A stretch of 64,000 nt of DNA. It comes from Halorhodospira halophila (GTDB lineage Bacteria > Pseudomonadota > Gammaproteobacteria > Nitrococcales > Halorhodospiraceae). The stretch spans positions 124,001 to 188,000 of the forward strand of contig NZ_NHSN01000025.1 in NCBI RefSeq assembly GCF_016653405.1, in the 5' to 3' direction. Positions 1 through 64,000 of this stretch are shown here, in pieces. The notes under the pieces were generated by a model. That model did no database searches. It saw nothing but the letters and a program-made list of their open reading frames with translations, and had not been told where the DNA came from. Both the position numbers and the translations under genes were made by a program. Position 1 is the stretch's first letter. The number at the start of each line of letters is the position of its first letter.

Positions 1-175
1 AGGCCCGCGCCGCCAGAAGCACGACCGTGGGGCGCAGACGCTTACCGCCACTGTTGACGATGTGGTGGGCGAGCTGGTTGATCAGAACCACGTCCGACGA
101 CAGCCGCGCCTGGATCAAGCGGTTGACCTCCGCCATGTCGTCGGCGGCGAGCTCACGGATTGCATCAAGGTTCAT
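1..175 (-). CDS. ispB: Octaprenyl diphosphate synthase, N-terminal part only
   Basis: Reading leftward from an ATG at 175, the frame stays open to the window edge and gives 58 residues beginning MNLDAIRELAADDMAEVN. The family hallmark GGKRLRP lies near residue 44, and SDVVLINQLAHHIV just before it matches the start of gammaproteobacterial IspB. These enzymes elongate farnesyl diphosphate with isopentenyl diphosphate to make the octaprenyl side chain of ubiquinone and menaquinone. The two aspartate-rich catalytic motifs lie beyond the edge, so activity cannot be judged here. The small membrane protein gene upstream on the same strand is only about 60 bases away and may be cotranscribed. Confidence 0.9.
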   Translation of the reverse strand, partial: MNLDAIRELAADDMAEVNRLIQARLSSDVVLINQLAHHIVNSGGKRLRPTVVLLAARA

Positions 176-233
176 GGGCAGGATCTGCGCTCCGGGTCAG
201 CCCCGCGGATGCTAGGCAGGGGGGCCAGGGGTG

Positions 234-737
234 TCAAGCACGGCCGCGGCGACCGCGCCGGCCGCTGCGCCAGATCGAGACCAGCACCAGCAAGGCCAGC
301 ACCGGGGCCGCATAGACCGCCACCAGGGCTACGGTCGCCCCCAACTGGGGCAGCGGCTCGGGAATCGGCGGGGCCCCCAACAGGCTGTAAGCGGTGACCC
401 GATCAAGCCAGTGGCTGATCTCGTCCGCACCGAGCGCCTGCTCGCCCCATCCGGCCGTCGGCAGCCCGTAGCGACCACCGACGACGGCGTAGACCAGCGC
501 CGGCATCGCCCAGAGTATCCAGGCCAGGAATGCCCGAACCGCCGTTACCCGGGCCAGCCAAGGCCGCTGCCGGGCGACGTGAACGGCCAGTACACCGATC
601 AGGGCAAACCCGGACCATACCGGCCACCAGGCGGGCCAGGCGGCGGCGATCGGCGCCGAGACCATGGGCCCGAGTGCGACGGTCACCACGGCCAGGATGC
701 CGACGACGGACAAAACGGGGAGCATCCCGCGATGCAT
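234..737 (-). CDS. Small integral membrane protein of unknown function
   Basis: Encodes 167 residues with about four hydrophobic segments (roughly residues 5-30, 38-52, 65-88 and 130-155) and a basic C-terminus rich in Arg and Gly. An AAGGAGG sequence ends about six bases before the ATG, supporting this start. I do not recognise a family. It lies immediately upstream of ispB on the same strand and is divergent from the BCCT transporter gene. The residue pattern is that of a real membrane protein rather than a frame shadow, but no function can be assigned. Confidence 0.65.
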   Translation of the reverse strand: MHRGMLPVLSVVGILAVVTVALGPMVSAPIAAAWPAWWPVWSGFALIGVLAVHVARQRPWLARVTAVRAFLAWILWAMPALVYAVVGGRYGLPTAGWGEQALGADEISHWLDRVTAYSLLGAPPIPEPLPQLGATVALVAVYAAPVLALLVLVSIWRSGRRGRRGRA

Positions 738-794
738 GCACGCCTCCTTGGGCCCCGCGGCGCGGCCAACGCCGCAGGACGCGTCGGTGGTTGT

Positions 795-830
795 TAGGCT
801 AGGGCGCCCGTGCGCCAGCCCGTTAGCCTA
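795..830 (+). promoter_or_regulatory. Hairpin in the leader of the BCCT transporter gene
   Basis: TAGGCTA (795-801) pairs with TAGCCTA (824-830), and inside it GGGC (802-805) pairs with GCCC (818-821), leaving a two-base bulge and a 12-base loop. The structure ends about 24 bases before the transporter start codon, in the intergenic space shared with the divergent membrane protein gene. It could be part of a leader or an operator; no clear sigma-70 promoter was recognised beside it. Confidence 0.3.
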
Positions 831-853
831 CCGCAAAGCAGGAGCCAGCAGCG

Positions 854-2485
854 ATGTTCAACGTAGCGACCCGCGGTTTCTTCAAGGGCATGAGCCCCCG
901 GGTGACCGCCGTGTCCACCTTCCTTGTGGCCGCCTTTGCCCTGGCCGGAGCCGTCTGGCCGAAGCAGCTGGAGACGGTGGTCACCGGCTGGCGCGAGGCC
1001 TTGACCCCCTTCCTGCAGTGGTACTACGTGCTGGTCGTGGCCGCCTTTCTGCTGCTGGTGATCTGGCTGGGCACCGGGCGCTTTAAGAACGTGCGCCTGG
1101 GCCAGGACCACGAGGTGCCCGAGTTCCGAACCTTCTCCTGGCTCACCATGCTCTTCGCCGCCGGAATGGGCGTCGGCCTGATCTTCTGGGCGGTCGCCGA
1201 GCCCATCTCCCACTTCGACCGAAACCCGTTCACGGTCAGCGACGACCCGAGCGAAGCCGCCGACACCGCGCTACGCCTGGCCTACTTTCACTGGGGCCTC
1301 AACGGCTGGGCGGTCTTCTCGCTGGTCGCCCTCATCCTCGCCTACTTCAGCTTCCGCCGCGGGCTGCCGCTGACCATGCGCTCGGCCTTCTACCCGCTCA
1401 TCGGCAAGCACATCCACGGCCCCTGGGGGGATGCCATCGACGTCCTAGCCGTGTTCGCCACGGTCTTCGGCATCGCCACTACGCTGGGGCTGGGCATCCA
1501 GCAGCTGAACACCGGCATCGGCGAACTCACCGGGATCACGGCGGGCACCACCGGTCAGATCGCCATCGCTGTCACGGTGATGGGCGTCGCCACCGTATCG
1601 GTGCTTTACGGCGTGCAGTCCGGGGTGCGCATGATCAGCGAGGCCAACTTCTGGATGAGCGCCGCGGTGCTGCTCTTCTTCCTGCTCTGGGGGCCGACCC
1701 AGTACCTGCTGGCGCTGATCGTGCAGTCCACCGGCGACTACCTGCAGAACCTCTTCACCCTCTCCTTCCATACCCACGCCAACGCCGAGGGCAACTGGCA
1801 GGCCGAGTGGACCCTCTTCTACTGGGGGTGGTGGCTGGCCTGGGCGCCCTTCGTCGGGATCTTCATCGCGCGCATCTCGCGCGGCCGCAAGCTGCGCGAG
1901 TTCGTCATGGGCGTGCTGCTGGTGCCGACCGGTATCACCATCGTCTGGATCGGACTGTTTGGCGGCAACGCCATCCACCTTGAGCTCTTTGGCCCCGGCG
2001 GGGTCACCGAAGCCACCCGCGAGGAGGTCAGCACCGCCGTCTTCCGCACCATCGAGCTGATGGACGTGGGCCTCTGGGGAGCGGCAGCGTCGGTGCTGGT
2101 GACCGTGCTCATCGGCACCTACCTGATCACCTCCGCGAACGCCGGCATCCTGGTCACCCAGACCCTGCTCTCCAACGGCTCGACGGAGATCTCCCGGCTG
2201 CACACGGTGATCTGGGGCACGGTCATCACCCTGGTGACCATCGTGCTGCTCACCGCCGGCGGCCTGACCACCCTGCAGGGCGCGGTCATCGCCGCTGCAG
2301 TGCCGTTCTCGTTCATCATCCTCGGGATGGTCGTGGGCCTGCTCAAAGCGCTGGAGGAGGAGCGCTTCGCACCGCGGCCCGGCGAACGCAGCGAACCGCC
2401 CATGGAACCGTGGGCGCAGGTGGAGTCGGACTGGCACACCAGCGACACCAGCACCGGCACGGCCACCGACCGGGTGGAGGGCTGA
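854..2485 (+). CDS. BCCT-family betaine/choline/carnitine-type transporter
   Basis: A 543-residue inner-membrane transporter of the BCCT family, which imports compatible solutes such as glycine betaine, choline or ectoine, usually with Na+ or H+. Twelve hydrophobic segments are visible. The glycine-rich motif GMGVGL (about residue 100) is the form found in Na+-coupled carriers, and the family signature FYWGWWLAWAPFVGIF lies near residue 325. The tail after the last membrane segment is only about 45 residues, so the long regulatory C-terminus of E. coli BetT is absent. Import of osmolytes suits a halophile. The substrate cannot be told from sequence. The gene stands alone, divergent from a membrane protein gene and convergent with the DUF3422 gene. 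Confidence 0.9.
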   Translation: MFNVATRGFFKGMSPRVTAVSTFLVAAFALAGAVWPKQLETVVTGWREALTPFLQWYYVLVVAAFLLLVIWLGTGRFKNVRLGQDHEVPEFRTFSWLTMLFAAGMGVGLIFWAVAEPISHFDRNPFTVSDDPSEAADTALRLAYFHWGLNGWAVFSLVALILAYFSFRRGLPLTMRSAFYPLIGKHIHGPWGDAIDVLAVFATVFGIATTLGLGIQQLNTGIGELTGITAGTTGQIAIAVTVMGVATVSVLYGVQSGVRMISEANFWMSAAVLLFFLLWGPTQYLLALIVQSTGDYLQNLFTLSFHTHANAEGNWQAEWTLFYWGWWLAWAPFVGIFIARISRGRKLREFVMGVLLVPTGITIVWIGLFGGNAIHLELFGPGGVTEATREEVSTAVFRTIELMDVGLWGAAASVLVTVLIGTYLITSANAGILVTQTLLSNGSTEISRLHTVIWGTVITLVTIVLLTAGGLTTLQGAVIAAAVPFSFIILGMVVGLLKALEEERFAPRPGERSEPPMEPWAQVESDWHTSDTSTGTATDRVEG

Positions 2486-2490
2486 TCCGC

Positions 2491-2509
2491 GGCCGGCGCC
2501 GCGCCGGCC
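2491..2509 (+). terminator. GC-only hairpin between convergent genes
   Basis: GGCCGGCGC and GCGCCGGCC form a perfect 9-bp inverted repeat around one base in the 33-base gap between the convergent transporter and DUF3422 genes. There is no T-tract on either side, so intrinsic termination is only suggested by its position and strength. Confidence 0.45.
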
Positions 2510-2518
2510 GGCGCGGCG

Positions 2519-3874
2519 CTAGGCCTCCTGGCGTTTGGCGATGCGGTAGCGGACCAGGCGCACCACCAGCCAGATGGTGAACACCACCACCGGCACCGCC
2601 AGCCCCTGGGTGACCTCCACCCGGATCGGGGCACCGGCGTCGCGCGCCGCCTCCAGGACGTAGCTGATCAGCCCCATCAGGTAGTAGCTGATGGCCGCCA
2701 CCGACAGCCCCTCGACCGTCTCCTGCAGCCGGAACTGCAGCTTGGCGCGGCGATCCATGGAGTCGAGCAGATCGCGGTTCTGCGCCTCCAGGGCCACGTC
2801 GATGCGGGTGCGCAGCAGATCGCCGGTGCGCGATATACGCTCGGAGAGCGACTCGCGCCGTTCGGTGACCGTGGCACAGGTGCGCATGGCCGGCACCAGG
2901 CGCCGCTCCATGAACTCCTGGATGGTCTGTACGCCCTGGATGCGCTGCTCGCGCAGCTCCTGGATGCGCCGTTCGACCAGCTCGTGATAGGCACGCGCCG
3001 CATGGAAGCGGTAGTTGGTGTTGTTGCCGATACGCTCCACCTGGGCGGCCAACTCCATCAGCTGACCGAGCAGGTGCTGCTCGTCACGCTCCCGGCTCGA
3101 GCCGGTCATGCGCTCAGTGATCCCGGCCAGCTGCTCCTCGAGCTCGTTGAGCTGAGGGTTGAGGCGCCGCGCCACTGGGAAGGCGAGCAGCGCCATCATG
3201 CGGTAGGTCTCGATCTCGAGCAGACGCTGGATGGCACGCCCGGCCTGGCGCTCGCGCATGTTCACATCGCGCAGGAGGATGCGCGAAAAGCCGTCATCGT
3301 GGATACGGAAGTCCGTCCACACCCGCGCCGCTCCGCCGGCGATCTGGCTGCCAACGATCGTGTTGTCGTTGAACAGCGCCACGATTCCGCTGCTGGTCCG
3401 CGGCTGCGACCAGGACGGCTCCAGCGCGAGATGGATACCGACCAGGCGCGGTCCGGGCAAACTGGCCAGCCAGTCCTCGGGCAAGCGTTCGATGGGTGGC
3501 CCCTCGAACGGGTGCTCGAACTCGTCCTCGACGATGAAGGTGTAGGTCGAAACCTCGGTGCGCCGCTCCCACTTGAGCCGAAAGGCGCCGAAGTCACGGG
3601 ACATGTGCTGGGCATCCGGCTCCGGCGGCTCCACGCCGAAGCGCTCGCACAGATCCGCTACGGCCGCCCGATCGGCATCCGCGGAGTGGCGCCCGGAGAA
3701 CATCCCCAGGTGACTGACCCGGGCCGGGGCCCGCAGGCGCTCATAGGGTCGGGCGTGAATCTCGTCGTTGACTTCCTGGCGCAGGGGGTGGTCGACGTAG
3801 GCCCCGGGGACGGGGTCACTGGCCTGGTGCCTTTCCGTTACGTTAAGGGTCATGCTGGCTGGCTTTCTCTGCAT
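2519..3874 (-). CDS. DUF3422 family membrane-anchored protein
   Basis: A 451-residue protein matching DUF3422, a conserved proteobacterial family without known function. The hallmark HPLRQEVNDEIHARP lies near residue 30. The middle (about 190-390) is rich in Glu, Arg and Leu and looks helical or coiled-coil. The C-terminus has two membrane segments (about 395-412 and 425-445) ending in a basic tail, so the bulk is probably cytoplasmic. An internal ATG seven codons in (MTLNVTERHQ) is an alternative start; neither has a strong ribosome site. The gene is divergent from the cobalamin operon, with only about 76 bases between them. Confidence 0.85.
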   Translation of the reverse strand: MQRKPASMTLNVTERHQASDPVPGAYVDHPLRQEVNDEIHARPYERLRAPARVSHLGMFSGRHSADADRAAVADLCERFGVEPPEPDAQHMSRDFGAFRLKWERRTEVSTYTFIVEDEFEHPFEGPPIERLPEDWLASLPGPRLVGIHLALEPSWSQPRTSSGIVALFNDNTIVGSQIAGGAARVWTDFRIHDDGFSRILLRDVNMRERQAGRAIQRLLEIETYRMMALLAFPVARRLNPQLNELEEQLAGITERMTGSSRERDEQHLLGQLMELAAQVERIGNNTNYRFHAARAYHELVERRIQELREQRIQGVQTIQEFMERRLVPAMRTCATVTERRESLSERISRTGDLLRTRIDVALEAQNRDLLDSMDRRAKLQFRLQETVEGLSVAAISYYLMGLISYVLEAARDAGAPIRVEVTQGLAVPVVVFTIWLVVRLVRYRIAKRQEA

Positions 3875-3916
3875 CGGGCATGCGGTCCCGACCGGGACCG
3901 GCTAGTGCAAGGGTAT

Positions 3917-3950
3917 GGTATCCTCCCTCACCCGTGCCAGGGGGAATACC
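3917..3950 (+). promoter_or_regulatory. Hairpin that buries the cobU ribosome-binding site
   Basis: GGTATCCTCCC (3917-3927) pairs with GGGGGAATACC (3940-3950) with one mismatch and one G-T wobble, leaving a 12-base loop. The right arm contains the AGGGGGAA ribosome site of cobU and ends directly before its ATG, so folding would block translation of the first gene of the operon. The usual cobalamin-riboswitch core (CCGCAACTG, GCCACTG) is not visible in the short leader. Confidence 0.45.
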
Positions 3951-4487
3951 ATGCGGGAACTCATCCTCGGCGGCGTCCGTTCGGGCAAGAGCCGTCATGC
4001 CGAAGAGCGCGCGCGCGAACTCAGCGACGATGTCGTCTACATCGCCACGGCCCGACCCCGCGGCGATGCCGGCATGGCCGAGCGCATCGCCGCGCACCGG
4101 GCGCGACGCCCCGCGCACTGGCAGACGATCGAGGCCCCGCTGGAGCTGGCCCGGGCCATCGAGGCGCACAGCGCCCCGGGCCGCGTACTCCTGGTCGACT
4201 GCCTGAGTCTATGGCTGACCAATCAGCTCGTCGCCGGGGACGGGGCCACCGAGGCAAACGTCACCAGCGAGAGCCTTGAGCAGGCACGAACCGGGCTGGT
4301 CGACGCGGTTGCCGCCGCAGGCGGCGACCTGCTGCTGGTCAGCAATGAAACCGGTCTGGGCGTAATGCCGATGAACGCCCTGGCGCGGCGCTTCTGCGAC
4401 GAGGCCGGAGCGCTGCACCAACAGATGGCCGAACGCTGCGAGCGAGTGACCTGGACCGTCGCCGGCCTCGCACAGCCCCTGAAATAG
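3951..4487 (+). CDS. cobU: Bifunctional adenosylcobinamide kinase / cobinamide-phosphate guanylyltransferase
   Basis: A 178-residue enzyme that phosphorylates adenosylcobinamide and then transfers GMP from GTP, giving adenosylcobinamide-GDP for CobS. The P-loop GGVRSGKS is at residues 7-14. IAAHRARRPAHWQTIEAP carries the His expected to be guanylylated, and VLLVDCLSLWLTNQL is the conserved Walker-B-like stretch. The ATG at 3951 is chosen because AGGGGGAA precedes it and the P-loop then sits at the family's usual position; an upstream in-frame ATG at 3915 would add 12 residues. It is the first gene of the cobalamin operon, and cobT follows after about 55 bases. Confidence 0.95.
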   Translation: MRELILGGVRSGKSRHAEERARELSDDVVYIATARPRGDAGMAERIAAHRARRPAHWQTIEAPLELARAIEAHSAPGRVLLVDCLSLWLTNQLVAGDGATEANVTSESLEQARTGLVDAVAAAGGDLLLVSNETGLGVMPMNALARRFCDEAGALHQQMAERCERVTWTVAGLAQPLK

Positions 4488-4542
4488 AGTCGTCCCCCCG
4501 CGACGGGCTGACGCCGCCAAGAAGGGAATGAGGAGCGCAATC

Positions 4543-5625
4543 GTGAACCAACCGGAGTGGCTCGATGAACCGATCCAACAGACCCATCCGCATTACGCCC
4601 AGCAGGCGCGGGCTCGACAGGATCAGCTGACCAAGCCGCCGGGATCGCTCGGCCGGCTCGAAGAGATCGCCATCCAGCTCGCCGGGCTTCAGCAGACCCC
4701 GCACCCCGCCGTGGATCCGGTCCAGATCACGCTGTTCGCCGGCGACCACGGCATCGCCGAGGACGGCGTCTCCGCCTTCGACCCGGTGGTCACGCTGCAG
4801 ATGATGGAGAACTTCTCCAACGGCGGCGCAGCCATCTGCGTGATGAGCGAGGAGATCGGCGCCCAGCTGGAGGTGGTGGATGTCGGCACCCGATGGCAGG
4901 GCGCGGTGCCGCAGGCGGTGCGCGACGAACGCATCGCCGCCGGCACGGCCAACATGCGCCGGCAGCCGGCGATGACCGACGAGCAGTTCAGCGCTGCGCT
5001 CACCGCCGGCGCGCGGGCCGTCGACCGGTCCATCGATCAGCACGGCACCCGGGTCTTTATCGCCGGCGAGATGGGCATCGCCAACACCACTGCGGCCGCC
5101 GCCGTGGTCGGCGCCCTGCTCAACAAACCGGCGCCGGGGCTAGTCGGCCCAGGCACCGGACACGATGCCGCCGGGCTGCGACACAAGGCGGAGGCCGTCG
5201 ACGAGACCCTGGCCCTGCACCGAGAACAGCTCGGCGGACCGGCAAACCTCAGCGAGCCGTGGCAAGCCGGTCGTCGCGTGGGCGGCCTGGAGCTGGCCGC
5301 CATGACCGGTGCCTACATCCGCTGCGCCCAGCGCGGTGTGGTCATCCTCCTCGACGGCTTCATCAGCGGCGCAGCCGCCCTGCTGGCCGAGCGACTGCGC
5401 CCCGGCACCCGCGCCTGGATGATCCTCGGCCACGGCTCCGCCGAGCCGGGTCACCACCGCATCGTCGCGGCCCTCGGCGGGCGCCCGCTGCTCGACTTCA
5501 ACATGCGCCTGGGCGAGGGCAGCGGCGCTGCGACCGCGATACCGCTGATGCGCATGGCCTGCGCCATCCACAACCGCATGGCCACCTTCGCGGAGGCCGG
5601 CGTAACCCCGGAGGGCAAAGGGTGA
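4543..5625 (+). CDS. cobT: Nicotinate-nucleotide--dimethylbenzimidazole phosphoribosyltransferase
   Basis: A 360-residue enzyme that activates the lower ligand by converting dimethylbenzimidazole and nicotinate mononucleotide to alpha-ribazole phosphate. Family motifs include KPPGSLGRLE near the N-terminus, FAGDHGIAEDGVSAF, and LGEGSGAATA near the C-terminus, which holds the catalytic Glu. The GTG at 4543 is preferred because AGGAG lies seven bases upstream; an ATG at 4528 would add five residues but has a badly spaced site. The stop codon overlaps the GTG start of cobC by four bases, indicating translational coupling. Confidence 0.94.
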   Translation: MNQPEWLDEPIQQTHPHYAQQARARQDQLTKPPGSLGRLEEIAIQLAGLQQTPHPAVDPVQITLFAGDHGIAEDGVSAFDPVVTLQMMENFSNGGAAICVMSEEIGAQLEVVDVGTRWQGAVPQAVRDERIAAGTANMRRQPAMTDEQFSAALTAGARAVDRSIDQHGTRVFIAGEMGIANTTAAAAVVGALLNKPAPGLVGPGTGHDAAGLRHKAEAVDETLALHREQLGGPANLSEPWQAGRRVGGLELAAMTGAYIRCAQRGVVILLDGFISGAAALLAERLRPGTRAWMILGHGSAEPGHHRIVAALGGRPLLDFNMRLGEGSGAATAIPLMRMACAIHNRMATFAEAGVTPEGKG

Positions 5626-6251
5626 GACCCCCCATCGAAGGCCAGGAGACCTGGATCGATCTGATCCGCCACGGCGAGCCGGTGGGCGGCCGCCGCTACC
5701 GCGGCACCCAGGACGACCCGCTCAGCGAACGCGGCTGGGCGCAGATGCGCGCCGCCCCGCTCGAGCCCGCGGCGTTGACCCGGATCGTCTGCTCCCCGCT
5801 GCGCCGCTGCCGCGAGTTCTCCGAACGCTACGCCGCCGAGCAGGGGCTGCCATTACAGGTGGAAAACGGTTTCCAAGAGATCGGCTTCGGTGACTGGGAG
5901 GGCCTGACCCCGGCGGAGCTCTACGAGCAGGACCCCCAGGGGCAGGCCCGCTTCTGGGCCGATCCGCTCCACTATACGCCGCCCAACGCCGAGCCCATGG
6001 CCGACTTCCAGCGCCGCGTCATCGATGCCTGGGTGCGGCTGCTCGCAGAGCACCCCGGCGAGCACCTGCTGCTCGTCGGCCACGGCGGGCTGATCCGCGT
6101 GGTGCTGTCGCACCTGCTGGAGCTCCCGCTGCGCGGGTTCAACCGACTCTACGTGCCCTACGCCTCGGTCAGCCGGGTCCGTGTCGAGCCCGGCACCGAT
6201 CCGACCCTCTACTTCCATAACCGCGCAACATCGGCGGAGGGGGAGCGATGA
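5622..6251 (+). CDS. cobC: Alpha-ribazole phosphatase (histidine phosphatase family)
   Basis: A 209-residue member of the phosphoglycerate-mutase-like superfamily. LIRHGEP near residue 15 contains the phosphorylated His; SPLRRC and LLVGHGGLIRV provide the second Arg and second His of the active site. In this operon the likely role is dephosphorylating alpha-ribazole phosphate, or the adenosylcobalamin phosphate made by CobS. The GTG start lies in a GTGA overlap with the cobT stop, and the stop overlaps the cobS ATG in an ATGA. The phosphatase family is certain; the substrate rests on context. Confidence 0.9.
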   Translation: MRPPIEGQETWIDLIRHGEPVGGRRYRGTQDDPLSERGWAQMRAAPLEPAALTRIVCSPLRRCREFSERYAAEQGLPLQVENGFQEIGFGDWEGLTPAELYEQDPQGQARFWADPLHYTPPNAEPMADFQRRVIDAWVRLLAEHPGEHLLLVGHGGLIRVVLSHLLELPLRGFNRLYVPYASVSRVRVEPGTDPTLYFHNRATSAEGER

Positions 6252-7000
6252 CCGCCTTGCGACCGCTGCTGATCGCCATCGCCTTTCTCACGCGCCTTCC
6301 GGTGCCTTCGCTCGGCCGCATCGACGACGAGGAGAGTGGCGCCTCGCTGGTCGCCTACCCCCTGGTCGGGGCGATCATCGGCACCCTGCTGATTCTGATG
6401 GCCTTCCTGACCCAAGCTTTGCCTGCACTGCTCACTGCAGCCCTGGTAGTGGTGATCTGGGCGCTGCTGACCGGCGCATTGCACCTCGACGGCCTGGCCG
6501 ACTCCGCCGACGCCTGGGTCGGCGGCATGGCGCAGCGGGAACGCACCCTGGAAATCATGAAGGATCCTTCCTGCGGGCCCATCGGGGTCACGGCGATCGT
6601 CGCCGTCCTCCTGCTCAAGGTGGCAGCGGTGGCCGCCCTGCTCGACGCCGGCGCCGTACTGGCCATCGCCACAGCGGCGGTTGTCGGACGCGCCGGGCTG
6701 ACCCTGCTGTTCCTGACCACACCCTATGTGCGCCCCGGCGGGATCGGCGAGGCCCTGTCCCACTTCGGGCCACCCGGCGCCTCGCTGGGCAGTGCGGCCG
6801 TAGTCACCGCCCTGGCCGCCCTGCTCACCGGATGGGCCGGGCTGGCGGCGGTGGCCGCCGGGGCAGTCGCCCTGGTCTTGGCGCAGCACGCGATGTCACG
6901 GCGCCTCGGCGGGACCACCGGCGACACCGCCGGCGCCACCGTGGAGCTCACCGAGACCGCCGCACTGCTTGGCGCCGCCGCCGTGGCGGCGAGCGTCTAG
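6248..7000 (+). CDS. cobS: Adenosylcobinamide-GDP ribazoletransferase (cobalamin synthase)
   Basis: A 250-residue integral membrane enzyme joining adenosylcobinamide-GDP to alpha-ribazole (phosphate), the last assembly step of cobalamin. The signature GALHLDGLADSADAW and the following ERTLEIMKDP with conserved acidic residues lie around residues 75-105, which binds Mg2+ in the family. The rest is a series of Ala/Leu/Val-rich membrane helices. It is coupled to cobC by an ATGA overlap, and cbiB starts nine bases after its stop. Confidence 0.94.
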   Translation: MTALRPLLIAIAFLTRLPVPSLGRIDDEESGASLVAYPLVGAIIGTLLILMAFLTQALPALLTAALVVVIWALLTGALHLDGLADSADAWVGGMAQRERTLEIMKDPSCGPIGVTAIVAVLLLKVAAVAALLDAGAVLAIATAAVVGRAGLTLLFLTTPYVRPGGIGEALSHFGPPGASLGSAAVVTALAALLTGWAGLAAVAAGAVALVLAQHAMSRRLGGTTGDTAGATVELTETAALLGAAAVAASV

Positions 7001-7009
7001 GCCGCTCCC

Positions 7010-7936
7010 GTGCCGTTCCCCGCCCTGATCATCGGCGCGTGGCTACTCGACCGGGTTTTCGGCGAGCCCCGCGCCGGGCACCCACTGAACGGCTTTGCCC
7101 GGGTTGCCGGCTGGCTGGAGCGGCTGCTCAACCAAGGGCGCCTGCCCGACCCGGACCGGCGCAAGGCCGGCATGGTGGCGGTCGCCATCCTGGTCGCACC
7201 GGCCGTGCTGCTCGCCACCCTGCTCACGCTGGGGCCGCTCGGCTGGGTGGTGGAGCTGGGGCTGCTCTACCTCTGCCTGGGCAGCCGCAGCCTGCGCGAG
7301 CACGCCTTGGGTGTGGCGCAACCGCTGGCCCGTGGCGACCTGGCCGAGGCCCGCGCGGCGGTGGGCAGGATCGTCAGTCGGGATGCACAGTCCATGGACG
7401 CCGAAGACACCGCCCGCGCCACCACCGAATCGACCCTGGAGAACGGCAACGACGCGGTCTTCGCCACCCTCTTCTGGTTCCTGGTCGCCGGCGCTCCGGG
7501 GGCAGTCGCCCACCGACTGATCAACACCCTGGACGCCCTCTGGGGTTACCGGACCGTGCGCTTCAACGACTTCGGCTACGCCGCCGCCCGCCTGGACGAC
7601 CTGCTCGGCTGGATCCCGGCGCGCCTGACGGCGCTCACCTATGCCCTGGCGAGCCTGCGCCCGCAGGCGGTGTGGGCTGCAGTGCGCAACCAGGCCCCGC
7701 AATGGCCCGGCAGCAACCCGGGCGTGGTCCTGGCCGCCGGCGCCGCGGCCCTCGATACCACCCTCGGCGGCGCGGCCGTCTACAGCGACGGCGTCCGCCA
7801 ACGCCCCACGCTGGGTAGCGGGCATCCGGCGGACGCCAACACCATCGAGGCATCAGTGGCGCTGGTGGAACGCGGGGTGCTGATCTGGATCGCGGCGGCG
7901 ATCGCCCTGTGGGCGCCCTCCCCGCTGATCCCCTGA
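7010..7936 (+). CDS. cbiB: Adenosylcobinamide-phosphate synthase
   Basis: A 308-residue membrane protein that attaches the aminopropanol arm (from threonine-phosphate decarboxylation) to adenosylcobyric acid. Conserved stretches include LLDRVFGEPRAGHPLNGF at the N-terminus, RDAQSMDAEDTARATTESTLENGNDAVFA in the middle and RPTLGSGHPADANTIEASV near the C-terminus. Start is a GTG. The gene for the enzyme that supplies its amine substrate follows directly, consistent with the shared pathway step. Confidence 0.93.
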   Translation: MPFPALIIGAWLLDRVFGEPRAGHPLNGFARVAGWLERLLNQGRLPDPDRRKAGMVAVAILVAPAVLLATLLTLGPLGWVVELGLLYLCLGSRSLREHALGVAQPLARGDLAEARAAVGRIVSRDAQSMDAEDTARATTESTLENGNDAVFATLFWFLVAGAPGAVAHRLINTLDALWGYRTVRFNDFGYAAARLDDLLGWIPARLTALTYALASLRPQAVWAAVRNQAPQWPGSNPGVVLAAGAAALDTTLGGAAVYSDGVRQRPTLGSGHPADANTIEASVALVERGVLIWIAAAIALWAPSPLIP

Positions 7937-7946
7937 GGGGTCGTTG

Positions 7947-8972
7947 ATGAGCGAAGCACAGCACCTGCCCGACACGCTGGAGCACGGCGGCAACCTCGCC
8001 GAGGCGACGGCGCGCTTCGGCGAGCCGCCGGGGGGCTGGGTGGACCTCTCCACCGGCATCAACCCGACCCCCTTCCCGCTGAGCGCCGCCCCGGCGGCCA
8101 CCTGGCACCGGCTGCCCGAGGCCGACGGACTCGAGGCGCAGGCCGCGGCGCACTACGCCGCCGGCAACGGCGCGGCCCTGGCCCTGCCCGGCTCCCAGGC
8201 CGCCATCAGCCTGCTCCCGGCTCTCCACTCCCCAGGAAACGTGGCCATCCCGGCGCCGGAGTATGCCGAGCATGCGCGGGCGTGGCAGCACTGGGGCCAC
8301 CGCGTCGAGCGCATCACCGCCGAGCGGATCGCCGCCGGGCCACCCACGCCCCCGCCCTGGCACACGCTCGTGCTGAGCCATCCCAACAACCCCTCCGGCA
8401 CCCGCTACCCCGCCGCCACCCTGCTCGCCTGGTGCGATGCGCTGGCCGCCGGGGGCGGGCATCTGATCGTCGACGAGGCGTTCTGCGACGCCGAGCCGGA
8501 GACCTCCCTGGCCCCGGCCGTCGGCCGCCCGGGCCTGATCCTGCTGCGCTCGCTGGGCAAGTTCTACGGCCTCGCCGGCGCCCGGGTCGGCTTCCTGCTC
8601 GGCCCGGAGGGGCTGCGCCAGCAACTGGCCGGGGTGCTCGGTCCCTGGCCTCTGGCCGGCCCGGCCCGCCATGCCGCCGGGCAGGCCCTGGCCGACGAGG
8701 CCTGGCAGGCGGCCCAGCGACGCGCCCTGACGGCGGCGACGCAGCGGCTGGATGGGCTGCTGACCGCCGCCGGGCTGGCACCGGCGGGGGGCACGGCGCT
8801 GTTTCGCTGGGTCCCCTGCACCGCGGCGCGGCGCTACCAGGCGCTGCTGGCCCGGGCCGGGGTCTGGGTCCGCGCCTTCGATGAGCCGGCGGGACTGCGC
8901 TTCGGCCTGCCCGGCACCGAGGCGGCCTGGCAGCGCCTGGCGGCAGCGCTGCAAACCCTCGCCGCCGACTGA
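7947..8972 (+). CDS. cobD: Threonine-phosphate decarboxylase
   Basis: A 341-residue PLP-dependent fold-type I enzyme resembling histidinol-phosphate aminotransferase. In cobalamin synthesis it decarboxylates L-threonine O-3-phosphate to (R)-1-amino-2-propanol phosphate for CbiB. HGGNLAEATARFG and DLSTGINP near the N-terminus are typical of this subfamily, SHPNNPSGT binds substrate/cofactor, and the PLP lysine is in SLGKFYGLAGAR (Lys205). The ATG at 7947 follows GAGGGG; a TTG one codon earlier is the alternative. It closes the cobalamin operon. The pathway's corrin-ring and adenosylation genes are not in this window. Confidence 0.92.
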   Translation: MSEAQHLPDTLEHGGNLAEATARFGEPPGGWVDLSTGINPTPFPLSAAPAATWHRLPEADGLEAQAAAHYAAGNGAALALPGSQAAISLLPALHSPGNVAIPAPEYAEHARAWQHWGHRVERITAERIAAGPPTPPPWHTLVLSHPNNPSGTRYPAATLLAWCDALAAGGGHLIVDEAFCDAEPETSLAPAVGRPGLILLRSLGKFYGLAGARVGFLLGPEGLRQQLAGVLGPWPLAGPARHAAGQALADEAWQAAQRRALTAATQRLDGLLTAAGLAPAGGTALFRWVPCTAARRYQALLARAGVWVRAFDEPAGLRFGLPGTEAAWQRLAAALQTLAAD

Positions 8973-9005
8973 TGCGACGCGGCCCTACAGCCCGCAGCGA
9001 TCCGG

Positions 9006-9035
9006 TCGATAACCTGCCCAGCACGATTTTTGATA
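9006..9035 (+). promoter_or_regulatory. Possible promoter before the oxidoreductase gene
   Basis: The only AT-rich patch in the 147-base gap between cobD and the oxidoreductase gene. TCGATA (9006-9011) and TTGATA (9030-9035) are 18 bases apart and could be weak -35 and -10 elements. About 85 bases of GC-rich leader follow. Confidence 0.25.
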
Positions 9036-9119
9036 AATTAGCGCGGTTTCGCCGCAGGCCGCGTCCGGCCCAGCGCGGGCGAAGCGCGCCGCCGGCACCA
9101 AGAGAGGATCGATACGCCC

Positions 9120-10109
9120 ATGGCCACGACCGAAGCCGCCCAGGCCGCCACACCCCGGGTTGCCGTCATCGGCGCCGGCGGCTGGGGCCGCAACCTGGTC
9201 CGCAACCTCCATGAGCTCGGCGCCCTCCACGCGGTCGTCGAGGTCAACGCCGAAAACCTGCGCCAGGTCCAGACGATCTGCCCCGACGTCCCCACCTACA
9301 CGGACACCGCGGCGGCGCTGGCCAACCCGCAGCTCGACGCCGTCGCCGTCGCCACCCCGGTGGCGACCCACTACGAGGTGGTCCGCCAGGCCCTGGAGGC
9401 CGATAAGGACGTCTTCGTCGAGAAGCCCCTCACCCCGGACCCGAGCCAGGCCTGGCACCTGGTGGAACTGGCCGAGCAGCGTGGGCGGCTGCTCATGGTC
9501 GGCCACCTGCTGCTCTTCCAGCCGGCCATCCAGTGGCTGCGCGACGACCTGGCCGCCGGGCGCATCGGGCAGGTGCACAGCGTCCATCAGGAGCGTCTGG
9601 GCCTGGGGCGGGCGCGCGACTACGAGAACGCCCTGTGGTGCCTGGGCACCCACGACGTGGCCGTGCAGCGCTTCCTGCTGCCCGGGCGAACGCCCCGCGG
9701 CATGCAGGTCCACGGCCAGTGCATCCTGCAGCCGGGCATCGAGGACGACGTCTACCTCCACCTGAGCTACGACGACGGCCTGCAAAGCCACCTGCACTGC
9801 TCCTGGCTGTGGCCGGAGAAACGGCGCAACCTGGTCATCGTCGGCAGCGAGGGGATGGTGGTCTACGACGAGATCAACCAGGTGGTCACCCACCACCGCA
9901 AGGGCATCGACGGCCACCTGGACAACATCGACGAGGGCGCCGAGACCATCCACCAAGGCCACGGCCAACCCCTGCGCCTGGAGCTGGAGCACTTCCTCGA
10001 CTGCCTGCGCCACGGGCAGACGTGTCAGTCGGACGGTCGCTTTGCCGCCGGCATCGTCGACCTGCTGGCCGAGGCCACGGGGCGCCTGAGAAACGCAGAG
10101 AACGCATAG
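9120..10109 (+). CDS. Gfo/Idh/MocA family NAD(P)-dependent oxidoreductase
   Basis: A 329-residue oxidoreductase with an N-terminal Rossmann fold (VAVIGAGGWGRNLVRNL, residues 14-30) and the family EKP motif in FVEKPLTPDPSQ (about residue 100), whose Lys is catalytic. GTHDVAVQRFLL carries the conserved His/Asp pair of the C-terminal domain. It resembles dehydrogenases that oxidise C3 of UDP-N-acetyl-amino-sugar acids (WbpB/WlbA type). The next gene, 12 bases downstream, is a sugar aminotransferase that would act on such a 3-keto product. The pair is therefore likely to make a 3-amino sugar nucleotide; the exact substrate is inferred only. Confidence 0.85.
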   Translation: MATTEAAQAATPRVAVIGAGGWGRNLVRNLHELGALHAVVEVNAENLRQVQTICPDVPTYTDTAAALANPQLDAVAVATPVATHYEVVRQALEADKDVFVEKPLTPDPSQAWHLVELAEQRGRLLMVGHLLLFQPAIQWLRDDLAAGRIGQVHSVHQERLGLGRARDYENALWCLGTHDVAVQRFLLPGRTPRGMQVHGQCILQPGIEDDVYLHLSYDDGLQSHLHCSWLWPEKRRNLVIVGSEGMVVYDEINQVVTHHRKGIDGHLDNIDEGAETIHQGHGQPLRLELEHFLDCLRHGQTCQSDGRFAAGIVDLLAEATGRLRNAENA

Positions 10110-10121
10110 GAGCTGGAAAGC

Positions 10122-11228
10122 GTGCAGATCCCCATCTACAACCCGAAGCCGCAATACGACGCCCTGCGCGGCGAACTCGAACAGGCCGCCACGGATCTGC
10201 TGGCCTCCGGGGCCTACGTCCTCGGTCCCACGGTGGAGCGTTTCGAGCAGGCGGTGGCCGAGCACCTGGGCTGCCGGCACGCCATCGGCGTCAACAGCGG
10301 CACGGACGCCCTGCTGATCGCCCTGGTCGCCGCCGGGGTCGAGCCGGGCGACGAGGTGGTGACCTCGCCCTTCACCTTCTACGCCTCCGCCGAGGTCATC
10401 AGCCTGGCCGGCGCCACGCCGCGGTTTGCCGACATCGACCCGGACACCTTCAACGTCACCGCCGAGACCCTGGAGGCGGCCTGCACCGAGCGCACCAAGG
10501 CGCTGCTTCCGGTGCACATCTTCGGCCAGGGGCCGGATATGGCCGCCGTCAACGAGCTGGCGCGCCGGCGCGGCCTGCGGGTGATCGAGGACGTGGCCCA
10601 GGCCTTCGGGGCCCGCCAGGGCGAGGCCCGGCTGGGCACGCTGGGCGATCTCGGGGCCCACTCGTTCTATCCGACCAAGAACCTGGGCGGTTTCGGCGAC
10701 GGCGGCATGATCACCACCGATGACGACGAGCTCGCCGCTCAGTGCCGGCTGCTGCGTCTGCACGGCCAAGAGCGCCGCGACCACCACACCCTGATCGGCT
10801 ACAACTCGCGGCTCGACGCCATGCAGGCGGCCCTGCTACAGGTCAAGCTGCCCCACGTGGACGGCTGGAACGCCCAGCGCAAGGAGATCGCCGCGCTCTA
10901 CGACCGCGAACTGGCCGGCCTGCCGGGTCTGACCACGCCGCATACGGCGCCCCACGGCGATCACATCTTCCACCAGTACACCGTGCGCATCGCCGACGGC
11001 CGCCGCGACGCCGTGCGCGACGCCCTCCAGGCGGCCGGCATCGGCTGCATGGTCTACTACTCGGTCCCGGTCCACCAGCAGCCGGTCTACCAGCACCTGG
11101 AGGCCCACTGTCCGGTGGCCGAGCAGGCCTGCCACGAGGTGCTGAGCCTGCCCATGTGGCCGTACATGGGCGAGGAGCGCGCCCTCCAGGTGGCCGAGGC
11201 GGTGCGTCAGGCCCTCCAGCAGGCCTGA
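10122..11228 (+). CDS. DegT/DnrJ/EryC1/StrS family sugar-nucleotide aminotransferase
   Basis: A 368-residue PLP enzyme. SGTDALLIAL binds the cofactor phosphate, EDVAQAFGA supplies the Asp that contacts the pyridine nitrogen, and Lys186 in FYPTKNLGGFGDGG forms the Schiff base. YYSVPVHQQPVY near the C-terminus is typical of the WbpE/WlbC group that aminates 3-keto-hexosamine nucleotides using glutamate. Start is GTG with AGGAG about nine bases upstream. It appears cotranscribed with the preceding oxidoreductase. The acetyltransferase and first dehydrogenase of such a pathway are not seen nearby. Confidence 0.87.
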   Translation: MQIPIYNPKPQYDALRGELEQAATDLLASGAYVLGPTVERFEQAVAEHLGCRHAIGVNSGTDALLIALVAAGVEPGDEVVTSPFTFYASAEVISLAGATPRFADIDPDTFNVTAETLEAACTERTKALLPVHIFGQGPDMAAVNELARRRGLRVIEDVAQAFGARQGEARLGTLGDLGAHSFYPTKNLGGFGDGGMITTDDDELAAQCRLLRLHGQERRDHHTLIGYNSRLDAMQAALLQVKLPHVDGWNAQRKEIAALYDRELAGLPGLTTPHTAPHGDHIFHQYTVRIADGRRDAVRDALQAAGIGCMVYYSVPVHQQPVYQHLEAHCPVAEQACHEVLSLPMWPYMGEERALQVAEAVRQALQQA

Positions 11229-11258
11229 GCCGGGCACCGCCCCGACCCGGATCACCGG

Positions 11259-14015
11259 CTACCCCGTCGTCGCCACCGAAGCCGGCTGCCGCGCAGGCAG
11301 CCGGCGGACGACGGCCTTCTCCAACTCCACGATCACGAACACCGCCAGCCCGAAGAGCAAGATGCGCGCCCAGTCCTGGGGCCCAATCGGCGTGGTGCCG
11401 AAGAGCGCGTGCATGACCGGGGCGTAGGTGAAGGCAATCTGGAGCAGGATGAGCACGCCGATGGCGATCCACATCGCCTGCGAGCGGAACAACGCCCAGC
11501 CCCGCCAGATCGGGTCGTAGATCAGGCGCAGGTTGAGCAGATAGAACGCCTGGCCGGCGACCAGGGTGTTGATGGCCACGGTCCGGGCCAGCTCATCGCT
11601 GGCGCCGACCACCTCCTCCATCCACACGAAGTGGCCGAAGGTCCCCAGCCACAGCAGCAGCGCCACAAACGGGATACGCCAGAGCATGAAGCCGGAGAGC
11701 AGCGGCGCCTTCGGATCCCGCTGCGGGCGCCCCATCACCCCCGGCTCGGCCGGCTCGAAGGCAAGCGCCATGGCCAGCGTCACCGAGGTGACCATGTTCA
11801 CCCAGAGCACCTGCACCGGGGTCAGCGGCAGGGCCAGCCCCATCAGGATCGCCATCATGATGGTCAGCGACTGCCCGGCGTTGGTGGGCAGCATGTGCAG
11901 GATGGCCTTGCGGATGTTGTCGTAGACGGCGCGCCCCTCCTCCACCGCGTGGGTGATGGAGGCGAAGTTGTCGTCGGCCAGGACCATCTCCGAGGCCTCC
12001 TTGGCCGCCTCGGTGCCCTTGTTGCCCATGGCCACGCCGACGTCGGCGCGCTTGAGCGCCGGCGCATCGTTGACCCCGTCGCCGGTCATGGCACAGATGC
12101 CACCTTCGGCCTGCAGGGCCTGAACCAAGCGCAGCTTGTGCTCCGGCGTGGTGCGGGCAAAGACATCGACGCGGCGTACCGTCTCCTGCAGCGTCGCGTC
12201 GTCCATGCCGTCGATCTCCTGGCCGGAGACCGCCGCCCCCTGCCCGATCCCCAGCTGCCGGCCGATGGCCCGCGCGGTGGCCAGGTGATCCCCGGTGATC
12301 ATCTTCACCCGGATCCCCGCCCCCTGGGCACGGGCAACCGCCTCGATGGCCTCCTCGCGGGGCGGGTCGATGATGCCGACCAGCGCCAGCAGGGTGAATC
12401 CCCCCGCCTCCACCTGCTCGTAGGTCAGCTCCTGCTGATGGGGCTCGACCTCCCGCACGGCCAGGGCCAGCAGGCGCTCACCGCGAGCGGCCACCTCGTC
12501 CATGGCCGACTCCCACCGGGCCCGCTCCAGCGGCTGCGCCCCCGCGGTGGTCTGCTCGTGACTGCAGAGCTCGAGCAGCCGCTCCGGACTGCCCTTGAGA
12601 TAGATCCCCTGCCATCCGTGATGGTCAGAGTGCAGGGTCGCCATGTATTTGTGATCCGACTCAAACGGGATGACGTCCACGCGCGGGCGCTGCTCCGCCT
12701 CGGCCACCGGATCGTAGCCGGCCTTGCGTGCGGCCACCACCAGCGACCCCTCGGTGGGGTCGCCGCGCAGACGCCACTCGCCGTCGCGCTCGAAGTGCTC
12801 CGCGTCGTTGCACAGCAGGGCGCAGAGCAGGGCCTGGTGGAAGACCGGGTCGCGGTCGGGGAACACCTCCTCGTGCCCCTCGCAGAACCCGCCGTGGGGG
12901 GCATAACCGACGCCATCGACCCGCAGCTGCCGCTCGCCACTGACCAGCGTGGCAACGGTCATCTCGTTGCGGGTGAGCGTGCCGGTCTTGTCCGAGCAGA
13001 TGGTCGAGACCGAGCCGAGGGTCTCCACCGCGGGCAGGCGCCGGATAATGGCGTTGCGCCGGGCCATCTTCTGAACGCCGATGGCCAGGGCGATGGTCAG
13101 GATCGCCGGCAGACCCTCGGGGATGGTGGAGACCGCCAGGCTGGCCGCGGCCAGGAACATCTCGTCGAGCGGGTAGTCCCGCACCCAGTAGCCGAAGGCG
13201 AAGGTGAAGGCCGCCACCACCACGATGATCGCCGCCAGCCAGCGGCCGAACTGCTCGGTCTGTCGGATCAGCGGCGTCTGCAGGCTGTGCACCTCGCCGA
13301 GCATCTGCGAGATGCGCCCGACCTCGGTTTCCGCCCCGGTGGCCACCACCACGCCGAGCCCCCGGCCGAAGGTCACCAGGGTGCCGGAGTAGGCCATCCC
13401 CCGCCGGTCGCCGAGATCCGCACCGGCATCCACCGCCTCGGTGCCCTTCTCCACCGGCACCGACTCACCGGTGAGCACCGCCTCGTCGATGCGCAGGTTC
13501 TTGGCGTTGAGCAGACGCAGGTCGGCGGGCACCTTGTCACCGGCCTGGAGGAAGACGACGTCGCCGGGGACGATCTCGGCGGCGTCGACCTCCTGGCGCT
13601 CGCCGCCGCGGACCACCACCGCCTGGGGCGAGAGCATCTGGCGGATGGCATCCAGGGCGCGCTCCGCCTTGCCCTCCTGGAGGAAGCCGATGAGGGTGTT
13701 GATCAGCACCACCGCCAGGATCACCCCGGTATCGACCCAGTGGCCGAGCAGCGCGGTGCCCAGCGCAGCGGCGATCAGGATGTAGATCAGGATGTTGTGG
13801 AAGTGGCGCAGGAAGCGCACCACCGGGCCGGCCCGCTCGGGCGGCTGCAGCCGGTTGGGGCCGTGGCGCTGCAGACGCGCCTGGACCTCGTCGACCGCCA
13901 AGCCCTGCGGCCCCGAGCCGAAGTGCTCGGCAACCTGCTCGGCCTCTCTGGCATGCCAGCGTCCAGCCGGCTCCTGCGCGGCCCCGGGGGCCGCGTCCCC
14001 TTCGTCCTCCACCAT
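11259..14015 (-). CDS. P2-type cation-transporting P-type ATPase, ion uncertain
   Basis: A 918-residue pump. An N-terminal cation-ATPase domain comes first, then TGES (actuator), PEGLPA in M4, the phosphorylation motif DKTGTLT with Asp342, a nucleotide-binding domain and TGDGVNDAPAL before the last membrane segments. In M5 the sequence is NAGQ where SERCA has NVGE, and in M6 NMVTS where SERCA has NLVTD, so two acidic Ca2+ ligands are missing. The ion is therefore probably not Ca2+ in the SERCA manner. GGAGG lies just before the ATG. It follows the Usp and antiporter genes on the same strand by 62 bases and may share their transcript. Confidence 0.88.
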   Translation of the reverse strand: MVEDEGDAAPGAAQEPAGRWHAREAEQVAEHFGSGPQGLAVDEVQARLQRHGPNRLQPPERAGPVVRFLRHFHNILIYILIAAALGTALLGHWVDTGVILAVVLINTLIGFLQEGKAERALDAIRQMLSPQAVVVRGGERQEVDAAEIVPGDVVFLQAGDKVPADLRLLNAKNLRIDEAVLTGESVPVEKGTEAVDAGADLGDRRGMAYSGTLVTFGRGLGVVVATGAETEVGRISQMLGEVHSLQTPLIRQTEQFGRWLAAIIVVVAAFTFAFGYWVRDYPLDEMFLAAASLAVSTIPEGLPAILTIALAIGVQKMARRNAIIRRLPAVETLGSVSTICSDKTGTLTRNEMTVATLVSGERQLRVDGVGYAPHGGFCEGHEEVFPDRDPVFHQALLCALLCNDAEHFERDGEWRLRGDPTEGSLVVAARKAGYDPVAEAEQRPRVDVIPFESDHKYMATLHSDHHGWQGIYLKGSPERLLELCSHEQTTAGAQPLERARWESAMDEVAARGERLLALAVREVEPHQQELTYEQVEAGGFTLLALVGIIDPPREEAIEAVARAQGAGIRVKMITGDHLATARAIGRQLGIGQGAAVSGQEIDGMDDATLQETVRRVDVFARTTPEHKLRLVQALQAEGGICAMTGDGVNDAPALKRADVGVAMGNKGTEAAKEASEMVLADDNFASITHAVEEGRAVYDNIRKAILHMLPTNAGQSLTIMMAILMGLALPLTPVQVLWVNMVTSVTLAMALAFEPAEPGVMGRPQRDPKAPLLSGFMLWRIPFVALLLWLGTFGHFVWMEEVVGASDELARTVAINTLVAGQAFYLLNLRLIYDPIWRGWALFRSQAMWIAIGVLILLQIAFTYAPVMHALFGTTPIGPQDWARILLFGLAVFVIVELEKAVVRRLPARQPASVATTG

Positions 14016-14077
14016 GAAACCTCCGCGCAGTCGGGAAGGTTGCGGACCGCCACCGCAGCGGCATGCCCGGGGCGTCC

Positions 14078-14935
14078 TCAGCCCTCCCCGGCACGGACCA
14101 GTAGCAGGTCCGTGTCGATCTGGTGCAGCACGCGGCTGGCCACGCTGCCGAGCAGCAGATTGCCCCAGCGTCCGCGGCCGTGATTGCCCATGGCCACCAG
14201 CTGGGGCTGGCGGGTCCGCACGCGCTCGAGCAAGAACTCCGCCGGATGGCCCGCCAACAGCGTCATCGTCACCTCATCCGGATCGACCCTGCAGGCGAGC
14301 AGTTCCTCACGTAGACGGGACTCGGCTTCGGTGCGCAGCTGCTCGTAGCGCCGCTCCACCCAGCGCGGATCCACCCCGGCGGTACGCATCTGCTCCAGGG
14401 CCTGGGTGTCGAGGACATGGAGCAGCTCCAGGTCCGCGCCCGGGAACCAGTCCGCTACGCGCTGCAGGGCGGCGCGGGCACAGGCGGAAAAATCGGTGGC
14501 GACCAGGATGCGCCGGTAGGGATGCTCCGCCGACTGCCGGACCACCAGAGTGGGCACCGGCAGGTGGCGCACGACCTGCTCGGCGGTCGTCCCCAGCACC
14601 CAGTCGGCCGCGAAATGCTGACCATGGGCACCAAGGAGGAGCAGCTGAGCCTGCTCCTCCTCGGCCACCCGAGACAACTCACCAAGCGTGTCTCCGAAAC
14701 GCACCCGCACGGATGCCCAGTGCCCCGGCGTGACCCGCTGCAGCTCGGCCTCGACCGCCTGTTGTACCGTGGCCCGCGGATCGCCACCGCCGCCCTCGGC
14801 CGGGATATCACCCTCGACGACACAGACGGCTACGACGCCGGCTCCCGCCTCTTCGGCCAACTGCGCCGACCGAGCGCCGGCCAGCGCCGCCCGTTCCGAT
14901 AGGTCGCTGGCAATCAGGATCCGCTCAAGGCTCAT
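14078..14935 (-). CDS. Tandem universal stress protein
   Basis: A 285-residue cytoplasmic protein with two Usp domains. The first (about 1-145) starts LERILIASDLSERA and has LLLLGAHGQHFAADWVLG; the second (about 150-285) starts YRRILVATDFSACA and ends with MGNHGRGRWGNLLLGSVA. The G-x2-G-x9-G(S/T) pattern typical of ATP-binding Usp proteins is recognisable in both halves, as GAHGQHFAADWVLGT and GNHGRGRWGNLLLGS. Its ATG overlaps the stop of the upstream CPA2 antiporter by four bases, so the two are translationally coupled. Usp proteins often sit beside transporters and modulate them; that link is inferred here from the overlap. Confidence 0.9.
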   Translation of the reverse strand: MSLERILIASDLSERAALAGARSAQLAEEAGAGVVAVCVVEGDIPAEGGGGDPRATVQQAVEAELQRVTPGHWASVRVRFGDTLGELSRVAEEEQAQLLLLGAHGQHFAADWVLGTTAEQVVRHLPVPTLVVRQSAEHPYRRILVATDFSACARAALQRVADWFPGADLELLHVLDTQALEQMRTAGVDPRWVERRYEQLRTEAESRLREELLACRVDPDEVTMTLLAGHPAEFLLERVRTRQPQLVAMGNHGRGRWGNLLLGSVASRVLHQIDTDLLLVRAGEG

Positions 14936-16602
14936 CGTTCACCGCCTCCCTGCCCCCCGGTGATCCCGGCCACGGCCATCTCCGCGGCGTCGACGAAGGG
15001 CAGCAGGACCCGGTCGGGCCCGTGGCCACGCAGGTAGTCAGCATCCATCCGCGAGTGGGACGTAACCGCCACCTTACCGCGGTAGCCGGCCCCGCGCAGC
15101 GCAGTGATCAGCGTTGCCCCGATGTCCCGATCGGGCACCGTGCTGATCACCCAGCGGGCCCGGCCCAGCGGCAGGGTCTGCGGGAACTCCGGGTCCGAGG
15201 CATCGCCGTAGTGGGCCATGTGGCCTTCGTCCCGCCACTGTCCCACCAGGGTCGGGTCGAAGTCCACGCCGAGCACCCGCCAGCCGCGGGCCTTGAAGTT
15301 CTTGGCCAGCTGGTGCCCGTAGCGGCCCAAACCGAAGATCACCACATCGGCCTCGTAGTGCTGATCCGGCTGACTGTCCAGGGCGATCTCCGCGTGCGGG
15401 GTCCTGCGCTCGAAGACCGAGAGCAGCGGCGCCAGACGCTCATAGAGCGGCTTGGAGTAGAGGATCATGTAGGTGGAAGCGCCGATGGTGATCAGCCCCA
15501 CCAGCGTCACCAGCCCCATGGTGTCCTGGCCGATGTGCCCCACCGACATGCCCAGGGCCGCGAGGATCAGGGAGAACTCCGAGATCTGCGCCACCGTCAG
15601 CCCGGCCAGGAAGCCGGTGCGCTTGCGGTAGCCCATAAAGCCCATGATGATCAGCACGATGATCGGGTTGCCGATGAGCACGAAGGCCGAGAAGATCAGC
15701 GCCGGCACCACCTGATCGCCGATGGTGCCCATATCCAGCTGCGCGCCCAGGGAGATGAAGAAGAACAGCAGCAGGAAATCGCGCAGCGCCGTCAGCCGCG
15801 AGGCCACCGCCTCGCGATAGGGCGTGGATGCGATGGCGATACCCGCCAGGAAAGCCCCCACCTCCTTGCTGAAGCCCATCAGATCGCCCCCAGTGGCCAT
15901 CGCCACAGCCAGGGCGATGGAGAAGAGCACCAGCAGCTCCGGTGTGCGCGCCAGCATGTTAAGCAGCCGCGGCAGCACATAGCGCATCAACACGCCCACG
16001 AACAGCAGCAGGGCCACGCCCGTCAGCAGGACCTGCCCCACCTCGACGGCGACGTTGGCGTCCCCCTCACCAGCTGCCAGGGAGGTGATCAGGATCATGG
16101 CCAGGACCACGCAGATGTCCTGCACGATCAGAAAACCGATGGCGATGCGCCCGTGCAGGGCGTCGATCTCCTTCTTATCCGACAGCAGCTTGACGATGAT
16201 GATGGTACTCGAGAAGGTCAGCGCCACCGCCACGTAGAGGGCGGTGATCGGCTCCATGCCCATCGCCAGTGCGATCAGGAAACCAACCGCCGAGGTGAAG
16301 ATCACCTGCCCCAGGCCAGTAGCGAGAGCCACGGGCCCCATGGTGCGGATCAGGTGCAGATCGAGCTTGAGGCCGACGATGAACAGCAGCAGCGCGATAC
16401 CGATCTCGGCCAGCAGTTCCATCATCGGCTCGTGCCCGTCCACCCAGCCAAGCGCAGACGGGCCCACCAGGATGCCCACCGCGATGAAAGATACGATCAG
16501 CGGCTGCTTGAGGCGGGTGCCGATAAAGCCAATGACGGCTGCAACGAGCAGCAGGATGGCGAATTGGTTGAACAGTCCTTCGACAGCAGGGATCTCAGCC
16601 AT
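14932..16602 (-). CDS. CPA2 monovalent cation:proton antiporter with RCK/TrkA-N domain
   Basis: A 556-residue membrane protein of the KefB/YbaL type. About 12-13 membrane segments fill residues 10-385, followed by a TrkA-N (RCK) nucleotide-binding domain from about residue 420 (VVIFGLGRYGHQLAKNF, with GxGxxG) to about 535. No TrkA-C domain follows. Proteins of this kind exchange K+ or Na+ for H+ under control of NAD(H) or other nucleotides. Its stop overlaps the start of the Usp gene. In a halophile it may serve K+/pH homeostasis, but the ion and the regulator are not visible from sequence. Confidence 0.88.
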   Translation of the reverse strand: MAEIPAVEGLFNQFAILLLVAAVIGFIGTRLKQPLIVSFIAVGILVGPSALGWVDGHEPMMELLAEIGIALLLFIVGLKLDLHLIRTMGPVALATGLGQVIFTSAVGFLIALAMGMEPITALYVAVALTFSSTIIIVKLLSDKKEIDALHGRIAIGFLIVQDICVVLAMILITSLAAGEGDANVAVEVGQVLLTGVALLLFVGVLMRYVLPRLLNMLARTPELLVLFSIALAVAMATGGDLMGFSKEVGAFLAGIAIASTPYREAVASRLTALRDFLLLFFFISLGAQLDMGTIGDQVVPALIFSAFVLIGNPIIVLIIMGFMGYRKRTGFLAGLTVAQISEFSLILAALGMSVGHIGQDTMGLVTLVGLITIGASTYMILYSKPLYERLAPLLSVFERRTPHAEIALDSQPDQHYEADVVIFGLGRYGHQLAKNFKARGWRVLGVDFDPTLVGQWRDEGHMAHYGDASDPEFPQTLPLGRARWVISTVPDRDIGATLITALRGAGYRGKVAVTSHSRMDADYLRGHGPDRVLLPFVDAAEMAVAGITGGQGGGER

Positions 16603-16664
16603 ACAAGCTTCCTGGTATCAGGGGCAATGGGCGGGGACGCGAGCGTCGGCGAAGCGCGGGCGTT

Positions 16665-17936
16665 TCAGCGCACGTGAGCCACTTCCTGGCCCAGCATCTC
16701 GGCGGTGACCAGCACCACACCGCCCGGGGTGACATGGAATCGCTCGCGGTCGGTCTCCAGGTCCTCGCCGATGACCATCCCCGGCGGGATGCGGCAGCCC
16801 TCATCGATGACCGCATTGCGCACCCGGCAGCCGTCGCCGACGGTCACCCGGGGCAGGATCACCGACTCCTTGACCTCGGCACCGGGGCCCACCTTCACCC
16901 GCGAGAAGAGCACCGAGCGACGCACCGAGGCACCGGCGATGATGTTGCCGCCGGAGACCATCGAATCGATGGCCATGCCGCGCTTGCCACTCTGATCATG
17001 CATGAATTTCGCCGGCGGCAGCTGCGCCTGGTAGGTCCAGATCGGCCACTCGTCGTCGTAGAGATCGAGCTCCGGCTCCTCCTGGATCAGCTCCTGATTG
17101 GCGCGGTAGAAGGCGTCCACGGTGCCCACATCCCGCCAGTAGGCCTGCTTGCCGCTGACCGGGTCGCTGAACGGGAAGGCCTGGACGTGATCGCGCTGGA
17201 TGGCCGCGGGCAGGACGTCCCGCCCAAAGTCCCGCGAGCTGGCGAAGTTCTCGGCGTCCTCGCGCAGCACCTGCAGCAGGTAGTCGCGGTTGAAGACATA
17301 GATACCCATGGAGACCAGGGCCACATCGTCCTTGCCCGGCATCGGCTCGGGGTGCGTCGGCTTCTCGGTCAGGGCGGTGACGCGCCCGTCCTTCTCGACG
17401 GTCATCACCCCGAAGGCGCGGGCCTGCTCCAGACTCACCTGCACGCAGCCGACGGTGACGTCGGCGTCGGACTCCACATGGCGGGCGATCATCGCACCGT
17501 AGTCCATCTTATAGACGTGATCGCCGGCGAGGATCAGCACGTAGCTCGGGTCGTGGGCCTGGATGATGTCGATGTTCTGGTAGACCGAATCAGCCGTGCC
17601 GGAGTACCACAGCGGCTTGTCCATGCGCTGCTGGGCGGGGATGAGTTCGACGAACTCGCCGAACTCACCGCGCAGGAACCCCCAGCCGCGCTGGACATGC
17701 TGGATCAGTGAGTGGGCCTTGTACTGCGTCAGGATGCCCACCCGACGGATCCCCGAATTGATGCAGTTCGAGAGCGGGAAGTCGATCAGCCGGAACTTGC
17801 CGCCAAAGGGGATCGCCGGCTTGGTGCGCCAGTCCGTGAGGCTGGAGAGCCGTCCACCGCGGCCGCCGGCCATGATCAGCGCGAGGGTCTCACGCGTCAG
17901 CCGGCTGACGAATCGCGGGTTGCGCTCTAGGAACAT
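16665..17936 (-). CDS. glgC: Glucose-1-phosphate adenylyltransferase
   Basis: A 423-residue enzyme making ADP-glucose from ATP and glucose-1-phosphate, the committed step of glycogen synthesis. It has the pyrophosphorylase loop LIMAGGRGGRLSSLTDWRTKPA (about residues 20-40), the substrate-site stretches WYSGTADSVYQN and LAGDHVYKMDY, and a C-terminal left-handed beta-helix region (SGGNIIAGASVRRSVLFSRV). The length matches proteobacterial GlgC. GGAGG lies five bases before the ATG. No other glycogen genes are in the window; the antiporter gene follows 62 bases downstream on the same strand. Confidence 0.95.
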   Translation of the reverse strand: MFLERNPRFVSRLTRETLALIMAGGRGGRLSSLTDWRTKPAIPFGGKFRLIDFPLSNCINSGIRRVGILTQYKAHSLIQHVQRGWGFLRGEFGEFVELIPAQQRMDKPLWYSGTADSVYQNIDIIQAHDPSYVLILAGDHVYKMDYGAMIARHVESDADVTVGCVQVSLEQARAFGVMTVEKDGRVTALTEKPTHPEPMPGKDDVALVSMGIYVFNRDYLLQVLREDAENFASSRDFGRDVLPAAIQRDHVQAFPFSDPVSGKQAYWRDVGTVDAFYRANQELIQEEPELDLYDDEWPIWTYQAQLPPAKFMHDQSGKRGMAIDSMVSGGNIIAGASVRRSVLFSRVKVGPGAEVKESVILPRVTVGDGCRVRNAVIDEGCRIPPGMVIGEDLETDRERFHVTPGGVVLVTAEMLGQEVAHVR

Positions 17937-17968
17937 GCGACCTCCGGGGCGGGCTCGAACCCGATCAG

Positions 17969-17995
17969 GATATAAGGGCGGTGCGGCAATGCCAA
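17969..17995 (-). promoter_or_regulatory. Candidate sigma-70 promoter for glgC
   Basis: Read on the minus strand, TTGGCA and TATATC lie 15 bases apart about 30-60 bases before the glgC ATG, in an otherwise GC-rich gap. The elements match 5/6 and 4/6 of consensus, but the spacer is short. Confidence 0.4.
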
Positions 17996-18057
17996 CGGCT
18001 CCCCTCTCCGGGTTGCGGGAAATGGCGTTTGGGTTACGCTGACCGCTGGAGTTTCAA

Positions 18058-19296
18058 ATGCAGGGTTGCGATCCCCGGCAGGGAACCGGGCGGAGGGAAG
18101 CAGTCGTGGAAAGACCACCACCCAGGGACGCGGTCGAGGTCCCGGTCGAGGACCTGCGCCCCGGCATGTACCTCGTCGACCTGGGCGTGCAGTGGGCCAT
18201 GCACCCGTTCCTGTACAACCAGTTCGAGCTAGAGCAGGCGAGCATCGACAAGATCCGCGCCATGGGGCTGACCCGGGTGCGGGTCGACCCACACCGCGGA
18301 CGCCCCGAAACCTCCGGCGCGGCGCAGCAGGCCGCCGAACCAAGCCACCGGCGCCCCGCCCGGGCCAAGGCCGGCGACGGGCGGCAGTGGGCACGGCAAC
18401 TGACTCAGGAGGCGCGCTCGGCGGTGCGCGAGCTGCTGCAGGATGCCCGCGCCGGCCGGGCCCTGCGCATGCAGGACATCGACACCATCAGCGAGGAACT
18501 CTCCGCTGCCCTGCACGAGCACCCGGATGCCATGCTCGCCTTCGGGCGCATCCGCTCCCGCGACCACTACACCTACCAGCACAGCGTCAACGTCGGCGTA
18601 CTGCTGATGGCGTTCGCGCGCTACCTGCGCATGCCCGAGCCCCATGTACGTGCACTAGGCTCCGCCGGGATCGTCCACGACATCGGCAAAACGCTGCTAC
18701 CGGATGCCATCATCTCCAAGCCGGGTCCGCTGACGCCGGAGGAGTATCAGCAGGTCAAGGACCACACCTGGCGCGGCGCGGCGCTACTGCGCGAGACGGC
18801 CCAGGCCACTCCGCTGGCCGTGCGCATCGCCGAGCAGCACCACGAACGGATCGACGGCTCCGGGTACCCCTACGGCCTGAGCGGCCGGCAGCTGAGCATC
18901 GAGACCCGCATGGCCGCCATTGTCGACATCTACGATGCCGTCACCGCCATCCGCGCCTACCACCGCGGCCGCCCACCGACCGAAGGACTCCGCATCGTCG
19001 CCCACGAAGCCGGCCAGGGGTTGGACGGTAAGCTGGTGCAGCGGTTCGTGCGCTGCGTCGGAATCTATCCACCGGGCACCCTGGTGCGCCTATCGTCCGG
19101 CAAGCTCGGCGTGGTCCTGGAGGCCCGGGACCGCCCCGCAGACAAGCCGCGTGTCCGGGTGGTCTACGATATCTCGGCGCAGCGCATGATCGAACCACCC
19201 CCCACTCTGGACCTGTACCACGGCCACCCCGCTCACCGCATCGAGCGTGCCGAGGATCCCGCAAACTGGGCCCTGCCCCCGGAACTCTTTATCTAG
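18058..19296 (+). CDS. HD-GYP domain cyclic-di-GMP phosphodiesterase
   Basis: A protein of up to 412 residues. A DUF3391-like N-terminal domain (VPVEDLRPGMYLVDLG onward) is followed by an HD-GYP domain from about residue 155. The metal-binding HDIGK and the defining HHERIDGSGYPYGL are intact, so hydrolysis of cyclic di-GMP is likely. No membrane segment is seen, suggesting a cytoplasmic enzyme. Two starts are plausible: the ATG used here (GGAG six bases upstream) and a GTG at 18106 with GGAGG nine bases upstream. A GGDEF protein, the opposing activity, is encoded about 1.5 kb downstream. Confidence 0.9.
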   Translation: MQGCDPRQGTGRREAVVERPPPRDAVEVPVEDLRPGMYLVDLGVQWAMHPFLYNQFELEQASIDKIRAMGLTRVRVDPHRGRPETSGAAQQAAEPSHRRPARAKAGDGRQWARQLTQEARSAVRELLQDARAGRALRMQDIDTISEELSAALHEHPDAMLAFGRIRSRDHYTYQHSVNVGVLLMAFARYLRMPEPHVRALGSAGIVHDIGKTLLPDAIISKPGPLTPEEYQQVKDHTWRGAALLRETAQATPLAVRIAEQHHERIDGSGYPYGLSGRQLSIETRMAAIVDIYDAVTAIRAYHRGRPPTEGLRIVAHEAGQGLDGKLVQRFVRCVGIYPPGTLVRLSSGKLGVVLEARDRPADKPRVRVVYDISAQRMIEPPPTLDLYHGHPAHRIERAEDPANWALPPELFI

Positions 19297-19342
19297 ACGA
19301 TTCGCTTAGAATGGGCCGCTCATTCATGCGCCGGCCCCCTCT

Positions 19343-19777
19343 ATGGAACTGCTGCTCAAGTACTCGGTCGTCTTCCTGCTCGCCGCCACTCCGTGGGTGG
19401 AGCTCATGGTCGTCATTCCCATGGGCGCAGCCATGGGGCTCTCGGTGACCCCGCTCACCGTAGTCGCATTCATCGGCAACGCGCTGCCGGTTTTCGCCAT
19501 CATCGCCCTGTTTCGCTGGTGGGAGCGCCGCCGCGGGCCGGTGCGCCGGCGCTGGAGCGACCGCGCCACTCGAGTCTGGGATCGCTACGGGCTGCCCGGA
19601 CTGGCGCTGCTCGGGCCAGTGCTCACCGGCATCCACCTGGCGGCAGTGATGGCCCTGGCCCTGGGCGCCTGGCGGCGGCAGACGGCGCAGTGGATGATCG
19701 GTAGCCTGGCCATCTGGGCGGTGGTCACCGGGGTGGTGACCGCCGCCGGCGTGGAGTGGCTGACCCGAGCGGACTGA
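19343..19777 (+). CDS. Small multidrug export family membrane protein
   Basis: A 144-residue protein with about four membrane segments. ATPWVELMVVIPMGAAMGLS near the N-terminus and a basic cytoplasmic loop (WWERRRGPVRRRW) match the 'small multi-drug export' Pfam family. Despite the name, its transport role is poorly established. It lies 46 bases after the HD-GYP gene on the same strand and ends 11 bases before the dinB start, so the three genes may be read together. Confidence 0.75.
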   Translation: MELLLKYSVVFLLAATPWVELMVVIPMGAAMGLSVTPLTVVAFIGNALPVFAIIALFRWWERRRGPVRRRWSDRATRVWDRYGLPGLALLGPVLTGIHLAAVMALALGAWRRQTAQWMIGSLAIWAVVTGVVTAAGVEWLTRAD

Positions 19778-19788
19778 GCGTTGTAGCG

Positions 19789-20859
19789 ATGACCGCGCGC
19801 AAGATCATCCACATCGACATGGATGCCTTCTACGCCTCGGTGGAGCAACGCGACAACCCGAGCCTGCGTGGACGACCGGTGGTGGTGGGAGGGTCCCCCG
19901 ACGGGCGAGGGGTGGTCGCCGCGGCGAGTTACGAGGCGCGAACCTTCGGCATTCGCTCGGCGCAGCCGGCTGCCCGGGCCCGCCGCCTGTGCCCGGACGC
20001 CACCTTCCTGCGCCCGCGCTTCGACCACTACCGCGCCATCTCGCGGCAGATCCACGGCATCTTTGCCGACTTCGCCACCACCATCGAGCCGCTCTCGCTG
20101 GATGAGGCGTACCTGGACGTCACCGGCTCGCAGCGCTTCCACGGATCCGCCACCCACATGGCCCAGGCGATCCGCCGGCGCATCCGCGAGGAGACCGGCC
20201 TGACGGCATCGGCGGGGGTGTCTTACAACAAGCTGCTGGCCAAGCTCGCCTCGGACGAGGGCAAGCCGGACGGCCTCTACGTCGTCCCACCCGAACAGGG
20301 ACCGGCGTACGTCACCGCTCAGCCAATCCGAAGGCTTCACGGCGTCGGGCCGGCCACCGCCGCCCGGCTCGAGCGCCTCGGCATCACCCGGGTCGGCGAC
20401 CTGCTCGACTGGGAGCTGGCCGATCTGCACGTGTTCCTCGGCAACCGCGCCGGCACCCTGCACGACGCCGCCCGCGGCATCGACCACCGCCCCGTCCGGC
20501 GGCGCCGACCACGGAAATCCATCGGTGCCGAACGCACCTTCGGGGATGACACCCGGGATCCGGAAGAGATCCGCGAGCGGCTGGCTCCGCTCATCGCCAA
20601 GGTGGCTACGCGCCTGGAGAGCCAAGGCGTGGTGGCCCGGACGGTGACACTGAAGCTGCGCTACGCCGACTTCGAATCCATCACGCGGCGGGTCTCCCCG
20701 CACGGGCCGGTCGCCGGGGCGGCGGACATCGAGGCCCTGATCCCCGCCCTGCTCGCGGAGACCGAGGCCGGGTCCCGGGCGGTCAGGCTGCTCGGCGTGA
20801 GCCTCTCGGGGCTGCAACCGAGACAACGCGAACAGGACCTTTTTAGCGACCTGACCTGA
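19789..20859 (+). CDS. dinB: DNA polymerase IV (Y-family)
   Basis: A 356-residue translesion polymerase. The N-terminus KIIHIDMDAFYASVEQRDNP holds the first catalytic Asp, and PLSLDEAYLDVT holds the Asp/Glu pair of the palm. The helix-hairpin-helix region (RRLHGVGPATAARLERLGI) and little-finger domain follow. The ATG at 19789 gives the usual family N-terminus; an upstream in-frame GTG would lie inside the previous gene. The C-terminus ends QREQDLFSDLT, close to the QLxLF beta-clamp-binding motif. Its 3' end overlaps that of the convergent GGDEF gene by 17 bases. Confidence 0.94.
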   Translation: MTARKIIHIDMDAFYASVEQRDNPSLRGRPVVVGGSPDGRGVVAAASYEARTFGIRSAQPAARARRLCPDATFLRPRFDHYRAISRQIHGIFADFATTIEPLSLDEAYLDVTGSQRFHGSATHMAQAIRRRIREETGLTASAGVSYNKLLAKLASDEGKPDGLYVVPPEQGPAYVTAQPIRRLHGVGPATAARLERLGITRVGDLLDWELADLHVFLGNRAGTLHDAARGIDHRPVRRRRPRKSIGAERTFGDDTRDPEEIRERLAPLIAKVATRLESQGVVARTVTLKLRYADFESITRRVSPHGPVAGAADIEALIPALLAETEAGSRAVRLLGVSLSGLQPRQREQDLFSDLT

Positions 20860-21790
20860 CGCAGACGCGCCCACCACCCTGGCGCTTGGCGTCGTACATG
20901 GCCTCGTCGGCACGGGCAATCAACTCGCGGAAACCCTCTCCGGGCTGCCAGGCGCTCACCCCGATGCTTGCCCGACACCCACCCGGCATCCGCGGCCACT
21001 GCGCCAGGCGCCGGGCGAGCGCATGGGCCAACGCCTCGCCCCCGGCCAAGTCGGTGTCCCGGCAGAGAATCACGAACTCGTCGCCGCCCCAGCGCGCCAC
21101 CGCATCGGCCTCGCGTACGCGCCGGCGCAGCAGTCTGGCCACCTGCTGCAGGGCCCGATCCCCGGACTCGTGGCCCTGCTCATCATTCAGCGCCTTGAAG
21201 CCATCGAGATCCAGGAAGACCAGGCTGACCGGGGCCCCGGAGCGCCGCGCCCGATCCAACTCCACGAGCAAGGCCTCCTCGAGGCCGCGCCGGTTGCTCA
21301 CCCCGGTCAGCCAGTCGGTATGCAGCTGCTCGTCCAGCGCCTCGATGCGCTGCTCCATGGCCTCTCGAGCGCGGTTGTAGCGCTCCTCGACCATGCGCAG
21401 CTCGCGCACGGCCCCGGCCATCCCCCGCAGGCGCATCGGCGCCCCAACCTCGATGGACCGGGCTGCCTCCTGCAGCGGAACGACCAGTTGCCGGCGCAGC
21501 CACAGGCCGAACAGGCCCACCACGGTGAAGCCTGCCCCGGCTGAGATGAGCGCCACGAGGTAGGTCGACGTGCCAGCCGGTGCTTGCCCGCCCTCCGGCA
21601 TGCGCAGCAGGCCGGGGAGCGACGGGTGGGCGGTGAGCAAAGCGGGATGCGTGCGGGCCGGCTCAGCAGCGTGGCTCTCTGGGCCGAGATACGTCCCGGC
21701 TGCGGTGAAGGCGACACCGAAAACCAGGGCAAGACCCAGCCCACCGAAGACAATCAGGGAACACAGCGGGATCCCTCGCACGCAAACCAC
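20843..21790 (-). CDS. Membrane-bound GGDEF diguanylate cyclase
   Basis: A 315-residue protein with an N-terminal membrane segment (about 10-32), a short periplasmic region, a second segment (about 75-97), a HAMP-like linker and a GGDEF domain from about residue 150. The catalytic motif RWGGDEF is intact, and READ five residues before it is a complete inhibitory RxxD I-site. It should make cyclic di-GMP with product inhibition. The periplasmic part is only about 40 residues, too short for a known sensor fold. Confidence 0.9.
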   Translation of the reverse strand: MVCVRGIPLCSLIVFGGLGLALVFGVAFTAAGTYLGPESHAAEPARTHPALLTAHPSLPGLLRMPEGGQAPAGTSTYLVALISAGAGFTVVGLFGLWLRRQLVVPLQEAARSIEVGAPMRLRGMAGAVRELRMVEERYNRAREAMEQRIEALDEQLHTDWLTGVSNRRGLEEALLVELDRARRSGAPVSLVFLDLDGFKALNDEQGHESGDRALQQVARLLRRRVREADAVARWGGDEFVILCRDTDLAGGEALAHALARRLAQWPRMPGGCRASIGVSAWQPGEGFRELIARADEAMYDAKRQGGGRVCVRSGR

Positions 21791-21840
21791 CTCGGAAGTC
21801 CATTCCAGACCGCTGGCGGATCCAGGCTCCGCCCTGCCCC

Positions 21841-21940
21841 AGCTGGCCGAAGTCAGGGCAGTACAGCCCCCCGTATCGGGCCGAACCGACAGGCAGGAGC
21901 CTTCGCACCCGAAACTGCACTGCCCTGACTTCGGCCAGCT
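21841..21940. repeat. Perfect 22-bp inverted repeat around a 56-base spacer
   Basis: Positions 21841-21862 are the exact reverse complement of 21919-21940. One mismatch inward, three further base pairs match (21864-21866 with 21915-21917). The element lies in the roughly 330-base gap between the divergent GGDEF and XRE genes, the longest gene-free stretch of the window. No target-site duplication was seen at its ends and no gene lies inside. It could be a small non-autonomous mobile element, a paired operator, or a structured RNA. Confidence 0.8.
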
Positions 21941-22119
21941 TCCGAGGGGATCGTAGCCCCCTTATACAGTGGATGACCATGCAAGGCGTGCGAGTCGTCC
22001 AGATCGCTGGACAGTTGCGCCAGTTTCCCTACTATGAAAAAGGATTAAAGCCCACTACCCTAGTCCATCCCGTCAGCGGGGCTACGCTTAATCCACGGAC
22101 GAAGACGAAACCCGAGCTC

Positions 22120-22796
22120 ATGCAGACGGAACTGGAGCAGTACATCCGCAAGACCGCCCGGGAGCGAGGGCTCCCGCTGGCAGAGCTGGCCCGGCGGGCA
22201 GGCATGAGCCGTCAGGCCCTCTACGACGCCTGGCAACCGGGGCGCTATCCGAGCATGAGCACCATCGTCCGCATCGCCAACGCGCTGGAGGTCCACCCGC
22301 TGGCACTGCTCGAGCCCATGTTCCGCAACGACCCCAACGCGACGGGGGTCACGGAGACCGTCGAGAACGGCCTCGACCGCAGCGGCTTCATCGGCGACCT
22401 CAACTACCCGGACGGCGCTCCGGTGCTGGCGGGTAGCCGCTTCCGCAAGGGCTGGCAGCTCCAGAATCTCGGCGACCAGCCGTGGGTCGACCGCTATCTC
22501 ACGTGTCAGGATGACGACATCCGCATCCTGGATACGGCCGGTACCCCCCGGGAGATCGGCGCCCGACTGGTACCGCTGCAACCCTCGGTACCGCTCCCGC
22601 GGGTCGACCCCGGGGAGCGGGTCACGCTGCAGGTCGACTTCACCGCCCCGCAGACCCCCGCCACGGTCATCTCGTACTGGAAGATGACCTTCGCCGACGG
22701 ATCCCTGTGCTTCCCGGACGCACGAGGGGTCTGGGCGAAGGTCCGCGTGATTGCGCCGATCGGCACCGCCTCGGGGACCGGGGAAGCCAGCAGCGA

Positions 22797-22800
<4 letters not shown>
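22120..22800 (+). CDS. XRE-family HTH protein with a C-terminal NBR1-Ig-like domain
   Basis: About 226 residues. An N-terminal XRE-type helix-turn-helix (LPLAELARRAGMSRQALYDAW and PSMSTIVRIANALEVHPLALLEPMF) is followed from about residue 85 by a beta-rich domain. That domain contains RKGWQLQNLGDQPW and TVISYWKMTFADGSLCFPD, resembling the NBR1 Ig-like fold. The ATG at 22120 places the HTH at the N-terminus as usual; an earlier ATG at 21973 would add 49 residues that look like leader sequence over an AT-rich patch. It probably binds DNA and senses or binds a partner through the Ig-like part. Its end overlaps the convergent amrS gene by four bases. Confidence 0.75.
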
Positions 22801-23912
<1,112 letters not shown>

Positions 23913-23942
23913 GATCGCTCGGAAACCGCGCTCGGGTTGAAT

Positions 23943-23959
23943 CGTCTAAAGTTTAGACG
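23943..23959. promoter_or_regulatory. 17-bp palindrome between amrS and amrB
   Basis: CGTCTAAA and TTTAGACG form a perfect 8-bp inverted repeat around a single G. It is AT-rich against the GC-rich background and sits midway in the 91-base gap between the divergent amrS and amrB genes. This is the expected place and form for an operator bound by a dimeric regulator such as a TetR- or XRE-type protein. Confidence 0.6.
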
Positions 23960-24003
23960 GGTTCATCGACATTGCGGTTCCTTCGCCACGGGAGGTCACG
24001 CCC

Positions 24004-24810
24004 ATGCACGAGACCACGCCCTCGGTTCGCCCCCCTGCCGTCGCCGGACGCTTCTACCCCGGCGAGGCGGAAGCCCTGCGCCGGTCCGTCCAGGAACTGC
24101 TCGCCGAGGCCGGCGAGCCGGAACAGGACCCGGCCCGGGCCCCCCGCGCCATGGTGCTCCCCCATGCCGGCTACCCGTTCTCGGGTGCCGCCGCGGCGCG
24201 GGGCTATCAGCGCATCGCCCCGATCCGCCAGCAACTGCGCCACGTGGTGCTGCTCGGACCGGCCCACTTCGTCGACCTCAGCGGCATCGCCCTGCCGATG
24301 GCCGACGCCCTGGCGACCCCGCTAGGCACGGTGCCCGTTAGCGACACCCTGCGCCGAAAGGCGCTGGCACTGGATAGCGTGCACATCGACGACACGGCCC
24401 ACGCACGCGAGCATAGCCTGGAGGTCCATCTGCCCTTCCTGCAGACCCTGCTCGAGGACTTCGACGTTCTCCCCCTGGTGGTCGGCCGCGGTCCGGCCGA
24501 GGCGTGCGGCCGCCTGATCGAGCGTTTCTGGCAACCGGACACCCTGGTGGTGGTCAGCTCGGACCTGAGCCACTTCCACGACGACCCCACTGCCCGGCAG
24601 CTCGACGCCGAGACCACCGCGGCCATCGAGGCCGGCACCTTCGAGCAGATCACCCCGCAGCGGGCCTGCGGCGCCGCCCCGCTGCGCGGGCTGCTGTGGT
24701 TCGCGCGCAAGCACGGCCTGCAGGCGCAGACGATTGCGCAATGCAACTCCGGCGATGTCACCGGCGATCGCTCCTCGGTCGTAGGGTATGGCAGCTATGT
24801 CTTCCACTGA
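24004..24810 (+). CDS. amrB: AmmeMemoRadiSam system protein B (Memo family)
   Basis: A 268-residue Memo-family protein, structurally related to class III extradiol dioxygenases. The metal-ligand residues of human MEMO1 are preserved: His54 in PHAGY, the His of GPAHF near residue 87, and the Cys in RACGAAPLRG near residue 221. SSDLSHFHDD is also conserved. The enzymatic role in bacteria is unknown. It overlaps amrA by about 23 bases and is divergent from amrS. GGGAGG precedes the ATG by about eight bases. Confidence 0.92.
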   Translation: MHETTPSVRPPAVAGRFYPGEAEALRRSVQELLAEAGEPEQDPARAPRAMVLPHAGYPFSGAAAARGYQRIAPIRQQLRHVVLLGPAHFVDLSGIALPMADALATPLGTVPVSDTLRRKALALDSVHIDDTAHAREHSLEVHLPFLQTLLEDFDVLPLVVGRGPAEACGRLIERFWQPDTLVVVSSDLSHFHDDPTARQLDAETTAAIEAGTFEQITPQRACGAAPLRGLLWFARKHGLQAQTIAQCNSGDVTGDRSSVVGYGSYVFH

Positions 24811-25399
24811 GCAAACTCCCATCGGCACCGACGTCCCGTCGGAGCACGGCGCCCTCCTGCCCCGCTTCGCCCGGCAGAACATCGCCCACCAGCAGGAGGT
24901 GGGCGAGCCGCTGCCCATCGCCTCGGGCCTGCCGGAGGCCCTGACCCGGCCCGGGGCCGCCTTCGTCTCGCTCCACCAGGGCGACGTGCTGCGTGGCTGC
25001 ATGGGCAGCCTGGTGCCCCGCCAACCGCTGGTGCGCAGTGTCATGGACTCGGCCCTGGAGGCCGCTTTTAGCGATCCGCGCTTCGACCCCGTCACCCGCG
25101 AAGAACTCGACGCGCTGACCGTCAAGGTCGCCGTCCTCGGCGAGGCCGAACCCCTGGAGGTGGAGCACGAGGCGCAACTGCTCGAAGAGCTGGTCCCCGG
25201 CGAGGACGGCCTGATCCTCCACGACGGTCTGCGCCGCGCCACCTTCCTGCCCGCGGTCTGGGAGGGCCTACCGGACCCGCAGGAGTTCCTCGCTCAGCTC
25301 AAGCTCAAGGCCGGCCTGCCCCCGGACTACTGGTCCAGGACCCTGCAATTCGCGCGCTACCGCTCGGTCACCTTCACCGACACACCACGCGCGCCGTAA
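24788..25399 (+). CDS. amrA: AmmeMemoRadiSam system protein A (AMMECR1 family)
   Basis: About 203 residues spanning one AMMECR1 domain. The family hallmark LRGCMGSL is near residue 75, and the C-terminal GLPPDYW...LQFARYRSVTFTD is typical. Function is unknown; conservation with Memo and a radical SAM protein across bacteria and archaea implies a joint modification reaction. Two start codons, ATG at 24788 and 24797, are possible. A degraded copy of its last 35 codons lies about 1.9 kb downstream. Confidence 0.9.
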   Translation: MAAMSSTEQTPIGTDVPSEHGALLPRFARQNIAHQQEVGEPLPIASGLPEALTRPGAAFVSLHQGDVLRGCMGSLVPRQPLVRSVMDSALEAAFSDPRFDPVTREELDALTVKVAVLGEAEPLEVEHEAQLLEELVPGEDGLILHDGLRRATFLPAVWEGLPDPQEFLAQLKLKAGLPPDYWSRTLQFARYRSVTFTDTPRAP

Positions 25400-25443
25400 C
25401 CCCTTGCAGCAGCCCGCCCTTACTGGCTATCCTAAAAGGCTTA

Positions 25444-25532
25444 GGAAGGGTGGCCGAGCGGACGAAGGCGGCTGACTCGAAATCAGCTGTGGGCCCTGCC
25501 CACCGGGGGTTCGAATCCCTCCCCTTCCGCCA
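25444..25532 (+). tRNA. tRNA-Ser (anticodon CGA)
   Basis: An 89-base tRNA with acceptor strands GGAAGGG and CCCTTCC, the serine-type discriminator G and an encoded CCA. The anticodon stem GCTGA/TCAGC encloses loop CTCGAAA, giving CGA, which reads UCG. The long variable arm (GGGCCCTGCCC region) and the T-loop GTTCGAATC confirm a class II serine tRNA. It lies about 45 bases after amrA and before the C69 gene. Confidence 0.96.
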
Positions 25533-25645
25533 TCTTCCCAACCTTCTCACCGCCTTCCCGGAAGTGTACGCCTTGCGCCTGCGGGCGAGAGTGAGGCGTG
25601 CCTTCACGGTTCATCCATGATGGAAGCAACCAACCGGAGGCAATC

Positions 25646-27250
25646 TTGCCGCAACGCCTGATCACCCTCGCCGCACCGGCACTGATGATCGGCGGCGCTG
25701 CCAGCGCACCCACCCTGGCCGGAGGCGAGGCGAGCGAACTGCTCGCAGCCACGCCCGCGACCTACCCCAAGGAGGAGCGAGGCAAGAGCGTAGGGCTCTA
25801 CGTCGGCCACGAGCTGACCGAGGATGGTAGCGTCCTGCTCGGCGGCTACGGCGATGAGCCATCGAGCCACTTCATCGAGGTCATCCCGGCGCAGTCACAT
25901 GAGCCTGGCGCCACGATGGAGGTAGGCATCACAGACCAGGCCGACATCCCCGGCGAGCGCATCGAGATCCCGCAGGCAAGCCAGACGAACAAGTACATTG
26001 CCGTGCGCTACACCTCGTGGGCCGGCTTCCCGCCCCCGCTGGTCAACGGCGGCCTCAACGAGCAAGGGCTGGCGGCACGGGATATCTGGTCGCCGTCCCG
26101 CGAGGAACTCGTCGAGATGACCCCGACGCCCCAGCGCGGCCTCTCCTACAGCGATCATGCGCAGATCGCCATGGAGCGTGCCGAGTCGGCGAGGGGCGCG
26201 ACCGCACTCGTTGGCGAGATGGTCGAGGAGCACGGCCACGCGACCTACGGCGGCAACTCGCACCTGTTCGCCGACGAGGACGAAGGATGGATTCTGATCC
26301 AGCTCGCCGGCGGAGAGGGCCTCTGGGCTGCTAAGCGCCTGGCGCCGGACGAGGTACGGGTTTCTCGTCCCGGCTACATCGGCGAGATACCCGCGGACTT
26401 CCAGGACCACCCGGACTACATGGGTGCCGAGCACCTTATCTCCTTCGCCGAGGAGCAGGGGTGGTACGATCCGGAGCAAGACGGCGCCTTCCATTTCAAT
26501 GAGGTCTATGGCACGGATCGGCAGCCCGAGCAGGACGGCATGCAGATGCGCGCGCCGGCGGTCGCCGAGATGGAGCGCTGGCTTGAGGCGCGTGAGCCGG
26601 TCTCGCTGAGCGACATGAAGGAGGCCGTGCGCTCGCCGAAGATCACCAGCCAGACGGCGGGTTACGGGACGGTCGCCCACCTGCGGGACGACCTCGAGCA
26701 CCACACACTGCAGACCCTCTGGGCGACCGTGGCACCCTCGTCAGCGAGCCCGTTCATGCCGCACTACATTGGCCAGGAAGACGTTCCGGTCGAGTTCAAG
26801 TGGCACCGCTACCTGAGCCAGGACGAGGACGCCCAGTTCCTGCCGCCCGAACTCTTCGAGCAGGAAGCCAGCCGCTACGCCTTCCGGGAGTTCAAGCGCC
26901 TCTTCCACGCCATGGGCGGATCCCTGTGGAATGCCGGCCCGGCCCACGAGAAGCGCTACGAGGCGTTCTACCCGGAGGTCGAGGAGGCGCTGACCGCGTA
27001 TGAGGCGGCGCGGCGAGCCGAGCAAGAACAGGTGCACGCCATGGCCGGGGCTCTGATCGCCTCCGGGGAGCCGGAACTGGCCGAGACATACCTGACCGAG
27101 TACAGCAACACCCAAGCCCTAGATGCGCTCGACCTCGTCAGCACCATGGCCGACAGCATCGAGAAGCGCGGCCGCCTACTCTTCGGCGTCGAGACTTATC
27201 GCAGCGACGAGATCTATGAGGACCTCCTCCCCTACGACGGCTGGGAGTAG
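25646..27250 (+). CDS. Secreted C69 dipeptidase-like protein lacking the catalytic cysteine
   Basis: A 534-residue protein of the peptidase C69 (PepD/DipA) family. A TTG start at 25646 is chosen because GGAGG lies five bases before it and translation from there begins with a signal peptide (MPQRLITLAAPALMIGGAASA), likely cleaved after ASA. Family landmarks are VGHELTEDGSVLLGGYGDEP, GGLNEQGLAARDIW, ATYGGNSHLFADEDEGWILIQLAGGEGLWAAKRL and the WNAGPAHEK region. Known C69 enzymes use an N-terminal-nucleophile Cys just before this start; here Ser48 occupies that place and the whole protein contains no cysteine. It is strongly acidic, as expected of an exported halophile protein. Activity may be altered or lost. 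It is flanked by tRNA-Ser and an amrA remnant. Confidence 0.8.
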   Translation: MPQRLITLAAPALMIGGAASAPTLAGGEASELLAATPATYPKEERGKSVGLYVGHELTEDGSVLLGGYGDEPSSHFIEVIPAQSHEPGATMEVGITDQADIPGERIEIPQASQTNKYIAVRYTSWAGFPPPLVNGGLNEQGLAARDIWSPSREELVEMTPTPQRGLSYSDHAQIAMERAESARGATALVGEMVEEHGHATYGGNSHLFADEDEGWILIQLAGGEGLWAAKRLAPDEVRVSRPGYIGEIPADFQDHPDYMGAEHLISFAEEQGWYDPEQDGAFHFNEVYGTDRQPEQDGMQMRAPAVAEMERWLEAREPVSLSDMKEAVRSPKITSQTAGYGTVAHLRDDLEHHTLQTLWATVAPSSASPFMPHYIGQEDVPVEFKWHRYLSQDEDAQFLPPELFEQEASRYAFREFKRLFHAMGGSLWNAGPAHEKRYEAFYPEVEEALTAYEAARRAEQEQVHAMAGALIASGEPELAETYLTEYSNTQALDALDLVSTMADSIEKRGRLLFGVETYRSDEIYEDLLPYDGWE

Positions 27251-27300
27251 GATCCTTCCTCGGCCTTGAGCGAGAGGTGCGACCACGACGGCCCGGCAAC

Positions 27301-27406
27301 AAAGTCGGCCTGCCGCCGAATCACTGGTCCCCGACGCTTGTATTTCGCCCGCTATAGCTCGCTGAGCTTCACGGATCCGCCGCCGCAGGAGCAAGAGGAG
27401 GCGTGA
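27301..27406 (+). pseudogene. 3' remnant of a second amrA copy
   Basis: Translation gives KVGLPPNHWSPTLVF, then after a one-base shift near 27343-27345 FARYSSLSFTDPPPQEQEEA and a stop. This matches the last 30 residues of the intact AmrA (KAGLPPDYWSRTLQFARYRSVTFTD...) at most positions, with DNA-level similarity starting at the same lysine codon. An extra T in TTTCGCC explains the frameshift. Nothing upstream of the lysine codon resembles amrA, so only the C-terminal tip survives. Confidence 0.8.
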
Positions 27407-27421
27407 GCGCAGCCCGGTCCA

Positions 27422-27470
27422 TTGACGAGGTCGCGACCTCTACCCCAGACTAGACAGATCGTTCTATCTG
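27422..27470 (+). promoter_or_regulatory. Putative promoter/operator of the TetR gene
   Basis: A TTGACG (27422-27427) could be a -35 element. GAGGTCGCGACCTC (27427-27440) is a perfect 14-bp palindrome. Downstream, CAGAT (27455-27459) and ATCTG (27466-27470) form an inverted repeat with a six-base spacer, overlapping TAGA-N8-TCTA (27451-27466). Both repeats lie just before the TetR start, the usual place for an autoregulatory operator. Confidence 0.45.
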
Positions 27471-27484
27471 ATCCGGTGTATCGC

Positions 27485-28051
27485 ATGATCAACAGCAAGC
27501 GCGAAAATCTGCTCGACACGGCCGAGCGGCTTTTTTACTCGGCCGGCTTCCACGCCACGGGTATCGACCGCGTCATCACCCAGGCGGGGGTCGCCCGGAT
27601 GACGCTGTACAACCACTTCCCATCCAAGGAGGCACTGGTGGAGGCGGTGCTCGCCCGCCGCTACGAGCGCTATCTCCAGGATCTGCGCGCTGCCGTCGAC
27701 AACGCGGCGCCGGGTGAGGCCGTCACCGCACTGGCACAACGCCACTGCCGTTGGCTGGAGACCACCCCCGGTCGCGGGTGCATTGTCCTCAAGGCCATCG
27801 CCGAGTACGAGCAGGATCATCCGGTGATCGCCGAGCAGGGTCGCCGGCTCAAGCGCGAGCTCCTCGCCGTCATCGGCGACGCCCTGGAACGCGACCGCTC
27901 GAGAGGCGATCCGAAGCTGGCGGAACGCCTGCTGATGGTGCTTGAGGGGGCCAACGCCCTGGTCCCGGTGCTCGGCGCGGCCGCCGCCACCGAGCACTTG
28001 CAGGGGATTATCCCCGCCGTCCTCGCGACTGCGCAGGGTGCGGAATCATGA
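27485..28051 (+). CDS. TetR/AcrR family transcriptional regulator
   Basis: A 188-residue repressor-type protein. The N-terminal HTH is clear: NLLDTAERLFYSAGFHATGIDRVITQAGVARMTLYNHFPSKEAL (about residues 8-52). The ligand-binding C-terminal half has the all-helical pattern of the family, with RHCRWLETTPGRGCIVLKA in the centre. The ATG at 27485 puts the HTH at the normal place. Its stop overlaps the start of the MFS transporter gene in an ATGA, so it probably controls that transporter together with itself. Confidence 0.92.
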   Translation: MINSKRENLLDTAERLFYSAGFHATGIDRVITQAGVARMTLYNHFPSKEALVEAVLARRYERYLQDLRAAVDNAAPGEAVTALAQRHCRWLETTPGRGCIVLKAIAEYEQDHPVIAEQGRRLKRELLAVIGDALERDRSRGDPKLAERLLMVLEGANALVPVLGAAAATEHLQGIIPAVLATAQGAES

Positions 28052-29250
28052 GGCCCGTGGGTGCTGTCGGCTACGCTGTTCTCGGGGCCGGACTGATCGC
28101 GGTCGCCTTCGGGCTCGCCCGATACGCGTTCGGGCTGTTCGTCCCCGCCATCCGCACAGAGCTGGGGCTCTCGGCAGACGCCGTCGGCGTCATCAGTTCG
28201 ATGGCCTTTGTCAGCTTCTGCTTCGCCAGCCTGATCGCGTCACCTATCGTCGACCGCCTCGGTCCGCGCTACGCGGCCGTGGTCTCCGGTCTTTTTGCGT
28301 TCGGTGGCCTTATGCTGATCAGCCAGGCGGCTGACGCGCTGACGCTCGGCGCCGGCGTCTTCGCCTGTGGCATCTCCACCGGGCTAATGATGCCGGCGCT
28401 GTCCGCCGGTGCGCAGGTGGCCGTGCGGGCCGACCTCCGCGGGCGGGTCAACGCCGTGATGAACGCCGGCACCAGCTTCGGCCTGATCCTGTGCGTCCCC
28501 ACGGTACTACTGCTCAGCGGGGCCTGGCGCCTGGCCTACGGCTCGTTCGCGGCCCTCGCAGCCATGGGCGTCATTGCCGCCCTGTTCCTGATCCCGAAGA
28601 CGGCAAGGGCGCAGCCCGGCGACAACGCTCCGGCCTCCGGGGCCTACGAACCCGGGCGGTGGCTGCCAGTGGTCGGGCTGACCGTGTTCTGCGTCGCGAT
28701 GGGCCTGACCTCGTCCGCCTACTGGATCTTCGCGCCCGACCTGGTCGTGGAAATGGGCGATCTTCCCGAGAGGCTCACCGGGCTGCTTTGGTTGGCCGTC
28801 GGCATCACCGGTCTAGCCGGGGCGTGGGCGAGTGACCTCGGTGACCGGTTTGGCGCCCCCACCACCCAGGCCATGGCGCTGGTCGCCCTCGGCGCTGCCA
28901 CCGGGCTCGTGGCCATCGCCCCGGGCGAGTGGTGGGTCGCGCTGTTCTCGGCCGGCGTCTTCGGTTGGGCGTTCATGACCCTAACCGGACTGTACCTGGT
29001 TACCGGCGTCCGACTGTTGCGTCAACGGCCCTCGCTGGGACCGGTGGTCCCCTTCCTGGCGATCACCGTCGGCCAGGCCCTCGGATCGCCGCTGGTCGGC
29101 TGGGCCATCGCGCAGGCCGGCTACACGGAGGCGTTCGTGGCCTTCGCAACGCTCGCACTCCTCGTGGCGGCGGCCTCGTTCCTCTTCCCGCGCACGGCAC
29201 CGGACGGGGCTGCCGTGGAGGGGCCACCGCCGTCGGCAACCCGAACGTAA
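28048..29250 (+). CDS. MFS transporter (YbfB/YjiJ-like)
   Basis: A 400-residue major facilitator with about 12 membrane segments. The first segment AGLIAVAFGLARYAFGLFVPAIRTELGLS is the characteristic start of the YbfB/YjiJ group, and DRLGPRYAAVVSG is the conserved loop between segments 2 and 3. It starts within the stop codon of the TetR gene. It is probably an exporter of a small toxic compound sensed by that regulator; the substrate cannot be predicted. Confidence 0.88.
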   Translation: MRPVGAVGYAVLGAGLIAVAFGLARYAFGLFVPAIRTELGLSADAVGVISSMAFVSFCFASLIASPIVDRLGPRYAAVVSGLFAFGGLMLISQAADALTLGAGVFACGISTGLMMPALSAGAQVAVRADLRGRVNAVMNAGTSFGLILCVPTVLLLSGAWRLAYGSFAALAAMGVIAALFLIPKTARAQPGDNAPASGAYEPGRWLPVVGLTVFCVAMGLTSSAYWIFAPDLVVEMGDLPERLTGLLWLAVGITGLAGAWASDLGDRFGAPTTQAMALVALGAATGLVAIAPGEWWVALFSAGVFGWAFMTLTGLYLVTGVRLLRQRPSLGPVVPFLAITVGQALGSPLVGWAIAQAGYTEAFVAFATLALLVAAASFLFPRTAPDGAAVEGPPPSATRT

Positions 29251-29272
29251 ACGCGGCACCGGGCGGCGCGGC

Positions 29273-29854
29273 TCAGTCGGCGCCGGGCCGGCCGCCTTTC
29301 ACCCGGCTCCTGCCAGGCGCCTGACAGAACCCCTGGGCCGGCACGTCGAGGGCACTGTTGAACTTGCTCGACATGTTTTGGAAGGCGATCAGACCGGTCA
29401 GCTCCACGAGCCCGTCTTCGTCGAAGTAGGGCCGCAAGGCGTCAACGTGCTCATCCCGAACCCCGGCATCACTGCAGGTCATGGCCTCCGTGTAGGTCAG
29501 CACGGCCCGCTCACGCTCGTCGAAGGCATCGCTTTGCCGCCACTCGGACAGCGCAGTGATCTTCGTCCAGTCAACGCCGCGCCGGTTCAGCGTGCGGGTA
29601 TTGATATCGATGCAGAACGCGCAGTGGTTGATCTGTGACACACGGACGGTAACCAGCGAGCGCAGCGCCGGATCCAGGGGGCTGCGTCTGCGCTCCAGGG
29701 CACCGAAAAGCAGAGCCAAGGCGGCAAAGACCCTGGGCGAGCGCCCCCAAAGCAGCCCCGGCTGGAGGACTTCACCGTATTTGCGGCGCTGGTTCCAGAA
29801 GAACGGGCGCAGGTACCAGGGATAGGCGTTCAGAGGCTTGGGCTCGATGCGCAT
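29273..29854 (-). CDS. Carboxymuconolactone decarboxylase (AhpD-like) family protein
   Basis: About 193 residues, with the AhpD-like core around residues 60-160. The redox motif lies in HCAFCIDINTRTL (CxxC), followed by LTYTEAMTCSD and GLVELTGLIAFQNMSSKFN, all typical of the family. It may act as an alkylhydroperoxidase-like thiol protein, though many members are uncharacterised. GGGGAGGAGTG directly precedes the ATG at 29854, favouring it over one seven codons earlier. It is convergent with the MFS gene, with 22 bases between them. Confidence 0.85.
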   Translation of the reverse strand: MRIEPKPLNAYPWYLRPFFWNQRRKYGEVLQPGLLWGRSPRVFAALALLFGALERRRSPLDPALRSLVTVRVSQINHCAFCIDINTRTLNRRGVDWTKITALSEWRQSDAFDERERAVLTYTEAMTCSDAGVRDEHVDALRPYFDEDGLVELTGLIAFQNMSSKFNSALDVPAQGFCQAPGRSRVKGGRPGAD

Positions 29855-29905
29855 CACTCCTCCCCGTCCGGCCACGCCCTCGGCCGGGATCCCGCCGCAG
29901 CGCCT

Positions 29906-30499
29906 TCACAACTGCTTGATCCAGAACTGCAGGGGCTTATCGGTCTCCGCAGGCTCGTCGACCTGCTTCCAAGGGTAGTAGGCGATCAGCTCCTCGCGGG
30001 GCGTATACCCGAAGTGCCGCCAGACGGGGTCCAGTGGCTGGTAGTCCGCCGGGCGGAGCGGATGGGCCGGATCACGGACCACAGTGCACAGGGTGGCCCA
30101 CTGGTAGTCGCCACAGCTTCGAGCATGGCGCTCCCGGACATCGAAAAAGTGCCGGTAGAACCCCCGGCCGCGATAGGCCGGCAGGAGGATCGACTCGGCC
30201 AGGTAGAACACCTGCCCCGGATCGAAGCCTTCATCGATAAACGGCTTCTGGATCCGCGGGGACTCGTCCGTCAGCGGCATGGCCGTCGACAGCCCGACCA
30301 CCTCGTCGCCATCCACAACCACGGTGGCCAACGCCCACGGGGCGTCGAGGTAAAAGCGCAGGAAGTACCGCTCCTCCTCCATGCTGCCGTCGTAGAGGTA
30401 GGGCCATTCCCGGAAGACCTGCAGCCGCAGCGCGGCGATCTGCTCAAAACGCTGGCCGATCTCCTCGCCCTGAAGGTATTCGATGTGCGGCTCGCTCAT
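29906..30499 (-). CDS. GNAT family N-acetyltransferase
   Basis: A 197-residue protein with a GNAT fold: ALATVVVDGDEVVGLSTAMPL (central strands), and the acetyl-CoA loop LLPAYRGRGFYRHFFDVRERHA (R/Q-x-x-G-x-G/A, about residues 105-125). The C-terminal part, VWRHFGYTPREELIAYYPWKQVDEPAE, recurs in a subgroup with unknown substrates. It lies between the DUF2867 and AhpD-like genes on the same strand, which says little about its target. Confidence 0.82.
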   Translation of the reverse strand: MSEPHIEYLQGEEIGQRFEQIAALRLQVFREWPYLYDGSMEEERYFLRFYLDAPWALATVVVDGDEVVGLSTAMPLTDESPRIQKPFIDEGFDPGQVFYLAESILLPAYRGRGFYRHFFDVRERHARSCGDYQWATLCTVVRDPAHPLRPADYQPLDPVWRHFGYTPREELIAYYPWKQVDEPAETDKPLQFWIKQL

Positions 30500-30576
30500 G
30501 GTCCTCCAGCTCCCGACAATGCGGTTCAGAAGGGATCAGGATCCGGCACGCGCTCGCGGTGTGTCAAAGAAGGGGC

Positions 30577-31071
30577 TCAACCACTCGCCCGCGTCTCCGC
30601 GCGGCGGCAGATGGCGCGGGCCAGCCCCTTGAACAGGATGGCGTGGGCGGGCTCCATGGCGTACCAGTACATGCGCCCGGGCACCCCCCGCGGGGACCAA
30701 TACGCGGTCACCCGCACGCGGGTCTGCTGCTCATGGGGCCGGACGGTGAACTCCAGCACCCCGGTCCCCGGGGCCTTCATGCCGAAGCCCAACGCCAGAC
30801 GCTCCCGCGGCTCCACCACCAGCACCCGCCATGAGTCGATGACATCGCCGGGGCGCAGGTCGGTATGCAGCGGCCGCCCCCGGCTGAGCCCGCGACCGCC
30901 GAGCAGCGCATCCAACGACTCGCGCAGGCTCCACAGCGGGTTCATGTAGTAGTAGCGGTTGGGCCCGCCGATCGACACGCACTGCTCCCAGACCGCCGAC
31001 AGGGGGGCCGTGGTCATCGCGCTCGCCCCGGCACGAAAGGGAAAGCGCGGGTAGTCCAGCGGGTTGGTCAT
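30577..31071 (-). CDS. DUF2867 domain protein
   Basis: A 164-residue protein with the DUF2867 pattern: IGGPNRYYYMNPLWSLRESLDALLGG, LRPGDVIDSWRVLVVEPRERLALGFGMKAPG and a C-terminal WYAMEPAHAILFKGLARAICRRAE. The domain is often found alone or fused behind an SDR-type NAD-binding domain; its role is unknown. AAGGAG precedes the ATG at 31071 by about nine bases. It begins 25 bases after the tolC-like gene and may be the last cistron of that efflux operon. Confidence 0.78.
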   Translation of the reverse strand: MTNPLDYPRFPFRAGASAMTTAPLSAVWEQCVSIGGPNRYYYMNPLWSLRESLDALLGGRGLSRGRPLHTDLRPGDVIDSWRVLVVEPRERLALGFGMKAPGTGVLEFTVRPHEQQTRVRVTAYWSPRGVPGRMYWYAMEPAHAILFKGLARAICRRAETRASG

Positions 31072-31096
31072 GGGCCACGGCTCCTTGGTATCCGCC

Positions 31097-32617
31097 TCAG
31101 TGCGGCGCACCCTCGTCGGTCGCCGCCTGTATGCCGCGACGCTCCAGCAGCGTACCATCCAGCCGGTAGAGTTCGACCAGCGCGGTGCGGTACTCCACCT
31201 GCGCCGCCGCCTCGCTGATCCGACTCTCGAGCAGATCGCGCTGGGCCTGGACCACGGCGAAGGCGGTCGCATCCCCGGCCCGGAAGCGCTCATCTGCTGC
31301 GCGCACCTGCTCCTCGCGGGCACGGCGGGTGGCACGGCTCGCCTCGATCTGGGCGGCCGCCCGCTGCAGCTCCAGATGGGCCGTGCGGACATCGTGGCGC
31401 ACCAAGCGGGCCATATTGCTCAGACTCAGATTGGCCTGGTTGCGCAGGGTCAGCGCCTGGCGGTGCTCCGCCTCAGGGGCGCGATTGGTCAGCGAGCGTC
31501 CCAGGGAAATCCCCACCTGCGCGTCGTAGCTGGACCCGTCCAGGTCCCGGGGCGCACCGCTGAAAGAATCGGCATATCCACTGCTGCCCAACTGGATAAA
31601 CAACTCGAGCTCGGGCAACAAGCCATTCCGCGTCCGGGTAACCTGCAGGTTCTCGCTGCGCAGATCCAGGCGGGCCTGATTGAGTTCCGGGCGCCGCTCC
31701 AGGGCCAGGGCCAGGTGCTCGGCCACCGGATCGGGCTCGACGACCAGGCGCTCGGGGTCGGTCAGGGGCTCGATCTCTCGATCCTCCTGGAGCTGATCCT
31801 CGCTGCCGATCAAGCGCAGCAGCTCCAGCCGCGCCGCCTCGCGGCGGCTGCGCGCATCGATCAGCTCCTGGCGGCGCAGGGCGGCCTCGGACTCCAGCGG
31901 GGCCAGCTCGGTCTCGGCCAGGTCGCCCAGCTCGATCCGCTGCTCGGCCCGCTCCACCTCCTGCTCGGCCAGCTGCAGGGACTCCTCGAAGATGGCGATC
32001 TCGCGGTCGGCGAGCACGAAATCCCAATACGCCGACTCCACGTCCGCCACCAGTTGCTGCGCGAAGCCCTGCAGCTCGTGCTCCGAGCGCAGGGTTTCCA
32101 GCTCCGCCTGGCGCAGGCTGACCAGGTTGACCGCTCGCCCCCGGCCCTGCAGGAGCTGCTGGCTGAGCCGTAGCTGCAGGCCACTGGTATGAAGCTCCTG
32201 CCCGGTTTCACGATCCTCGTCGAAGTCCTGGACCGCCGACAGGCGCCACTCGGCCCCCATAGGCAGACGCTGACTGATGCCGGCCGAGAGCCCGACGTCG
32301 GTGCGATCGGTATCCCGCGCCCGACCCGTCTCAAGGCCGATCTGCTCCAGCTGCCGCCGCCGGTAGTCCCCCTCTAGGAAGACTTCCGGATCGAACGCCC
32401 CCAGCTCGATCTGCTCAAAGGTGCCCGCCACCACCGGGCCGAGGCGCTCGGCCTGGAGCGCCGGATTGTGCTCGACAGCGCTGTAGACCGCCTCCTCCAG
32501 GCTCAGCTCCCACGCCTCGTCGCCGCCGGCCACCACGCGGCCGGCGAGCAGCAGCGCCGAGCCCAGGAGCAGGCCGCCGGTCAGCGGGCGGCGCCAGCCG
32601 CAGTCACACCATCGCAT
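31097..32617 (-). CDS. TolC-family outer membrane efflux protein
   Basis: A 506-residue protein with an N-terminal signal peptide ([18 protein letters not shown]) and two long repeats of alternating helices (about 45-250 and 270-480) rich in Ala, Leu, Glu and Arg. [22 protein letters not shown] and [21 protein letters not shown]-like stretches are the paired TolC signatures. It should form the trimeric outer-membrane channel of the adjacent RND pump. Its start overlaps the pump gene's end by 14 bases. Confidence 0.9.
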
Positions 32618-35600
32618 GCCGTCTGCCCTTCGCCGAGTGGAACAGGGTGAAGACCACCGGGATGACCACCAGGGTGATCAGGGTGCCGGTGATCAAACCG
32701 CCGAGCACGGCGCGGGCCATGGGGGCCTGCGCCTCGGCGCCCTCGCCAATGCCCAGTGCCAAGGGCAGCAGGGCCAGGCCGGTGGTCAGCGAGGTCATGA
32801 GCACCGGGCGCAGCCGTCGTCGCCCGGCGATGAGCACCGCCTGACGCGGCGGGGCCCCGCGGACCAGGCTGCGGTTGGCGCGGTCGACGAGCAGGATGCC
32901 GTTGTTCACCACGATCCCGGCGAGCAGGATGATGCCGATGAACGACTGCGCGCTGATGGTGGTGCCGGTGGCCCAGAGCATCCCCACCACGCCGACACCG
33001 GCCAGGGGCACCGTGAACATCACCACCAGGGGATTGCGCAGGGATTCGTAGAGCGAGGCCATGACCATGTAGACTAGGGCCACCGCCAGCAGCAGGGTGA
33101 TGGTCAGTTGCTGCAGCGCCTCGGCCTGCTCCTCGTAGTCGCCACCGATGCGCCAGCCGTAGCCACGCGGCACCGGGACCCCGGCCAGCTCGGCGCGGGC
33201 GTCGGCCACCACCGAACCGAGATCCCGGCCGCTGATGTTGGCCTGCAGCGTGGTCACCCGCTGGCGGTCGCGCCGCTCGATGGTCAGCGGCGACTCGCCC
33301 TCCACCACATTGACCAGGCTGCGCAGAGCCACCGGCTCACCGCTGCGGTTGGGCACGGTGAGATCGAGCAGCTCTTCACGCTCGATCTGCCGGGCATCGG
33401 CCAGGCGCACACGGATCGCCACCTCCTCGCCGGTATCCCGATAGAGCCCGGCGCGGGCACCCGCCACGGCCACCTCGATGGTATTGGCGATGCGGCTGAC
33501 CGAGACGTCCATATCCGCCGCCCGGGCCCGGTCAATGTGCAGCTGTTCCTCCGGCGCCGAGCGGTCCTGACCGGTGCGCACGTCGGTGACCCCCTCCACC
33601 CGGCTGACCCGCTCCTCCATGGCGCCGGCCACGCGGTCCAGGGTCTCGCGCTGGAAGCCGAAGACCTCGATGGTCAGCTCCTCGCCCTCGGCGCCGAAGC
33701 CACCGCGGGTCGGCCGGGTCTGCCGGGCGCGCACGCGCACCTCGGCGCCGGGGGTGGCCTGGAAGGCCTCGCGAAGCTCGTCGGCCACCTCTTCGGTGCT
33801 GCGATCGCGCTCGGTGACCGAGACCAGGGAGAAGTCCAGGCGGCTGGTGTCCCCGCCGCCGGCACGGAAGCCGCCGGTGCCGGAACTGGAGACCCAGTGC
33901 TCGGCCTCGGGCACCATGGCGACGGCCCGCTGCTCGATCCGGCGCATGCGCTCGTCCATGAATGCCAGCGACACCCCCGGCTCCCACTCGAAGCTCATGC
34001 GGATATCGCCCTCGTCGGTGCCGGGCATGAGCTCGGTGCCGAGCCGCGGCACGATAGCCACCGCCAGCACCACCAGCGCCGTGGCCAGGCCCATCACGGC
34101 GCCGCGGCGACTGAGCACACCGCCGAGCAGACGCCGGTAGCCACGCTCCAGTGCTCGGTACCAGGCCACCCGGGCCACCCCTTCGGAGCGCTGGGGCAAT
34201 CGGGCGGCGAGCATCGGCACAACGGTGAAGGCCACAATGAGTGAGCCGAACAGGGCGAAGCCGACCACCCAGGCGAGCTGGGTGAATAGCGCCCCGGCGA
34301 TCCCCTCGAGAAAGACCAGCGGCACGAAGATAGCCAGCGTGGTCAGGGTGCTGGCGGTCACCGCCGGAGCCACCTCCAGGGTGCCGTTGACCGCCGCCTC
34401 ATAAGGGGCCAGGCCGCGCTCGCGGCGGGCCATGATCGACTCCAGCACCACGATGGCGTTGTCGACCATCAGCCCCACGCCGAGCGCAATACCGCCCAGG
34501 GTCATCAGGTTCAGGGTGAAACCGGCAAAGTAGACCAGGGCGAAGGTGGTGACCAGCGACACCGGGATGGCCACCGCGGCCACCATGGCGGCGCGCAGGT
34601 CGCGCAGGAAGATCAGCAGCACCACCAGCGCTAGCACACCGCCGAGCAGGATCGCCCGCCCCAGGTTCTGCATCGAGCGCTCGATATAGACGGCGGTGTC
34701 GCGCACTGGCGTCAGGCTGACCTGGGGCAACTCGTTGCGCAGCTGCTCCAGTTCCGCGCGCACCCGCTCTGCCGTCGCCACGGTGTTGGCGTCGGAGCGA
34801 CCGCGGACCGCCAGGCGGATCCCCGGCTCACCGTCGATGCGGATACGCCGCGTCTCCTCCTCGTGAGTGTCGCGGACCTGCGCCAACTGCCCCAGCCGGA
34901 CCAGCGATCCGTCTTCCCCGCGGGCCACCGGCAACCCCTGCAGCGCGTCGAGGTCGGTCACCCGCCCCGGCACGCGCAGCCCGAGTTCCAGGCGGCCCTC
35001 CGCCCGGCGCCCGGCGGCCACCTCGAAGTCGGCATCCGCAATGGCCTCACGAACATCCTCCAGGGAGAGCTGCGCGGCGCGCAGACGCCCCGGATCCACT
35101 GCAACCTCGATCTCTCGCTCAAGACCGCCCCAGATATCCAGGGCCCCGACCCCGGGCACCCGCTCCAGGCGGTCGCGAATGCGGTCCTCGGCCAGAGAGC
35201 GCAACTCGATGGGATCGAGCTCGGCGGACAAACCGATAACCAGAACGGGACGGTCGGAGAGGTCCAGAAAGCGCAGCCGCGGCCGATCGGCCTCGTCCGG
35301 CAGATCGCGGACGATCCGATCCAGCCGCTCGCGGATGTCGTTGGCCGCGGCCTCCAGATCGGTCCCCCAGGCAAAGGAGAGGCTGACGTCGCCCTGATCC
35401 TCGGCGGAGACCGATTCGATGCGCTCCACCCCGGCCACCGGGGCAACAGCGTTCTCGATGGGCTCGACGATCTGCGACTCCACCTCCTCGGGGCCCGCGC
35501 CCGGGTAGTTGGTGGAGATGCGCAGGGTGGGGTATTCGATCTCCGGCAGCAGGTCCACCGGCAGCCGGTCGAGGGCGTTCAGGCCCAGGGTCACGGCGAT

Positions 35601-35657
35601 CAGCGTGACCATCACGGTAAAGACCGGACGCCGGGCGCAGAAGGCGGCGATCTTCAC
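32604..35657 (-). CDS. RND efflux pump inner-membrane permease
   Basis: A 1017-residue HAE-type transporter with 12 membrane segments and two large periplasmic domains (about 35-330 and 545-850). The N-terminus [17 protein letters not shown] and the TM4 stretch [15 protein letters not shown] are diagnostic; TM4 carries a single Asp, as in MdtB/SwrC-like members, rather than the Asp pair of AcrB. It should export drugs, bile-salt-like or other amphiphiles using the proton gradient. Start and stop overlap its partners (adaptor by ATGA, TolC-like by 14 bases), so all three are coupled. Confidence 0.93.
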
Positions 35658-36874
35658 GGCGCGGCCACCTCGTTACCCGGCTCGCCGACCACCTCGACGC
35701 GACTGCCGTCGGCGAGCAGGTGCTGACCGAGGGTCACCACGGCGCCGCTCAGGGGCGCCTCGCCCTCCGCCTGCGGGCGCACCTCGACGCGCCCCCCGGC
35801 ACGCAGACCGGTCTCCACCGGCACCAGGCGCACCCGCGGCGGACCCTCCTCGGCCTCCTTGAGCAGAAAGACCGAGGACCGGCCGCCGCGCTGGATGACC
35901 GCCTCGCGGGGGACGGTGACCACGTCCTCGGCGCGCCCGACCTCCACCGCCAGGCGGGCGAACATGCCCGGACGCAGGCGGCCTTCGGGGTTGGGCACGG
36001 TGAATTCCACCCGGGCCTGGCGCGTGGTGGCGCTGAACAGCGGGGCCAGGCGAGCCACCTCGGCCGGGAAATCGGTATCCGGGTAGCCCTCGACGCGCAG
36101 CCGCGCGGCCTGGCCGGGCATCAGGCGGGCGTACTCCCGTTCGGTGACGAACGCCTCGGCCCGCAGCTGCGAGACATCCAGCAGGGTCAGGATCGCCTCG
36201 CCGGCGCTGACCGTGGCACCGGGGTCCTTGAAACGCTCGCCGACCACCCGCTCGCCGTCGTCCCAGTCGGCGCGGATCTCGGTGAACGAGCGGCGGATCT
36301 GCGCGGCGCTCAGCGCCGCCTGCTGCTGGGCGATCTGCGCGCGCGCCAGCTGCACGCGGCTGCGCTCGGCGGCCACCTGGGCTTCGGCCGCCTCCAGCTC
36401 GGCGGCGGATGCGATCTCGCGCTCCCTCAGCTCGCGGGTGCGGTTGAGGTCGCGCTCGGCGGAGGCCAGGGCCGCCTGGCTCTCGGCCAGCTGCGCGCGT
36501 GCTACCTCGAGGCCAGCCTCGGCTTCGGCCACCTCCTGCGCCACCTCCTGATCATCGAGCCGGGCGATCAGGTCGCCGGGCTCGAGGGTGTCACCGATGC
36601 GCACCTCCAGGCTGCGCAGCTCACCGGTGACCTTGGGGGCGAGCTCGTAGCGCACATTCGCCTCGAGGTTGCCGTCGAAGCGGCGCACATCCTTCAGGTC
36701 GCGACGCTCCACCGGCTCCACTTCGACGGCTACGGCGGCGCTCTCGCGCTCCCCGCCGGGGCCGGCGCCGGTACCCAGGTCGGCGCGGAACAGCGCCACG
36801 GCACCGATCACGATCAGGGCACTGGCGCCCCACAGGAGGAAGGTCTGGATGCGGCTACGGGCTCTGACGGGCAT
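35654..36874 (-). CDS. RND efflux periplasmic adaptor (membrane fusion protein)
   Basis: A 406-residue adaptor. One N-terminal membrane segment (about 10-28) anchors it; a lipoyl/biotinyl-like half-domain (LEVRIGDTLEPGDLIARLDDQE) leads into an alpha-hairpin of roughly 90 residues (about 120-200), followed by beta-barrel and membrane-proximal domains (QLRAEAFVTEREYARLMPGQAARLRVEGYPD). It bridges the permease and outer-membrane channel. It is first in the operon, and no regulator gene lies beside it. Confidence 0.92.
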   Translation of the reverse strand: MPVRARSRIQTFLLWGASALIVIGAVALFRADLGTGAGPGGERESAAVAVEVEPVERRDLKDVRRFDGNLEANVRYELAPKVTGELRSLEVRIGDTLEPGDLIARLDDQEVAQEVAEAEAGLEVARAQLAESQAALASAERDLNRTRELREREIASAAELEAAEAQVAAERSRVQLARAQIAQQQAALSAAQIRRSFTEIRADWDDGERVVGERFKDPGATVSAGEAILTLLDVSQLRAEAFVTEREYARLMPGQAARLRVEGYPDTDFPAEVARLAPLFSATTRQARVEFTVPNPEGRLRPGMFARLAVEVGRAEDVVTVPREAVIQRGGRSSVFLLKEAEEGPPRVRLVPVETGLRAGGRVEVRPQAEGEAPLSGAVVTLGQHLLADGSRVEVVGEPGNEVAAP

Positions 36875-36972
36875 GGAGTCTCGATCGGTTCACCGGTTGG
36901 AGAGGTGCGGCAAAGTATACCAATCCCCTGGGCCGCTTCGGGGAAAACCGGCCCGGGCCCGCTGCGCAGTGG

Positions 36973-40310
<3,338 letters not shown>

Positions 40311-40323
40311 GGGTCTCTCTCCG

Positions 40324-43300
40324 TTATCCGGCCTCGGCGATATCGAGCGCCTCGTCCACGTCCACCGCAACCAGCCGCGAGACGCCGGGTTCGTTCATGG
40401 TGACCCCGAGCAAGTGGGAGGCCCGCTCCATGGTGGTCCGGTTGTGGGTGATCAGCACGAACTGGACCTTCTCGGACATCTCTTCGACCAGATCGCAGAA
40501 ACGACCGACGTTGGCCTCATCCAGCGGGGCGTCCACCTCGTCGAGGAGACAGAACGGCGCCGGGTTGAGGTTGAAGATGGCAAAAACCAGCGCCACCGCA
40601 CTCAGCGCCTTCTCGCCGCCGGAGAGCAGATGGATGCTCGATACCCGCTTGCCCGGCGGCTGCGCCATGACCACCACCCCGGTGGACAGCAGATCGTCGT
40701 CGGTCAGTTCCAGATAGGCGCGCCCGCCCCCGAACAACCGGGGGAAGAACCGCCCCAGCCCCTCGTTGACCTGATCGAAGGTCTCACGGAAACGCGCCCG
40801 GGTCTCCCGGTCGATGCGGCGAATCGCCGTCTCCAGGGTCTCCAGCGCCTCGTTGAGATCAGCGTGCTGCTCGTCCAGATAGCCGCGGCGCTCCTCCAGC
40901 TGCTGGCACTCGTCGATGGCCGCCAAGTTTACCGATCCCAAGCGCCGGATACGCTCGCTGACCTGCTCCAGGGCCTGCTCCCACGCGGCGACGGTGGCAT
41001 CCGCGGCCAGGCGCTCGGCCACCTCGGCCTCCGATTCGCCGAGTTCTGCCAGGGCATCGGCCTCGTGGCTGCGGTGGACGCGCAGCTCGCCGGTCTCCAG
41101 GCGCAGCCCCTCCAGCCCCTCGCGCAACTGCTCGGCCCGCTGCTCGGCCTCGGCCCGCGCCTGCTCCTGCTCGCGCAGCTGATGATCCAGATGCTCAGCC
41201 TCGCTGCGCGCTTCGGTCAACTGCGCCTCCGCTTCGGACCGGCGCGCCAACAGGGTCTCGCGCTTTTCGGTCAATTCGGCAACCGGGTCTTCATCGTCGC
41301 CCAGAGCAGTCTCCAGCTCCGCCCGACGGCGGTCGTAGCGCTCACGCTGCTCCTCGGAGCGGCGCAGCTGCTCGCGCACGGACTCCAGAGCGGTGCGGGC
41401 ACTCTCGAGCTTGCCGGCCAGATCGTAGCGCCGCTCACGGGCCTCGCGCAGCCGCTCGCCGGCGCGCTCGAGTTGCTCGCGCTGATCCTGCTGCTGCGCC
41501 TCGACCTCGGCGGCGCGCTCGGCGGCCGTGGCGGCAGCGGCGGCGGCCTCCTCGGCAGCGGCGGCGGCCTCCTCCTGCTCCTCGCTGGCCGCATCGCGCT
41601 GCTCGACCAGGCGGCTGCGCTCTCCGGACAGCTCCTCGCGCCGCTTCCGAGCCTGCTCGAGGGACTCGCGGCGGTGTTCCAGACGAGCCTGCAGGTCGGC
41701 GTGGCGCCGGTGCAGCGGACCAAGCTCGGCAGCCAGTTCATCGCGCCGGCGCTCGGCCTCGGCGGCCCCGCCGCGGGCGTCGGCCAGCCGGCCCTCGGCC
41801 TCCTGGACCCGCGCCTCGGCATTCTCCACCTCCTCGCGCAGAGCCTGGATCTCCTGCTCGCGCTCGAGCACACCGCTCTCGGCGTCCTCCTGCCCGGGCA
41901 GGCGCACCCAGTTGGCGCCCATCCACACCCCGTCGGGGGTGACCACCGTCTCGCCGGCGGCCAGCTCGGGGCGCAGGGCCTCGGCGGTGGCGGCGTCCGG
42001 GGCGCAGCGGATCCCGGCGAGGAGTTCGCGGGCCGCCTCGCTGCCGTGAACATGCGCCGCCAGGCGATCCTCGGCCGGTGCCGGCAGCAACTGGGCCTCG
42101 CCGACCAGGGTCAGCGGCCCGCCGTCCGGGGCCCCCTCGCTGGGCAGCGATTCCGGCTCGATGCAGACGGCCTGCAGGGCGTCACCGAGGATCGCCTCCA
42201 CCGCCCGCTGCCAGTCGGCATCCACGCGCACGGTCTCGGCCAGACGCGGCGCCCGCGCCCAGCCCCGGCGTTCGAGCCAGGCGTGGCGATCGTCCCCGCG
42301 CCGGCCCAGGGCCGACTCCTGCAGGGTTTCCAGGGAGGTGAGCCGGGCCCGCGTGCCGGAGACGGCCTCACGCGCCGCCTCCAGCTCCCGGGCCGCCTCG
42401 TCCCGCTCGGCGGCGCGGGTCTCCAGCTCCTCGGCGGCGGCATCGCGGCGCTGCTGCAGGTCCTCAAGTTCGGCGGAGAGCTGTTCCTCCTCCGACTCCA
42501 ACTCGCTGATGGCGCTCTCCAGCGCGTGCAGATCCACCGAGTCGCGCTCGTCGTCGAGGGCCTCGATGCGCTCGTCGAGCTCACGGACCCGGCGGGCGGC
42601 GGCGTCATGACGAGTCCGCTCCACCTCCTCGCGCCGCTGCGCCGAGGTCTGCTCGGCGCGGACGGCGTCGGCCTCGTCGCGCCAGGCATCCAGGCGCCCG
42701 CGAGCGTCCTCCTGAGCGGATTCCGCCACCTGCTCCTCTTCGCTGGCCGCCTCCAGGGCCGGCTCCAGCTCCTCGACCCGCTCCTCGAGGACCGCGCGCT
42801 TGTCCCGATCGGCGGTCACCGTGGCGTCCAGCTCCTCCAGCGCACGGCGGGCCTCGGCCAGCTCCTCCTCCCGCCGACGACGCAGGTCGCGGGCACTCTG
42901 GATGCGCTCGTCCACCGAGGCGATCTCGGCCCCGATCTCGTAGTAGCGGCCCTGGATGGTGTTCAGCGCCTCGTGGCGCTCCCGGGCCGACTCGCGCAGG
43001 GCCTCGATCTCACGCTCGGCGCGGCGCTGCTCGGCCACCGCCGACTCGCGCTGGTTCTCCTGCTCGCGGATGCTGGCGTCGCGCTCGGCGATGCGCTGAT
43101 CCAGATCACGCAGCCGCAACAGCGAGAGTTCACCGCGTAGGCGCCGCTCCTCAGCCTTGTAGGAGCGGTAGCGCTCGGCGGTCTCGGCCTGGCGGCGCAG
43201 CTTCTCGAGTTGCTTGTGGACCTCGTCGCGGACATCCTCAAGCCGCTCCAGGTTCTCGCGGGTATCCCGGATGCGGCGCTCGGTCTCGCGACGGCGTTCC

Positions 43301-43821
43301 TTATAGACGGAGATGCCCGCAGCCTCCTCGAGGTAGACGCGCAGCTCCTCGGGGCGGGACTCGATCACCCGCGAGATCATGCCCTGCTCAATGATGGTGT
43401 AGCCCCGCGGCCGCAGGCCGGTGCCCATGAAGACATCCGAGATATCGCGCCGCCGACAGCGGGTGCCGTTGAGGGCGTATTGCGACTGCCCCTCGCGATT
43501 GACCTGGCGCTTGACGGAGATCTCGTTGTAGGCGGCGTACTGGCCGCCGATGGCCCCGTCGCTGTTGTCGAAAATGAGCTCGATGCTCGCCTTCCCCACC
43601 GGCGAGCGGGCGCTCGAGCCGCTGAAGATGACATCGCTCATGGACTCGCCGCGCAGGTGCTTGGCCGAGCTCTCGCCCATGACCCAGCGCACGGCGTCGA
43701 TGATGTTCGACTTGCCGCAGCCGTTCGGCCCCACGACGCCGACCATGCGTCCGGGCAGGGGCACCGAAGTGGGGTCCACGAAGGACTTGAAGCCGGCGAG
43801 TTTGATCCGCTTGAGATGCAT
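40324..43821 (-). CDS. smc: Chromosome partition protein SMC
   Basis: A 1165-residue condensin ATPase. Walker A is GPNGCGKS (31-38); the C-terminal head has the signature LLSGGEKALSAVALVFA and Walker B PFCLLDEVDAPLD. Between them two coiled-coil arms very rich in Glu, Arg and Ala flank a hinge near residues 520-640 (ILGDALQAVCIEPESL...TPDGVWMGANW). It organises and segregates the chromosome with ScpA/ScpB, which are not in this window. It is followed 13 bases later by zipA and is divergent from queF. Confidence 0.96.
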   Translation of the reverse strand: MHLKRIKLAGFKSFVDPTSVPLPGRMVGVVGPNGCGKSNIIDAVRWVMGESSAKHLRGESMSDVIFSGSSARSPVGKASIELIFDNSDGAIGGQYAAYNEISVKRQVNREGQSQYALNGTRCRRRDISDVFMGTGLRPRGYTIIEQGMISRVIESRPEELRVYLEEAAGISVYKERRRETERRIRDTRENLERLEDVRDEVHKQLEKLRRQAETAERYRSYKAEERRLRGELSLLRLRDLDQRIAERDASIREQENQRESAVAEQRRAEREIEALRESARERHEALNTIQGRYYEIGAEIASVDERIQSARDLRRRREEELAEARRALEELDATVTADRDKRAVLEERVEELEPALEAASEEEQVAESAQEDARGRLDAWRDEADAVRAEQTSAQRREEVERTRHDAAARRVRELDERIEALDDERDSVDLHALESAISELESEEEQLSAELEDLQQRRDAAAEELETRAAERDEAARELEAAREAVSGTRARLTSLETLQESALGRRGDDRHAWLERRGWARAPRLAETVRVDADWQRAVEAILGDALQAVCIEPESLPSEGAPDGGPLTLVGEAQLLPAPAEDRLAAHVHGSEAARELLAGIRCAPDAATAEALRPELAAGETVVTPDGVWMGANWVRLPGQEDAESGVLEREQEIQALREEVENAEARVQEAEGRLADARGGAAEAERRRDELAAELGPLHRRHADLQARLEHRRESLEQARKRREELSGERSRLVEQRDAASEEQEEAAAAAEEAAAAAATAAERAAEVEAQQQDQREQLERAGERLREARERRYDLAGKLESARTALESVREQLRRSEEQRERYDRRRAELETALGDDEDPVAELTEKRETLLARRSEAEAQLTEARSEAEHLDHQLREQEQARAEAEQRAEQLREGLEGLRLETGELRVHRSHEADALAELGESEAEVAERLAADATVAAWEQALEQVSERIRRLGSVNLAAIDECQQLEERRGYLDEQHADLNEALETLETAIRRIDRETRARFRETFDQVNEGLGRFFPRLFGGGRAYLELTDDDLLSTGVVVMAQPPGKRVSSIHLLSGGEKALSAVALVFAIFNLNPAPFCLLDEVDAPLDEANVGRFCDLVEEMSEKVQFVLITHNRTTMERASHLLGVTMNEPGVSRLVAVDVDEALDIAEAG

Positions 43822-43892
43822 CGTAGAGACGACGGGCGCGTCCGGTTAGGATAACGGACCATTATCAAGCCTCACCGGACCCTTGGAAAGCC

Positions 43893-44249
43893 ATGTCGAC
43901 TGAACCCTCGAACGCCCTGGAGACCTTCGCAAACCCCAACCCGGAGCGGGATTACACCATCCGGATGGAGATCCCGGAGTTCACCTGCCTGTGCCCGAAG
44001 ACCGGCCAGCCCGACTTCGCCACGCTCAACCTGGAATACACCCCGGACCGGCACTGCGTCGAACTCAAGTCGCTGAAGCTCTACATCTGGTCCTACCGCG
44101 AAGTAGGCGGGTTCCACGAGGCGCTGACCAACCAGATCCTCGCCGACCTGGTCGACGCCACGCAGCCGCGCCATATGAAGCTGACGGCGCACTTCAACGT
44201 GCGCGGCGGGATCTGGACCACGGTCGAGGTGGAGCACCACGGCCGCTGA
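43893..44249 (+). CDS. queF: NADPH-dependent 7-cyano-7-deazaguanine reductase
   Basis: A 118-residue type I QueF, reducing preQ0 to preQ1 in queuosine synthesis. The catalytic Cys lies in [15 protein letters not shown] (second Cys of the motif), and the substrate-binding [23 protein letters not shown] carries the family Glu. It is followed 13 bases later by gluQ, which modifies the queuosine product, so the two genes form a tRNA-modification pair. Confidence 0.95.
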
Positions 44250-44262
44250 CCCCAGGGACGGC

Positions 44263-45150
44263 ATGAGCGGGCCCGGCGCACCGTTCTCAACCCGCTTCGC
44301 CCCCTCGCCCACCGGGCCGCTGCACTTCGGCTCGCTGGTGGCGGCGCTGGGCAGCTGGATCGAGGCCCGCCACCACGGCGGGACGTGGCATGTGCGCATC
44401 GACGACCTCGACCCGCCGCGCGAGGAGCCCGGGGCCGCCGATGCCATCCTGCGGATCCTGGAGGCACACGGGCTGGGCTGGGACGGCGAGGTGGTCTACC
44501 AGAGCCGGCGCGGTGCGGCGTACCAGGCCGCGCTGGAGCGCCTGCGCGGCGCCGGCCTGGCCTACCCGTGCGCCTGCTCACGCCGCGAGACCCAGGCCGC
44601 CGCCCGCCGCCACGGGGCCATCGGGGCGGTCTACCCGGGCACCTGCCGCGACGGGCTGCCCGCCGGCCGCGAGGAACGCGCGGTGCGGGTGCGCACCGAC
44701 GGGGCGCGGATCCGCTTTACCGATGGCGCCGCCGGCGGGATCACCACCGAGCTGGAGGCAGAGGTGGGCGATTTCGTCATCCGCCGCGCCGACGGCTTCT
44801 TCGCCTACCACCTCGCCTGCGCGGTGGACGATGCCGCCTTCGGTTACAGCCACGTCATCCGCGGTCAGGACCTGCTCGTCTGCACACCGCCACAGATCCA
44901 CCTCCAGCGCCTGCTCGGGCTGCCCACCCCGATCTACCACCACCTGCCGCTGGCGTTCAACGAGCACGGCCAGAAGCTCTCCAAGCAGAACCGGGCGCCG
45001 CCGCTGAGCGAGGACCGGGCCGCGGCGAACCTGGTCGAGGCGCTGGGTCTGCTCGGCTATTCGGCCCCGGAGCGGCTGCGCCGAGCCGCCCCCGCGGAGG
45101 TGCTGGCCTGGACCCTGGCGGCGCGCGCCGGATCAGAACCGCTGGCTTAG
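44263..45150 (+). CDS. gluQ: Glutamyl-Q tRNA(Asp) synthetase
   Basis: A 295-residue truncated glutamyl-tRNA-synthetase-like enzyme. It adds glutamate to queuosine at position 34 of tRNA-Asp without an anticodon-binding domain. The class I HIGH motif appears as PLHFGSL in FAPSPTGPLHFGSLVAALGSW, the KMSKS motif as KLSKQN, and a Cys-rich zinc site follows as YPCACSRRE...YPGTC. The short length is normal for GluQ. Its last 18 bases overlap the convergent TonB-receptor gene. Confidence 0.94.
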   Translation: MSGPGAPFSTRFAPSPTGPLHFGSLVAALGSWIEARHHGGTWHVRIDDLDPPREEPGAADAILRILEAHGLGWDGEVVYQSRRGAAYQAALERLRGAGLAYPCACSRRETQAAARRHGAIGAVYPGTCRDGLPAGREERAVRVRTDGARIRFTDGAAGGITTELEAEVGDFVIRRADGFFAYHLACAVDDAAFGYSHVIRGQDLLVCTPPQIHLQRLLGLPTPIYHHLPLAFNEHGQKLSKQNRAPPLSEDRAAANLVEALGLLGYSAPERLRRAAPAEVLAWTLAARAGSEPLA

Positions 45151-47205
45151 CGCCACCCGCACCTCGCGGCGCTCGCCCTGCACCCGTGGGGCCGCCAGGT
45201 AGCGCTCGTCGGTGGCGTTGTTGACGCGCAGGTCGAGCCGGGCGCCCCGGGACCATTCGAGGGTGCCGCCGAGGCTGTGCACGGTGTAGGCGTCGGTGCG
45301 GTACTCGTTGGCATCATCCAGGTACCAGCCACCCACGTACTCGCCGCAATACCAGAGGCTGAGCGGCAGGGCGGTGTACGCGCCCAGATCGTGGCGCAGC
45401 TCCAGGCCCGCCAGGTGGCGGGGTACGCCCTCCAGGTGGTTGCCGCGCTGCTGCGGCTCTTCCTCATCGTAGCTGCGGCTGCGCTGGATGGTTACGTTGG
45501 GCACCACCTGCCAGGCTTCGGTCTGCAGCCGGTAGCGCACCTCGACCCCTTCCACCTCCACCTCGCCGACCGCGCGGAAGTAGTCCTCATCCGGATACGC
45601 CTCATCCTCCTGCGGCAGGTTCTCCTCGCGCAGGTGGTAGGCGGCCACGGCCAGTTGCTGGCGGTCGGTCGGCGCATGACGCCAGCCGAGTTCGGTGATC
45701 GCGCTCTCCCGCGAGGGGAGAAAATCGCCGTGACGATCCTCGCCCTCATTGGGGCGCAGGCCGGTCCCGGCGTGCACGTAGACGCGGCTTCGCGGGGTCA
45801 CATCCAGCTCCGCCCCGGCCTGCCAAGTGACCCCACGGTCCTCGGCCACCACCGCCAGCTGGGGATCGTCCTCATCGCCCTCGCGCACCTCGTACTCGTT
45901 GTGGCGCACCCCGGCGGTGAAGGCCCAGCGCTCGCCAAGCTCGATGCGATTGGCCAGGTAGGCCCCGTACCGATCGACCTCCTCCGGGCCCTCCTGGCGC
46001 TCCAGGGCCAGGTTGCCGAGGCGGATCCCGGAGAAGTCGGGATCCCGGGGATCAACGCTGAACTGCTGCCACCAGTCGCCCTCGTCATCCCAATAACGCA
46101 GCTGGTCGCGCTGGAAGTCGATCTCCTGTCGGTGCGCATCCGCGCCGGCGACCGCCTGCCACCGTCCCCAGTGGGTGCGCCGCTCGAAATCGACCTGCAG
46201 CCGAAGATCCTCCTGGGTGTATTGATCATCGACTCTGGCCGCGTAGCCGGCCACCGGCTCCGGCGCCGGCAACAGGCCAAAGGAGTAGAACCCCAGGATC
46301 AACTCCTCCCGGTCCACCTCGGAGTACGCGGCGCTGAGCGAGACGCCCAGGCCCTCGGTGAGCTGGTGGTCCCAGTAGAGCGCACTGCGCTGATAGCGCC
46401 GGTCGCTCTCCTGCTCCGGGCTGTGCAGCGGGGTATCGTAGACCGGGCCGTCCTCCAGCCAGACGGTGCCCATGTCGTAGGGCCGACGATTGCGCTGGAA
46501 TTCGTGCTCGAGGCGCAGCTCGCCGTCGGCGTGGTAGCGCCAGGCGAGGCCACCGAGTACATGGAGCCGCTCGGTCGGCTGCGCGGCGGGACGGCGCTCG
46601 CCATCCTGGCCGGCCAGTGTCAGGCGGTAGGCGAGGTCGTCGCCGATCGGCCCGGTGCTGTCAGCCACCACGCGCCGGTGGTCCGGATGGCCCACCTCCA
46701 CGCCCACCTCATGGGCCGGCGTGTGTTCCGGTCGCTTGCCGTGGTAACGGATGGCGCCACCGGGTGAGCCGACCCCCTGGAGGATCGCATCGGGGCCGGG
46801 GACGATCTCGACACGCTCAATCGTGTAGGGGTCGCGGACGAAGAGCCGATCGATATCCGTCAGACCGTTCCACTGCGGGGTAGTGACGGTGAAGCCGCGC
46901 AGGGTCCAGGCGGTGCCCAGGCCGCCTTCCTCGCGCCCGGCATGCCCTCCGGGCACCCCGCCGGCCAGCCCTTCCAGGCGATCGGGGCGGCGGGTCGCGA
47001 GGGTGGACTCATCCAACTCCGTGCGGCTGAAGCCGGCCCGGTCCGTCGCACGGGCGCCCTCGCCCCCAGGGATGTCGCTGCCCACAGCGGGCTCGGAGAG
47101 GACGGTGACAGGTGGCAGGGCGCCTTCCGCAGCAACGGCCCACCCCGCGGCCAGGGGGCCGCCGAACACCAGTGCACCCAGGCTTATGGACGGTAGCGCG
47201 CGCAT
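45133..47205 (-). CDS. TonB-dependent outer membrane receptor, siderophore-type
   Basis: About 690 residues. A signal peptide (MRALPSISLGALVFGGPLAAGWAVA) precedes a possible TonB box (PPVTVLSE), a plug domain (LRGFTVTTPQWNGLTDIDRLFVRDPYTIERVEIVPGPDAILQG) and a 22-strand-type barrel ending VRVALSQRF with the terminal Phe needed for outer-membrane insertion. The ATG at 47205 has AAAGGG upstream at good spacing; further starts upstream exist. Extracellular loops are unusually rich in Asp and Glu, in keeping with a saline habitat. The ligand is unknown, and no Fur box was recognised in the 164-base upstream gap. Confidence 0.88.
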   Translation of the reverse strand: MRALPSISLGALVFGGPLAAGWAVAAEGALPPVTVLSEPAVGSDIPGGEGARATDRAGFSRTELDESTLATRRPDRLEGLAGGVPGGHAGREEGGLGTAWTLRGFTVTTPQWNGLTDIDRLFVRDPYTIERVEIVPGPDAILQGVGSPGGAIRYHGKRPEHTPAHEVGVEVGHPDHRRVVADSTGPIGDDLAYRLTLAGQDGERRPAAQPTERLHVLGGLAWRYHADGELRLEHEFQRNRRPYDMGTVWLEDGPVYDTPLHSPEQESDRRYQRSALYWDHQLTEGLGVSLSAAYSEVDREELILGFYSFGLLPAPEPVAGYAARVDDQYTQEDLRLQVDFERRTHWGRWQAVAGADAHRQEIDFQRDQLRYWDDEGDWWQQFSVDPRDPDFSGIRLGNLALERQEGPEEVDRYGAYLANRIELGERWAFTAGVRHNEYEVREGDEDDPQLAVVAEDRGVTWQAGAELDVTPRSRVYVHAGTGLRPNEGEDRHGDFLPSRESAITELGWRHAPTDRQQLAVAAYHLREENLPQEDEAYPDEDYFRAVGEVEVEGVEVRYRLQTEAWQVVPNVTIQRSRSYDEEEPQQRGNHLEGVPRHLAGLELRHDLGAYTALPLSLWYCGEYVGGWYLDDANEYRTDAYTVHSLGGTLEWSRGARLDLRVNNATDERYLAAPRVQGERREVRVALSQRF

Positions 47206-47369
47206 CAACATCCCTTTGGTGCGGACGACTGGGGGCGAGGATACGGGACCCCGGGGCGTCGGAACAAACTGACGGCGGCTTCGGAAACTGGCCACGCTGC
47301 GGCCGCCGTGCTACTTTCCGTAACATAACGAGAGCGCCCCGAACCGGCGCCGCCTGGAGGAGATTCCTG

Positions 47370-47561
47370 TTGCGCAATGGACCCGGACCCGCTGCCGGAA
47401 GCGTGGCGCTGTTCCTGCTGGTGCTCTTCCTGCTGGCCACGCCGTTCACCGACTGGTGGATGCAGGCCCAGCCGCCCTGGTACGTGCCATACCTGGGCTG
47501 GGCAGTGGTCATCGCCTTGGGCGGCTGGCTGATCGAACGGGGGAGCGGGCGTGACCTTTGA
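47370..47561 (+). CDS. Small membrane protein preceding cbrA (CbrX-like position)
   Basis: A 63-residue protein from a TTG start with GGAGG nine bases upstream. It has two hydrophobic segments (about 11-24 and 36-54) joined by a Trp-rich turn (DWWMQAQPPWYVPYLGW). Its stop lies ten bases inside the cbrA coding region, so translation is coupled. Pseudomonas carries a small cbrX reading frame in the same place. A comparable 65-residue protein precedes the second SSS-type kinase at the window's end. It may be an accessory subunit of the symporter-like domain. Confidence 0.7.
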   Translation: MRNGPGPAAGSVALFLLVLFLLATPFTDWWMQAQPPWYVPYLGWAVVIALGGWLIERGSGRDL

Positions 47562-50508
47562 CCTGCTGACCCTGTTCCTGGTGGGGGTCGCCTACCTGGG
47601 GCTGCTGTTCGTCATCGCCTTCGCGGTAGACCGACGCTGGTTCCCGCGGGCGGTGGTCCGTCACCCGGTCTTCTACGTCCTCGCCCTGGGTGTCTACGCC
47701 ACCACGTGGAGCTACTACGGCTCGGTGGGCTTCGCCGACGAGCACGGCCTGATCTTCGCCACCATCTACCTCGGGGTCACCGCCGCCTTCCTCCTGACGC
47801 CGGTGCTGCTCGCCCCCCTGCTGCGCCTGACCAGCAACCAGCAGCTAACCTCCGTGGCCGACGTCTTCGCCTTCCGCTTCTCCAGCCAGTTCGCTGGCGT
47901 CCTGGTCACCGCCATCATGCTCGCCGGCATCCTGCCCTACATCGCCCTGCAGATCCGTGCCGTGGCCGAGTCGACCCTGGTGCTCACCGGCGGGGGCCAC
48001 GACCCGCGCCCCCTGGCGCTGGCCTTCTGTCTGATCGTGACGGTCTTCGCGATCATCTTCGGCGCCCGCCACGTCACTCCGCGGGTGAAGCACACCGGGC
48101 TAGTGGTCGCCATCGGCCTGGAGAGCCTGGTCAAGCTCGGCGCCCTACTGATGGTCGCCTGGGTGGCCGTCGACCTCGCCTTCGACGGCCCGGCGGGCCT
48201 GTCGGCATGGCTGCGCGAGCAGCCACAGCAGACGGACGACTTCTATCAGCCGGCGCTGGAGGGGCCGTGGCTGAGCCTGCTCACCCTGACCTTCGCGGCC
48301 GCCTTCCTGCTGCCACGCCAGTTCCACATCCTCTTTACCGAGAACCTGTCGCCGCGCAGCCTGACCCGCGCCAGCTGGGCCTTCCCGCTCATGCTCCTGC
48401 TGCTGGCGCTGGCGGTGCCGCCGATCCTCTGGTCCGGCACCGCGCTGGATGCCGGCACGGCCCCCGATTACTACGTACTCGGCCTGGCCGCCCTATCCGG
48501 CTCCGAGCCGCTGACCCTGCTGGTGTACCTGGGGGGCATCTCGGCAGCGACGGCGATGATCGTCGTCTCGACCCTGGCCCTGTCGTCGATGACCCTGAAC
48601 CACCTGGTCATGCCGCTGATCAAGTCGCTACCGCATCAGGAGCCCGACCTGTACGCCACCCTCCGCTGGACCCGGCGGTTCCTGATTACCCTGCTCATCG
48701 TCTTCGGGTTCACCTTCTACGAGTTGCTCGACCGCACCGAAGCGCTGGTCGAGTGGGGGCTGATGTCGTTCCTGGCCATGGCGCAGTTCCTGCCCGGGAT
48801 CATCGGCGTCCTCTACTGGCAGCGAGCCACGGTCTACGGCTTCGTGGCCGGCCTGCTCGGCGGTGCGCTGATCTGGCTAGACACCGTGCTGCTGCCGGCA
48901 CTGGCTGGCACCGAGCCGTTCTTCCTGCTCGGCTTCCCCCAGGCCCGAGAGAGCGCCACTGAGCTCTACGGCATCGCCACCTTCTGGTCCCTGGCCCTCA
49001 ACGGCCTGCTCTTCGTGGGCGTCTCACTGTTCACGCCGCAGCGCTCGGCGGAGCGACAGGCCGCCGAGGTCTGCCGCGACCAGACGGCAGCGGTCGCACC
49101 CGGCACCCTGCAGGCGGCCTCGCCCTCGCAGTTCGTGGTCCAGCTAGCACCGGTCACCGGCGAGGAAGCGGCACGCCAGGAGGTCTCCCAGGCGCTGCAC
49201 GACCTGGGGCTGCAATGGAGCGAAAACCGGCCCGACCGCCTGCGCGCCCTGCGCGATCAGGTCGAGCGCAACCTCTCCGGGATGATGGGGCCGATGCTCG
49301 CGCGGATGATCGTCGACAAGCGGCTCCAGCTCGACCGGACGGCCCGCACGGCGCTGACACACAACATCCGCCAGATCGAGGAGCGTCTGGAGTCCTCACG
49401 CAACCGATTCCGCGGCCTCGCCGCGGAACTCGACCGACTGCGCCGCTACCACCGCCAGATCCTTGAGGACCTGCCTCTGGGGGTCGTAGCGGTCACCACC
49501 CACGGCCGCGTGGTGCGCTGGAACACGGCGATGCAGGGCCTGTCCGGCATCCCGGCGAACACCGCGCTGGGCTCAAGGATCTGCGACCTGCAGGCACCGT
49601 GGGATTACCTCCTGGACCGGTTCCTGACCATCGAGCAACCACAGCACCAGGAGCAGATCCCGCAATCCGGCGGTGAGCAGCGCTGGCTGTCGCTGCACAA
49701 GACGTGCATCCGCGAATCCGGCCGCGGGCGGACCGGAGACACCCTGATGATCATCGAGGACATCACCCACATCCGCCGCCTCGAGCGGGAGCTGGCCCAC
49801 AGCGAGCGGCTGGCCTCCATCGGCCGACTGGCCGCGGGCGTGGCACACGAGATCGGCAACCCGGTGACCGGCATCGACTCCCTGGCACAGAACCTGCGCG
49901 GCGAGTCCGACCCCGAGATCCTGCGCGAGAGCGTCGACGAAATCCTCGAACAGACACGCCGGATCAACAACATCGTGCAGACGCTGATCGGCTACGCCCA
50001 CGCCGGCTGCGCCGACGAGCGAACACCGGACCCCGTGCCGCTGAGCGAAGTTGTCGAAGAGGCGCGCCGGCTGGTCCAGCTGAGCAAGCGCGGCCAGGAC
50101 CTGGAGATCGACAACCAGCTCTGGGCCGAACTCCAGGTCCGCGGCGACCGCCAGCGGCTGGCCCAGGTCTTCGTCAACCTCTTCTCGAATACGGCCGACG
50201 CCTGCGGCCCTGGCGGACGGATCGCAATCTCGGCGCGCCGGCACGGCGACCGCGTGCAGATCCGCGTGGTGGACAACGGCCCGGGGATCCCGGCCGAACT
50301 GCTTGATAAGGTGATCGAGCCGTTTTATACCACCAAAGCCGTGGGTCAGGGCACCGGCCTCGGCTTGCCGCTGGTCTACAACATCGTCAGTGAACAGGGA
50401 GGCGAGTTCTCGATCACCGCCGACAGCGGCGGCACCACGGCGTGGATCACGCTGCCGGTGCTCGATGCCGCGCCGCCGGCCGAGCACGCCGCGACCAAGG
50501 AGGAATAA
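47551..50508 (+). CDS. cbrA: SSS-type sensor histidine kinase CbrA
   Basis: A 985-residue kinase. Residues about 1-490 form a sodium/solute-symporter (SLC5-like) domain with some 13 membrane segments; a STAC-like linker and a PAS domain (about 640-725, LPLGVVAVTTHGRVVRWNTAMQGLSGI) follow. The kinase core has its phosphorylated His766 in VAHEIGNP and an ATPase domain with N box NLFSNTADA, DNGPGIP and GTGLGLP. The length equals that of Pseudomonas CbrA. CbrA controls use of carbon and nitrogen sources and can itself transport histidine. The response regulator gene follows six bases later. The start is a GTG overlapping the small upstream gene. Confidence 0.93.
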   Translation: MTFDLLTLFLVGVAYLGLLFVIAFAVDRRWFPRAVVRHPVFYVLALGVYATTWSYYGSVGFADEHGLIFATIYLGVTAAFLLTPVLLAPLLRLTSNQQLTSVADVFAFRFSSQFAGVLVTAIMLAGILPYIALQIRAVAESTLVLTGGGHDPRPLALAFCLIVTVFAIIFGARHVTPRVKHTGLVVAIGLESLVKLGALLMVAWVAVDLAFDGPAGLSAWLREQPQQTDDFYQPALEGPWLSLLTLTFAAAFLLPRQFHILFTENLSPRSLTRASWAFPLMLLLLALAVPPILWSGTALDAGTAPDYYVLGLAALSGSEPLTLLVYLGGISAATAMIVVSTLALSSMTLNHLVMPLIKSLPHQEPDLYATLRWTRRFLITLLIVFGFTFYELLDRTEALVEWGLMSFLAMAQFLPGIIGVLYWQRATVYGFVAGLLGGALIWLDTVLLPALAGTEPFFLLGFPQARESATELYGIATFWSLALNGLLFVGVSLFTPQRSAERQAAEVCRDQTAAVAPGTLQAASPSQFVVQLAPVTGEEAARQEVSQALHDLGLQWSENRPDRLRALRDQVERNLSGMMGPMLARMIVDKRLQLDRTARTALTHNIRQIEERLESSRNRFRGLAAELDRLRRYHRQILEDLPLGVVAVTTHGRVVRWNTAMQGLSGIPANTALGSRICDLQAPWDYLLDRFLTIEQPQHQEQIPQSGGEQRWLSLHKTCIRESGRGRTGDTLMIIEDITHIRRLERELAHSERLASIGRLAAGVAHEIGNPVTGIDSLAQNLRGESDPEILRESVDEILEQTRRINNIVQTLIGYAHAGCADERTPDPVPLSEVVEEARRLVQLSKRGQDLEIDNQLWAELQVRGDRQRLAQVFVNLFSNTADACGPGGRIAISARRHGDRVQIRVVDNGPGIPAELLDKVIEPFYTTKAVGQGTGLGLPLVYNIVSEQGGEFSITADSGGTTAWITLPVLDAAPPAEHAATKEE

Positions 50509-50514
50509 CCCCAA

Positions 50515-51879
50515 ATGGCCGACCTGCTGCTCATCGAGGACGAATCGGTCATCCGCAAGGCCCTGGAGCGGCTGCTGAGCCGTCACGGGTACAGTGTCCA
50601 CCAGGCCGACTCTCTCGAACAGGCCCAGGAGCGCTGGAACCTGGACGCCTTCGACCTGATCCTCGCCGACATGCGCCTGCCCGGCGAGCCCGGCACCGAG
50701 GCCATCGAGCGCACCACGGCCCCGGTGATCATCATGACCAGTTACGCCAGCGTGCAGTCGGCGGTGGAAGCCATGCGCCAGGGCGCAGCGGACTATATTG
50801 CCAAACCCTTCGACCACGACGAGCTGCTGCTGCTCGTCGAGCGCACCCTCAAGGAAGGCCGGCTACAGCGCCAGAACGCCGCCCTCAAGGCCCACGTCGA
50901 GCGCGATTACCCGGTCACCGGCATCGTCGGCAACTGCGAGGCGATGCGGGCGGTCTTCGAGCGCATCCGCAAGGTCGCCCCCACCGATACCTCGGTGCTG
51001 ATCCTGGGCGAATCGGGCACCGGCAAGGAGCTGGTGGCCCGGGCGCTGCACGAGCAGAGCGAGCGCCACGAGGGGCCTCTGGTGGCGGTGAACTGCGCGG
51101 CGATCCCCGACGGACTGATCGAAGCAGAGCTCTTCGGTCATGAGCGGGGCGCCTTCACCGGCGCCGTCGGCGCCCGTGCGGGGCTAGTGGAATCCGCCGA
51201 CGGCGGCACGCTGTTCCTGGATGAGATCGGCGAATTGCCCCAGCAGGCCCAGGGACGACTGCTGCGGGTCCTCCAGGAGGGGGAGATCCGGCGCATCGGC
51301 TCGACACAGGCCCGGCGGGTGAACATCCGCCTGGTGGCCGCCACCCACCGCGACCTCAAGAGCCTGGCCGGCGCCGGCGAGTTCCGCGAGGATCTATTCT
51401 TCCGGATCAACGTGATGGAGATCCGCCTGCCCCCGGTGCGCGAACGCGCCCCGGACATCCCCGAACTCGCCCGCTTCCTGCTGGAGAAGACCTGCCAGCG
51501 GCTCAACCGCGCCCCTCTGGAGCTCTCGCAGGCAGCCATCGACGCCATGGGCGCATACTCCTGGCCGGGCAACGTGCGCGAGATGGAGAACACCATCGAG
51601 CGGGCGGTGATCCTCAGTGAAGGCAACACCATCAGCCCGGATATGCTCGGCCTGCCCGCGGCCGAAAGCGCGGCAGCCGGGTCCGAATCCGGCGCCACGG
51701 CCGAGACTGGCCCACGCCAGGACCTGTCCCTGGAGGACTACTTCCGCCAGTATGTCCTGACACACCAGGATCACATGACCGAGACCGCCCTGGCCCGAGG
51801 GCTCGGCATCAGCCGCAAGGCGCTGTGGGAGAAACGACAGCGCCACGGGATCCCACGGCCGGGTAGCAACCGGGCGTGA
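50515..51879 (+). CDS. cbrB: NtrC-family response regulator CbrB
   Basis: A 454-residue sigma-54 activator: receiver domain with Asp52 in LILADMRLPG, AAA+ domain with Walker A GESGTGKE and an intact GAFTGA loop that contacts sigma-54, and a Fis-type HTH at the C-terminus (ETALARGLGISRKALWEKRQRHGIPR) that closely resembles CbrB. It is expected to activate catabolic genes in response to CbrA. In Pseudomonas it also drives the small RNA crcZ just downstream; no such RNA is recognisable here. Confidence 0.93.
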   Translation: MADLLLIEDESVIRKALERLLSRHGYSVHQADSLEQAQERWNLDAFDLILADMRLPGEPGTEAIERTTAPVIIMTSYASVQSAVEAMRQGAADYIAKPFDHDELLLLVERTLKEGRLQRQNAALKAHVERDYPVTGIVGNCEAMRAVFERIRKVAPTDTSVLILGESGTGKELVARALHEQSERHEGPLVAVNCAAIPDGLIEAELFGHERGAFTGAVGARAGLVESADGGTLFLDEIGELPQQAQGRLLRVLQEGEIRRIGSTQARRVNIRLVAATHRDLKSLAGAGEFREDLFFRINVMEIRLPPVRERAPDIPELARFLLEKTCQRLNRAPLELSQAAIDAMGAYSWPGNVREMENTIERAVILSEGNTISPDMLGLPAAESAAAGSESGATAETGPRQDLSLEDYFRQYVLTHQDHMTETALARGLGISRKALWEKRQRHGIPRPGSNRA

Positions 51880-51880
51880 C

Positions 51881-51932
51881 GTGTTACCTTTCGACACACC
51901 TGTGGACCGGAAGGCGTGCAACCTCGTAACAC
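51881..51932 (+). promoter_or_regulatory. Inverted GTAACAC motifs upstream of acs
   Basis: GTGTTACC (51881-51888) and GTAACAC (51926-51932) are opposite copies of one motif in the 159-base gap before acs. A TATCCT (51943-51948) just downstream could be a -10 element without a good -35, suggesting dependence on an activator. The same GTAACAC sequence recurs twice before the DUF294 gene. Confidence 0.4.
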
Positions 51933-52038
51933 TTTGCTCTGCTATCCTCCCCGCGTGACCAGAGCGCGGGCACTTACGGCCGGGTCGTCGCCAGGAGACG
52001 GCCAGCTTGACCGACCAGAAATCCGGGAGGAGAGAACG

Positions 52039-53976
<1,938 letters not shown>

Positions 53977-53986
53977 GGCGGGAGAC

Positions 53987-54014
53987 GGACGGGGCCGGGC
54001 AACCGGCCCCGTCC
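53987..54014 (+). terminator. Terminator hairpin after acs
   Basis: GGACGGGGCCGG pairs perfectly with CCGGCCCCGTCC over 12 bp, closed by a GCAA (GNRA-type) tetraloop and followed by TGCTGTTCCTG. It begins 11 bases after the acs stop. Confidence 0.8.
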
Positions 54015-54060
54015 TGCTGTTCCTGAACCCGGACCCTAGAACACCAAGCCCTAGAGACCC

Positions 54061-54255
54061 ATGTCACCCTGGATCTACTTTCTCGTAACCCTCGCCATCG
54101 CCTGGCACGGGCTGACCTACAAGGACCCGGACGGCGATCACCCCACTGTGCACCTGCTCTTCGGCTGCATCGCCCTGATCTTCGCGATGCGCTTTCTCTT
54201 CGTCGATATCCTCGGGCTGCCGATCCTCGGCGTGGCGCCGCTGGACGCGGCCTGA
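54061..54255 (+). CDS. Small membrane protein of unknown function
   Basis: A 64-residue protein with two hydrophobic segments (about 2-17 and 28-55) separated by a short polar turn (YKDPDGDHPT). I do not recognise a family. It lies between two hairpins, one after acs and one after itself, so it is probably read from its own weak promoter or by read-through from acs. The start codon is an ATG preceded by AGAG without a strong ribosome site. It resembles a DUF4212-type symporter small subunit only in size. Confidence 0.5.
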   Translation: MSPWIYFLVTLAIAWHGLTYKDPDGDHPTVHLLFGCIALIFAMRFLFVDILGLPILGVAPLDAA

Positions 54256-54267
54256 ACCACGCCACGG

Positions 54268-54291
54268 CACGGCCCGTTGAGGCGGGCCGTG
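54268..54291 (+). terminator. Terminator-like hairpin after the 64-residue gene
   Basis: CACGGCCCG and CGGGCCGTG form a perfect 9-bp stem with loop TTGAGG, twelve bases after the stop codon. A GT-rich tract (GTGGGGTTGGG) follows on the plus strand. It separates this gene from the convergent TPR gene. Confidence 0.6.
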
Positions 54292-54393
54292 GTGGGGTTG
54301 GGTCGGGTAGAGAGAAAGGCGGGACGGACATCCCACCCGGCAGGATCGGGCACGGCACGGCAGACGCCGCACCATCCCCTCTCTTCTGATGCG

Positions 54394-54993
54394 CTAGTCG
54401 GGCCGCTGCGTATAGGCCCGCTGCTGGCTGTCCTTCTCCGGATCGGAAAGCTTGCGCTCCGACTCCGGCAGCGCCAGTTGTTCCTCGATATAATCAGCCC
54501 GCTCGGAAATGCTCGGCTGTCCGTCCGGACCCATGTGGAAGAACCGGGTCAACCACCCCGGGCCGTCGTCCACGGCCTCGTCCAGCTCCGCCGCTTTGCG
54601 GTAATCGGCCAGCGCCTTTTCGTGCTCGCCAAGCCGGTCATAGGCAATGCCCCGATTCGCGTAGGCGCCGGCGAATTCCGGGTCGATCCACTCGATGAAC
54701 CGATCGTAGAGGTCGATAGCGCGCTCGAACTCGCCGAGCTCGAGCAGCGTGGTCGCCTTGCCCAGGTGGGCGTAACGGTGCTGCGGCGCCTCCTCCAGCG
54801 CCCGGGAATACTCTTCCAGGGCGCGCTCGTAACGCCGATCCTGGAAGGCACGGTCGCCGGCGATGGTCTTCACATCGCCCGGGCCCCGATCCGGTGCCAC
54901 GCCCTGGTACAGGGCATAGCCCAGCGGCAGGAGCGCCGCCACGATGGCGATCACCACCCAGGTCCGGTACCCCCGCTCGGTAATCTTGATCAT
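54394..54993 (-). CDS. Membrane-anchored TPR protein
   Basis: A 199-residue protein with one N-terminal membrane segment (about 11-29) and three tetratricopeptide-like repeats: AGDRAFQDRRYERALEEYSRALEEAP, AHLGKATTLLELGEFERAIDLYDRFIE, and ANRGIAYDRLGEHEKALADYRKAAEL (residues about 45-150). The C-terminus is acidic and low-complexity. TPR proteins scaffold complexes; its partner is unknown. Its ATG overlaps the stop of the 78-residue gene, so the two are coupled and probably work together at the inner membrane. Confidence 0.85.
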   Translation of the reverse strand: MIKITERGYRTWVVIAIVAALLPLGYALYQGVAPDRGPGDVKTIAGDRAFQDRRYERALEEYSRALEEAPQHRYAHLGKATTLLELGEFERAIDLYDRFIEWIDPEFAGAYANRGIAYDRLGEHEKALADYRKAAELDEAVDDGPGWLTRFFHMGPDGQPSISERADYIEEQLALPESERKLSDPEKDSQQRAYTQRPD

Positions 54994-55226
54994 TGCAACA
55001 CACCCAACGTTGCGGAATTCAGGAAGAAAGAAAACACCGGCAGGATGATGGCGGTCAGCACGCGGGCCCGCCGTTTCTGCCCCGCCAGCTCCTCTTCGGA
55101 CAACTCCCGATCCAGTCTCCGCTGCAGCCGCCGGACGCTCAACACCCAAATCCACTGACTGACGGGATAGAAGAGCAGGACGACCAGCAAAACGACCCAG
55201 AACAGGAATTGAAGCGTCGGATCCAT
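54990..55226 (-). CDS. Small two-segment membrane protein coupled to the TPR gene
   Basis: A 78-residue protein with a hydrophobic N-terminus (FLFWVVLLVVLLFYPVSQWIW), a charged middle (RRLQRRLDRELSEEELAGQKRRAR) and a second hydrophobic segment near the C-terminus. No family was recognised. It starts 36 bases after a hairpin that follows the SSS symporter gene and is coupled by ATGA to the TPR gene. The pair looks like a small independent operon. Confidence 0.65.
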   Translation of the reverse strand: MDPTLQFLFWVVLLVVLLFYPVSQWIWVLSVRRLQRRLDRELSEEELAGQKRRARVLTAIILPVFSFFLNSATLGVLQ

Positions 55227-55262
55227 ATCGCTCGCTCGAATGAAGCCTTCTGGAAGGAAGGG

Positions 55263-55291
55263 GCGTAGGGGACCGAAATGGCCCCCTACGC
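55263..55291 (-). terminator. Terminator-like hairpin after the SSS symporter gene
   Basis: GCGTAGGGG (55263-55271) pairs perfectly with CCCCTACGC (55283-55291) around an 11-base loop, 35 bases downstream of the symporter stop on the minus strand, and is followed by CCCTTCCTTCC on that strand. Confidence 0.6.
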
Positions 55292-55326
55292 TTCCCGGTC
55301 AAAGTGATCCGATGATCACCGACCCG

Positions 55327-57618
55327 TTACGGACGGCTGACGTCGTAGCGGGCCTTGCCCTGATCCTCGTCGAAGAGGACCTCGATTTCCTTCTCGGGCA
55401 CGGTGCTCATCTCACACTTGTAGCAGGTGAACCACATCATGTAGATACCGATCACCCACCACAGCAGCTGCCAGACCCAGATGGACGGCAGGCCGAAGAA
55501 CCACCAGGTATCGGGGTTGGTCGGATCGCCGAAGACCCAGTTGCCCAGCAGGGCGCCCGGACCGAAGGCGAAGATCCACCAGCCGATGACGATGGTGAAG
55601 GCGATCGGGATCAGGTGACGCTTCTCGGCCGGCAGCGACGCATGCTCACGCAGGAAGGCGTGCACCGTCATGCGGTGATCGTAGTCTTCCTTGTTGTTCT
55701 GCGTCATTGCCGAGACGATCACGGCCACCAGGGCGTTGAGCACCAGGCCCCACCCAGCCGAGTGGATGGTCAGCGGCCAACGACCCCAGGGCACGTCGAC
55801 GCCCATCGCCGCCAGCAGGTCGATGCCGAGGTTCTCGGTCATCAGCACGGCGATGATGCCCACGCTCAGGCCCCAGACGACACCCGGACGGGTGAGCCAG
55901 GGGAAGAAGCAGATGGCTGCCAGGGGCACCCACATCTGCGTACCCATCGCGGTGGCCAGACCGCCGAGCAGCACCAGGGCGTCGGTGGTCACCGTTGCCA
56001 CGGTCAATGCTGCAAGCACCAGGATGGTGACGAAGATCCGCCCCGCCACGACCTGGGTCTGGTTGCTGGCGTTCGGCATGATGTAGCGACGCAGCAGGTC
56101 ACGGGTGAACATGCCACTGGTGGTGGACATGTACGCCGCACCGGTGGACTGCATGGCCGCCAAGGCACAGACCGCCAGCAGGGCCGCCAACCAGGGCGCT
56201 GCCGCCTCCAGCATATTCAGCAGCTGGGGCACCAGCTCGCTGTCACCGCCCCGATCCAGGGACAGGTCCAGCCAGGCCCGCTCGAGATCCCCCGGCAGGG
56301 CTGCCAGCCAGTCCGGATCCATGTTGCGCGGATCCTCACCAATGGACAGCGCCGCCAGACCGGCCGCAATGACCTGCTCGACCTCCTGACGGTTCAGCTC
56401 GGGGTGCTCGGCCTGGATCATGCCACGCTGCATGACCGCCGAGGGCACCAGCGGGCTGAGGTTCATGCCGTCCAGGGACTCACCGGCATCGAGGCGCTGG
56501 CGCACCTCGTCGACTAGCCCCCGGTGTTCCGCACCCGGCTCGAACAGCGTCCGGTACTCGGCCAGCTCCTCGCCGTACTGGTCGGAGAAGATGTCCTTGG
56601 CGAACTCGGTGTTGCCGCCCAGGCCGTGGGTGGCCATTGCCTGGATCGCCAGGAACGTGAACATCAGGGCACCGACGCCCAGCGGGGACATCCAGGTCTG
56701 CTGCGGCGCAAACGGCCGCGGGTTCTGGTTGGAGAACGCCCACATGGTGAACGAGGGCGAAGCCATGATGCCGCCCAGCGCCAGCATGTAGGTGATGTTC
56801 ATCACGCCGGTCCAGACGCCGCCCTGGGCATTGGCCGCGGCACCGACCCACTGGATGGCACCCGGGATGGCGACGTAGCCGCTGGCACCGGAATCACCCG
56901 GGACCATGCCCGGCGAGATCTCCCCAGCACCGCCGGTGGCCGTCTCCCACTCGACGAGGCCGGCAATCACGTGCGTGAAGTTGTTCCAGCCGCCGATGTA
57001 GTAGAGCGCCACGATGCCGATGACGAAGATACCCGCCATGAGCAGCACGGCCTGCGCCGCATCCACGTACGCCACGGCACGCAGACCGCCCGAGGCCACG
57101 TAGAAAAGCACCACCGCGGACAGCAGCCACATGCCGATCTCGACGCCCATCCAGCCGTCGGTGAGCACGTGGAACAGGAAGCCCGAAGCGCGCAGCTGGA
57201 TCCCCAGGTACGGCACCGCAAAGATCAGCGCCACGATGAGGATCAGGATGCGGATCGAGTCCGTCCGGAAGTAGTCCGCGAACATCTCGCCCGGCGTGAC
57301 GTAGCCCCAGCGCTTGCCGATCATCCATTGGCGCTTGAGGAACAGCATGCCGGTAAACGGGATGCAGATGGAGTAGAACGAGGCGTAGGCGTACTGCAGG
57401 CCGGCCTCGTAGATCAGGCCCGGGTGGCCCACGAACGTCCATCCCGAGAAGGACGTGGCCGTCGCCGCCAGTATGAAGACCCACATACTGACGGAACGCC
57501 CAGCCACGAAGTAGTCGCTGGCTGTGCGCGACCAGAGGTATCCCTTGATACCCCAGAAGATGCAGTAGCCCCAGTACAGGCCTACAAACACCAACAGCCA
57601 TATGGCCATAGCTGACAT
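55327..57618 (-). CDS. Sodium:solute symporter (SSS) family transporter with a large hydrophilic insertion
   Basis: A 763-residue symporter. The core motifs are SASDYFVAGRS-like TASDYFVAGRSVSMW near residue 35, TATSFSGWTFVG and GGLRAVAYVDAAQAVLL. About 150 hydrophilic, acid-rich residues (roughly 340-495) are inserted between central membrane segments, making it much longer than ActP or PutP (about 500-590). The ATG at 57618 follows GGGGGAGACG. Divergence from the DUF294 gene and nearness to acs suggest uptake of acetate or another small organic acid; this is inferred from context. Confidence 0.85.
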   Translation of the reverse strand: MSAMAIWLLVFVGLYWGYCIFWGIKGYLWSRTASDYFVAGRSVSMWVFILAATATSFSGWTFVGHPGLIYEAGLQYAYASFYSICIPFTGMLFLKRQWMIGKRWGYVTPGEMFADYFRTDSIRILILIVALIFAVPYLGIQLRASGFLFHVLTDGWMGVEIGMWLLSAVVLFYVASGGLRAVAYVDAAQAVLLMAGIFVIGIVALYYIGGWNNFTHVIAGLVEWETATGGAGEISPGMVPGDSGASGYVAIPGAIQWVGAAANAQGGVWTGVMNITYMLALGGIMASPSFTMWAFSNQNPRPFAPQQTWMSPLGVGALMFTFLAIQAMATHGLGGNTEFAKDIFSDQYGEELAEYRTLFEPGAEHRGLVDEVRQRLDAGESLDGMNLSPLVPSAVMQRGMIQAEHPELNRQEVEQVIAAGLAALSIGEDPRNMDPDWLAALPGDLERAWLDLSLDRGGDSELVPQLLNMLEAAAPWLAALLAVCALAAMQSTGAAYMSTTSGMFTRDLLRRYIMPNASNQTQVVAGRIFVTILVLAALTVATVTTDALVLLGGLATAMGTQMWVPLAAICFFPWLTRPGVVWGLSVGIIAVLMTENLGIDLLAAMGVDVPWGRWPLTIHSAGWGLVLNALVAVIVSAMTQNNKEDYDHRMTVHAFLREHASLPAEKRHLIPIAFTIVIGWWIFAFGPGALLGNWVFGDPTNPDTWWFFGLPSIWVWQLLWWVIGIYMMWFTCYKCEMSTVPEKEIEVLFDEDQGKARYDVSRP

Positions 57619-57767
57619 TACGCGTCTCCCCCTCACATTTCTGGAGTTATGAGGTGTTGCACCCCCCACAGGGGGCGGCAAGCACCTAGCGAAAAACGTG
57701 CCACCCTTGCGTGGCCCGCTAACCCGCTGATGCACCTGGGCGCCGGTCCCGGCCTCCCCGCGCGGAC

Positions 57768-57820
57768 GTTACCCGCGGTAACAGGCCACGTTCCCGCAGG
57801 TAACACCGGTGAGTAACACC
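57768..57820. promoter_or_regulatory. GTAAC-rich operator region between the SSS and DUF294 genes
   Basis: GTTACC and GGTAAC (57768-57782) form a perfect 6-bp inverted repeat around CGC. GTAACACC is then directly repeated at 57800-57807 and 57813-57820, 13 bases apart. The direct repeats end 11 bases before the -35 element of the DUF294 promoter, where an activator would bind. The motif also occurs upstream of acs. Confidence 0.55.
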
Positions 57821-57831
57821 CGCACAGTGGT

Positions 57832-57860
57832 TTGTCTCCGCGGCCGGGCTTGGGCATGAT
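57832..57860 (+). promoter_or_regulatory. Candidate sigma-70 promoter for the DUF294 gene
   Basis: TTGTCT (57832-57837) and CATGAT (57855-57860) are separated by exactly 17 bases and lie about 36 bases before the start codon. Both elements are only moderate, in keeping with help from an activator at the GTAACACC repeats just upstream. Confidence 0.5.
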
Positions 57861-57895
57861 CAAAGCGAGCAGACGCCCGCACAGGAGAAGCGCCA

Positions 57896-59818
57896 ATGGC
57901 CACCGGAGCGAACAGCCCCGGGGAACCGCACGTATCCGCCGACACGCTGGATATCCGCCGCCTGGCCGAGAACGAGGTCTTCCGCAACCTCGACGACGGG
58001 GTCCTGCGTGCCCTGCTCGGCCGGGGCAGCGTCCACCACCTGGACAGTGGCGAGGTGCTCTTCCACCTCGGCGACCCGGACCGGGATACGCTCTTTATCC
58101 TCTACGAGGGGCGCGTGGAACTGCGCGACGCGCACAACGTGGTCACCGTGCGCGAGCCGGTGACCCTGCTCGGGCTGTCAAGCTACTTCGACGACGAGCC
58201 CTACACCCTCACCGCCCTCGCCACCCGGCCGACGCTGGTCGTCGGCGTCCCCTTCGAGGACGTGCGCACCCTCGAACGCGAGCACCCGGCGCTGGCCGAC
58301 ACCCTGAGCCGCATCATCGCCGACCGGATCCGCGCCAACTCCTGGCAGCACCGCGGCAGCCCCACTGGCGCCCTGTCGCAGCCGGCCCGCACCGCCATGT
58401 CCACGCCGCTGACCTACCAGCAGCCGGACTGCAGCCTCGCCGAGGCGTTCCGCTTCATGGACGAGCGCCAGATCGGCAGCATCGGCGTGCTCGACGAGGC
58501 TGGTGGACTGGTGGGCCTGGCCACGCTGCGCACCATCGGCCGGGCCATCTTCACCCGCGGACTCAGCCCGGACGCCTCCATCGTCGAGGCCGCCGAGCGG
58601 ATCACCGCCATCGGTCCGGAAACGCCACTGTCCGAGGCCAAGGACATCCAGGCGCGGGAGAACGTCAAGTACCTGGTGGTCATGGACGGCACGCGCCCGG
58701 TGGGCATGCTCTCGCAGTCGAACATGCTGCAGGCGATCATGGCGCAGCAGACGGTCATGCGCGAGCGCACCAACCGAGCCACCAGCATGGCGGAGCTGCG
58801 CCAACTGGCCGGCGAGGTGGGCTACGTCGCCCGCGAGGCCTGGAACAACAACCGCGAGGCGAGCCGCGCCACCTACCTGCTCAGCGAATTCCACCTGCAG
58901 CTCCAGCGCCGCTGCATCGACCTCGTCCTCGACGAACTCCACGGCGAGGGATGGGGCGAGGCCCCGCGCCCCTACGCCCTGCTCGTGCTCGGCTCGCTGG
59001 CCCGCCGCGAGGCACTGATCAACCCGGATCAGGACAACGCCATGATCATCGGGGACTACCCCCGCGGCAGCAGCGAGCCCCGCCCCCTGGACGAGACCGA
59101 GGCGGAGTGGTTCGCCAACTTCGCCGAGCGGGTCAACGTCCGCCTCGACGAGCTCGGCTACGAGTGGTGCAAGGGCGATATCATGGCCCGCAACCCGGAG
59201 TACCGCCACGCGCTGGAGCGTTGGCGGCAGCAGTTGCGCTACATCGCCCGGCACCCGAACAGCACCTCGGCCCGGTGGAGCAACATCTTTCTGGATTTCG
59301 AACTCCTCTACGGTGAGCAGGGGCTGGTCACCGAGCTCTGGGATTTCGTCCTCGCCACCCTGCAGGAGCAGCCCAAACTGCTGCGCTTCATGACCGGCGA
59401 CGACGCCGAGGGGCAGCCGGCCGTGGGGCTGTTCAACCGCCTGATCCGCTCGCGCCGCTCCGACAATGGTCACGGCTGCGTCGATATCAAGCGCAAGGGC
59501 CTGCGCATCATCGCCAACGGCGCGCGCATCTACGCACTCTCCGCCAACGTGCGGGAGACCAACACCGTCGCCCGGCTCAAGGGCCTGCGCCGCGAGGGTG
59601 TGCTCACCAGCGAGATGGTCGACTCGGTCCTGACCGCCCACGAGGAACTGCTCGACCTGCTGCTGACCCACCAGATCGAGCAGCATCAGGCGGGGCAGAT
59701 TCCGGACAAGTACATCGACCCCGAGGAGCTGGACGACCTGACCCGGCAGTCCCTGGCGACGAGCATGAAAGCGGTCAAGCGCTTCCAGGACCGCGTACAA
59801 GGCGTCTTCGGCCTTTAG
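57896..59818 (+). CDS. cNMP-binding/CBS/DUF294 nucleotidyltransferase-like protein
   Basis: A 640-residue soluble protein. Residues about 20-145 form a cyclic-nucleotide-binding-like barrel (LDSGEVLFHLGDPDRDTLFILYEGRVEL), 165-290 a CBS pair (FMDERQIGSIGVLDEAGGLVG and VKYLVVMDGTRPVGMLSQSNML), and 310-640 the DUF294 nucleotidyltransferase region with LGSLARREALINPDQDNAMI, the family's Gly-Ser and Asp pair. Such proteins accompany acs-symporter-CrbS clusters; their target is unknown, and they may transfer nucleotides to a protein in response to adenine nucleotides. The ATG follows AGGAGAAG. A hairpin terminates the gene. Confidence 0.9.
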   Translation: MATGANSPGEPHVSADTLDIRRLAENEVFRNLDDGVLRALLGRGSVHHLDSGEVLFHLGDPDRDTLFILYEGRVELRDAHNVVTVREPVTLLGLSSYFDDEPYTLTALATRPTLVVGVPFEDVRTLEREHPALADTLSRIIADRIRANSWQHRGSPTGALSQPARTAMSTPLTYQQPDCSLAEAFRFMDERQIGSIGVLDEAGGLVGLATLRTIGRAIFTRGLSPDASIVEAAERITAIGPETPLSEAKDIQARENVKYLVVMDGTRPVGMLSQSNMLQAIMAQQTVMRERTNRATSMAELRQLAGEVGYVAREAWNNNREASRATYLLSEFHLQLQRRCIDLVLDELHGEGWGEAPRPYALLVLGSLARREALINPDQDNAMIIGDYPRGSSEPRPLDETEAEWFANFAERVNVRLDELGYEWCKGDIMARNPEYRHALERWRQQLRYIARHPNSTSARWSNIFLDFELLYGEQGLVTELWDFVLATLQEQPKLLRFMTGDDAEGQPAVGLFNRLIRSRRSDNGHGCVDIKRKGLRIIANGARIYALSANVRETNTVARLKGLRREGVLTSEMVDSVLTAHEELLDLLLTHQIEQHQAGQIPDKYIDPEELDDLTRQSLATSMKAVKRFQDRVQGVFGL

Positions 59819-59828
59819 AATAGGGCGC

Positions 59829-59857
59829 TCGCCGGGGGGGCAGCACGCCCCCGGCGA
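59829..59857 (+). terminator. Hairpin after the DUF294 gene
   Basis: TCGCCGGGGG and CCCCCGGCGA form a perfect 10-bp stem with a nine-base loop, 10 bases after the stop. There is no T-tract. It overlaps the earliest possible ATG of the receiver gene (59857), which argues for the downstream start of that gene. Confidence 0.6.
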
Positions 59858-59898
59858 TGGCGACCCGGCACGATAACCGAGAGGAGGCGGCCACGAAG

Positions 59899-60276
59899 AT
59901 GAGCCAAGAGATCCTGATCGTGGACGATGAGGACAACATCGTCTTGTCCCTGGAGTTCCTGATGAAGCAGGCCGGTTTCGAGGTACGCACCGCCCAGGAC
60001 GGCGAGCAGGCCCTCGAGGCCCTCGAGGCGCGCATCCCGGACCTGGTGCTGCTCGACGTGATGATGCCCCGCAAGGACGGCTACGAGGTCTGTCAGGAGA
60101 TTCGCCAGCGCGCCGAGTGGGCGCACCTGCCGGTGGTCATGCTCACCGCCAAGGGCCGTGACGTGGAGCGCGAGAAGGGGCTGGCCATGGGCGCGGACGA
60201 CTACATCACCAAGCCGTTCTCGACCCAGGAAGTGGTGGAGACGGTCCAGCACATCCTGGCCAACGGGGCGCAGTGA
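59899..60276 (+). CDS. Single-domain response regulator receiver protein
   Basis: A 125-residue CheY-like protein with no output domain. Acidic pocket DDE at 9-11, phosphoacceptor Asp53 in [16 protein letters not shown], Thr in MLTAKGRD and Lys in YITKPFS are all intact. The ATG at 59899 gives the normal N-terminus ([11 protein letters not shown]). Its stop overlaps the start of the exonuclease/kinase-like gene, so the two are coupled. Likely phosphodonors are the nearby CrbS- or CbrA-type kinases, since its direct neighbour lacks the kinase His. Confidence 0.9.
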
Positions 60277-62399
60277 TGGCCAGCGCCATGGCTCGCCGCC
60301 GGCTGAAGTTCTGGGCACCGGCACTGTTCCTGCTCCTGCTGATCGCCGCTGCGCTGGCCACCGTCGGTTACTTGACCCTGGGCCACGTCCCCGAGGGCCC
60401 GGAGCGCGCCAACGCGCTGCTCGCCTTCGGGGCCGCCGGCGCCGTGCTCATGGGGGCCACCGTAGCCATCTGGATCCTCCTCGACGCCGCGGTGATCCGC
60501 CCTCTGGGTGCCCTGGCCCGCGGCGCATCGATCATGGCCCACTCCAATCCGGCCCACGAGCTGGAGATCCCGAGCATGCACCTGCTCGGCGAACTCCCGG
60601 AGAGCTTGCAGACCCTCGGCAGCAATCTCTACGAGAGCCGCCGCGAGGTGGCCAAGGCGCTGGGCTCCGGCGCGCAGGGGGCGGAGAACCAGAAAACGCG
60701 CCTGGAGATCGTCCTGCGCGAAATCCAGCAGGGTGTGATCGTTTGCGACACCGAGGGGCGGATCCTGCTCTACAACCCGGCCGCCGGGGAGATCCTGCGC
60801 AACGACGCCCTGGGCCTCGGGCGCTCGATCTACGATGTGCTGGCCCGCTCGGCGGTGGACCACACCCTGGAGATGCTCCAGCACCGGCTGGCCATCGCCG
60901 AGGACCACACGGTCGCCGAAAACCGGGCCGAGTTCGTCTGCGCAACGGTAGACGACGGTGCCCTGCTGCACTGCCGGATGAGCCTGCTGCCCTCCTCCAG
61001 CCCGCTGCGCTCCGGATTCGTGCTGACCCTGGAGGACATCACCCGCAAGATCGAGGGGGTGGCACGACGTGACCACGCCCTGCGCAGCGCCGTCGAATCG
61101 CTGCGCGCACCGCTGGCGAACCTGCGCGCCGCCGCCGAGAGCCTCGGGCAGGGCGACGAGGCCATGGCCCGCGAGCAGCGGCAGTCCTTCGAGGCCATGA
61201 TGGTCCACGAGAGCCGCGAGCTGAGCCGGCGCTTCGAGCGCATGGCCCGGGAAACCCACCGCCTGGTCTCCGCCCCATGGACGATGGCGGACATCAGCAG
61301 CGCCGATCTCTTCGCCAGTGTGCTGCGCCGCCATCCCGAGGGGCTGCCCCGGGTGGAGGTGGTCGGCATTCCGCTCTGGATGCACGCCGAGAGCCACTCC
61401 ATCGGCCTGGTGCTGGAGCACCTGCTGCGCCACCTGCGCGGCGACCTGGGCATCGAGTCGGTCCGGGCCGAGCCGCTCATGGGCGACCAGCGGGTCTATC
61501 TGGATCTCTCCTGGACGGGGGCACCGATCCCGCCGGAGAAGCTCGAGGGGTGGCTCGACGAGGAGTTGCCCGAGGCCACCGGACAGCTGACACCGCGTGG
61601 CGTCCTGGAGCGCCACGACAGCGTGGCCTGGAGCCAGACCCAGCCGCGTTGTGAAGACCGCGCGGTACTCCGCATCCCCGTGCCGGTGTCGCGGCGCCAG
61701 TGGGAGCAACCGGGCGAGCGGCTGCCGCCGCGGCCGGAGTTCTACGACTTCTCGCTGGCCGACCAGGCCGCCGACCAGGGCGAGCTGCTCGACCGTCCTC
61801 TGGCCCAGCTCTCCTTCGTGATCTTCGACACCGAGACCACGGGCCTGGCCCCTTCGGAGGGCGACGAGATCATCTCCATCGCCGGGGTGCGCATGGTCAA
61901 CGGCCGCATCCTCGAGGGCGAATGCTTCGAGCAGCTGGTCAACCCGGGCCGGCCCATCCCCAAGGCGTCGATCAAGTTCCACGGCATCCGCGATGAGATG
62001 GTCGCCGACAAGCCCGGGATCACCACGGTCCTGCCGCAGTTCAGTGCCTTCGTCGGCGACTCGGTACTGGTCGCCCACAATGCGGCGTTCGACATGAAGT
62101 TCATCCGCCTTAAGGAGGAGCAGTGCGGCCTGAGGTTCGAGAACCCGGTGCTCGACACCCTGCTGCTTTCGGTCTTCCTGCACGACCACACCCCCGAGCA
62201 CACCCTAGAGGCCATCGCCAACCGGCTGGGGGTGGAGATCAGCGGCCGCCACACCGCGCTGGGCGATACCCTGGTCACCGGCGAGATCTTCGCGCAGATG
62301 CTACCCCTGCTCGAGGAGCGCGGCGTCACCACCCTGCGCGAGGCCATCAACGCCTCCGAACAGATGATCGAGGTCCGCAAGCAGCAGGCTCAGTTCTGA
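60276..62399 (+). CDS. Membrane sensor-like protein fused to a DnaQ-type 3'-5' exonuclease
   Basis: A 707-residue protein. Two membrane segments (about 10-30 and 45-65) lead to a HAMP-like linker and a PAS domain (about 140-245, [29 protein letters not shown]). A histidine-kinase-like core follows, but the His of the H-box is Glu274 ([15 protein letters not shown]) and the ATP-site motifs are degraded ([10 protein letters not shown] where DxGxGIP is expected). Residues about 514-690 are a DEDDh exonuclease with FDTETTG (Asp518, Glu520), [12 protein letters not shown] and [14 protein letters not shown] intact. Vibrio acs clusters carry a DnaQ-like gene at this place. Start is the ATG overlapping the receiver stop. 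Confidence 0.88.
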
Positions 62400-62400
62400 C

Positions 62401-62598
62401 GTGACGGAACGGCGCAGCGAGCGACTCACCGCCCTGGCCCTGCTCGGGGTGGTGCTGTTTAACTACCCGGTGCTATCGCTGTTCGCGGTGGACGGCAAGG
62501 TGCTCGGGGTGCCGGTGCTCTACGCCTACTTCTTCACCGTCTGGGCCGGACTGATCGCGGCCGTCGCCCGGCTCAACCGGGCGGCCGCACGGGGGTGA
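62401..62598 (+). CDS. Small membrane protein preceding the CrbS-like kinase
   Basis: A 65-residue protein from a GTG start one base after the previous stop. Two hydrophobic segments (about 9-28 and 35-57) and a basic C-terminus (RLNRAAARG) are visible. It overlaps the next gene in a GTGA. The placement before an SSS-domain kinase parallels the 63-residue protein before cbrA. It may be a small subunit for the symporter domain, as DUF4212 proteins are for other SSS carriers; this is inferred from position and size. Confidence 0.7.
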   Translation: MTERRSERLTALALLGVVLFNYPVLSLFAVDGKVLGVPVLYAYFFTVWAGLIAAVARLNRAAARG

Positions 62599-64000
62599 GC
62601 GCCGTGCTGCCGGCCTGGACCATTCTGCTGGTCTCGGCCCTTTACGTCGGGCTGCTCTTCGCCGTCGCCTATACGGCGGACAAGCTCGGCGACCGCGGCC
62701 TGTCGCTGGTCAACAACCCGTACGTCTACACCCTTTCCATCGCCGTCTACTGCACGGCCTGGACCTTCTACGGCAGCGTCGGGCTGGCCGCTGAACACGG
62801 GCTGGCCTTTCTGACCATTTACCTCGGCCCCACCCTGATGGCCATCGTCTGGTGGGTGGTGTTGCGCAAGATCGTGCGCATCAGCAAGCTCTACCGGCTG
62901 ACCTCCATCGCCGACTTCATCGCCGCCCGCTACGGCAAGAGCATGCTGCTCGGCGGCCTGGCGGCGTTCATCGCCCTGGTGGGCACCACCCCGTACATCG
63001 CCCTGCAGCTGCAGGCCGTCTCATCGAGTTTCGACGTGCTGCTGCACTTCCCCGACATGGAGGCGGTCCAGGCGGGCAGCGCCGGCCTCCTCGACGACAA
63101 GGCGCTCTACGTAGCGGTCCTCCTGGCGCTGTTCACCATCCTCTTCGGCACGCGCCACATCGACGCCACCGAGCGCCTGGAGGGCATGGTGGTGGCCGTG
63201 GCCTTCGAGTCGGTGGTCAAACTCATCGCCTTCCTGGCGGTGGGGATCTTCGTCACCTTCGTTCTCTTCGCGGGTCCGGTGGAGCTCTTCCGCGAGGCAG
63301 CGGCCACCCCGGCCATCCAGGAACTCGGGCTGCTCACCGGGCTGCCCGGCGGCTACCAGAGCTGGATCGCCATGCTGGCGCTGTCAGCCCTGGCCATTCT
63401 CTTCCTGCCGCGGCAGTGGCAAGTGAGCTTAGTGGAGAACGTCAACGAGGATCATATTCGCACGGCCTCCTGGCTGTTCCCCCTCTATCTGCTGGTTATC
63501 AACCTGTTCGTCCTGCCGGTGACACTCGCCGGTCTGCTGTTCTTCGGCGACGAGATCCCCGGGGACGACTACGTCCTCGCCCTACCCCTGGCGGTGGATC
63601 AGGGCCTGCTCGGGCTGCTGGTGTACATCGGCGGCTTCTCGGCGGCCACCGGCATGGTCATCGTCGCCACCATCGCCGTGGCCATCATGGTCAGCAACGA
63701 TATCGTCACCCCGGCCCTGCTGCGGCTGCGCCGCTTCCACGCCCGGGGCCGGCACGACCTGTCGAGGCTGATCGTCGCCATCCGACGCCTGGTGATCTGC
63801 GTCATCCTGGCGCTGGGCTATATCTACTACCTGCTCATCGCCGACACCCACGCCCTGGTCTCCATCGGGCTGATCTCCTTCGCCGCGGTGGCCCAGTTCG
63901 CGCCGGCGGTGCTGCTCGGGCTGTTCTGGAAGGGGGCGAGCCGGCGCGGGGCGCTGGCCGGGCTGGTGGCCGGCTTCCTGCTCTGGGTCTACACCCTGCT
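62595..64000 (+). CDS. crbS: SSS-type sensor kinase, CrbS-like, N-terminal part
   Basis: The frame is open to the window edge and gives about 468 residues, all within a sodium/solute-symporter domain of some 12 membrane segments. AVYCTAWTFYGSVGLAAEHGLAFLTIYLGPT, LTSIADFIAARYGKS and LPRQWQVSLVEN are the typical stretches of SSS-linked kinases. By order (acs, symporter, DUF294, exonuclease, kinase) it corresponds to CrbS of Vibrio, which governs acs. The kinase core and any receiver lie outside the window. Start is the GTG overlapping the small gene, or another GTG three codons later. Confidence 0.85.
   Translation, partial: MSAVLPAWTILLVSALYVGLLFAVAYTADKLGDRGLSLVNNPYVYTLSIAVYCTAWTFYGSVGLAAEHGLAFLTIYLGPTLMAIVWWVVLRKIVRISKLYRLTSIADFIAARYGKSMLLGGLAAFIALVGTTPYIALQLQAVSSSFDVLLHFPDMEAVQAGSAGLLDDKALYVAVLLALFTILFGTRHIDATERLEGMVVAVAFESVVKLIAFLAVGIFVTFVLFAGPVELFREAAATPAIQELGLLTGLPGGYQSWIAMLALSALAILFLPRQWQVSLVENVNEDHIRTASWLFPLYLLVINLFVLPVTLAGLLFFGDEIPGDDYVLALPLAVDQGLLGLLVYIGGFSAATGMVIVATIAVAIMVSNDIVTPALLRLRRFHARGRHDLSRLIVAIRRLVICVILALGYIYYLLIADTHALVSIGLISFAAVAQFAPAVLLGLFWKGASRRGALAGLVAGFLLWVYTL

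Follow-up and report, generated by a model that had tools for sequence, protein, structure and literature searches.

A frame-broken amrA 3′-end fragment, best read as a scar of past DNA exchange, at an accessory-gene junction in Halorhodospira halophila

Introduction

How does the tail of a second amrA gene come to lie between two accessory genes downstream of an intact amrA in Halorhodospira halophila? The original prediction, made from the letters of the DNA, held that a short stretch beyond a C69-family peptidase gene encodes the end of a related amrA, and suggested that the peptidase gene had arrived by duplication or by recombination with DNA bearing such an amrA. We examined this locus in a window of 64,000 nucleotides (contig NZ_NHSN01000025.1, positions 124,001 to 188,000) and compared it with congeners and more distant relatives, designated here by our own genome labels (G001 and so on). 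The features concerned are the following, in window coordinates.

24788–25399, plus strand: intact resident amrA (AMMECR1 / AmmeMemoRadiSam system protein A); PF01871 154 bits, TIGR04335 199.6 bits against a cut-off of 99
25444–25532, plus strand: tRNA-Ser(CGA); ARAGORN, Rfam RF00005 55.3 bits
25598–27250, plus strand: C69-family peptidase gene; PF03577 67.7 bits against a cut-off of 23
27300–27406, plus strand: amrA 3′-end remnant, its frame broken by one extra base and its amrA-like stop retained
27451–27469, plus strand: operator-like inverted repeat before tetR, TAGACAGATCGTTCTATCT-like, recognized by eye without a motif statistic
27485–28051, plus strand: tetR regulator; PF00440, start set by congener comparison
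28048–29250, plus strand: MFS transporter paired with tetR; PF07690
29273–29875, minus strand: AhpD-domain / YciW-related gene (ahpD), with relatives elsewhere in congeners
29906–30499, minus strand: gnat, a name we presume from likeness, with no NCBIfam match; right anchor of the variable segment, adjoining tRNA-Ser in G001, G005 and G007

Results

We compared amrA genes with the window by blastn, and with the resident gene masked the best amrA-derived match fell on the remnant. Nucleotides 519–593 of resident amrA align to 27300–27375 (75% identity over 76 nt, 49.1 bits, E=1.2e-7), amrA of G006 aligns to 27300–27383 (77.4% over 84 nt, 63.5 bits, E=5.3e-12), and the G005 and G002 genes score 53.6 and 51.8 bits. 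Chance similarity might be entertained, as the stretch is short and the genome rich in GC (69.3 for the window), but it is barely conceivable here: E values in the window run from 1e-7 to 5e-12, and the 49–63 bits of the remnant compare with maxima of 29.2 to 33.7 bits in 2000 shuffles per query of the intergenic stretch (block-shuffled dinucleotides), a comparison that refutes this explanation. Homology to amrA starts at 27300, and the stretch between the C69 stop at 27250 and that point is without it. The remnant reads as VGLPPNHWSPTL in one frame, breaks after VGLPPNHWSPT(L) and continues in the next frame as YFARYSSLSFTDPPPQEQEEA-stop; because two frames are needed, it carries a single extra base in what is otherwise an amrA-like end with a stop, corresponding to the last ~34 codons of the family. 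Two marks of a pseudogene, above-chance similarity to amrA and a disrupted, truncated frame, occur together, and sequence comparison confirms 27300–27406 as a genuine fragment of the amrA 3′ end (AMMECR1 family). The predicted C-terminal tail with one extra base is therefore real, its coordinates had been given correctly to within one or two bases, and its similarity to amrA survives proper comparison. Intact amrA indeed lies 1.9 kb upstream (start-to-start spacing 1994 nt), and the tail has diverged from it as claimed.

Just ahead of the remnant, 27257–27289 shows a likeness of 24–33 nt to the antisense strand of argH (92% over 24 nt within the own genome, E=0.0035; also in G004 and G010), which could be due to chance or represent another minute gene fragment. 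Among the neighbouring genes, C69 scores below the cut-off of the C69 dipeptidase equivalog (65.5 of 250), and several congener matches to tetR open about 20 residues into the longer ORF. GC3 values of 84.9 for C69, 84.0 for tetR and 86.0 for the MFS gene, against 86.3–88.7 in the amr genes, give no clue to origin. The inverted repeat ahead of tetR is probably a TetR operator; similar forms of this repeat and of a TTGACG hexamer at 27422–27427 were seen by eye before tetR in G006, G007, G008 and G016.

The remnant ends ~15 nt before the hexamer and its operator-like repeat, a placement that would suit bases now serving a neighbour, for instance by contributing an upstream element to the tetR promoter or by forming part of the C69 transcript end. 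We regard such a present role as very unlikely, as the congener tetR–MFS pair has a similar promoter region without any amrA tail.

Comparison of seven congener loci with amrA, out of eight congeners (G004 has no amrA match), places the remnant between two conserved anchors. The left anchor is amrS–amrB–amrA–tRNA-Ser and the right anchor gnat–orf30577–tolC–RND. All seven loci carry tRNA-Ser(CGA) downstream of amrA, at a distance of ~40 to 120 nt in G002, G003, G006, G007 and G008 and of 1.5 kb in G001 and G005, where a porin-like gene lies between. The genes gnat, orf30577, tolC and RND recur on the far side, with the full set not in each locus, gnat inverted in G007 and some congener contigs stopping early. 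From tRNA-Ser to gnat the gap measures ~50 nt in G007 and 150 to 180 nt in G001 and G005. It holds a polyphosphate:AMP phosphotransferase gene in G006, LEA_2 and DUF945 genes with three ORFs without a Pfam match in G002, a DUF945 gene and others in G008 and a CheB–CheR gene in G003, assignments that draw in part on a search with ten of the listed ORFs. In the own genome, ~4.4 kb between tRNA-Ser and gnat contain C69, the amrA tail, tetR–MFS and ahpD. Gene content thus differs between the same flanks across the seven congener loci, which places the amrA tail within a variable segment, where C69 and tetR–MFS meet. The original prediction proposed looking for an amrA–tRNA–tetR order lacking C69 in related genomes; its amrA–tRNA-Ser part is present without C69 in congeners, eight of eight of which have no C69 match.

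Two side observations concern these loci. The porin-like gene lies at L085 3481–4942 and L086 2267–3753, the G005 copy matching Porin_O_P with 34 bits, and amrA of G002 (L090 5780–6475) has ~40 extra in-frame codons in its first half relative to the window gene.

Some integrative elements enter gene 3′ ends and displace their tails. A full and a partial amrA in the same orientation flanking accessory genes would be consistent with such an element having entered the amrA 3′ end and pushed the original tail aside, an origin that the details of the block make extremely unlikely. The native tRNA-Ser follows intact amrA, as in five congeners, and with this join intact integration into the amrA end does not fit. 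C69, which is no integrase, is the sole large ORF separating the two tails, and none of the scanned large ORFs of the block (C69, tetR and MFS) is one. The tails are 75% alike with no near-identical direct repeat, searches of the block ends returned no convincing direct repeats, a search for a copy of the tRNA 3′ end as an att site found the tRNA itself alone, and the resident tail groups with G006, like the rest of the gene. Near-identical end repeats with an integrase between them, the signature of an integration scar, are missing from the block. The earlier description of a block with a full amrA on one side and a partial one on the other is accurate for the sequence; it supplies no mechanism, there being neither a convincing direct repeat nor a tRNA 3′-end copy.

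The remaining question is whose tail this is. Ancestry was analysed on a 78-nt codon-phased block comprising all alignable bases, in which one base of the break codon was taken from the wrong side, altering 1 of 78 sites in the identity, tree and site tests. Across this block the remnant is 72% identical to resident amrA, 77% to G006 and 69% to G002, and resident amrA is 83% identical to G006. At the seven sites where the resident gene alone departs from G006 and the majority, the remnant carries the majority base at five, the resident base at one and neither at one; it splits two to two over the four sites where resident amrA and G006 depart jointly. A likelihood comparison of 13 placements favoured the branches to G002 and to G008, with the G002 branch best, and the AU test (p<0.05) rejected three, namely those leading to G001, G005 and the G002–G003–G007–G008 group. 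With 78 bases only, this tree cannot settle the origin of the remnant.

Much of the divergence appears to predate the loss of the gene. Relative to resident amrA, the remnant keeps 17 of 26 residues despite 22 base differences in 78, compared with a mean of 12.6 residues under simulated random change (P=0.010), which argues that much divergence occurred while the sequence was coding. The corresponding P values are 0.087, 0.0003 and 0.012 with G006, G002 and G005 as references, and third-position differences from the resident gene are weakly enriched (11 of 22, P=0.079). These comparisons suggest that the tail diverged partly under coding constraint, with a weak signal against G006, the closest gene.

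One alternative is that resident amrA was long ago duplicated in tandem, alone or together with the tRNA, and that the second copy later lost nearly all of its length and became separated from the first by insertion of C69. This would account for remnant and resident gene sharing strand and order 1994 nt apart, and the placement of the remnant as sister to resident amrA has an AU p of 0.15 on the 78 bases. We consider this history rather unlikely. The remnant has the relatives' base at five of seven resident-specific sites, no tRNA copy lies behind it, and the 72% identity of remnant and resident, set against 83% for resident and G006, means that any duplication must be older than the split of the own genome (G000) from G006, where a second copy is absent. 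Each of the seven congeners with amrA has one copy (two rows in G002 are pieces of one gene), which makes a long-kept second copy less likely. The source of the remnant is thus probably an amrA lineage different from that of the resident gene, one of the two origins raised in the original prediction, with old duplication less probable.

We searched for further copies of the tail and for its donor. In the own genome, a protein search found the resident gene as the sole amrA match, and no amrA tails beyond resident and remnant were detected. Across 20 genomes including the own, strong matches to the remnant away from its site were amrA genes only (G001, G002, G005 and G006), and no second such fragment appeared in the own genome or the 19 relatives; the remnant is accordingly unique in this set. 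Weak matches (E 0.002 to 0.009) fall ahead of the tail in G004 and G010, and those in G012 and G014 cover 27 to 35 bases in its last third. A thin scan of 369 genomes of the class at E<=1e-4, with at most two candidates scored in the listed genomes, matched the tail at its own place alone, and no donor with amrA beside tetR or C69 was found in the genomes searched.

The accessory genes themselves have separate distributions. C69 matches occur in five of 59 genomes including the own, and a search of 54 genomes of the order gave no donor, the best matches outside the own genome reaching 46–49% identity. The suggestion that C69 might be found next to amrA elsewhere fails in these relatives: G019 and G025 carry two of the closest C69 relatives without an amrA match, and ~1.2 Mb separates the pair in G036. 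The tetR–MFS genes occur as an adjacent pair elsewhere in the genomes of G006, G007 and G008 (62–75% identity), an MFS relative is present in eight of eight congeners, and ahpD relatives also lie elsewhere in congeners; none of these tetR–MFS or ahpD places has an amrA tail in the 20-genome remnant search. Flanks of the G006 tetR–MFS pair are spread across four contigs in the own genome, which leaves a clean excision site unreadable. Of the two routes in the original prediction, recombination with DNA that carried its own related amrA is plausible for the tail and duplication of the resident gene less so, and the link to C69 is unproven. The amrA tail may just as well have arrived together with the tetR–MFS side, or earlier than C69 and tetR–MFS alike.

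Discussion

From the available sequence, the remnant is best read as a non-functional amrA scrap, an ordinary scar of past DNA exchange, and we think it likely that this fragment stayed behind at a junction after the variable segment took up foreign or rearranged DNA. DNA from a related lineage with its own amrA would have entered the segment, probably captured through homologous pairing on one side and illegitimate joining on the other; the frame-breaking base would have been acquired at capture or later. The usual tRNA-Ser is absent behind the remnant, and a second deletion or an odd gene order in the donor must therefore be assumed. More tentatively, foreign DNA might enter repeatedly at the amrA–tRNA-Ser end in this genus, with amrA giving the homology for capture and the remnant a fossil from an unsampled sister lineage.

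The remnant records a single join within a variable segment of the chromosome and has small significance beyond its own genome, as a small example of accessory-gene exchange beside a conserved gene–tRNA pair. If amrA is a shared crossover point, the locus could also mark gene flow between species of the genus.

Relative to AmmeMemoRadiSam system protein A (TIGR04335 / PF01871), the remnant represents the last ~34 codons, with more than 80% of the protein missing and the frame broken. The process described as homology-facilitated illegitimate recombination (PMC3240628) could, through a homologous end and an illegitimate join, yield an incomplete copy of an anchor gene; here the process would be deduced from its product, the homologous end is not locatable and the usual tRNA is missing after the tail. 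No difference was observed from known bacterial gene remnants, the 3′ fragments found in variable segments, which the present case resembles in that a core gene is represented by a short end with a broken frame, placed at an accessory-gene junction between conserved anchors.

Follow-up and report, generated by a model that had tools for sequence, protein, structure and literature searches.

We describe a membrane protein of 707 amino acids, encoded on the forward strand at 60276–62399 of the window (the whole 64,000-nucleotide stretch of Halorhodospira halophila DNA that was analysed), in which Pfam, profile search and AlphaFold/Foldseek identify a PAS domain, a pseudo-histidine-kinase and a DEDDh exonuclease. 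The family to which it belongs is real and widespread among bacteria, consists of membrane proteins and has apparently not been described before. Patterns of sequence conservation across the family suggest that the dead kinase has been kept as a landing platform for the neighbouring receiver. By analogy, the best reading is that the novelty here would be DivL-like receiver sensing joined to a fused nuclease, in other words DivK–DivL logic with another output. Very few dead histidine kinases, DivL foremost among them, have been established as receiver sensors; if this reading is true, such sensing would extend to a protein with a fused enzyme, and the two-component pathway would have a nuclease as its direct output, without a transcription factor.

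Layout of the protein and its kinase-like core

The open reading frame encodes 707 amino acids plus a stop, its coordinates check out, and its ATG (60276–60278) shares one base with the TGA (60274–60276) of the receiver gene. Hydrophobic sequence and the AlphaFold model indicate two predicted membrane helices joined by a very short loop (approximately residues 12–73; 60309–60494, + strand); the N-terminal helices span residues 2–35 and 42–89 in the model. Because only a few residues separate them, there is no space for a periplasmic sensor domain, and both termini of the protein are predicted from the topology and the model to be cytosolic. Pfam matches a PAS domain at residues 147–257 (60714–61046, + strand; PAS_4, above the cut-off) and RNase_T at residues 515–672 (61818–62291, + strand; E = 1e-38), with no match in between. 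PAS_4 is also matched in 58 of 59 homologues; within the PAS domain of the family, Cys157 and Tyr166 are nearly invariant and Asn167 is invariant. The original prediction of membrane segments and a PAS domain holds; the HAMP-like linker proposed alongside them was rejected, as Pfam matched HAMP in a single one of the 59 homologues (E = 0.05).

Residues 240–510 are supported as having the DHp and CA fold of histidine kinases, as had been proposed. A profile of this region, built from 52 homologues and searched against solved structures, matches histidine kinases over DHp and CA (9m08, E = 4e-11), as well as the VicK-like 4i5s (E = 1e-8) and DivL (4q20, E = 9e-8). The AlphaFold models have a mean pLDDT of 85 for the whole protein and 83 for the 240–510 fragment. 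Foldseek aligns the whole-protein model with WalK over PAS–DHp–CA (E = 3e-18) and the fragment model alone with kinase cores that include DivL, the known His-less pseudokinase. Neither HisKA nor HATPase_c is matched by Pfam in the 707-residue protein; among the 59 homologues, HisKA is weakly matched in 20 (best E = 8e-4) and HATPase_c is recognised in one.

The catalytic residues of this core are missing throughout the family. In the pseudo-DHp helices (residues 256–333; 61041–61274, + strand), delimited by homologue alignment, profile search and AlphaFold, the alignment places Glu274 (61095–61097, + strand) at the phosphoacceptor His site, within a recognisable H-box remnant. Glu occupies this position in 82 of 126 homologues, mostly Gln, Asp, Arg, Pro, Met or Val in the rest, and His in none, which bears out the His-to-Glu replacement noted originally. 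No normal H-box was seen at another alignment position among the homologues. His at position 270, present in 27 of 81 homologues and clade-specific, was rejected as an alternative H-box; its distance to the conserved Arg277 downstream is 7 residues instead of 3. The degenerate, ATPase-like CA region (residues 334–480; 61275–61715, + strand) was assigned by profile search, alignment and Foldseek. Here, homologue alignment puts Trp413 (61512–61514, + strand) at the site of the G1-box Asp, with Trp in 122 of 126 homologues; the G2 glycines are absent; and His447 (61614–61616, + strand) is retained in 124 of 126. The protein has the fold of catalytic sensor histidine kinases and lacks their H-box His and their N, G1 and G2 ATP-binding motifs. 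The loss of catalytic residues is common to the whole family and comes with a conserved set of replacements, so it does not reflect drift in one genome. The ATP-binding motifs had been described as eroded: their loss stands, but the conserved alternative set at the ATP site suggests retained function rather than decay.

A conserved linker, RPEFYDF (residues 486–492; 61731–61751, + strand; homologue alignment), connects the kinase-like core to the exonuclease, and its R486 is kept in 124 of 126 homologues. In the exonuclease, the five DEDDh residues (D518, E520, D606, H659 and D664) are kept in 125–126 of the 126, in agreement with the intact motifs read originally, and Foldseek superposes the domain on the PolC exonuclease domain with an r.m.s.d. 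of 1.6 Å over 187 columns. With both the catalytic residues and the fold of the RNase_T/DnaQ superfamily, the domain is probably an active DEDDh 3′–5′ exonuclease. In a search for anti-phage defence systems, PADLOC matches only the generic DEDDh domain (residues 509–682) and the N-terminal cNMP-binding region of the DUF294 protein, and a defence role was set aside. Separately, a 724-residue open frame in a gammaproteobacterial genome (G486:C105:12309-12902) carries a DEDDh domain of intermediate score and may represent a different exonuclease fusion.

The gene cassette and its relatives

Directly upstream lies the gene for a single-domain response-regulator receiver of 125 amino acids with phosphoacceptor Asp53 (59899–60276, + strand; Pfam Response_reg, E = 3e-32). 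It is preceded by a gene for a 640-residue cNMP-binding–CBS–DUF294 nucleotidyltransferase-like protein (57896–59818, + strand; Pfam), which retains the nucleotidyltransferase motif GSLARRE...DQD. The 80-base gap between these two genes contains a GC-only inverted repeat at 59830–59856 (CGCCGGGGG, 9-base loop, CCCCCGGCG) with no T run after it. Downstream, an SLC5-type histidine kinase with an intact H-box (62595–64000, + strand; Pfam and sequence beyond the window) is cut by the window end, which is why only its symporter-like part was seen originally; the sequence of the same genome past the window gives a complete protein of 935 amino acids (L084:8595-11402). Its HisKA and HATPase_c domains are above Pfam cut-offs and its SSF score of 22.7 is just below the cut-off of 22.8, and it has the SLC5–HisKA–HATPase_c layout of the kinase of CrbS/R-type cassettes. 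It also contains LGPERSA, which resembles LGPx(x)A, the motif published for the STAC domain that separates SLC5 from the kinase core (PMC4834066), but is longer by one residue and matches no Pfam model. CrbR, the DNA-binding regulator that controls acs in CrbS/R-type systems, is absent from the cassette genes. The divergent neighbour is a sodium:solute symporter (55327–57735, − strand; Pfam SSF, E = 1e-28; open-reading-frame bounds, within which the true start may lie).

Fused homologues occur in 45 of the 399 genomes of a phylum-wide sample (about 11%). The family is found in alpha-, beta- and gammaproteobacteria and Magnetococcales, as well as in some metagenome-assembled genomes (MAGs) of Nitrospirota and Thermodesulfobacteriota. 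The open-access literature searched, outside which most subscription papers fall, contained no description of a kinase–exonuclease fusion of this kind. Gene order in the relatives is receiver–exonuclease–kinase or kinase–receiver–exonuclease, often with DUF294 and symporter genes near. The coupling to a receiver gene that was proposed for this one locus extends to the family: the receiver gene adjoins the exonuclease gene in 102 of 122 assessable loci, a count that takes in the window. The receiver phosphoacceptor Asp is kept in 101 of these 102, and the H-box His of a nearby SLC5-type kinase in 49 of 49. Plasmid 1 of Paracoccus denitrificans PD1222 carries the whole cassette as five consecutive genes (PDEN_RS25395 to RS25415) in the order DUF294, small ORF, kinase, receiver and pseudokinase–exonuclease.

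Where the receiver is missing, the exonuclease is most often accompanied by DUF294, which lies within about 600 bases in 15 of the 20 such loci. Two further loci (L132 and L134) have stand-alone exonucleases near DUF294, so the membrane–PAS–pseudokinase part looks like a control module gained or lost by an exonuclease whose usual companion is DUF294. Some loci depart from the common arrangement. In L028 (2818-3234), the receiver phosphoacceptor Asp aligns to Gly beside a well-conserved pseudo-DHp, possibly a phosphorylation-independent variant or a MAG error. In two Candidatus Thiodiazotropha loci (L039 and L043) the cassette is rearranged, with the exonuclease preceded by a receiver and a kinase and followed by another receiver and DUF294.

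Pseudo-DHp conservation and the adjacent receiver gene

A pseudo-DHp that serves for receiver binding would be expected to decay in loci that have lost the receiver gene. We gave every homologue a score for each of PAS, DHp, CA and exonuclease, using one profile per domain; the profiles came from a training set in which most members carry a receiver, and the PAS and exonuclease controls are subject to the same bias. Phylogenetic regression was carried out on 120 loci, many of them from MAGs and 20 without an adjacent receiver, leaving out L121 and the window itself; the tree was built from the exonuclease domain alone and is a quick one with many weak branches. We used regression because an independent-pairs sign test had too few independent changes: receiver adjacency changes only 6–10 times on the tree, and the sign test for co-loss of receiver and DHp gave the right direction without significance. 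L121 (exonuclease ORF 4654-6813) has a pseudo-DHp stretch of normal length whose sequence is unrelated and reads as if out of frame between two compensating indels.

Receiver adjacency, a proxy given that a receiver could act from elsewhere, was associated with an increase in DHp conservation of 21.7 ± 3.2 bits (p = 7e-10) and in CA conservation of 14.0 ± 3.4 bits, and with no difference in PAS (p = 0.17) or exonuclease (p = 0.35) across the 120 loci. In leave-out checks picked after the data were seen, the DHp effect was 17.8 ± 3.3 bits (p = 3e-7) without the six loci that have no detectable DHp, and 8.4 ± 3.0 bits (p = 0.005) with three further strong cases removed. The cleanest single case of DHp and receiver being lost together is that of L124 and L125, in which an in-frame gap removes about 70 residues of the DHp, the locus lacks a receiver gene and the DUF294 gene directly overlaps the exonuclease gene; both DHp and receiver are present in their sister genomes, L103 and L106. 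In four alphaproteobacteria with no detectable DHp (L126–L129), receivers elsewhere in the genome reach at best 41–43% identity to that of the window, compared with 56–67% in five receiver-bearing comparison genomes. There are exceptions in both directions: the DHp persists in L032, L034 and L036, where no receiver adjoins, and it has diverged strongly in L115–L120 and L122–L123, where the receiver is present. An analysis of covariation over 102 receiver–pseudokinase pairs (about 64 effective) showed no enrichment in the DHp and gave its highest values in the PAS.

Several features of a DivL-type receiver sensor are present: a kinase fold without the phosphoacceptor His, a PAS domain upstream and a genetic link to a single-domain receiver. 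Taken with the relationship between DHp conservation and receiver adjacency, the original proposal of receiver docking on the dead kinase gains comparative-genomic support. The same relationship weighs against the idea, to which the signal-gated design proposed originally corresponds, that the PAS domain alone gates the exonuclease in response to a ligand or redox state, with the dead kinase as a rigid transmission rod and the receiver at work elsewhere. The near-universal PAS match and its conserved Cys157, Tyr166 and Asn167 favour this account, as does retention of the PAS in L124–L129, which lost DHp and receiver. It leaves unexplained both the tracking of the receiver gene by DHp conservation and the tight pairing of receiver and exonuclease genes, and we consider it unlikely as the sole explanation, although PAS and receiver inputs may coexist. 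Another account is that the kinase core is a vestige, with a decaying middle, of a constitutively active exonuclease that is merely anchored to the membrane. Deletion or shortening of the DHp in several lineages with intact exonuclease motifs would fit, as would the stand-alone exonucleases beside DUF294; but Trp413, His447 and linker Arg486 are near-invariant over the 126 homologues, and DHp decay is in step with receiver loss rather than random, which makes a vestige quite unlikely.

A partner other than the receiver is also conceivable. RetS is reportedly a tuner of GacS through heterodimer formation, and the pseudokinase could in the same way heterodimerise with the SLC5-type kinase and tune it, leaving the exonuclease as a separate passenger activity. 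The frequent adjacency of the kinase favours this, as does the role of DHp domains in dimerisation. In the 98 loci where kinase adjacency could also be assessed, however, a regression with both labels retained the receiver effect (16.1 ± 4.3, p = 3e-4) and gave none for kinase adjacency (2.6 ± 3.5, p = 0.47), a result that favours receiver docking over a heterodimer; moreover, a DHp can still be recognised in 11 loci that have a receiver but lack an adjacent kinase, and it is well kept in nine of these. We therefore regard the heterodimer as very unlikely. Least credible, and in our view extremely improbable, is that the protein retains kinase activity through an unusual phosphoacceptor or ATP site. 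The His270 found in a third of the homologues surveyed at that position could suggest this, but that residue is clade-specific and does not fall in the H-box register. Position 274 is variable (E, Q, D, R, P, M, V), neither the G1 Asp nor the G2 glycines remain, and HATPase_c is recognised in a single one of the 59 homologues.

Proposed mechanism and closest known systems

On balance we lean towards receiver docking as part of the following pathway. The SLC5-type histidine kinase would sense a monocarboxylate, or its transport, and phosphorylate the single-domain receiver. The phosphorylated receiver would dock on the pseudo-DHp helices, as DivK~P does on DivL, and docking would alter the PAS–DHp–CA dimer. 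This change, relayed through the RPEFYDF linker, would turn the exonuclease up or down, and exonuclease and DUF294 nucleotidyltransferase together would adjust acetate or pyruvate use, most simply by RNA trimming. We infer the phosphotransfer, the docking, the gating and its direction, the signal and the substrate, and the choices of RNA as substrate and of the sensed signal are guesses. The original prediction had the nuclease gated by signal rather than by phosphorylation. This is probably wrong: the adjacent kinase is catalytically complete and the phosphoacceptors of receiver and kinase are almost without exception conserved, so phosphorylation most likely still drives the switch.

In a variant of receiver control that we find quite improbable, the DUF294 nucleotidyltransferase and the exonuclease would form a writer/eraser pair on a shared target, either RNA 3′ ends or a nucleotidylated protein, and the receiver, reporting on the monocarboxylate-transporter kinase, would control the eraser via the dead kinase. 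The output of a two-component system would then be reversible nucleotide tagging rather than transcription.

For the receiver-docking step, the closest known system is DivL–DivK of Caulobacter crescentus, which likewise combines a PAS–DHp–CA protein, a replaced phosphoacceptor His, a poor ATP site and a single-domain receiver partner. DivL has Tyr for His, binds ATP poorly, has no kinase or phosphatase activity and binds DivK~P through its receiver-docking face, with the PAS needed for phospho-specificity (PMC4211667, PMC5361649). The protein described here differs in having Glu rather than Tyr, and in its fused exonuclease, whereas DivL carries no fused enzyme and acts on another protein, the kinase CckA; receiver binding has been demonstrated for DivL and we infer it here.

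For the physiological context, the nearest parallels are in Pseudomonas. In P. putida, MxtR/ErdR (CrbS/R) targets the RNase_T protein PP_0353, which shares an operon with the CBS protein PP_0354; deletion of PP_0353 impairs growth on pyruvate and not on acetate, and mRNA decay was named by the authors of that study as one possibility (PMC9927547). The corresponding cluster of P. aeruginosa, PA3232–PA3235, includes ActP and is up-regulated on propionate (PMC9765439). These clusters share with ours an RNase_T exonuclease and a CBS protein, an acetate permease near in some species, and a CrbS/R-type system. PP_0353 has been described as an RNase_T protein only, with no membrane, PAS or pseudokinase part or adjacent receiver reported, and its presumed homology to our exonuclease rests on shared family, gene context and the look-alike loci L132 and L134. 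The pseudokinase–exonuclease may help to explain the role of PP_0353 in pyruvate use, which its discoverers left open.

The downstream kinase resembles the SLC5/STAC kinases CrbS (MxtR), CbrA and RpuS in its SLC5–HisKA–HATPase_c layout. Unlike in those systems, the receiver here is a separate, single-domain protein without a DNA-binding domain, and a pseudokinase–exonuclease belongs to the cassette. The exonuclease itself is like the DEDDh exonucleases of PolC and DnaQ (epsilon) in its fold and in all catalytic residues (2p1j, 9qpc, 1j53) but, rather than being part of a polymerase, it is tethered to the membrane behind a signalling module.
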